A stretch of 37,811 bases of DNA, taken from assembly GCA_025927855.1 (NCBI GenBank), contig JAICKN010000006.1, forward strand, positions 1 to 37,811, read 5' to 3'. The DNA comes from Terriglobales bacterium (GTDB lineage Bacteria; Acidobacteriota; Terriglobia; Terriglobales; Acidobacteriaceae). The stretch's first letter is position 1, and each line of letters begins with the position of its first letter. Positions 1-37,811 of this stretch are shown piece by piece. A program made the position numbers and the translations under genes. The notes below the pieces were generated by a model. It worked only from the letters and a program-made list of their open reading frames with translations. It was not told the origin of the DNA and did no database searches.

Positions 1-1
1 A

Positions 2-1135
2 GAACCGCTGTGGAGTCTGATCCGCGATTTGGAGGTTACCGGATCTGAAACCGCGCGCGTGCACTACCAAAGTAAAGGATGGGTGCTGCACCACAACACC
101 GATCTTTGGCGCGCCACTACGCCAGTGGATGGCGCTTGGGGCGTCTGGCCCATGGGCGAGGCATGGCTGGCCAACCAGATGTTTGATCACTACCAATTCA
201 GCGGAGACCGGGAATTTTTACAGAACGAAGCATATCCTGCAATGAAAGGCGCTGCGGAGTTCGTGCTGGGTTATTTGGTGGAAGCGCCTCCTGGAACGCC
301 ATTCGCGGGCAAGCTGGTAACGAATCCCTCCACCTCGCCTGAGAACCGGTATCTATTGAACGGCAAGCCGTATTCACTGACGTACGCCTCCACCATGGAT
401 ATTGAACTCATCCGGGAACTTTTTGAGAATTGCCGGCGAGCGGCGAAGGTCCTCGGAAGGGATGATGCGTTCCAGTCTGAGTTGGAGCGGACGGAAAAAC
501 GCCTGCCTCCATTACAAATCGGCAAGCGGGGACAACTACAGGAGTGGATTGAGGACTACGGAGAGGTCGAGCCGCAGCACCGGCACGTTTCGCATCTTTG
601 GGCGCTTTATCCGGGGCAGGACATTAGCCTCGAAAAAACTCCGGAACTGGCCGCCGCCGCTCAAAAGACACTGGAATTGCGCGGCGACGGCGGAACCGGA
701 TGGTCCACAGTTTGGCGGGTGGCGCTATGGGCGCGGCTGCACAATCCAGAGCACGCTTACAACAATTTGAAAATCCTGATTACGAAGAGCACGCTGCCCG
801 ATATGTTCGATCTATGCCCGCCATTTCAAATTGACGGCAACCTCGGCGGTCCCGCGGCCATTACAGAGATGCTGGTGCAAAGCACACCGGATGAGATCAC
901 AGTGCTGCCCGCGCTGCCAAAGCAGTGGCCGGACGGCAGCTTGAAGGGAGTACGCGTGCGCGGCGGCGGAAAGCTGGATATTACGTGGAACCAGGGCAAG
1001 TTAACCAAGGTTAGTCTGCAATGCGAACACGCGAAGAAATACCGGGTTGTGTATGGCGGGCAATCCGTTGACATTCAAGTCGGACCGGGGAAGCGCGTCG
1101 TATTGAACACTGCCCTTCATCGAGTTCGCGGATAA
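2..1135 (+). CDS. Glycoside hydrolase family 95-type alpha-L-fucosidase, C-terminal part (5' truncated by window edge)
   Basis: Open frame continues to the window edge (EPLWSLIRDLEVTGSE...). GH95-like motifs: HHNTDLWR, EPQHRHVSHLWALYPG, GTGWSTVWRVALWARL, CPPFQIDGNLGGPAAITEMLVQS. The 29 TTG start in the ORF track is probably not the true start. Confidence 0.88.
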   Translation, partial: EPLWSLIRDLEVTGSETARVHYQSKGWVLHHNTDLWRATTPVDGAWGVWPMGEAWLANQMFDHYQFSGDREFLQNEAYPAMKGAAEFVLGYLVEAPPGTPFAGKLVTNPSTSPENRYLLNGKPYSLTYASTMDIELIRELFENCRRAAKVLGRDDAFQSELERTEKRLPPLQIGKRGQLQEWIEDYGEVEPQHRHVSHLWALYPGQDISLEKTPELAAAAQKTLELRGDGGTGWSTVWRVALWARLHNPEHAYNNLKILITKSTLPDMFDLCPPFQIDGNLGGPAAITEMLVQSTPDEITVLPALPKQWPDGSLKGVRVRGGGKLDITWNQGKLTKVSLQCEHAKKYRVVYGGQSVDIQVGPGKRVVLNTALHRVRG

Positions 1136-1201
1136 CAAGAACGCCAAAAAGCAAAACCATTTCCTGCCGGATTTGCCGACGGAGCAGCCTACTGCATGAC
1201 G

Positions 1202-1249
1202 GTCAACGTTGCTGCCATAAAAGCAAAATCAAGACATAGCAACGTTGAC
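1202..1249. repeat. Perfect 12-bp inverted repeat (GTCAACGTTGCT ... AGCAACGTTGAC) between convergent genes; possible bidirectional terminator or operator pair
   Basis: Arms at 1202-1213 and 1238-1249 with a 24-nt spacer; each arm contains the palindrome CAACGTTG. Confidence 0.5.
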
Positions 1250-1379
1250 ACGAGCCTTCACTCGCGGGCCGCGACTGCGGTAGCGACATGGCACCCATCT
1301 TGTAGTCTCCCCTAGGCCCGCGCCAGCCAGGCGTAAACGAAGCAGCCGATGCAGTTCTTGTCCATTCTCGATCGCACGC

Positions 1380-2234
1380 TCAACTCGCCGCCACTATGCG
1401 CTGTGCGGACGTGCCGAGGCATTCAATTCCGAGTTCAACAACGTCGCCCGGCTTGAGATATTGAGGAGGATCCATTCCCAGCCCAACGCCCGCCGGGGTC
1501 CCGGTGCTGATGACGTCTCCGGCAAGGAGCGTCATAAAATTGCTGATGTAGCTGACCAGTTCCGCGACACCGAAGATCATCGTGGCAGTTGTGCCGCGCT
1601 GCCGATGGACGCCGTTTACTTTGAGCCACATGTTGAGCTGCCCCGCATCGGGAACTTCATCGGGAGTAGCCAGAAAGGGGCCGAGTGGCGCAAAGGTGTC
1701 GGCGCTCTTCCCTTTGACCCACTGGCCTCCCCGCTCCAATTGAAACGCGCGCTCGGAATAATCGTTGTGAAGCGCATAACCCGCGATGAATTCGTGAGCG
1801 CGATCTTTTGAAACGTAGCTCGCGCGCCTACCGATCACCACGGCCAGTTCCACTTCCCAGTCAACCTTGGTAGCGCCTCGCGGAATAATGACATCATCGT
1901 TTGGCCCGGCAAGCGACGTGGTCGCTTTGAAAAATAAAACCGGCTCGGCTGGAATGGCCATTTTGCTCTCAGCCGCGTGGTCGCGATAGTTGAGCCCGAC
2001 GCAAACAATTTTGCTTGGCCGCGCGACAGGAGGGCCGAGGCGGACATTCCCGGCAAGGCGTGGGGCATTAGCGCCGTTGGCTGCAACCCATGACCGCAGG
2101 CCTGCAAGCCCGCCATTTTCAAAGAACTGTTCGTTGTAGTCGGTAACGTACTGCGATGCGTCAATGCGGGTGCCGTCGCCCAGCAGGACGGCTGGTTTTT
2201 CCCGGCCTTCTTCACCGCAACGGATCAGTTTCAT
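1380..2234 (-). CDS. Fumarylacetoacetate hydrolase family protein, likely 2,4-diketo-3-deoxy-L-fuconate hydrolase
   Basis: 284 aa; KIVCVGLNYRDHAAES, DWEVELAVVIGR, SERAFQLERGGQWVKGKSADTFAPLGPFL, GDVISTGTPAGVGLGM are FAH-family signatures. Substrate inferred from neighbours. Confidence 0.85.
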   Translation of the reverse strand: MKLIRCGEEGREKPAVLLGDGTRIDASQYVTDYNEQFFENGGLAGLRSWVAANGANAPRLAGNVRLGPPVARPSKIVCVGLNYRDHAAESKMAIPAEPVLFFKATTSLAGPNDDVIIPRGATKVDWEVELAVVIGRRASYVSKDRAHEFIAGYALHNDYSERAFQLERGGQWVKGKSADTFAPLGPFLATPDEVPDAGQLNMWLKVNGVHRQRGTTATMIFGVAELVSYISNFMTLLAGDVISTGTPAGVGLGMDPPQYLKPGDVVELGIECLGTSAQRIVAAS

Positions 2235-2351
2235 TTCTCTCTCGAAATTATTCCCAAAGTTAACTGCGAATTCGGCGTCACTCTTTCATATCGGTATCGC
2301 GGGTTACTGTCAAATCCGCAATCGCTGCTTCAGAAAATATCACGAGCAAAC

Positions 2352-3239
2352 ATGATTGCCGAACGAGGTCTGTTATTCTTTCCCGTTCGAGTTTCCATGC
2401 AGCGGATGCAGAGAGAGACGAGTTTCGATTTGCCCGGCGACCAAATAAAAGATCGCCGGCTGAATGGATCCCACCTGGGCGGCAAAACCGCTGTCATCAC
2501 GGGCGGCGGTAGCGGTATTGGCCGGGCGATTGCCTTGAGATTCGCTGAAAGCGCCGCGGTGGTCCACATCGTTGATCTTGATCGCTCCCAAGCAGAAGCT
2601 GTTGCGCTCGAAATCACGAGCCAGGGCGGGGAAGCCCACGCTCACCAGTGCGACGTATCCAATCATGACCAGGTGAAGCAGGTCTTCGCGAAGCTTCTTG
2701 AGCAAAGCAGGGTTGACATTCTGGTGAACAATGCCGGAATTTCTCACATCGGAACACTTGATAGCACTCCCGAAACCGATTTCGACCGCATCTTTCGCGT
2801 AAATGTGAAGGGCGCTTACAACTGCATGTTTTCCGTCATCGGCCCTATGAAGGAGCAGGAAAACGGTGTGATCCTGAACATGGCTTCGATTGCGGCTACC
2901 TGCGGTTTGCCCGACCGTTTCGCTTATTCGATGAGCAAAGGCGCGATTGTTGCCATGACCTTCTCAGTAGCCAAAGACTATTTGCCGTTCAAAGTGCGTT
3001 GTAACTGCATCTCGCCGGCCCGCGTTCACACCCCCTTTGTGGATGGTTTTCTGCGCCGCAACTATCCGGGCCGCGAGCAGGAGATGTTTGAACGGCTTTC
3101 ACAGGCGCAGCCCATTGGCAGAATGGCAGAACCGGCCGAAGTCGCTTCGCTGGCGTTATTTTTATGCTCTGACGAAGCGTCGTTCATTACTGGTGTTGAT
3201 TATTCCCTGGACGGAGGTTTTGTGAACCTGCGGGGCTGA
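2352..3239 (+). CDS. SDR family oxidoreductase, likely 2-keto-3-deoxy-L-fuconate dehydrogenase
   Basis: TGGGSGIG nucleotide-binding motif, NNAG, YSMSK catalytic motif, GVDYSLDGGF C-terminus. Start may be 2352 or 2397. Confidence 0.85.
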   Translation: MIAERGLLFFPVRVSMQRMQRETSFDLPGDQIKDRRLNGSHLGGKTAVITGGGSGIGRAIALRFAESAAVVHIVDLDRSQAEAVALEITSQGGEAHAHQCDVSNHDQVKQVFAKLLEQSRVDILVNNAGISHIGTLDSTPETDFDRIFRVNVKGAYNCMFSVIGPMKEQENGVILNMASIAATCGLPDRFAYSMSKGAIVAMTFSVAKDYLPFKVRCNCISPARVHTPFVDGFLRRNYPGREQEMFERLSQAQPIGRMAEPAEVASLALFLCSDEASFITGVDYSLDGGFVNLRG

Positions 3240-3250
3240 GGCAACGTGCC

Positions 3251-4069
3251 ATGCGATCCATCCTCGCTGGACAGCAATTATCCAATATGGATTTACAACT
3301 TAAAAATAAAGTGATTGTCGTAACCGGAGGAGCGAACGGGATTGGCGCGGCCATTGTCCGCGAAGCCGCCAAAGAGCAGGCGTGTCCTGTCATTGTGGAC
3401 CGCGATGCCAATGCGGCGGAAGCTCTTGTCGCAGAACTGCAACGGGCAGGCATGGAGTCCTACCAGATCTCATGCGACCTTTCCCGCGCGGAAAACTGCG
3501 CCACAGCCGTAAATGAAACATTGTCGCATTTCGGCCAAATTGATGCCTTGGTGAACTGCGCGGGCATCAACGACCGCATCGGCCTTGAACACGGCAGCCC
3601 GGAAGCCTATGTGCAATCGCTCGAGCGGAACCTTCTTTATTATTACAACCTCGCGCATTATGCCTTGCCCGCGCTGAAACAGTCGCGGGGCAGCATCGTT
3701 AATATCGCTTCGAAAACCGCTGTGACTGGGCAGGGTGGCACCTCGGGTTATGCATCATCCAAGGGTGCAATTCTCGCGTTGACTCGCGAGTGGGCGGTCG
3801 AACTGCTCCCTTATGGCATCAGGGTGAATGCAATTGTTCCCGCCGAAGTGATCACGCCGATGTATGAGCGCTGGCTGAAGACATTCCCCAATCCCGAGGA
3901 GAAGCGGTCTCATATCCTTGCCAAAATACCCTTAGGCAAACGCATGACTACGCCCGAAGAAATCGCCGCAACTGTGCTGTTTGTAATTTCTCCCCGCGCT
4001 GGGCATATTCACGGCCAGCATCTTTTTGTAGATGGCGGATACGTCCACCTCGACCGCGCGCTTACCTAG
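3251..4069 (+). CDS. SDR family oxidoreductase, likely L-fucose dehydrogenase
   Basis: TGGANGIG, NCAGIND, YASSKGA motifs; HGQHLFVDGGYVHLDRALT C-terminus resembles L-fucose dehydrogenase SDRs. Probable start is the internal ATG of MDLQLKNKVIVVTGG at 3287. Confidence 0.83.
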   Translation: MRSILAGQQLSNMDLQLKNKVIVVTGGANGIGAAIVREAAKEQACPVIVDRDANAAEALVAELQRAGMESYQISCDLSRAENCATAVNETLSHFGQIDALVNCAGINDRIGLEHGSPEAYVQSLERNLLYYYNLAHYALPALKQSRGSIVNIASKTAVTGQGGTSGYASSKGAILALTREWAVELLPYGIRVNAIVPAEVITPMYERWLKTFPNPEEKRSHILAKIPLGKRMTTPEEIAATVLFVISPRAGHIHGQHLFVDGGYVHLDRALT

Positions 4070-4723
4070 CGTACCGGTTTTGCGAGTGATCAAAACCATG
4101 GCCATTTCGGGCATTCCGGCGATCAAACTGTGGCAGGCAGTGGGGGAAAAGCAAACCCCAGAAAGACTCTGGCGGAGATTAGGGGACGATTTTCGAACTT
4201 TTTTTGCTTCCCATACCGTAGTTTTTAACAAAGCGCATTTCGTAAGTGTGCCGGCTCATGAGCCGTGCTCGTTTGCTCTCTTTCTAAGCTGCGGACTGTT
4301 GCGTGTTTCATAATGGCTCATTACTCACAAATCAGAGGTCGCACAAAACGCCTGAACCTCCGCAGCTGCCGGCTACCAATGGGTCCCTAGGGGATCCGTA
4401 CTGCAGAAGTGGCAGCCCCTGGTTCCTCTCCAAGAATGAAACGATCATTCGCGCGTTCTACTCCCCCGATTACGATAGATCAAGGTCAGCCATGAGGATT
4501 GGCGAAAAGCTGCGTGCGGCGCTATCGTAGTGCTTCGCTATCGCTGCACCTGCCGGTTGCGCGCGGAAGGACGAATCGATTTCACAAGACCGCGACCAGT
4601 TGAATACGAGGCCTAGCAGGTAAGGCACGCGGCATGCCGAGCATAGTGGTGCCGAAGAGTTGCACGCAGGCAATTTCCCGCCATTGGTAACTGGGGGAAA
4701 AAGGCCGGCGTAGTTCATGGACA

Positions 4724-5624
4724 ATGATGACCGAAATTCCGTCTTCTCAAGTATCTATCCGTAGAGTGCTCGCTGCAACGGACTTCTCACCACTCTCGCA
4801 AAGGGCGCTCCGCCATGCGATATCCATTGCTCGTCACCACGCTAAGTTTTATATCGTGCACGTTGTCTCATCGTGGGGTTTCACTGTGGCAGGCTACAAC
4901 ACCGCAGTCGAAGCCTCGAAATTGGCTCAGGCGGACCTCGAAAAAATGGCTTCGGAATTGATCAAAGAGCGGCGCATTGACGGACAAGGACGTGGATCAC
5001 GAAATTGTAGTTGCGATCGGGGATTTCTGGGAAGAACTAAGGAATATCGCGACAAACTATGAGATTGACCTGATCGTGATGGGCACGCACGGGCACGTCG
5101 GGATGGAGAAGATGGTCATGGGATCAGTCGCGGAAAGCGTTTCAGGTATGCGAAGCGGCCGGTGCTGACGGTCGGACCTCGCGTGCCAGACACAGAGCCT
5201 TCCCTTCCGCCCCGCGCCGTGTATTGTTCCCTACGGATTTCTCATCTGCGTCCATCGCGGCGTTGCCATATGCTCCCTCGATAGCAATGAACAGGGCGCC
5301 GAGCTAACGCTACTGTATGTCACCGATAAAAAAAGCGACGAAATGCCGCTCTCAAAAATGAATTCGCTTGACAACTTAACGGAAAAACTTCGGAAGCTTA
5401 CTCCAGGGAGTCTGAAATTCGGGAAAGCAGTTCAGGTGGAAGTGCTTTATGGCCAGGTCATAGAGAACATCGTTCAATTTTCGCATGACCAAAAAAGTGA
5501 CCTGATCATTATGGGCCTGAAATCGCCGCCTGCTTTCTTCGCGGACCGCAGGCTATGGCTATATGCCTCTGCAATCATTTCGGATGCATACTGCCCAGTG
5601 CTCACCGTGCGCCAGGTAGTGTGA
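4724..5624 (+). pseudogene. Tandem-domain universal stress protein (UspA family) pseudogene with about four frameshifts
   Basis: Usp-like peptides occur consecutively in different frames: RRVLAATDFSPLSQRALRHAISIA (frame 2), DHEIVVAIGDFWEELRNIATNYEIDLIVMGTHGHVGMEKMVMGSVAE (frame 0), RYAKRPVLTVGP (frame 2), LFPTDFSSASIAALPYA (frame 1), GAELTLLYVTDKK...SDLIIMGLKS...CPVLTVRQVV (frame 0). Confidence 0.85.
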
Positions 5625-5719
5625 AGGCCCTTGAGCTAGTAGGTATTTGAGGGTTGTCTTTTGAGGAGCATTGAGCGAATTTCAACTCCGATTCACCGCA
5701 AGCGCCGCTGAAACTTCGT

Positions 5720-6943
5720 CTATTTCACTTCACTCAGCGGGCGATTCTGATCGGCAAGGGATTCCCTTGAAAGGTGCCGTTTGGACTTTATCCACTCCGG
5801 CGCAAGTTGCCGTTCTTCGTCAGGTCGGTTCATAACAAAAGCCGCAATCAACTGATCCCCATTAAGCCACCAAACACTGAAGCTTGGACTGTTCGCGTCT
5901 CCACGGACGACCGTTTCCGTTGCGCCTTGAAGATCACCCCACAGTTCGTAAGATAGATCGAAAATATCCGAAAAGAAGTAAGGGACATGCACGAAGGCTT
6001 GCCGATCACCTCGAACCACGGAGGCCCAATGCTGGCCCTGAGAAACAGCATTGTCCCAGTGCTCCACGCGGCGTCGCTTGTTAAAGATTTTGTCGTAGTA
6101 ACTCGCAACGTCACCTGCCGCAAAAACGCCGGGCTGATTCGTTTCGAGATACTCGTTGACCACAATGCCATTTTCGATTTCCAAGCCTGTGTTGGCAAAG
6201 ATTTCCGTTACGGGAGCCGCGCCCACTCCGGCTATAACCATGTCGCACGTGACTTGCGTGCCACTCGATAGTGCCACCGCATTTACTCGTTCTTTGCCCT
6301 CCAAACGGACCACAGTTTCCTCTTTAAGAATCCGTACTCCTCGCGAGGCATAGTACTGCTCAAAAAACTTTGACATCGTTGGCGTGAAGACCCGGCTCCA
6401 GACGCGATCTTCACGAACGATCAACGTGGTCTCGATATCTTTTTGTGCAAGAACGGAGGCCACCTCCATCCCGATGAACCCGCCGCCAATGACCGCAGCG
6501 CGCCTGGCGCTCGCCGCGTTATCCCGGATGTTCCTGGAGTCGTCCAAAGACCGCAGGTAAAACACGTTGTGGAGATCATTTCCAGGGGAGTCAAGCTTTC
6601 TCGCGCGGGCGCCGGTTGCGATGAGTAGATTCTCAAACCCGAAAGATTCGCCCGAACTTGTGCGAAGGCTCCGCTTTTTCAAATCCACATCCTGAACAAG
6701 CGTTTTCAAGTTGATGCCGATTTTCTGTTGCGCATACCACTCCTGGGCATTGATCAGAATATCCGCTTCTTTGTCTTTGCCCGCGAGGAAGCCTTTTGAC
6801 AGAGGCGGGCGCTCGTACGGCAAAGCATCGTCAGCGGAAATGATCGTCAACTCACCGGGACCGAGACCCTGCTTCACCAGTTCTTTCGCAGCGTAGCCCG
6901 CAACCATACCGCCGCCGAGGATGATGTATTTGCTCGAATTCAT
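5720..6943 (-). CDS. NAD(P)/FAD-dependent oxidoreductase (ferredoxin/rubredoxin reductase / AIF-like)
   Basis: Two dinucleotide-binding motifs (GGGMVAGYAA; GGGFIGMEVA), LPYERPPLSKGFL, PGVFAAGDVA. Confidence 0.9.
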   Translation of the reverse strand: MNSSKYIILGGGMVAGYAAKELVKQGLGPGELTIISADDALPYERPPLSKGFLAGKDKEADILINAQEWYAQQKIGINLKTLVQDVDLKKRSLRTSSGESFGFENLLIATGARARKLDSPGNDLHNVFYLRSLDDSRNIRDNAASARRAAVIGGGFIGMEVASVLAQKDIETTLIVREDRVWSRVFTPTMSKFFEQYYASRGVRILKEETVVRLEGKERVNAVALSSGTQVTCDMVIAGVGAAPVTEIFANTGLEIENGIVVNEYLETNQPGVFAAGDVASYYDKIFNKRRRVEHWDNAVSQGQHWASVVRGDRQAFVHVPYFFSDIFDLSYELWGDLQGATETVVRGDANSPSFSVWWLNGDQLIAAFVMNRPDEERQLAPEWIKSKRHLSRESLADQNRPLSEVK

Positions 6944-7845
6944 TTCGATAAGCTTTCAGGTTCCTGCTTTACCGTACTCTTGTAATCTGCCACGAACTGT
7001 TGAATCCCCTTGGTCGTCAGATCATGGCGAATGTCGAAATCTGTCCATTCCCGATTCAGGTCGAGCGGCTTGTAGGCAATTGGCTTCAAATGCTTATCGC
7101 CATCCTCAAAGGCTTGGTTCTTATCTGGAAGCGGGAACGATGCACGGGCCCATTCCACCCAAATCTTAGCCGGAGCCGTCACCAACTCCGCATCCAAGGC
7201 AAATGAGCCAAGCATATGCTTGAGATGCCGGATGCTCGCCGCAAGCACATGAACGTGCCCATCTCCTGCTTTATACATCTTCTTGATGTTCTTCACTAGA
7301 TCCATGCCGTTCTCGCCCCGATCGTCGAGCCGGCCCACGAAAGGCGAAACATACACCGGGGCTTTCGATCCTTTCGTTGCTGCATACACAGCCGCCGCCT
7401 GCTCCTGCGAAAAACACAGGGTCATATTGACGCGCAGCCCTTCACGGATGGACATCTGCGCCGCGCGCAGCCCTTCATGCGTACATGGGTACTTAATATA
7501 TGCATTCGGAATCCAGGAAAACATCTCACGGCCCTGTCGCAGCATGTCCTCACCAGTCGTATCCAGATCGGCGAAGACCTCAATCGATACCCCCGCGCTG
7601 CCGACCAGCGGTGAAATCGCCTGCACGATCTTCCTGTACTCCTCCAGTTCTTCCTGAGAACTGAACTTCCGCCCGGAGGAAACGATTGTCCGGACTTCAG
7701 GGTTCTTGGCGACCAGTGTCGGATTGGTAGTTTGACCGTCCACATAACCGACCAGGTTTCTGACTTTTAGCGTTTCTTCAGGATCGCCACCATCTACCAG
7801 TAACTGCGCTTTCGATTTCCTTGTGGTCGAATTCATTCTGCTCAC
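6940..7845 (-). CDS. Transaldolase family protein
   Basis: QTTNPTLVAKNPEV, SIEVFADLDTT, YIKYPCTHEGLRA, NMTLCFSQEQA, VYVSPFVGRLDDRG. 4-bp overlap with the downstream FAD reductase suggests an operon. Confidence 0.88.
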   Translation of the reverse strand: MSRMNSTTRKSKAQLLVDGGDPEETLKVRNLVGYVDGQTTNPTLVAKNPEVRTIVSSGRKFSSQEELEEYRKIVQAISPLVGSAGVSIEVFADLDTTGEDMLRQGREMFSWIPNAYIKYPCTHEGLRAAQMSIREGLRVNMTLCFSQEQAAAVYAATKGSKAPVYVSPFVGRLDDRGENGMDLVKNIKKMYKAGDGHVHVLAASIRHLKHMLGSFALDAELVTAPAKIWVEWARASFPLPDKNQAFEDGDKHLKPIAYKPLDLNREWTDFDIRHDLTTKGIQQFVADYKSTVKQEPESLSK

Positions 7846-7959
7846 CTGTTCCTACTTAGCTTAGACGCCTACAATGGTCTACGAGATACTTCTTATTGTG
7901 GCATTCGGGCTGCGGCTGCAATTCACACTACAGAATATTCTTCTTTAACCTAATTGCGG

Positions 7960-8619
7960 TTATTGGGTATGGATATGAACTGACGAAAGCAGCGCACTGA
8001 GGCCATTCCACACAATCTGCACTCCGATACAGACAAGCAAAAAGGCCGAGAGTCTCACGATTACCGTCATTCCTGTTTTTCCCAGCATCCGAGCAAGACC
8101 ATCGGCGAACCCGTAACAGAGGAAAACCGTGGCAGCAACGATGACCATGGCGACCAGCGCCGCGAGGATGATGCTGATGTGGAACCCGTATCGGTGCGTC
8201 GCATTCGCGCCTAAAGTAACCGCGACTGAGATTGACCCGGGCCCGACGGTCAGGGGCAGAGTTAAAGGATAGAAGGCCCGCCCGAAGACCGATTCGGATT
8301 GCGCACCCTTATCCGCCTTTGCATGCACGTCCTCTTTTTCCATCAACATGCCCCAGCCTATCGAGAGGACAACGATTCCCCCGCCAACCTGCACCACTGG
8401 AAGTGACACACCAAAAAAGTTGAGCACGTGCGCGCCAACGAAATATGAGCCGATCATCAACGCCAAGCTATTGAAGGCCACGCGCCAGGAAAGCGCCCTC
8501 CGCATTGCGGGCGCGTAACCGTACGTCATCTCTAAAAAAATAGGGCTTCCGGCGAGCGGATCTACCATGGGGAAAAGTGCGCTTAACGTGAGCAAAAAGA
8601 CTTCGAGCGCATCCCTCAA
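7960..8619 (-). CDS. MarC family (UPF0056) integral membrane protein
   Basis: FPMVDPLAGSPIFLEMT, FYPLTLPLTVGPGSISVAVTLGA, multiple hydrophobic segments; TTG start preceded by AGGAG. Confidence 0.85.
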   Translation of the reverse strand: MRDALEVFLLTLSALFPMVDPLAGSPIFLEMTYGYAPAMRRALSWRVAFNSLALMIGSYFVGAHVLNFFGVSLPVVQVGGGIVVLSIGWGMLMEKEDVHAKADKGAQSESVFGRAFYPLTLPLTVGPGSISVAVTLGANATHRYGFHISIILAALVAMVIVAATVFLCYGFADGLARMLGKTGMTVIVRLSAFLLVCIGVQIVWNGLSALLSSVHIHTQ

Positions 8620-8821
8620 ATGTTTCTCCTGAAAGGACTATTCAAGGCCACGCATGAGCGATTCTGTGCGACGCGGCAAGTTTGGAGTTTTTGCCGCTCT
8701 CCATAAGATATCCAGCGTTCCACCGGATTCCTCAATCGCTCAGGCATGCCTGGTCAGCAACAGCAGCGATAATGCAGTCATCATGCGCATTGAACTGCGC
8801 TCTGGTCAAAAGCATTCAAAG

Positions 8822-9196
8822 CTACGCGGCCTTGTGCCGCGACGAAGGTTTCATCTTCTGTTCCAAAAATTCCTTCAACGCGGCCGCGTTATTGTGCTCT
8901 TCATCGTGGCTGCTGTAAACGAGTGTCACGCGGCCACGGCGAGCGCGGCTAAGCAGCCTCTCCCACGGTCCTGGATTCTCATCCAATTCCCGGGAGTATC
9001 GTTTGCGAAATTGCTGCCATTTTGCCGGATCGTGATGAAACCATTGCCTGAGTTCCGTGCTGGGAGCGACATCCTTCAGCCAATCATCCAGCGGCAGGGC
9101 CTCTTTCTTAATGCCGCGAGGCCAGAGGCGTTCGACGAGAAACCGTGCCCCGTCAGTTTTGCTAGCAGGTTCGTAGGCTCTTTTGATCTGGACCAT
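8822..9196 (-). CDS. DUF488 family protein
   Basis: MVQIKRAYEPASKTDGARFLVERLWPRGIKKEALPLDDWLKDVAPSTELRQWFHHDPAKWQQFRKRYSREL, typical DUF488 (YeaO-like). Start moved to 9196 from ORF start 9445. Confidence 0.88.
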   Translation of the reverse strand: MVQIKRAYEPASKTDGARFLVERLWPRGIKKEALPLDDWLKDVAPSTELRQWFHHDPAKWQQFRKRYSRELDENPGPWERLLSRARRGRVTLVYSSHDEEHNNAAALKEFLEQKMKPSSRHKAA

Positions 9197-9302
9197 TTGG
9201 ACCTCCAACCATCGAGTGCGGCTGCTGAGTTGCAGCCGAAGTTTACTTAACAGCGATATTCGAGATGCGTAGTGTATGGAAGCACAATCCACCCATCCGA
9301 TC

Positions 9303-9644
9303 TTATGCTGCGTGGGGAGTGTTCTTGCCAGCTGCGGCGACGTCTTCTTCTTTGCTTGTTCCCTTGTTTGACCCCGGTTCCGTCCGCAGCAACACAAGTT
9401 CGCCTCCATCTTGCCGGGCCCTTTTCTCCAGCCGCCGCCAGGCACGCCGGAGGTTTTCTATCGCAGACTGTGCCGCAAGTCGCGACTGGAAAATGGGCGG
9501 ACACTCTGTTTCCTGGGCAACCGGGCAGCCATCGTGCATGATCTTGTGCGACAAGAGAATATCGCTCAATGGAACTGCGTAGGACTGTCCGCAATGAGAA
9601 CACGGCATTTGAATAGCAGCGGATGTCAAAATATCCATATTCAC
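9303..9644 (-). CDS. Hypothetical protein with N-terminal CxxC
   Basis: 113-aa ORF with MPCSHCGQSYAVPLSDILLSHKIMHDGCPVAQETECPP; same strand as neighbours. Confidence 0.55.
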   Translation of the reverse strand: MNMDILTSAAIQMPCSHCGQSYAVPLSDILLSHKIMHDGCPVAQETECPPIFQSRLAAQSAIENLRRAWRRLEKRARQDGGELVLLRTEPGSNKGTSKEEDVAAAGKNTPHAA

Positions 9645-9680
9645 CTCGTAACAAACAGCTCTGGCCTTGCCGGGCCGGTT

Positions 9681-10001
9681 TCATCGGTCCATCTCGTGCG
9701 AGTTCGCTCCCTCCGCCCCAAACGTTCCGCTGAGGATAACAGGGGTATCGCCGTTGTGCCCGAAATCTTGCGTGGGAACTACCGTGACAGCGCTTCCGTC
9801 AAAACGCAGCAACAGCTTTGATGAGCACTCCTCACATAGCCAAAAGAAAACCGATATGTGGTTTGGTGAGACATTGTAAACAGCATTGGTGACAGACTTG
9901 GGATTGGCCGATGTTGTTCTGCCGTCAAACCGATATAAGCGCCCGCCGTGCAAATAATGAAAAGATCTATCGCATGCAGGATTTGCACATTTTGAAATCA
10001 T
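9681..10001 (-). CDS. Small putative zinc-ribbon hypothetical protein
   Basis: MISKCANPACDRSFHYLHGGRLYRFD...FFWLCEECSSKLLLRFDG; two Cys pairs. Confidence 0.6.
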   Translation of the reverse strand: MISKCANPACDRSFHYLHGGRLYRFDGRTTSANPKSVTNAVYNVSPNHISVFFWLCEECSSKLLLRFDGSAVTVVPTQDFGHNGDTPVILSGTFGAEGANSHEMDR

Positions 10002-10093
10002 GTGATCTCCCTCATCTCTTATATCGCAGACATACGGTAGAAGATCAATGAAACATCCATACCGTTCAGGTACACAGTCATAACAAACGCGCG

Positions 10094-10753
10094 TTAGATC
10101 AATTTTCGTTGGATAGCGTTCATTACTGCCTCCAGCCGATTGTGGGTACGAAGTTTCTGATTAATATGATGCAGATGATTACGAAGGGTCTGCAAGCTAA
10201 TCCCGAGCGTTTCCACAATGTCTGGTGAATCCTTCCCTTCGGCAAACAAGCGCAGGATGTGCTTCTCTTGATCGGAAAGCGGCGATATTGGCGTGGGCCG
10301 CCCTACGGTGGCGCCAATGTTATTGAGTTGTTGCGACAGATCAACCACCTTGCGCACGAGTTGCTCAGATGTCTTCTGCTCGGTGATGTCGTGTGCCAGA
10401 TGAACAAGCGAACGCTGGCCGGTCCGCTGGTTGTTAAACACCAAAGTTGACATGTTGATCCATATCCTCTGACCGGACCCGGTCCTCACGTTCATGTCAA
10501 AATTTGGTATTTCGTTCTGTTTGCCGGCACAATCCATGACCGTACAGCCTTCGTGGCAAACCTGCGTTCCGAGCGGACCAGTACCTTCGAGAACTTCATA
10601 GCACGTTTTATGCAGGACTTCTTTGCTGGAGTACCCAAGAAGCCGTTCTGCCGCTTTGTTCCAATATTGGATCGTCCCTTCGCTCGACAGCACAAAAGCG
10701 GCGTCAGAAGTGTGCTCCAGTAGTGAAAACAGTTCGCTTTCTAGCATCTGCAA
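10094..10753 (-). CDS. PAS domain-containing LuxR-family transcriptional regulator
   Basis: N-terminal PAS (DAAFVLSSEGTIQYWNKAAERLLGYSSKEVLHKTCYEVL), C-terminal HTH (LSDQEKHILRLFAEGKDSPDIVETLGISLQTLRNHLHHINQKLRTHNRLEAV); no receiver domain. Confidence 0.88.
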   Translation of the reverse strand: MQMLESELFSLLEHTSDAAFVLSSEGTIQYWNKAAERLLGYSSKEVLHKTCYEVLEGTGPLGTQVCHEGCTVMDCAGKQNEIPNFDMNVRTGSGQRIWINMSTLVFNNQRTGQRSLVHLAHDITEQKTSEQLVRKVVDLSQQLNNIGATVGRPTPISPLSDQEKHILRLFAEGKDSPDIVETLGISLQTLRNHLHHINQKLRTHNRLEAVMNAIQRKLI

Positions 10754-10853
10754 GACTCTCGATGGAACGTACTACAATTTAGTATAGAACTCGATGGCGG
10801 CTCGGGCCACTCTTGCTGGGGACAGAATCGCACATTGATAAATTGAGTAGAAG

Positions 10854-11795
10854 ATGGGATCGTTCAACATTGTTTTGAAGCCGAAGCCGCCGTTTCGCCT
10901 GGACTTAACGGCCTGGGCTCTGCGCAGAAGAGCACGTAACGCCGTCGATCAGTGGGATGGAACAACGTACCGGCGAGTACTGATGATCAATGGCGATCCC
11001 TTTCCGGTCACTGTCAAACAAACCGGAACGATGAGCAAGCCGAAGTTAGTTGCCACGGTGATTGGGGATTCCAGTGCCACTACTCGCATCAAAATCTCTC
11101 GCCTGCTAACGCAGATGCTGGGTCTGCAAATCGATCTCGTCCCTTTTTATGCGCTGGCAAAGCACGACCGGCTCCTGGCGCCCCTGGCTGAAGAGTTTCG
11201 CGGGCTCAAACCACCACGCTTCCCGAGCGTTTTTGAAGGATTGGTCAACGCCGTAGCGTGCCAACAGTTATCGTTGACGGTTGGCATTGAACTGTTGAAC
11301 CGCTTGGCCCTTGAATCTAGCTTCAAAGATACCGGCCAACCAGCTTTCCCTGGCCCTGAAGATCTGGTGCGTTTGCGCGCGCACAGGTTGCGCCATCTGG
11401 GATTCAGTTACAGCAAGGCGCGATCGCTATTACAGCTTTCACGTGGAATTCTGGCGGAAGCGATCGACTTGAAACACCTGGAGCCTCTCGACAACCAAAG
11501 TGCTGTTACGCAACTGATGGAACTCCGCGGCGTGGGCCGATGGACAGCTGAATATGTGTTGCTGCGCGGCCTTGGCCGCATTGATGTTTTTCCCGGTGAC
11601 GATGTCGGCGCACAAAATCGGCTTGCGCTCTGGCTTGGGCGAAAGAGTCCATTGGACTATGACGGAGTACGCCGGGCCGTTCGAAAGTGGCATCCATATG
11701 CTGGCCTGGTGTATTTCCATCTTCTGCTGGCGGGGCTCACACAGTCGGGAGAAATGGTTCTTACCGAGTCTACCCCCACGCGTCTGACGGCTTGA
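10854..11795 (+). CDS. DNA-3-methyladenine glycosylase II (AlkA-like, HhH-GPD)
   Basis: FEGLVNAVACQQLSLTVG, LMELRGVGRWTAEYVLLRGLGRIDVFPGDDVG (HhH-GPD with catalytic Asp). Confidence 0.88.
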   Translation: MGSFNIVLKPKPPFRLDLTAWALRRRARNAVDQWDGTTYRRVLMINGDPFPVTVKQTGTMSKPKLVATVIGDSSATTRIKISRLLTQMLGLQIDLVPFYALAKHDRLLAPLAEEFRGLKPPRFPSVFEGLVNAVACQQLSLTVGIELLNRLALESSFKDTGQPAFPGPEDLVRLRAHRLRHLGFSYSKARSLLQLSRGILAEAIDLKHLEPLDNQSAVTQLMELRGVGRWTAEYVLLRGLGRIDVFPGDDVGAQNRLALWLGRKSPLDYDGVRRAVRKWHPYAGLVYFHLLLAGLTQSGEMVLTESTPTRLTA

Positions 11796-12081
11796 AATGG
11801 CCGTCTGCATTGTTCTTCTAGGCGAATTCAACTGCGTCAGTCTTCGATGTCACTTTGGATCCCGTAGGGAAAACAAACCGCCTAGGGCCATAGCCCAGAA
11901 AACCGATCGCCGTCTCCCTCCCATTTCGCCTGGACAACCATGCCGATTGACGAATCTGCTGAAGTACCGTCCGCTCTCGATACCTATGTGATTTTTGTCC
12001 CGTTGTCGAGGATTCTTGTTCCATTGGCAGGTAACGATCGCGGTTGTACGCTGAAATTGCTACACAGAGAGGAAGTGCAGA

Positions 12082-12489
12082 ATGCAACCAGAGAACATCG
12101 CTCCGCAGGCGCCACTCTCAACAAACATATCAATTCCGATGCCACCAGTTTCCATCGCGCTCGATCTGGAGTGGGAGATCACACAGCTACACCACAGCCA
12201 AGAGTGGGCGGCAGGAATCGCCCGCAAAGTGCTGGTCCGGTATCCCGACTTGCAGATTACATTGAGGGTAATGAAAGCAAATACCCGAATTCCCGAACAC
12301 CACAATCCGGGGCGAATCTGCGTACAGACGATCCAGGGACTCATTCGCATGCACGCGGATGGTAAGGTGTTCGATTTACCCAAAGGCAAGATGCTGGTGC
12401 TTGACCGCGCCATTACTCATGATGTCGAAGCGTTGCAGGAGAGTGCGTTCCTGCTCACTGTGGCTTACCCCCAGGGTATTTCGCACTAG
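12082..12489 (+). CDS. Cupin domain protein
   Basis: Cupin-like LRVMKANTRIPEHHNPGRICVQTIQGLIRMHADGKVFDLPKGKMLVLDRAITHDVEALQESAFLLTVA; paralogous to 33585..33983; AGAGAGGAAG upstream. Confidence 0.75.
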   Translation: MQPENIAPQAPLSTNISIPMPPVSIALDLEWEITQLHHSQEWAAGIARKVLVRYPDLQITLRVMKANTRIPEHHNPGRICVQTIQGLIRMHADGKVFDLPKGKMLVLDRAITHDVEALQESAFLLTVAYPQGISH

Positions 12490-12548
12490 GAAATGGCGAT
12501 GCGGCGTTGGGAAATTGTTTTCCGCGCAGACGAGTTCAAAAGAGGGGC

Positions 12549-12683
12549 ATGATGAGCGCTATCACAGCTGCAACGAGCTTGGGTGAAATAGCAACGCTTG
12601 TGCCTGAAGCTACACGTATATTCGAAGATTTCGGGAGAGGGACCGGACAGCAGAGCACTCTGAACGTACGAAAATGTCTTTGA
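12549..12683 (+). pseudogene. Degenerate ScdA_N/DUF542 (RIC/YtfE N-terminal domain) remnant
   Basis: MMSAITAATSLGEIATLVPEATRIFEDFGRGTGQQSTLNVRKCL*. Matches the N-terminal part of the DUF542 pattern but lacks the expected DYCCGG segment and stops early. Confidence 0.6.
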
Positions 12684-12751
12684 AAGTATTTCTTCTTCAT
12701 TGCATCAATACCCCATTCGGGTGGATATAAAGGTAGCGAGGAGGAGCAGAT

Positions 12752-13324
12752 ATGAAAGCCACAGAGCACTTAGAAATGGAGCACCACAAGATCGCCAGAG
12801 TAGCCGAAGGATGTGTGGTCTTCGCGGATGAATTACAGCAGGGTGTCAAAATCCCTTCCAACATCCTAAAGAGTCTAGCCAGCTTTCTCCATTTGTACGC
12901 CGAACAGTACCACCACGAGGAAGAAAAGTGGCTGTTCAGCATGCTCAGGCAACGCGGAGTGCCAGCAGGAGCTTGCCCCATTGCGGCGATCTCCCATGAA
13001 GATGACAAGCTGCGAATGCTGGTGGATCAACTCTCAACTGCTGTGGATGTTTATGCTAAAACGGACGGAGCCGTAGACAGCACGCTGGTAGATACTTTGC
13101 GCTCCCTTGCACACATGTATCGTGACCACATCTGGAAAGAGGACTACTTGCTGCTGCCCATGGCGAACAAAATTTTGTCGGACGGCGATCAGCAGATTCT
13201 CGCTGAAGCTTTTGCCAGCCTGGATGATCGCGTCAGCGAAGAGGCCTATCAGTCGCTGGCACAGCTCAGCAAGGCGATTAAATCTTGTCCGCTTTGCTCG
13301 ACGCCTCAAGAGCACGCTGCCTAA
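12752..13324 (+). CDS. Hemerythrin domain-containing protein
   Basis: MKATEHLEMEHHKIARV..., YAEQYHHEEEKWLFSML, ISHEDDKLRML, YRDHIWKEDYLLLPMANK; hemerythrin-like His/Glu pattern. Confidence 0.85.
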   Translation: MKATEHLEMEHHKIARVAEGCVVFADELQQGVKIPSNILKSLASFLHLYAEQYHHEEEKWLFSMLRQRGVPAGACPIAAISHEDDKLRMLVDQLSTAVDVYAKTDGAVDSTLVDTLRSLAHMYRDHIWKEDYLLLPMANKILSDGDQQILAEAFASLDDRVSEEAYQSLAQLSKAIKSCPLCSTPQEHAA

Positions 13325-13341
13325 AGGAGGAGGAAAAACTT

Positions 13342-13665
13342 ATGAGAAGCCAGTTCTTGCTGCCGGAGCATGCAACCGCCGCGAACGTTCCGGAAACAAC
13401 CAGCAGCCGGCTACGCTTTCCGGCCGCTGCCGGTGGATCCATATTGCAGCTTGATCTTTTGAACAAGTCCAGCTGTGGATCAGCCCCGGATCGCTGCCTC
13501 AAAACTCGCGATTCGGCGGAGGTCGAGCCTACTCTGCGAAACATAGCGATCGCAAAACGTCATGTTCGAAATGAATTGATGCGGAAACCTCCGCACACCA
13601 GTGCTCCTGCGGCAACGCCCGCGGATGTCAGCAACTGGAAATATAGCGCGTGCAACTGCACGTGA
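13342..13665 (+). CDS. Short hypothetical protein (107 aa) downstream of the hemerythrin gene
   Basis: ATG at 13342 preceded by a strong Shine-Dalgarno (AAAGGAGGAGG); MRSQFLLPEHATAANVPETTSSRLRFPAAAGGS...SACNCT. Confidence 0.5.
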   Translation: MRSQFLLPEHATAANVPETTSSRLRFPAAAGGSILQLDLLNKSSCGSAPDRCLKTRDSAEVEPTLRNIAIAKRHVRNELMRKPPHTSAPAATPADVSNWKYSACNCT

Positions 13666-13711
13666 TTGGAGTTCAGCATCTATTCAAAAACGTGTATTTA
13701 GTTTTCCGACC

Positions 13712-14692
13712 ATGCGTATTCTTTCGGGTATTCAGCCGAGCGGTGAGATCCATCTGGGCAACTATATAGGCGCGCTGCGGCACTGGGTTGCGTCCCAGGA
13801 AGAGCTTGAAAGCTTCTATCTTCTGGCGGACCTCCACGCAATTACAGTGACCCAGGACCCGAAGGCGCTCAGGGAGAGAACACTATCAACTGCGGCGGTT
13901 CTCCTTGCGATTGGTGTTGATCCAGCCCGCTCTGCATTGTTTTTGCAATCGCATGTGGGTGAGCACGCTGAACTCGCGTGGATTCTGAACTGCCTCACAA
14001 GCTTTAGCGAGTTGCAACGAATGACCCAATTCAAAGACAAAGCCAATCGAGAAGGAACCACAACCCTCGGCCTGTTTGCATATCCGGTATTGCAAGCGGC
14101 CGATATTTTGCTTTATCAGGCTGACCATGTACCCGTCGGGGAAGACCAGAAGCAGCATCTCGAGCTCACACGCAATCTTGCTTCGCGCTTTAACACTCGT
14201 TTTGGCGCCACGTTCAAAATACCTCAGGCTGCGATTGCTCCGGCCGGAGCTCGGATCATGGACTTGCAGGATCCAAGTAAGAAAATGTCCAAATCTGGAG
14301 CCTCGCCTGATGGGGCGATCTGGCTGACAGACACGCCTGATGCGATCCGGAAGAAGATCCGCGGCGCGGTCACTGATTCCGGGAGCGAAGTCAAGGCGTC
14401 AAGCAGAAAGCCTGCCGTAACCAATTTGCTGACAATCTATTCCATCCTGAGCAATAAGAGTGTCCACGAGTCGGAGCAGGAATTCGCCGGCGCGGGGTAC
14501 GCACGATTCAAGGATGCACTAGCGGAAACGCTGATCGCATACCTTCAACCCATACAAAATCGCTTTCGGGATGTGGCATCTGACCGAGGAGAAATTGTGC
14601 GGGTTCTTCACCGGGGTGCGGAAAAGGCCCGGGCCATTGCAGCCCATACGCTCGATGCTGTTAAGCAGAGCATCGGATTCCTTCCGCGATAG
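13712..14692 (+). CDS. trpS: Tryptophanyl-tRNA synthetase
   Basis: MRILSGIQPSGEIHLGNYIGALRHWV (class I HIGH-like), LADLHAITV, PVGEDQKQHLELTRNLA, KKMSKSGASPDGAIWLTD (KMSKS). Start moved from 13601 to 13712. Confidence 0.95.
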   Translation: MRILSGIQPSGEIHLGNYIGALRHWVASQEELESFYLLADLHAITVTQDPKALRERTLSTAAVLLAIGVDPARSALFLQSHVGEHAELAWILNCLTSFSELQRMTQFKDKANREGTTTLGLFAYPVLQAADILLYQADHVPVGEDQKQHLELTRNLASRFNTRFGATFKIPQAAIAPAGARIMDLQDPSKKMSKSGASPDGAIWLTDTPDAIRKKIRGAVTDSGSEVKASSRKPAVTNLLTIYSILSNKSVHESEQEFAGAGYARFKDALAETLIAYLQPIQNRFRDVASDRGEIVRVLHRGAEKARAIAAHTLDAVKQSIGFLPR

Positions 14693-14739
14693 AAGATGCT
14701 CTCTTGATCTTTATCTTGATCTTGCTGCTTTGGCTCCGG

Positions 14740-15546
14740 TCAGGACCCGTTCTTTACGCCCCGGCGGTGTCCCACTTCGCCCTCGGTTACCGTTTCCGGA
14801 CTCTGCACCAGGTCTTTGAGCACCTTCTTCATCGTCTGCCCGTAGACAATGGAAATTGATGTAGTGAGCGGAATGTTCTTGGGACAAATTTGTACACAAT
14901 TCTGGGCGTAGGCACATTCGTGGATTCCACCATCGCCCATCATGGCGTGCAAGCGTTCGTCTTTCAGTGTTTTTCCCGCGGGATGCTCGTTGAACAGGCG
15001 GACCTGGTTAATGATGGCAGCGCCCACGAAACGAGTGCTTTCGGTGACCTGCGGGCAAACTTCGAGGCAAAGGCAACAAGAAATGCACCGGGAGAGCGGA
15101 TACATTTGCTCCTGCGTGCCTGGATCAATGCGCGGCCCAGCGCCAAGGTCGTACGTTCCGTCGAGCGGTACCCAGGCCTTTATCAACTTTAGATTTTCGA
15201 ACAGGACGCCGCGGTCAACGACCAAATCGCGCACTACGGGAAAGCGGGAGAGCGGTTCCAGCCGAATCGGATGTTCAAGCTTATCAACCAGGGCCGAGCA
15301 GGCCATCGCGGCCCTCCCATTGATTCTTATGGCGCACGAGCCACAGATTTCTTCAAGGCAATTGGAATCGTAAGCAACCGGAGTCGTAACCTTTCCAAAC
15401 CGGTCGACTGGATTTTCGGCGATGTCCCGCAATGCAATGATGACATTCATTCCGTGCCGCCATTGCAGATCGAATTCTTCCCAGTGGGGAGTAGACTGCG
15501 GGGTGGGCTGACGCTTAATGATGAATCTAATATTGTTTCCATCCAT
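14740..15546 (-). CDS. sdhB: Succinate dehydrogenase/fumarate reductase iron-sulfur subunit
   Basis: [2Fe-2S] motif CLEEICGSCAIRINGRAAMAC; CISCCLCLEVCPQ; CAYAQNCVQICPKNIPLTTSI. Confidence 0.92.
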   Translation of the reverse strand: MDGNNIRFIIKRQPTPQSTPHWEEFDLQWRHGMNVIIALRDIAENPVDRFGKVTTPVAYDSNCLEEICGSCAIRINGRAAMACSALVDKLEHPIRLEPLSRFPVVRDLVVDRGVLFENLKLIKAWVPLDGTYDLGAGPRIDPGTQEQMYPLSRCISCCLCLEVCPQVTESTRFVGAAIINQVRLFNEHPAGKTLKDERLHAMMGDGGIHECAYAQNCVQICPKNIPLTTSISIVYGQTMKKVLKDLVQSPETVTEGEVGHRRGVKNGS

Positions 15547-15561
15547 AGGACTTCGCCCGCC

Positions 15562-16080
15562 TCACTGTACAACCCAAATTGCCGTGGCTCTGGTATGCCG
15601 CAGCAGGTGTTCGGCAAGATGACCGCCCGTCATCTCGCGGAACCACGAGTGCGATTCATGACCGATTACAATCGTATGACAGTCTCGTTCCGCGGCGAGG
15701 CGGGGAATGGCATGATCGAGAAAAGCAGCATCATTGGGTTCGCTAAATTCGATTTCTATCGCCTGTCGCGAGACCCCGCCCTTTTGCATGGTATGGACCA
15801 GTTCATTGAGCGTCGGCTGCGCCGCGGCCTTTCGTGAGTTGATCCACTCCTGTTGCTGCCGGTGCAGTTCAGTGTTCACTTTTTCCTCTTGTTCGGGTGT
15901 ATCAGCACCGCCAGTCTCCAGCAATTGCGCGGGCAGGCGCGGCATAAGATACAGCAGATGAAGGTGAAAATTTCGATGCCGCCCGATTATGACGGCCATG
16001 TAATCGGCCATTCGTTTACTGGCAGGAGACTCGTCCGCCAGTAGAAGCAAATGCGCGCTCTTTGCAGCGTCCGTTTTCAT
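15562..16080 (-). CDS. Universal stress protein family protein
   Basis: MKTDAAKSAHLLLLADESPASKRMADYMAVIIG..., AAERDCHTIVIGHESHSWFREMTGGHLAEHLLRHTRATAIWVVQ; start could be 16143 or 16080. Confidence 0.75.
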   Translation of the reverse strand: MKTDAAKSAHLLLLADESPASKRMADYMAVIIGRHRNFHLHLLYLMPRLPAQLLETGGADTPEQEEKVNTELHRQQQEWINSRKAAAQPTLNELVHTMQKGGVSRQAIEIEFSEPNDAAFLDHAIPRLAAERDCHTIVIGHESHSWFREMTGGHLAEHLLRHTRATAIWVVQ

Positions 16081-16398
16081 CAGCGTCCTCGCATGCAGTG
16101 AGCATTGAAGTTGCGTGCGGCCATGTAGGTGCTCGTTTACCACATTGTATCAAGGTCCGATATAACGAGAGCGCCCCGCTACCGCGTCCAATTCTGCCAG
16201 CCTGCGAACGGAGGAAGCGGTATTCCCGTTTCAACGCGCAGGACGAATGAACTATTTCAGTGATGCCTGAGTCGTCTTAATCTTAAGTCGTGATCTAAAT
16301 CGTTGGAGTAAGTTTGCCGCCATGCGGCGAAGAAACAATACAACATCGAGATTTGAAGGGCTTTGATCGTGGTGCCTTCAATATGAGGAGGATGCACA

Positions 16399-16740
16399 AT
16401 GGAGAACTCACTTTTTCCTGCTGCAACACTTGAAATCGGAAAGAAGCGCGAAGAGCTTGCCCCGGAGGCGCTAAATTCATGGCGCGCCTTTAGCCGGCAG
16501 GTGTTTGCCGACGGGGCATTGCCGGCAAAGACAAAGGATCTTATTGCAGTGGCGGTTGCTCATGTGACGCAATGCCCGTATTGCATTCGTGCCCATACCA
16601 AAAGCGCGCGGCAAAAGGGGGCTACCGAAAAGGAGATCATGGAAGCCATCTGGGTAGCTGCGGAGATGAGGGCGGGGGCGGCGATTGCGCACTCGGCGCT
16701 CGCCCTTGACGTCATGAAGGAGCATGGTGCGGGTAGCTGA
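16399..16740 (+). CDS. Carboxymuconolactone decarboxylase / AhpD-like family protein
   Basis: LPAKTKDLIAVAVAHVTQCPYCIRAHTKSARQKGATEKEIMEAIWVAAEMRAGAAIAHS with CxxC; GAGGAGG upstream. Confidence 0.9.
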   Translation: MENSLFPAATLEIGKKREELAPEALNSWRAFSRQVFADGALPAKTKDLIAVAVAHVTQCPYCIRAHTKSARQKGATEKEIMEAIWVAAEMRAGAAIAHSALALDVMKEHGAGS

Positions 16741-16969
16741 CGTGGCGACTGCCTGAATACGACCAGCCCATATCAGCATCATATGTAATGGTCCATGTGA
16801 GCAGAGATGTAGATGTTCGCATTCTTTGTGATCCTGCAAGAAGGCCAATGGGCTGGAAGTTTAGATATATCGAGGTATGATACTGTTAACGCCGGTATTT
16901 ATGTTCGGATGCAAAGAAGCAAGCTGAACATAATTGGCGGCCGCGGCTCGCAGAGAGGAGGACCCCCTC

Positions 16970-18058
16970 ATGAATGCGACGCTCACGACTGGGATACATA
17001 GCGACATCGAACGGCATCTCGGGCCGCAGGCTGAAGTCCTACTCAGTTTCAAAGACCCAAAAATCCCACGTGCGCGACTCCACCTTCCCGGCCCCGATGT
17101 GATTGATCGCATCTACGCTCTTTCCGACCGGAAGCCTCAAGTTCTCGTTAGCCTTCAGCGCATCTTCGGGCATGGCAGGTTGGCCCGTAGCGGCTATCTT
17201 TCGATTCTGCCCGTTGATCAAGGGGTCGAGCATTCTGCCGGTGCGAGTTTCGCGCCCAACCCTGATTACTTCGATCCCGAAGAGATTGTTAAATTGGCAA
17301 TCGAGGGCGGGTGCAATGCGGTTGCTTCGACCTTCGGCGTACTGGGCATTGTGGCCAGGAAGTATGCTCATAAGATTCCCTTTATCGTCAAAATCAATCA
17401 CAACGAATTGCTGAGCTTTCCTAATAAGTTCGATCAAATTCTGTTTGGCACGGTAAAAGAAGTTCAGGAAATGGGCGCCGCCGCTATTGGCGCAACCATC
17501 TATTTTGGATCTGCCGAGAGCTCGCGCCAGATCGTCGAAATCAGCCAAGCGTTCGCTATGGCACACGAATTGGGGATGGCGACTATCTTGTGGTGTTACC
17601 TGCGCAACCAGGCGTTCAAAATGGACAAGGACTACCACCTTTCTGCTGATCTCACTGGCCAGGCAAACCACCTTGGATGCACGCTTGAAGCCGACCTCAT
17701 CAAGCAGAAATTACCGGAACTCAATGGAGGGTACAAAGCTCTGAACAAAGAGCGTCCCGGATATGGAAAGTTTGACGAGCGCATGTATTCAGAACTGAGC
17801 AGCGATCATCCCATTGATTTGTGCCGCTACCAGGTCGCTAACTGTTATATGGGCCGTATCGGGCTCATCAACAGCGGGGGCGGCTCGGGTAAGAATGACT
17901 TCGGGGATGCCATTGCAACGGCGATCATCAACAAGCGGGCTGGCGGCACAGGCCTCATTGCGGGGAGAAAAGTCTTTCAGAGGCCAACACAGGAAGGTGT
18001 TCCTCTGCTGAATCTTATTCAGGATATCTATCTGTCGAACGAAATTGATGTCCCGTAG
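16970..18058 (+). CDS. Class I fructose-bisphosphate aldolase (DhnA/FbaB type)
   Basis: [86 protein letters not shown] upstream of ATG 16970. Confidence 0.9.
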
Positions 18059-18203
18059 CGGTGCGAATGGATTTGTTTAGAGTTTCCGCAAAGTACCGGC
18101 TGGCCTAAGCAGCTGTTTTTGTGCTGGAGCGCACGCGGCTGAATTTCGTTTGCTGGGAAAGTCATAGCAACAGCTTGCAGGTAGTTGCCGTCTAAGGAGC
18201 ATC

Positions 18204-18575
18204 GTGACACTGTGGGCCTTTGGCGTTTACTTCGCCCTCGTATTTGCGCTTGTAGTTGCCATGCTAGCCGTGTCCTACGTGCTGGGACAGAGGCATCGCG
18301 AAGCCGCCACTGACTCACCTTATGAATCGGGAATTGTTTCGACTGGATCAGCCCACCTCCGATTATCAGCAAAGTTTTATTTAGTCGCGATGTTTTTTGT
18401 GATCTTCGACTTGGAAGCGGTATTCATCTTCGCCTGGGCTGTCGCAGGACGGGAACTGGGGTGGGCTGGATACTGGGAGCTTCTCATCTTCAGCGGCGTT
18501 CTCGTTGCCGCTCTTGTCTACCTGTGGCGCGTGGGTGCATTGGATTGGGGATCGATTCAACGCCACACGCGATGA
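18204..18575 (+). CDS. nuoA: NADH-quinone oxidoreductase subunit A
   Basis: DSPYESGIVSTGSAHLRLSAKFYLVAMFFVIFDLEAVFIFAWAV; GTG start with AAGGAG. Confidence 0.95.
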   Translation: MTLWAFGVYFALVFALVVAMLAVSYVLGQRHREAATDSPYESGIVSTGSAHLRLSAKFYLVAMFFVIFDLEAVFIFAWAVAGRELGWAGYWELLIFSGVLVAALVYLWRVGALDWGSIQRHTR

Positions 18576-18587
18576 AGAGAGCACCGT

Positions 18588-19229
18588 ATGCAATGGTCCA
18601 TTACGAAACCGAGTGAAACTCAACGGCTGCTCGAAGCCGATAACCAGCCTTTCGAATCCGCCGTGCGCCGCAGCCTGGTTCTGGGCCGCCTTCAGGATCT
18701 ACTGGCCTGGGGCCGCAAGAACTCCATCTGGCCGTTTAACTTTGGCCTCTCATGCTGCTACGTGGAACTTGCCACCAGCATCACCAGCAAATATGACGTG
18801 GCGCGGTTCGGCGCCGAGGTGATTCGGGGCACTCCGCGCGAGGCCGACCTGATGGTGATTGCCGGCACGGTCTTCATCAAGATGGCTCCAATCATCCAGC
18901 GGCTCTACGAGCAAATGATGGAGCCGCGCTGGATCATTTCCATGGGCTCGTGTGCGAATTCCGGCGGCATGTACGACATTTACAGCGTTGTCCAGGGAGT
19001 GGACAAATTTCTGCCGGTAGATGTCTATGTGCCCGGCTGCCCACCCCGACCCGATGCATTCATGGAAGGGTTGCTGCTGCTGCAACACGCTGTCGGCAAG
19101 GAGCGCAGGCCCCTGAGTTGGGTTGTGGGCCCGCAAGGAGTAGAGAGGGCGCCGATGCCGTCCTTGCGGGACCTGAAACGTCCGCTGCGGCAGCAGGCAA
19201 CCACATTACGGCCACCGGACGAGGTGTGA
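18588..19229 (+). CDS. nuoB: NADH-quinone oxidoreductase subunit B
   Basis: [79 protein letters not shown]. Confidence 0.96.
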
Positions 19230-19233
19230 GCGA

Positions 19234-20985
19234 TTGCAAGTCACAGAAGCCACTGCCGTTGATCAGTTGCAGGAGAAATTTCCCCAGGTCTCTCTTGTCC
19301 GAGAGTCCGCGCGCGATGGCATTCCTACGGCCTGGATTCCGGCCGGGCACGTAAGCGAACTTATGCAGTTCCTCAAGACCGGCATCGAACAACCGTATGC
19401 GATGCTGTATGACCTTACGGGAATTGATGAACGTGTGCGCGTGAACCGCGATGGCCAGCCGGCCAGCGACGTTACCGTCGTTTATCACCTACTGTCGTTC
19501 GAGCGCAATGAATATATCCGGCTGAAAGTAGCGCTGCACACCAATCATCTGTCCTTGCCCTCGATCACAGCTATTTGGCCCGCGGCGAATTGGTACGAGC
19601 GCGAAGTCTGGGACATGTTCGGAGTCCGGTTTGAAGGCCATCCCCATCTGGAGCGGATACTCATGCCGAAGACCTGGGTGGGGCATCCCCTGCGGAAAGA
19701 CCATCCTGCTCGAGCAACCGAAATGGGTCCATTTCAGTTACCAGAAGAGAAGGAAGAACGCGAGCAGGAGGCATTGCGTTTCCATCCCGAAGCATGGGGC
19801 ATGGAGCGCAGTCGCGATGGCGCGGATTTTATTTTCCTGAATGTGGGTCCCCAGCATCCGGGCACCCATGGCGTACTCCGGATCGTGTTGCAACTCGATG
19901 GAGAGGAGATCGTTGACGCCGTACCCGATATCGGTTTCCATCACCGCGGCGCGGAGAAGATGGGCGAGCGCCAGAGTTGGCATACCTATATTCCTTACAC
20001 CGACCGCGTGGATTACCTCGGCGGCGTGATGAATAACTTCGCCTATCTCATCGCGGTGGAGAAATTGGCCGGCATCGAGGTGCCGCCGCGCGCCCGGACG
20101 ATTCGCATCATGCTGGCGGAATTGTTTCGCATCATCAGCCACCTGGTCTGGTATGGCACTTTCGCGCAAGACTTAGGGCAGATGTCGCCGGTGTTTTACA
20201 CCTTCAACGACCGCGAGAAAGCTTTCGGCATCATTGAAGCCATCTGCGGCGCGCGCATGCATCCCAACTGGTTCCGTATTGGCGGCGTGGCTCAGGACCT
20301 GCCCAATGGCTGGGAGGCCATGGTCCGCGACTTTATTTCCTATTTTCCACCGCGCTTGCGGGAATATGACCGCGAAGTGTTGGCCAACCGCATCTTCAAA
20401 GGCCGGACGGTGGGTGTTGGAGAGTGCACTACGCAGGAAGCCGTCGAATGGGGCATGACCGGCCCCAACCTTCGGGCAACCGGCTTCGCATGGGATTTTC
20501 GCAAGAAGCAGCCATATTCAGGATATGAAAACTTTGAATTCGACATTCCGACGGCGCTCCATGGCGACTGCTATGACCGTGCTCTGGTACGCGTGGAAGA
20601 GATGAGGCAAAGCGTGCGCATCATTGAGCAATGCGTGAACCACATGCCGGACGGTCCGTATAAATCGCTCGATCCGCTCGCCTCTCCGCCTCTCAAAGAA
20701 CGCACAATGCACGATATTGAGACCCTGATTACGCATTTTCTCAGCGTAAGCTGGGGGCCGGTGGTCCCGCCGGGCGAAGCGCTGGGAGCGATTGAGGCCA
20801 CCAAGGGAAATAACGGCTACTACCTGGTGAGCGACGGAGGAACAAACTCCTATCGCACGCGAATCCGCACGCCGTCATTCCCTCATATGCAAATGCTGCC
20901 GCTGCTCTGCCGCGGACGGATGATCCCCGATCTACTGGCCGTTCTCGGCAGCCTGGATTACGTACTGGCCGACATTGACCGTTAA
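19234..20985 (+). CDS. nuoC: Fused NADH-quinone oxidoreductase subunits C/D
   Basis: 583 aa; NuoC part ([40 protein letters not shown]) fused to NuoD part ([25 protein letters not shown] ... [24 protein letters not shown]). TTG start. Often named nuoCD. Confidence 0.95.
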
Positions 20986-20994
20986 GGAGCCGCA

Positions 20995-21459
20995 ATGCTG
21001 TCATCCGAAGAACGAGGCGAAATCGAAGCGGAAATGCTGAAATATCCGAACAAGCAGGCGGCGTGCATTGACGCCCTGAAAATCGTGCAGCGCCGCCGCG
21101 GCTGGATTTCGGATGAAAGCATCCGCGAGATCGCGGAGTTCCTGGGCATATCAACCGACGAACTCGATGGCGTAGCTACGTTTTACAACCTGATCTACCG
21201 CAAGCCCGTGGGCCGCCACGTGATTCTGCTGTGCAACAGCGTGAGCTGCTGGATCATGGGTTATAACCGCTTGCGTAAGCGCTTGTGCGAACGGCTTGAA
21301 ATCCAGCTGGGCGAAACAACCGCCGACGGACGGTTCACGCTCTTGCCAATCGTGTGCCTGGGCACATGCGATCACGCGCCGGCGCTAATGGTTGATGACG
21401 ACCTGCATCGCGATCTTTCACCCGATTCCGCAGAACAAATCCTGGAGAGATACCGGTAA
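20995..21459 (+). CDS. nuoE: NADH-quinone oxidoreductase subunit E
   Basis: GVATFYNLIYRKPVGRHVILLCNSVSCWIMGY...LPIVCLGTCDHAPALMVDDDLH; CX4C and CX3C [2Fe-2S] ligands. Confidence 0.95.
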   Translation: MLSSEERGEIEAEMLKYPNKQAACIDALKIVQRRRGWISDESIREIAEFLGISTDELDGVATFYNLIYRKPVGRHVILLCNSVSCWIMGYNRLRKRLCERLEIQLGETTADGRFTLLPIVCLGTCDHAPALMVDDDLHRDLSPDSAEQILERYR

Positions 21460-21461
21460 TC

Positions 21462-22739
21462 ATGACCAGCGAACGCCCTCTTACCAAAGACATGAAAGCC
21501 GATGGCGAGGCACTCACGCTCAAGGAGTACGAGCGCGCCGGCGGCTATCAGGGGATTCGCAAGGCGCTCCGCATGGGGCCGAAGGATATTACCGATCAAG
21601 TTACGAAATCCAGTCTGCGCGGTCGTGGAGGCGCGGGATTTCCTACGGGATCGAAATGGAGTTTTGTTCCTCTCGGCAAGGATGCTCCTCATCCGAAATA
21701 CCTGATCGCCAATGCCGATGAGATGGAGCCGGGAACGTTTAAAGACCGATTGCTGATGGAGGGCAACCCCCATCAATTGCTGGAAGGCATGATGGTCGCA
21801 TCGCGCGCCATTGAGGCCGATGTGGCGTTTGTCTTTTTGCGAGGCGAATACGTGTTGTCGGCCCAGCGGCTGCAGCGGGCAATCGCAGAAGCCTACGCCG
21901 CGGGTTATTTGGGCGAAAAGATTTTTGGATCGGAAGTGGGTCTCGAGCTCCACCTGCATCTCAGCGCCGGCCGTTACATGTGCGGCGAAGAAACGGGTCT
22001 ATTGAACGCGCTCGAAGGCAAGCGCGCCAATCCACGCACCAAACCGCCATATCCGCAAATTTCCGGGCTGTTCGGAAAGCCCACGATTGTGCAGAACGTG
22101 GAGACGCTGGCGAACTTACCGCACATCATCAACAACGGCGTCGAATGGTTCAAGAAGCTCAGCTACAGCGCTGACGGCGGCAGCAAACTCTATGGCGCGA
22201 GCGGAAAGGTAAAGCGGCCCGGCCTTTGGGAGTTGCCCATGGGCACAACGATCGGCGAACTGCTCCATGAACATGCCGGCGGAATGCGAGACGGAGTGGA
22301 ATTCCGCGGGCTGCTTCCTGGCGGCGCTTCCACTGATTTTCTCACCGAGGAGCACCTCGACGTAAAGATGGATTTCACTGAAGTGCAGAAGGTGGGCAGC
22401 CGCATGGGAACGGGAACAATGATCATTCTGGACGATCAAACCTGCCCGGTCGGGATGGTCTGGAACCTGGAAGATTTTTTTGCGCAGGAATCCTGCGGCT
22501 GGTGTACGCCCTGCTGGAGCGGCTTGCGCTGGGCGGAGCGCATCCTATGGGCGTTTGAGCAGGGCCACGGAAGCGAAGCAGATTTGGAGAAGCTGGAGTG
22601 GATCTGCAAGTTCTGCGCTCCCGGCAACACCTTCTGCGCGCTGGCGCCGGGCGCGGTTGAGCCGCTGCAAAGCGCACTGAAATATTTTCGCGATGACTTC
22701 TTGCGCCACGTGCGCGAAAAGCAGTGTCCCTGGAGGTAA
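21462..22739 (+). CDS. nuoF: NADH-quinone oxidoreductase subunit F
   Basis: LRGRGGAGFPTGSKWSFVP, NADEMEPGTFKDRLLMEGNPHQLLEG, CGEETGLLNALEGKRANPRTKPPYP, ESCGWCTPCWSG. Confidence 0.96.
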   Translation: MTSERPLTKDMKADGEALTLKEYERAGGYQGIRKALRMGPKDITDQVTKSSLRGRGGAGFPTGSKWSFVPLGKDAPHPKYLIANADEMEPGTFKDRLLMEGNPHQLLEGMMVASRAIEADVAFVFLRGEYVLSAQRLQRAIAEAYAAGYLGEKIFGSEVGLELHLHLSAGRYMCGEETGLLNALEGKRANPRTKPPYPQISGLFGKPTIVQNVETLANLPHIINNGVEWFKKLSYSADGGSKLYGASGKVKRPGLWELPMGTTIGELLHEHAGGMRDGVEFRGLLPGGASTDFLTEEHLDVKMDFTEVQKVGSRMGTGTMIILDDQTCPVGMVWNLEDFFAQESCGWCTPCWSGLRWAERILWAFEQGHGSEADLEKLEWICKFCAPGNTFCALAPGAVEPLQSALKYFRDDFLRHVREKQCPWR

Positions 22740-22742
22740 GGG

Positions 22743-25523
22743 TTGGCAACCATCTATGTAGACGGAAAGCCGCACCAGGTAGACGCCCAGCAAAACCTGC
22801 TGCACGCCTGCCTGACTCTCGGCTTTAATCTGCCGTACTTCTGCTGGCATCCCGCGCTGGGATCAGTGGGCGCATGCCGGCAGTGCGCGGTGAAACAGTT
22901 CCGCAGTCCCGAGGACAAGCATGGGCGGCTGGTGATGGCGTGCATGACGCCGGCCTCCGAAGGCGCGCAAATTTCCATCGCAGATCCTGAGGCTGTCGCT
23001 TTTCGTAAGGGCATCATCGAGGGCATGATGGAAAACCATCCTCATGACTGCCCGGTTTGCGACGAGGGGGGAGAATGTCATCTCCAGGACATGACCGTGA
23101 TGACTGGCCACGATTATCGCCGCTACGAATTTCCCAAACGCACCTTCCGTAATCAGTATCTCGGGCCTTTCGTCAATCACGAGATGAACCGCTGCATTCA
23201 ATGCTATCGCTGTGTGCGCTTCTATCGGGAGTATGCAGGCGGCCAAGACTTCAACGTCTTCGGCATTCGCAATCTTGCGTATTTCGGACGCCACGAAGAT
23301 GGCGTATTGGAAAGCGAATTTGCAGGAAACCTCGATGAAGTCTGTCCTACGGGTGTCTTCACCGACGCCACCCACAAGCATCACTACACGCGCAAATGGG
23401 ACATGCAGTTTGCGCCTTCGATCTGCGTGCATTGCGGCCTGGGATGCAACATCAGCCCGGGCGAACGATATGGAATGCTGCGCAGGATCGTGAATCGCTA
23501 CCACGGCGACATCAATGGATACTTCCTTTGTGATCGTGGCCGTTACGGCTATGAGTTCGTGAATAGCGAGCAGCGGATTCGGCAGCCGCAAATACGGAGT
23601 AACGGGCAGATCCAGCCGGTCCCGAAACAGCAGGCCATCGAAGAGGGGGGGCGCTTCATCGCGAGTGCAACGACCGTCATTGGCATTGGATCATCACGTG
23701 CCTCTCTGGAATCAAACTTCGCTTTGCGCATGGCAGTTGGCGCCAACCATTTTTTTGCCGGCGCTTCGACGCAGGAGTTGCAGTTGCTGCATTTAACTCT
23801 CGAGATTCTGCGGACCACTCCGGTGGCTTCGCTGCGCGATGTCGAGGATTCCGATGCGGTGCTGGTCCTCGGCGAAGATGTCAGCAACTATGCTCCTCGA
23901 ATGGCGCTGAGCCTGCGGCAGTCAGTGCGGCAGCAGCCGTTTGCCATGACCGACAAGCTGAAAATCCCACGCTGGCTGGACCACGCGGTGCGCGAAGCGG
24001 CGCAGGAGCACAAAGGCCCGCTTTTTATGGCAACGGTTGCTGCTACGCGCCTGGACGACGTTGCCACTGACACCTACCGCGGCGCGCCGGACGAAATTGC
24101 CCGGCTTGGTTATGCGGTCGCGCGGACCTTGGATCCAGAGGCAGCAGGGTTGCGCGCAACAACCGCAAGCGGATCGCTGGCCGGGCAAATTGTGCGGGCG
24201 GTGCGCGCGGTAACAGGTTTAGGCAAACCGCCGTCGGGAGCGCCCGATGCGGACTTTGAAACCATGGCCCAGCGCATTGCGCAGGCGTTGAACGGCGCCG
24301 AGCGTCCTCTGGTGATCTCCGGGCTGGGATGCCGGAGCGGCCCAGTGCTGAAAGCTGCCGCGAACGTAGTGCGTGCATTGCAGCGGAACGGCAAGCCCGC
24401 GCGTATTGCGCTGGCGGTTCCTGAGTGCAACAGCCTGGGGCTGGCGATGCTAGGAGCAAAACCCTTTGAGGAGGCGCTCGCCGTGGCACGCGAACATAGC
24501 GGCACGACAGCGATCATGCTTGAAAACGATCTCTATCGTCAGGCCCCAGGCTCCGACGTCGACGTTTTCTTGCGCAGTGCCAACCATCTGATTGCTCTCG
24601 ACCACCTGCAGAACCGCACCACGGCGACGGCAGAATTGACGTTCCCCGCCGCGACCTTTGCGGAAAGTGACGGCACGCTCGTCAATAACGAAGGCCGCGC
24701 GCAGCGTTTTTTTCAGGCCCTTACGCCCCAGGAAATCCAGGAGAGCTGGCGTTGGTTGCGCGATATTTTTGTGGCTGCGGGGCGGCGTGAATTTTCAGCG
24801 TGGAAGACTCTGGATGATGTTATTCAATCGCTGGTAAGTGAATTTCCTGACTTGGCGCAGGTTGCCGAAGCCGCTCCTGCTGCAAGTTTCCGCATGGCTG
24901 GGGAAAAGATTCCGCGCCAGCCGCACCGCTACAGCGGCCGCACCGCTATGCTTGCGAATATCAATGTGAGCGAACCGAAGCCGCCGGACGATCCCGATTC
25001 TTCGCTTTCCTATTCCATGGAAGGCAATCCCGACCAGCCCCCAGCCGCTCTGATTCCGTTCGCTTGGGCAGGCGGCTGGAATTCTTACCAGGCATGGAAC
25101 AAATTCCAGGAGGAGATCGCCGGTCCTCTGCGTGGAGGGAACCCAGGTGTGCGGTTGTTCCAACCGCCCGCGCAAGCCGGCGAGTATTTCCAAGATGCGC
25201 CAAAGCGATTTCAGCCCCGCGAAGGCGAGTGGCTGGTAGTGCCGCTTTACCACGTTTTTGGATCAGAGGAGCTCAGCATTCTTTCTCCGGGGGTGAAGCA
25301 GTTGTCGCCCAAGCCGTATATCGCCATGAATGACGAGCACGCCAAGGGGGCAGGGCTACAAGCCGAGGACATGGTTGAACTGGCGATCGGCGGGGCAAGC
25401 TACCGCGCTGCGCTTCAGATCCGTCCCGACTTACCCGTGGGCATTGCAGGAGTACCCGTTGGCGTTGACTTGTTTGCGGGGATTCAACTTCCAGCCTGGA
25501 GCAAGATTGAACGAGTCTCATGA
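22743..25523 (+). CDS. nuoG: NADH-quinone oxidoreductase subunit G
   Basis: 926 aa; 2Fe-2S N-terminus, [38 protein letters not shown]7-type [50 protein letters not shown] start. Confidence 0.95.
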
Positions 25524-26473
25524 CCAGTCCTTATCCATTTGCCGCGATTTTTGGGATTCTGATCGTTGCGCTCACCATCGCGAGCGGCTTGATCTGGATT
25601 GAGCGGCGATTGCTCGCGCTCTGGCAGGACCGCTATGGCCCGAACCGCGTCGGGCCATTTGGATTGCTGCAAGTGCTGGCTGACACGATCAAGCTGCTGG
25701 CAAAAGAAGATTGGATTCCGCCCTTCGCGGATAAGCCAGTGTTCATCATCGCACCCGCCATCATCATGATCACCGTGCTCATGTCTTTTGCGGTGATACC
25801 GATTGCGCCGGGCATCATCATCAGCGACCTCAATATTGCCCTGCTTTTCTTTCTTGCCATGTCATCCCTCGGCGTTTACAGCATTGTCCTGGCGGGTTGG
25901 TCTTCCGACAATAAATACTCGCTATTGGGCGGAGTGCGGGCCGCTGCGCAAATGCTCAGCTACGAAGTTTTCATGGGCCTGTCTCTCATGGGGGTGGTTC
26001 TGCTGTCGGGATCATTCGACCTCGTGGACATTGTCCATGCCCAGCGAAAAATCTGGTTCATCATTCCCCAATTTCTGGGCTTTGTGCTTTTTCTGATCGC
26101 AGGGCTGGCTGAGACTCGCCGCTTGCCTTTCGACCTGCCTGAAGCCGAAAGCGAACTTGTCGCTGGGTTCCACTCCGAATATTCGGGAATGAAATTCGGC
26201 ATGTTTTTCGTCGGCGAATATCTCGGGGTCACGTTGATCTCGGCCATGATCACGATCTTGTTTTTCGGCGGGTGGATGGGACCGGTGCTGCCGCCGATTG
26301 TCTGGTTCCTCCTCAAGATGTTTTTCTTTATCGGCGTTTTTATCCTGATGCGCGCGTCTTTACCACGGCCGCGCTTCGATCAACTAATGGCATGGGCATG
26401 GAAATTAATGCTGCCTCTGGCACTCGCAAACCTGCTCGTCACGGGCGCAGTGGTGCTGGCGTTTTTCCACTAG
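25520..26473 (+). CDS. nuoH: NADH-quinone oxidoreductase subunit H
   Basis: [77 protein letters not shown]. Confidence 0.96.
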
Positions 26474-26487
26474 CGGAGAAGGAAACT

Positions 26488-27003
26488 ATGTTCAGTCTGG
26501 TACGCACATTATGGGATGTTTTCCTCCACAGCTTTAAGCCGAGGGTGACCCGGCAATATCCCGAGCAGCCCGCGTATGTGCCGCCGCGGTGGCGTGGGCG
26601 CATTATCCTGTCCCGCGATCCCGACGGGGGCGAACGCTGTGTCGGCTGTTATTTGTGCGCTATCGCCTGTCCGGTAGATTGCATTGCACTGCAGGCAACG
26701 GAAGATGCCACCGGCCGCCGTTACCCCGAATTCTTCCGTATCAATTTTTCGCGCTGCATCTTCTGCGGATATTGCGAGGACGCCTGCCCCACTTACGCGA
26801 TACAACTTACTCCCGACTTTGAAATGAGCGAGTACAAGCGGCAGAACATGGTCTACGAAAAAGAGGATTTGCTGATCAACGGAACCGGCAAATATCCCGG
26901 CTACAATTTCTGGCGGGTCGCCGGGGTGAAGATCGGCGGGAAAGACAAGGGCCAGGCCGAACGGGAAGAGCCACCAACCGACCTGCGTCAGCTAATGCCT
27001 TAA
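26488..27003 (+). CDS. nuoI: NADH-quinone oxidoreductase subunit I
   Basis: [58 protein letters not shown]; start corrected from 26272 to 26488. Confidence 0.95.
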
Positions 27004-27020
27004 GGCAAGAGGCAAGAGAA

Positions 27021-27617
27021 ATGAACGTAATCGCATTTTATATCGCGGCGGCCATCGCGGTCCTTACAACCGTTCTGGTAATAACCCGCAAGAATGCCGT
27101 TCAGGCGCTGCTCTATCTGGCGGTTTCGCTGATCTCCGTCGCGGTCATTTTCTATGACCTCGGGGCGCCATTTATGGCCGCTTTGGAAGTAATCATTTAC
27201 GCCGGCTCAATCATTGTGTTGTTCATTTTTGTGGTGATGATGCTGAATCTCGGCAAACGCGCAACGGAGGCGGAATCGAAACTGCTGCATGCGCGCATGT
27301 GGATTGGGCCAATAATTCTCGCGGGCATCCTCATTGCGGAACTCGCATACCTGCTGGCACAAGGAAATACCCGCGTCGGAGCCGCACACGTAATTCCTCC
27401 CAGGGATGTCGGACTGGCCCTGTACCGCCCTTACCTGCTCGGCGTGGAAATCTCTTCCATGCTGCTGATGGGGGCTTTGGTCGGCGCGTATCACCTGGGC
27501 TGGCACAAGCAACGTAAACCGGAGACGCAAGATGCAAATCGTGAGCATGCAACAAGCCCTGACGCTGGCCGCGGTCCTGTTCGCACTGGGAGTGGCCGGA
27601 CTGTTGGTGCGCCGTAA
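27021..27617 (+). CDS. nuoJ: NADH-quinone oxidoreductase subunit J
   Basis: [53 protein letters not shown]. Confidence 0.94.
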
Positions 27618-27840
27618 CCTGCTTTTTATTCTGATGTCGATCGAGATCATGCTCAATGCCGCAGGCCTGGCATTTGTCACTGCGGGGGCCCGCTGGGCAC
27701 AGGCCGACGGGCAAGTAATGTTCATCTTTATTCTTGCCATGGCAGCATCGGAAGTCGCCGTTGGGCTCGCACTTCTGCTCCAGTTGTATCACCAGAACCA
27801 ATCGCTTGATGCCGATGCTGCAAGTCAAATGAAAGGCTAA
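27532..27840 (+). CDS. nuoK: NADH-quinone oxidoreductase subunit K
   Basis: [76 protein letters not shown]. Overlaps nuoJ by 86 bp. Confidence 0.94.
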
Positions 27841-27841
27841 C

Positions 27842-29734
27842 GTGCTGGAACTGCTCTTTTTGGTGCCGGTCGTCCCGTTTGCCAGCTTCCTATGGCTGGC
27901 TACGGCCGGTTCGCGCACGTCCCGCAAAGCCGTCGCCGTGGTGGGCGTGGGTTCGATTGCGATCTGCACGGTCATTTCTCTGTTGATCACCTGGTCTTAC
28001 CTGGCTTCGCCGCCGGACGGGGGCGCATTCACACAGGTGTTGTGGACCTGGATTTCCGTCGATGGCTTTACCCCGCAAATCGCGTTTTATCTAGACGCGC
28101 TCTCGCTGATCATGATGTTGGTCGTCAGCTTCGTCAGCTTTGTGATCCACCTGTATTCGGCGGAGTTCATGTTGGAAGGAGAAGGTTACAGCCGGTTCTT
28201 CGCTTACATGAACTTGTTCGTTGCCTCAATGATCACGCTACTGCTCGCCAACAATCTTCTGCTGCTTTATCTGGGGTGGGAAGGGGTGGGCCTATGCAGT
28301 TATCTGCTGATCGGATTCTGGTATCAGGACAGCGCAAATGGAAGAGCCGCGCAGAAGGCGTTCATCGTCACTCGGGTGGGAGATACGGCATTCGCTATTG
28401 GGCTCTTCTTGCTGTTCACGCATCTCGGCACGCTCGACATACAAGCTCTCATGCAGCGCGCAGCGCAGCAGTGGCCTGTGGGCTCAACCCTGGCGATCGT
28501 GGCTTCTGCGTTGTTGCTCGGCGGCGCGGTCGGGAAATCTGCCCAACTGCCATTGCAAACCTGGCTTCCTGACGCCATGGCCGGCCCGACGCCCACCAGC
28601 GCGTTAATTCACGCGGCCACTATGGTGACCGCGGGTGTTTATCTGATCGCGCGCACTCACGTGTTGTTTTCTCTGGCGCCGCCCACGCAATTCGCGGTGG
28701 CTGTTGTAGGCGCGGCCACGGTGCTGCTCGCTGGATGTAGCGCCCTGGTGCAGCACGATATAAAGCGCATCCTCGCCTACTCGACCGTCAGCCAGATCGG
28801 CTACATGTTTCTCGCTCTCGGTGTAGGAGCGTGGACCGCGGCGATTTTCCACTTCATGACGCATGCGTTTTTTAAGGCGCTTCTGTTCCTGGTAGCGGGA
28901 GTTGTGATCCAAGCCTTGCACGATGAGCATGATATTTTCCGCATGGGCGGCTTGCGGAAAGATCTGCCCTATGCGTTCTGGGGATTTGTGATTGGCGGTT
29001 CTGCACTGGCTGGCCTTCCGCTCATTACTGCCGGGTTCTATAGCAAGGATTTAATTCTTTGGAGCGCGTTCAGTTCGACACAGGGCAGCACGGCGTTGTG
29101 GATCGCCGGCCTGATTGGCGTTCTGCTGACGTCTCTCTACATCTATCGCTTGATTTTTCTCACCTTCTACGGAAAAAAGCAGATAGAGGTGGCGCACCGC
29201 CCCGGCTGGCGAATAAAAATTCCCATCGTCACGCTTAGTGTGCTCTCACTGGTCGGCGGCTTCGTGAACATTCCGAAAGCGCTCGGCAATGTTCCCGCAT
29301 TCACGGACCTGCTGCATTCCGCATTGCCCGCCGTGATTGAAAGGCAGGCCAGCATGATCACTGAGGGCCTCTCCGAGGGCATTGCTGCCATCGCATTCGC
29401 GCTGGGACTGGGTTTTGCTTACCTGTTTTTCCTCCATAAACGAACCTTGGCCGACATACTGGCAAGCAATGCCATAGGCAGGCTGATCCATCGCTTCTGG
29501 TTTGCCGATTGGGGCATGGATTGGCTTTATGACCGTCTGTTCATCCGGCCAATCATCTGGTTTGCGCAGGTGGACCGAAATGATTTCATGGATGCCTTCT
29601 ACGCGGGCGTTGCCGGTTTGAATGAATTTTCGTGGCGTGCCCTCCGCGAAACCGAGAGTGGGCGGCTTCGCTGGTACGCGGCCGGGATCACCGCCGGTAC
29701 AGTGGTGTTTTTAGCAATTGTGTTGTGGACATGA
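27842..29734 (+). CDS. nuoL: NADH-quinone oxidoreductase subunit L
   Basis: 630 aa; LGWEGVGLCSYLLIGFWY, LPDAMAGPTPTSALIHAATMVTAGVYLIART, KRILAYSTVSQIGYMFLALGVGAW; GTG start. Confidence 0.95.
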   Translation: MLELLFLVPVVPFASFLWLATAGSRTSRKAVAVVGVGSIAICTVISLLITWSYLASPPDGGAFTQVLWTWISVDGFTPQIAFYLDALSLIMMLVVSFVSFVIHLYSAEFMLEGEGYSRFFAYMNLFVASMITLLLANNLLLLYLGWEGVGLCSYLLIGFWYQDSANGRAAQKAFIVTRVGDTAFAIGLFLLFTHLGTLDIQALMQRAAQQWPVGSTLAIVASALLLGGAVGKSAQLPLQTWLPDAMAGPTPTSALIHAATMVTAGVYLIARTHVLFSLAPPTQFAVAVVGAATVLLAGCSALVQHDIKRILAYSTVSQIGYMFLALGVGAWTAAIFHFMTHAFFKALLFLVAGVVIQALHDEHDIFRMGGLRKDLPYAFWGFVIGGSALAGLPLITAGFYSKDLILWSAFSSTQGSTALWIAGLIGVLLTSLYIYRLIFLTFYGKKQIEVAHRPGWRIKIPIVTLSVLSLVGGFVNIPKALGNVPAFTDLLHSALPAVIERQASMITEGLSEGIAAIAFALGLGFAYLFFLHKRTLADILASNAIGRLIHRFWFADWGMDWLYDRLFIRPIIWFAQVDRNDFMDAFYAGVAGLNEFSWRALRETESGRLRWYAAGITAGTVVFLAIVLWT

Positions 29735-31230
29735 TTCTGATCTGGCTCATTACGATTCTGTTGGCCAGCGGCGTTGCCGCATGGATGATTGCGCGCTGGA
29801 GTGTGCTCGCCGCGCGCTGGATCGCGCTTGTAGCAACGCTTGCCGATTTCGTAATCACGCTGGTCGTCTGGTTGCGCCACTACGGGCAGTTTTCAATCGT
29901 CGTGCAAGGCAATTGGCTGGAACAACTCGACTGGGCCTGGATTCCGCGCTTCGGCATCCACTTTCATTTAGCGCTCGATGGCCTCAGCTTGCTGTTGCTA
30001 ATGCTGACATTCTTTCTCGGCATTGTTTCCGTGCTGGTTTCCTGGACGGAAATCCAGCATGCGGAGGGCTTTTTTCACCTGAACCTGCTTTGGGTGCTGG
30101 CTGGGATTACCGGCGTGTTCCTCGCGGTCGATCTTTTTCTCTTCTACTTCGCGTGGGAACTGATGCTGGTCCCCATGTATTTCCTGATCGCGATTTGGGG
30201 CCATGAGCGGCGGCAGTATGCTTCCGTGAAGTTTTTCATCTTTACTCAACTCAGCGGACTGCTGATGCTCATTGCCATTCTCGCGCTCTATTTTGCGCAT
30301 CACGCCGCCACCGGCGTCTACACCTTCGAGTACAAACAACTGCTCGCCACTCCACTTTCGTCCTCGGCCGCGTGGTGGATCATGCTGGGGTTCTTCGTCG
30401 CCTTTGCGGTGAAGCTCCCGGCTGTGCCTGTGCATACTTGGCTGCCGGATGCGCACACTGAGGCTCCAACAGCGGGAAGCATCGTGCTGGCCGGCCTCCT
30501 GCTCAAAACCGGCGCGTATGGTTTACTCCGATTCGTGGTGCCGCTGTTCCCTGGAGCGGCCCACCAGTTCGCGCCAATTGCCATGATCCTGGGGGTGATC
30601 GGGATCCTTTACGGCGGCGTGTTGGCCTTCGGCCAAACGGATTTCAAGCGGCTGGTGGCTTATACCAGCGTGAGTCATCTCGGGTTCGTGCTTTTGGGCA
30701 TCTTTGCCTGGAACGAACTGGCGCTCGAAGGAGCGGTAGTCACGATGATTGCTCATGGAATCAGCACCGGCGCACTGTTTGTGATCGCCGGTCTGCTCCA
30801 GGACCGGATGCAAACGCGCGACATGGGGCGCATGAGTGGGCTGTGGAGCACAATGCCCCGCCTCAGCGGTGCAGGTCTGTTCTTTGCACTGGGGTCACTC
30901 GGGCTGCCTGGTCTTGGCGATTTCGTGGGAGAGTTCTTAGTGTTGCTCGGGACTTATCCGGTGAGCCGGCTGCTAACTATTTTGGCGGCAGTTGGAGTCC
31001 TGGTTGCAACCTTCTACGCGCTGCGCCTGGTGCAACGCGCATTCCACGGCGCGAATGTGCATGAATGGAAGCTACCCGATCTGGTAAAGCGCGAAGCCTT
31101 GATTCTCGCGCCCATGGTCGTCTTATTGCTGTGGCTTGGGCTATATCCTCTGCCAGTCTTGAACACCTTTAAACCGGCAATGAAAAGTTTGCAGCAGTAT
31201 GCCAGCCGTCCCATGAGGGAGGCAAAGTGA
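29731..31230 (+). CDS. nuoM: NADH-quinone oxidoreductase subunit M
   Basis: FYFAWELMLVPMYFLIAIWG, HTWLPDAHTEAPTAGSIVLAGLLLKTGAYGLLRF, FKRLVAYTSVSHLGFVLLGIF; start moved to 29731, 4-bp overlap with nuoL. Confidence 0.95.
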   Translation: MILIWLITILLASGVAAWMIARWSVLAARWIALVATLADFVITLVVWLRHYGQFSIVVQGNWLEQLDWAWIPRFGIHFHLALDGLSLLLLMLTFFLGIVSVLVSWTEIQHAEGFFHLNLLWVLAGITGVFLAVDLFLFYFAWELMLVPMYFLIAIWGHERRQYASVKFFIFTQLSGLLMLIAILALYFAHHAATGVYTFEYKQLLATPLSSSAAWWIMLGFFVAFAVKLPAVPVHTWLPDAHTEAPTAGSIVLAGLLLKTGAYGLLRFVVPLFPGAAHQFAPIAMILGVIGILYGGVLAFGQTDFKRLVAYTSVSHLGFVLLGIFAWNELALEGAVVTMIAHGISTGALFVIAGLLQDRMQTRDMGRMSGLWSTMPRLSGAGLFFALGSLGLPGLGDFVGEFLVLLGTYPVSRLLTILAAVGVLVATFYALRLVQRAFHGANVHEWKLPDLVKREALILAPMVVLLLWLGLYPLPVLNTFKPAMKSLQQYASRPMREAK

Positions 31231-32651
31231 ACAGAACCGACGCAATCACCTTGCTGCCGCTGATTGTTGTAGCGGGTACCTCCGTACTGGCCATGTTGGC
31301 AACCGCTGTGCGCCGCAGCCATGTTTTCACGCTGTGCATGACGCTGGCGGGACTCGCGGCAGCTTTCGGATGCGCATGGCCCGCGGGTGCAAGGGCGCCG
31401 CGGCAGGTGACCGCGCTGTTGATCATTGATGACTATTCCTTGTTTTACTTCCGCCTTTTGATTGCCGCAGTGTTCGCCATCGCCATCCTGACTTACGACT
31501 ACCTGCGCAAGCGCGACCTGCATCGCGAAGAACTCTACATCCTCCTGCTGATTGCCACGGTGGGGGCAATGGTGCTGGTGGCCAGCAGTCACTTCGCCTC
31601 GTTCTTTCTGGGGCTGGAGACTCTGAGCATTTCGCTCTATGCCATGATCGCGTATCTGCGCCGGCCTCGCCCGGTTGAAGCCGGGATCAAATACCTGGTC
31701 TTGGCAGCAGGTTCCGCCGCATTTTTGTTATTTGGCATGGCCCTGGTCTATGCCGATCTGGGCACGATGGAATTCGCGCGCATGGCGCAACTGCTTCCCG
31801 GCACACCAGGCGATGCGCTGCTCATCTCCGGCATGGTCCTGATTATCACGGGAATCGGATTCAAGCTGGCCGTGGTCCCATTTCACCTCTGGACTCCGGA
31901 TGTATACGAAGGCGCGCCTGCACCTGTATCCGCATTTATCGCCACGGTTTCGAAAGGCGCCATGTTCGCACTGCTGTTGCGCTATTTCTATTCTGCCGGA
32001 GCCCTCGCAAACCGTCATATCGCCCTCATCTTCACGATCATCGCCATCGCTTCCATGATCGCGGGGAATCTACTCGCACTTTTGCAGAATAATGTTAAGC
32101 GGATTCTCGCTTACTCTTCGATCGCCCACATGGGCTATTTGCTGGTTGCATTTCTGGTGGGCGGAGAATTCGCCGTGGATGCGGTGACGTTCTATCTCGT
32201 CGCATATTTTGTGACAACTCTCGGAGCTTTCGGAGTCATCAGCGTTATGAGCGGCGGTGACGGCGAACCGGAGCAATTGGAAGACTATCGCGGACTATTC
32301 TGGCGGCAACCGGCGCTCGCCGGTGTATTCACAGTTATGCTGCTCTCTCTGGCCGGAATTCCAGTTACCGCTGGATTTATCGGCAAGTTCTACATTGTTG
32401 CCGCGGGCGCATCGTCGGCGCGCTGGGCGCTTATCCTTATTCTGGTCATAAGCAGTGTCATTGGACTGTTTTACTACCTGCGCCTCGTTGCCGCGATGTA
32501 CGCCACTCCCGATAAAGAGCCAGCGGCCGCCACCATGCCTGCGGCGTTCATCGGAGGGGCCGTGCTCGCGGCCCTTACTTGCGTGTTGCTGTGGCTCGGC
32601 GTTTACCCGAATCCTGTACTGCGCATGATCGAGAACGTGTTTCCCAAGTAG
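31227..32651 (+). CDS. nuoN: NADH-quinone oxidoreductase subunit N
   Basis: FHLWTPDVYEGAPAPVSAFIATVSKGAMFALLLRYF, NVKRILAYSSIAHMGYLLVAFL; 4-bp overlap with nuoM. Confidence 0.95.
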   Translation: MNRTDAITLLPLIVVAGTSVLAMLATAVRRSHVFTLCMTLAGLAAAFGCAWPAGARAPRQVTALLIIDDYSLFYFRLLIAAVFAIAILTYDYLRKRDLHREELYILLLIATVGAMVLVASSHFASFFLGLETLSISLYAMIAYLRRPRPVEAGIKYLVLAAGSAAFLLFGMALVYADLGTMEFARMAQLLPGTPGDALLISGMVLIITGIGFKLAVVPFHLWTPDVYEGAPAPVSAFIATVSKGAMFALLLRYFYSAGALANRHIALIFTIIAIASMIAGNLLALLQNNVKRILAYSSIAHMGYLLVAFLVGGEFAVDAVTFYLVAYFVTTLGAFGVISVMSGGDGEPEQLEDYRGLFWRQPALAGVFTVMLLSLAGIPVTAGFIGKFYIVAAGASSARWALILILVISSVIGLFYYLRLVAAMYATPDKEPAAATMPAAFIGGAVLAALTCVLLWLGVYPNPVLRMIENVFPK

Positions 32652-32690
32652 CAATCAAGAAGCGGCAAGGTTGATGCAGGCCAGCCATCT

Positions 32691-33472
32691 TTAAACCGTT
32701 TGCACGGCAAGCATCGAAACCGACCCGCCATCCACACCCTCAACGGGAAACGCGAGCCGCTCGGACGGTATGCGGGCGCCCGCAATATACAGGAGCGGCA
32801 AGTAATGATCCGGCGTGGGCACCGCTAATTCTGCCTCGCTGCCGAGTTGATCTTCGTATGCGATCAACGGCTTGTAATCTTCAGCAAGCAACAGTTCGCG
32901 GACTCGCCCTTCGAAAGATATCGCCCAGTCATACGGCTCTGGGGCATGCCGTCCCCAAGCATAGGCATGCAGGTTGTGTACGACGTTGCCGCTCCCAAAT
33001 ATTAAAATCCCTTCCTCCCGCAAGAGTGCCAGGCGCTTGCCTATCTCGTAGTGGAACAAAGGCGGTTGGGTCTCATCAATGCTAAGTTGAACCACTGGAA
33101 TATCGGCCTGTGGATAGAGGTGGCACAGAACCGACCAAGTACCGTGGTCGAGCCCCCAGCGGTCATCGCGGCGCACGGGCACAGGCGCAAGTAATTTCTG
33201 GATTCGCGAAGCTAGCTCAGGATCACCGGGCGCGGGATACCGCACCTGATACAGTTCGCGTGGAAATCCGCCGAAGTCGTGGATCTTCCTCGGCGTAGTG
33301 CTCACGGTTACGGCTGCATCTTGTACATACCAATGGGCAGAGATCGAAAGGATTGCCTTAGGCCTCGGGAGCGTTGCTCCAATAGCAGCCCACCGCTGTG
33401 TATAAAGATTCCGCAGCAGCGCATTCATGGGATTCCGTGCCCAATAAACAACGCTGGCATTTGCTCGGCCAT
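32691..33472 (-). pseudogene. 4,5-DOPA dioxygenase/LigB-family extradiol dioxygenase with N-terminal frameshift
   Basis: Main ORF 32691..33428 (MNALLRNLYTQRWAAIGATLPRPKAILSISAHWY...GSGNVVHNLHA...PTPDHYLPLLYIAGA...). The family N-terminus MAEQMPALFIGHGIP* is encoded at 33472..33428 in a different frame; one missing base would restore GHGIPMNALLRN. Confidence 0.75.
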
Positions 33473-33584
33473 AATTAATTTCTCGCTCTTACGCGGCGTT
33501 CCGCGCTTCCTGCAGTTACCGCGTGCGCCGGACTACGTTGACGTATCAGCGTCAATTACGATGACTCTGGCGCAACAGCATGCT

Positions 33585-33983
33585 CTAGACCGAAGTGCCC
33601 GGCCAGGCAATCGTGAGTAGAATTGCGCTGTCGGAATCCGCCTCCACATCGTGAGGAATGTCGCGCTCCAGCGCGACCATTTGTCCAGCCGGCAGCTCTA
33701 TTAACTGGTCAGCCGTGCGGAAGCGGACATGCCCGGTCAGAGTTTGAACGGAAATGCGCCCTTCGGTGCGGTGCTTTTCCAGGCGTCCTCCGGGCTTCAT
33801 GACCACCAGCACCACACGAAAATCTGCATATTTTACGAGTGTCTTGGCGGTGTGCCCGGTCTGCCAGCGCCCCTCCGACCGTAGCTGCTGAATTTCTTTA
33901 TTGAGGTCGAATCTCAACAGTGGCGCGGCAAGAACACCCACCTCATGTTCGCGTCCAGTCTCTGGGTTCGCATTCGTCGTCAT
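33585..33983 (-). CDS. Cupin domain protein (paralog of 12082..12489)
   Basis: VVLVVMKPGGRLEKHRTEGRISVQTLTGHVRFRTADQLIELPAGQMVALERDIPHDVEADSDSAILLTIAWPG; SD GAGGATGAG upstream. Confidence 0.78.
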   Translation of the reverse strand: MTTNANPETGREHEVGVLAAPLLRFDLNKEIQQLRSEGRWQTGHTAKTLVKYADFRVVLVVMKPGGRLEKHRTEGRISVQTLTGHVRFRTADQLIELPAGQMVALERDIPHDVEADSDSAILLTIAWPGTSV

Positions 33984-34364
33984 TTCTCATCCTCCTTACA
34001 AGGCGCCCTGGTGTCAGGCTTCCCATCTATTATCCGACAGAAAACATGATTTCCGGCAAAGCTTCGAATTCCGCCCAAGCTCTTGGTTGCGCGGCTCCAG
34101 CCGTTTTACGGGCTGAGTGAACATCGATCAACGACTTGGATGAAAGCTTCATGTTGAGGATGCCGCATTCGGCTTCAGCAACACAAAATATTTCGTTTCC
34201 CAGAATTTACTGGTCCACTATGACAACCGGTTACCTCAAGAGTACGAATGCTCTATTGAGCCGTCCAGATTTCTATTTCAGTATAAAAACAGCCAGCAGA
34301 TCCAAGAAGGCGAGAAAAACAAGGAGGACTAGAGTTAAGACGAGCTGGCGGAAAGAGGTTGCCA

Positions 34365-36266
34365 GTGAAAAAACAGATTCCACAGCAACGCCATTTAGCG
34401 ATGTCGGTTTCTTTCTTCCTGTTATTTTTATTTATCTTCGTTGCCACTGAATCATTAATCGCACAATCCAATCCAAAAAATACTTCGAACCGCTCTGGCG
34501 GGAAAATTGCCGATATTGTCCGCGATCCGGCCGTTATTCCTGCGCCATTGGGAAATCGCGCTCCCACCGTGGTGCGGGTCACGCTCGTGGCCAGAGAAGT
34601 TGTCGGTCAACTTGATCCTGCAGTAGGCACTGTTTACCGTTATTGGACTTTCAACGGCAAAGTGCCGGGCCCGATGATCCGGGTCAAACAAGGTGACACG
34701 GTGGAGGTTACGCTGCGCAACGATGCACACAGCACCATGGTCCATTCAGTGGACTTCCATGCAGCTCTTGGTCCCGGCGGTGGAGCAGATATATCTCAAG
34801 TCCTTCCGGGCGAATCCAAAACGTTCACGTTCAAAGCCACAACTGCGGGCCTGTTTGTGTACCACTGCGGCACGCCCATGATAGCGCAGCATGTTGCGAA
34901 TGGGATGTATGGTTTGATTTTGGTCGAACCGCCGCAAGGGCTTCCACGTGCGGACCGGGAATACTACATCATGCAGGGGGAACTCTACACAAACTCGAAC
35001 AAAGGTACTCCTGGGTTGCAGCAATTCAGCAACACAAATCTCCTGCAGGAAAATCCTCAATACTTCGTTTTTAACGGAGCTGTGGGCTCCCTTAATAAAG
35101 AGCACCCGCTTCGAGCCGAAGTTGGACAGACAGTGCGGATTTACTTTGGCGATGCTGGCCCGAACGCCACATCTTCATTCCATGTGGTCGGTGAGATATT
35201 TACACGCGTCTACGCTCTGGGATCGCTCACTTCTCCGCCTATGGCCGGCGTTCAAACAGTAAGTGTTCCGCCAGGTGGTGCTGCTGTTCTGGATCTCACC
35301 GCAAGCATGCCGGGTAATTTCACGATAATAGACCACGCAATGGCACGCATGGAGAAAGGCCTGATGGGAGTTCTGGAAGTCACAGGCACTCAGGATGCTG
35401 CCTTGATGCATGTGGGTCCTGCGGTCTCCACGGCTAGTTCTCAAACACCTTCGTTTGTAAGTGGCATGACGAAGCAGGATATGGCAGAGGCCGCTAATGT
35501 GAATGGCGATGCGGCCGCAATGCGAAATGGGAGTTCAAATCAAACGTCGAGACCCGGCGCCTCTGCCGGCCAAATGGCGAGCATCTCCGAACATGATGAG
35601 GTTGTTAAACCGACGCACCAATCCAATTCCAATTTTTCGAATCCATCTTCGGAAAAACCGGCAGAGATGAATGGATGCCTGCGGTTACAAAATGACGGAA
35701 AAGCGATGCTGCACGTTATGGATTCGTCGAAAGTGTACCGGTTGGAAGCCCAACCGTTTCTATTTTCTGAGAACGCCAATCGACTCGTCCATGTGACTGG
35801 ACAATTTGGGAGTGTCTTGACCGTTGAAGATCCCGATATTCCAAGCTTTGTAGTGGAGGCCGTTGAAACACTTGCTCACGATTGCACGACAAAAATGTCG
35901 GCTGCCGCCATCCACAAGATATTGACTAAAACTGTGCCGAACGATGGAGCAGTGGTGACCATGAGCGATCTGAGATTTGTTCCTTCCACGGTCACAATTA
36001 ACGCAGGGCAGAAAGTTACATGGAAGAATCCATCAGCGGTTGTGCACAATGTGGTGGACGATGCGCAAAAGGCGCTGAACCGGATAGACGTCAAAGTTCC
36101 AGCGGGAGGCAAGCAATTTGACTCCGGCTGGCTGCGCCCGAATCAGTCATTTTCCGTGGTGTTTACTGTACCCGGAACCTACCGTTATGTTTGTACGCTG
36201 CACGAAGCCCAGGGGATGAAAGGAGTGATTATCGTCAGAGCGCTACCGGCATTCGCCTCCGACTGA
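34365..36266 (+). CDS. nirK: Copper-containing nitrite reductase (NirK/AniA-type) with extra middle domain and C-terminal plastocyanin-like cupredoxin domain
   Basis: Signal peptide-like N-terminus; YWTFNGKVPGPMIRVKQGDTVEV, HSVDFHAALGPGGGAD, FVYHCGTPMIAQHVANGMYGLILVEP, SSFHVVGEIFTRVYALG, GNFTIIDHAMARMEKGLMG; C-terminal VVHNVVDD...YRYVCTLHEAQGMKG cupredoxin ligands. Start probably GTG 34365 (ORF track TTG 34359). Confidence 0.85.
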   Translation: MKKQIPQQRHLAMSVSFFLLFLFIFVATESLIAQSNPKNTSNRSGGKIADIVRDPAVIPAPLGNRAPTVVRVTLVAREVVGQLDPAVGTVYRYWTFNGKVPGPMIRVKQGDTVEVTLRNDAHSTMVHSVDFHAALGPGGGADISQVLPGESKTFTFKATTAGLFVYHCGTPMIAQHVANGMYGLILVEPPQGLPRADREYYIMQGELYTNSNKGTPGLQQFSNTNLLQENPQYFVFNGAVGSLNKEHPLRAEVGQTVRIYFGDAGPNATSSFHVVGEIFTRVYALGSLTSPPMAGVQTVSVPPGGAAVLDLTASMPGNFTIIDHAMARMEKGLMGVLEVTGTQDAALMHVGPAVSTASSQTPSFVSGMTKQDMAEAANVNGDAAAMRNGSSNQTSRPGASAGQMASISEHDEVVKPTHQSNSNFSNPSSEKPAEMNGCLRLQNDGKAMLHVMDSSKVYRLEAQPFLFSENANRLVHVTGQFGSVLTVEDPDIPSFVVEAVETLAHDCTTKMSAAAIHKILTKTVPNDGAVVTMSDLRFVPSTVTINAGQKVTWKNPSAVVHNVVDDAQKALNRIDVKVPAGGKQFDSGWLRPNQSFSVVFTVPGTYRYVCTLHEAQGMKGVIIVRALPAFASD

Positions 36267-36364
36267 GAACTTACAAGCACAGCAACTACAGCGCAGGCGG
36301 TATGGATATTTGGCGAACACAGCGATAGTGTAAAGAGCTAGGACAGCGAGGAGAGCACCGGGCC

Positions 36365-36490
36365 ATGACAAAAGATAATGAAGGCCATCACGGAAGCGAT
36401 GATGGAGGCTTAAATCGATCGCCCAATCTGCAACTGGTCGCTCATTGGCAGGAGTTTATCGTGGAGAAATTGTTTTATGTCGCAGGCTGA
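36365..36490 (+). CDS. Putative short ORF (41 aa) overlapping the downstream redoxin gene
   Basis: ATG preceded by GCGAGGAGAG; MTKDNEGHHGSDDGGLNRSPNLQLVAHWQEFIVEKLFYVAG*; overlaps 36477 start by 14 bp. Confidence 0.35.
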   Translation: MTKDNEGHHGSDDGGLNRSPNLQLVAHWQEFIVEKLFYVAG

Positions 36491-37016
36491 GATCGCCAGC
36501 GCAAGACCTACATTCGCGCACAACTATCCCACGCGCGGACACATGCTCTTTGACTGCTCGCTGCTTTCCACCTACGGTCAAGAGGTCAGTTTTTATGATT
36601 ACCGCGGCCGTTGCAACTTGATTGTGATCTTGGCAGGGGACATGGGGCTCGCCCAGAAGCAGTTTCTCGCCGCGCTTTCGCGGAGCTACGCGGAAATTCA
36701 AGCGCAAAATGCCGAGGTTTTGCTCGTACTGCCGCATTCGCCAGATCAAGCAAAGCTGATTCAGCAGCATGAAAGCTTGCCGTTCGTAGTTCTCGCGGAT
36801 ACAGACCTGCGCGCGCACCAAGAAGGTGGCGCTCTCGACTCAATCAACAAGCCCTCTACCGCCGTCTATGTGACCGACCGTTTTCTTGAAGTCTTCGCTG
36901 CATGGCGTACTTCCGGAGACCAGCTCCCGGCCATCGCTGAGATCTTCTCATGGTTGCAGTACATTGAAAGCCAATGCCCCGAGTGCTCGCAGGCGGAATG
37001 GCCGGTCGACGATTAG
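36477..37016 (+). CDS. Redoxin/AhpC-TSA-like thioredoxin-fold protein lacking an obvious peroxidatic Cys
   Basis: RGHMLFDCSLLSTYGQEVSFYDYRGRCNLIVILAGDMGLAQKQFLAALSRSYAEIQAQNAEVLLVLP, ADTDLRAHQEGGAL...TAVYVTDRFLEVFAAW; C-terminal CPEC. Confidence 0.65.
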   Translation: MSQAEIASARPTFAHNYPTRGHMLFDCSLLSTYGQEVSFYDYRGRCNLIVILAGDMGLAQKQFLAALSRSYAEIQAQNAEVLLVLPHSPDQAKLIQQHESLPFVVLADTDLRAHQEGGALDSINKPSTAVYVTDRFLEVFAAWRTSGDQLPAIAEIFSWLQYIESQCPECSQAEWPVDD

Positions 37017-37204
37017 ATTTGGTAAGCGGGAAAGATCATAGCGAATCGCTCCTTCGATTCTAATCGAACTGATTATGCGGGGTAGAATCCGTAATACCGC
37101 GCGCGGTTTGCTCTTGTTCGGATGATTGCTACACCCTCCTCCGACACTGAAACACAGCACAAAGAAATTGCAGGACAGAGGTCTGGCTGTAATGTCTATT
37201 TTTG

Positions 37205-37240
37205 TACTATATATGCAAACTTTAGAATATACTACATAAG
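37205..37240 (+). promoter_or_regulatory. Putative promoter/ArsR operator region upstream of the arsR-dabA unit
   Basis: AT-rich imperfect dyad TACTATATATGCAAACTTTAGAATATACTACATA directly upstream of ATG 37243; contains TATACT (-10-like). Confidence 0.4.
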
Positions 37241-37242
37241 AC

Positions 37243-37599
37243 ATGAAAGATGCCTTGCGGCAGTTTAAGAGTGAGATATTCCAGGGACTGGCGAATCCTA
37301 CGCGGATCGCCATGGTTGAGCTGTTACGTGATGGCGAGTTATCCGCCGGCAAACTGATTCAAGCACTCGGGATCGAACAAGCCAACGCATCGCAACATCT
37401 GGCCGTACTCCGGGCCAAGCAGATCGTGGTGAGCCGGAAGGTCGGCAATCAAGTCTATTATTCAATCCGCGACCGGGCGCTCATTGAGGTGCTCGATATT
37501 CTCCGGAGATACTTTTATGCCCAGCTCAATAACACTGTAACCATGCTCAAGGAAGTCGCGAGGGAGGCCCCAAAGCCCCGTCTCTCCGCACGACGATGA
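37243..37599 (+). CDS. ArsR family winged-helix transcriptional regulator
   Basis: FQGLANPTRIAMVELLRDGELSAGKLIQALGIEQANASQHLAVLRAKQIVVSRKVGNQVYYSIRD. Confidence 0.9.
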   Translation: MKDALRQFKSEIFQGLANPTRIAMVELLRDGELSAGKLIQALGIEQANASQHLAVLRAKQIVVSRKVGNQVYYSIRDRALIEVLDILRRYFYAQLNNTVTMLKEVAREAPKPRLSARR

Positions 37600-37811
37600 C
37601 CGATCCGAGTTGTTCTGAGCTTTCCCGTTTGGACCGATTGCAGCGCGCTGTAGAACAGTGCGCACACTTGCTTCCCAGGCAAGGCCCTATTGGAGTTTTT
37701 GTTCACCACAACACCCTGCATGCCTTCGAACACCTGCCATTTGAAAAAGCTGTAATCGAGGCCGCGCATCTGTTTGGGGCGGAGCCTTACATGAGCGAAG
37801 CCGACTATCGG
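37596..37811 (+). CDS. dabA: DUF2309 / DabA inorganic carbon transporter subunit, N-terminal fragment (truncated by window edge)
   Basis: MTDPSCSELSRLDRLQRAVEQCAHLLPRQGPIGVFVHHNTLHAFEHLPFEKAVIEAAHLFGAEPYMSEADYR; VHHNTLHAFEHLPF is characteristic of UPF0753/DUF2309. ATGA overlap with arsR. Confidence 0.88.
   Translation, partial: MTDPSCSELSRLDRLQRAVEQCAHLLPRQGPIGVFVHHNTLHAFEHLPFEKAVIEAAHLFGAEPYMSEADYR

Follow-up and report, generated by a model that had tools for sequence, protein, structure and literature searches.

The window, by which we mean the whole 37,811-nucleotide stretch of DNA analyzed, comes from a soil bacterium of the Acidobacteriaceae. Downstream of its nuo operon, between a cupin gene and a gene for an AhpC/TSA-like protein, lies a single frame of 633 amino acids, predicted from its sequence to encode a secreted copper nitrite reductase (NirK) that would convert nitrite to nitric oxide. 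The frame has a GTG start at 34365 and its stop at 36266; the start is preceded by GGAAAGAGG, and the starts of the homologues fall in the same alignment column. The gene and its parts are as follows:

34365..36266, forward strand: whole gene, a secreted NirK - DUF5818-like - plastocyanin fusion (reading frame, domain models, alignment)
34365..34463, forward strand: Sec-type signal peptide, a hydrophobic stretch ending ...LIA/Q (assigned by eye; common to the homologues)
34506..35387, forward strand: two-cupredoxin core of NirK (TIGR02376; alignment to 2dv6/6tfd)
35388..35663, forward strand: flexible linker of about 90 aa, rich in Ser, Asn and Ala (alignment; low pLDDT)
35664..35930, forward strand: middle domain of about 89 aa, very probably a divergent DUF5818 relative (profile, model, hhalign)
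35934..36242, forward strand: plastocyanin-type cupredoxin (PF00127; plastocyanin 1pcs)

In residue numbers, the signal peptide extends over about 1-33, the core over about 48-341, the linker over 342-433, the middle domain over 434-522 and the cupredoxin over about 524-625. An earlier note on this DNA had located the frame here, quoted motifs from it and described a NirK core followed by a Ser/Asn-rich linker, a middle domain and a C-terminal cupredoxin; the frame and all the quoted motifs are present at 34365-36266, the linker lies where it was said to, and every part belongs to one protein.

The identities of the NirK core and of the cupredoxin are firm. The core matches the TIGR02376 equivalog with 319.4 bits, above the cut-off of 296.3, and its best PDB matches (2dv6, 6tfd and 6the) are the class III NirKs of Hyphomicrobium and Bradyrhizobium. 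Alignment to 2dv6 and 6tfd gives a complete set of functional residues: H127, C168, H176 and M181 as T1Cu ligands, H132, H167 and H324 as T2Cu ligands, D130 as AspCAT and H273 as HisCAT. The NirK assignment of the earlier note thus holds, including at the T2 ligands, whose failure to align with NirK it had named as the sign of a different multicopper oxidase. The C-terminal domain, which the note had called plastocyanin-like, matches PF00127 (Copper-bind) with 68.3 bits against a cut-off of 21.2, and its best PDB match is plastocyanin 1pcs (E 3.4e-13). It carries the full His-Cys-His-Met set of a distal T1Cu site (H561, C610, H613 and M618, in a CX2HX4M arrangement), while its score with TIGR02656, the equivalog for plastocyanin in the strict sense, is 72.3 bits, below the cut-off of 87.85.

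The middle domain contains two invariant cysteines, C438 and C507, and has a predicted secondary structure of b-b-b-a-b-b. The earlier note's tentative suggestion that it is DUF5818-like is supported, though not by a direct Pfam match: the DUF5818 model (PF19135) gave no match at E<=10 to any of 18 members of the middle-domain family. An HMM search of the kind the earlier note had proposed did reach DUF5818, by way of a bridging protein. In this iterative hmmsearch, which took the middle-domain profile A1 as its starting point and covered 12,212 ORFs, the first round added a two-domain protein of genome G531 (E 2.4e-6) and the second reached DUF5818 proteins (E 1e-5 to 8e-4). Because the DUF5818 loci in the ORF set had been fetched with PF19135, so that the set was enriched for them, E-values were scaled to 100,000 sequences and a reversed-ORF control was run; the control iteration gave no match. 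With the bridging sequences included, hhalign aligned the middle domain to DUF5818 at 92% and E 5.9e-7, with both cysteines in register; when they were left out, the alignment to nine DUF5818 domains was weak (7%, E 0.005). On this profile evidence the middle domain is very probably homologous to DUF5818, as a divergent relative. DUF7450 was rejected as an identity, its one weak match (E 0.006) being to a single member of the 18, and the other Pfam matches of these members at E<=10 and the PDB-sequence matches were set aside as chance.

The bridging protein itself (L212:2416-3597, forward strand, the same as L170:577-1758) is secreted, has no NirK part and carries two DUF5818-like domains with a Gln/Ala/Pro-rich linker between them. 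Another secreted protein (L008:757-1791, forward strand; genome G005), unlinked to NirK, has an N-terminal DUF5818-like domain, a long linker and a C-terminal plastocyanin domain. The DUF5818 Pfam matches of both proteins fall below the cut-off.

The full-length AlphaFold model is of low confidence (mean pLDDT 57.7), with low values in the linker. Within it the middle domain shows the strand order b-b-b-a-b-b at a pLDDT of about 59-81; modeled in isolation, the domain has a pLDDT of 44.5. The order in this low-confidence model fits an OB barrel. In a Foldseek search with the full-length model, the best 50 matches were all NirK or cupredoxin-fused enzymes, and the model aligns with 6hbe and 9cck over the core and the C-terminal cupredoxin.

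Fifteen complete three-part relatives (L026-L040), with 54-62% identity, are found in Acidobacteriota contigs, and another with 66% identity in a genome of the same family (G025). A chance fusion is excluded by these near full-length homologues. Over the phylum, the A1 profile matched 2 of 396 genomes, both from the window's own family; within that family, taken to be the Acidobacteriaceae, 27 of 348 sampled genomes carry the middle domain, and all but one of these, or about 26, have the NirK fusion, some copies being cut by contig ends. In the matched ORFs the domain lies between the NirK core and the cupredoxin, except in contig-end fragments, in a broken copy in the window's own genome, in free proteins of G025 and G495 and in the protein of G531. 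The copper and catalytic ligands of both sites and the two middle-domain cysteines are kept in the complete fusions examined; sequences missing the search pattern were inspected by eye, which for L167 and L173 did not extend to the first histidine of the cupredoxin. The architecture is real, conserved and specific to this clade and, judged by sequence, would be a variant of the class III tethered NirKs.

The broken copy is a second fusion gene of the same genome (L106:7700-9780; contig C86, about 16700-18780). Within the linker it falls into two separate frames, which may reflect either a damaged gene or a mistake in the assembly. The free proteins (L107:4961-5866, reverse strand, and L208:2967-3866, forward strand) are secreted and consist of the middle and plastocyanin domains, and their genomes, G025 and G495, also have the fused NirK. 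The cupredoxin tree, that domain being too short, does not resolve the origin of this free arm.

All Acidobacteriota sequences entered into a tree of the NirK core group together (support 99/98). The first to branch is L056, a core-only Sulfotelmatobacter protein, and the next is G037, from another family of the order, which has core and cupredoxin and no middle domain; the fusion clade follows, with moderate support (84/84). Deep within that clade (99/93) lies L041, a relative that also has no middle domain; its 964-aa frame, with 450 extra N-terminal residues, was rejected as an over-long stop-to-stop frame because the start of an ordinary signal peptide lies within it. L042 ends at a contig edge and is uninformative on domain order. 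A second tree was made without a more distant NirK of the same family (G008, L109), which has a short C-terminal cupredoxin of its own, on account of its long branch. The simplest reading of these branchings suggests that a core gained a cupredoxin and then the DUF5818-like insertion, which would have been lost once later.

Across 20 loci that were compared, relatives carry near nirK a divergently read PAS-LuxR regulator (13 loci), NnrS (10 loci) and a protein with a hemerythrin domain (nine loci), and a relative of the AhpC/TSA-like gene also lies downstream of nirK in G025. The neighbors in the relatives (PAS-LuxR, NnrS, hemerythrin) fit a nitric-oxide physiology and the predicted product. 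A hemerythrin HHE-domain protein, of the domain type seen near the relatives' nirK, is encoded in the window at 12752-13321 (forward strand). A fusion of cytochrome b561 with a molybdopterin domain of the sulfite-oxidase type is encoded near nirK in L031 (11579-13243, reverse strand) and also in L035, L036 and L037. At 37596-37811 (forward strand) the window holds the first part of a gene for a DabA-type inorganic carbon transporter (PF10070), which comes directly after an ArsR-family regulator and is truncated by the end of the window. Of 20 genomes with the middle domain, four have NarG above the cut-off and nine have a frame as long as a qNor (764-830 aa) that matches COX1 weakly; the two of these frames examined have a NorB cytochrome-c-like domain. 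The window's own genome (90% complete) encodes NnrS and hemerythrin, and a search of it found neither narG nor norB; denitrification as such is therefore unsupported. Isolate KBS 96, with two nirK genes and no known NO reductase (PMC5900883), is a parallel.

We consider the protein to be, with reasonable probability, a copper nitrite reductase of the periplasm to which a redox partner is tethered, in which the cupredoxin would act as a relay and the DUF5818-like domain as a spacer or docking element. An electron taken up by the plastocyanin domain, whether from the respiratory chain or from a soluble donor, would move from T1Cu(C) to T1Cu(N) and on to T2Cu, where nitrite would be reduced to NO. 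A disulfide joining C438 and C507 may stiffen the DUF5818-like domain, which would keep the cupredoxin near the T1Cu of the core. That the cupredoxin is such a built-in donor is plausible, and somewhat better than an even bet, by the precedent of Thermus NirK, and strict retention of the distal T1Cu ligands favors it. A spacer or docking element is probably what the DUF5818-like domain provides. Partial denitrification and nitrite detoxification are the candidate physiological roles.

The same arm could instead be regulatory or a scaffold, blocking or gating the T1Cu face or binding some other protein and so lowering activity. The extra, N-terminal cupredoxin of H. denitrificans NirK is too distant for electron donation (PMC6400189), tethered NirKs have lower activity and in RpNiR the tether gates substrate (PMC13324648), and the window protein has a long flexible linker and an extra domain besides; but the four distal T1Cu ligands are intact in each of the homologues examined, although a pure scaffold could do without them, and we regard this explanation as rather unlikely. 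The middle and cupredoxin half might also serve in copper storage or delivery, with a Met-rich linker and the distal site loading copper into the core in the periplasm. Short Met-rich clusters (such as MPMPDMM and MHMQ) do recur in the linkers of most homologues, but the window copy is almost without one, the Met enrichment is modest (5.7% vs. 4.0% in the core) and the distal site carries a redox-type His2CysMet set, so that only a slight chance can be given to this role. Finally, since NirK and small multicopper oxidases have folds in common and the protein has generic Pfam Cu-oxidase matches, it might be a NirK-like multicopper oxidase acting on another substrate; the aligned AspCAT, HisCAT and three T2 histidines, the TIGR02376 score and the NO-related neighbors in the relatives all speak against this, and it is most improbable.

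Within the preferred reading of a nitrite reductase with a tethered redox partner, we tentatively raise the possibility that DUF5818-like domain and plastocyanin form a redox module that one and the same cell (G025, G495) uses in two forms, attached to NirK and as a separate secreted protein, with the DUF5818-like part docking the cupredoxin on the enzyme. If true, this would be a first function for DUF5818 and would provide a natural pair of tethered and untethered donors. It has yet to be settled why tethered NirKs retain an additional redox domain (PMC13324648). The clade and its neighbors offer natural versions that are core-only, core plus cupredoxin, full and secondarily reduced, together with copies of the free arm; with these, what the tether does could be put to a direct test. 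The fusion would also give a first enzyme context for the uncharacterized DUF5818 family, and it adds to the nitrite-to-NO potential of the abundant soil Acidobacteriota.

The arrangement has apparently not been described so far, although it is built of mostly known parts; a limited literature search, whose silence is not proof of absence, turned up neither a paper about DUF5818 nor one that mentions Acidobacteriaceae, nirK and cupredoxin jointly. The earlier note had thought the middle domain possibly new in this context, and this inserted domain is indeed the new part; the fused C-terminal cupredoxin is already known in Thermus NirK. The DUF5818 (PF19135) secreted proteins of Acidobacteriota share with the window's domain a GC...C frame and a similar strand pattern, whereas the latter is missed by the Pfam model and sits between NirK and cupredoxin. 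The closest solved cores are those of the class III NirKs of Hyphomicrobium denitrificans and Bradyrhizobium ORS 375 (2dv6, 6tfd, 6the; 54-57% identity by Foldseek); these too have an extra cupredoxin, but not a C-terminal one (it is N-terminal in Hyphomicrobium), and 6the, according to its description, is a heme-cupredoxin-Cu enzyme of four domains. In the Ralstonia NirK the tether is no simple donor and modulates activity in complex ways (PMC13324648). The NirK-like multicopper oxidase of Nitrosopumilus maritimus (9cck) has core and C-terminal cupredoxin as in the window protein, but with 19% identity over the model and, at 409 residues, no space for a middle domain. The NirK of Thermus scotoductus (6hbe) likewise joins a core to a C-terminal T1Cu cupredoxin, at distances that permit the proposed relay T1CuC -> T1CuN -> T2Cu (PMC6400189). 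Its distal site is of the amicyanin type (CX2HX2M, Gln axial) and Ser replaces AspCAT, none of which is found in the window protein, with its plastocyanin-type CX2HX4M site, axial Met and catalytic Asp (D130); and where Thermus has a 26-residue linker and no middle domain, about 180 residues, including the DUF5818-like domain, separate core and cupredoxin in the window protein.
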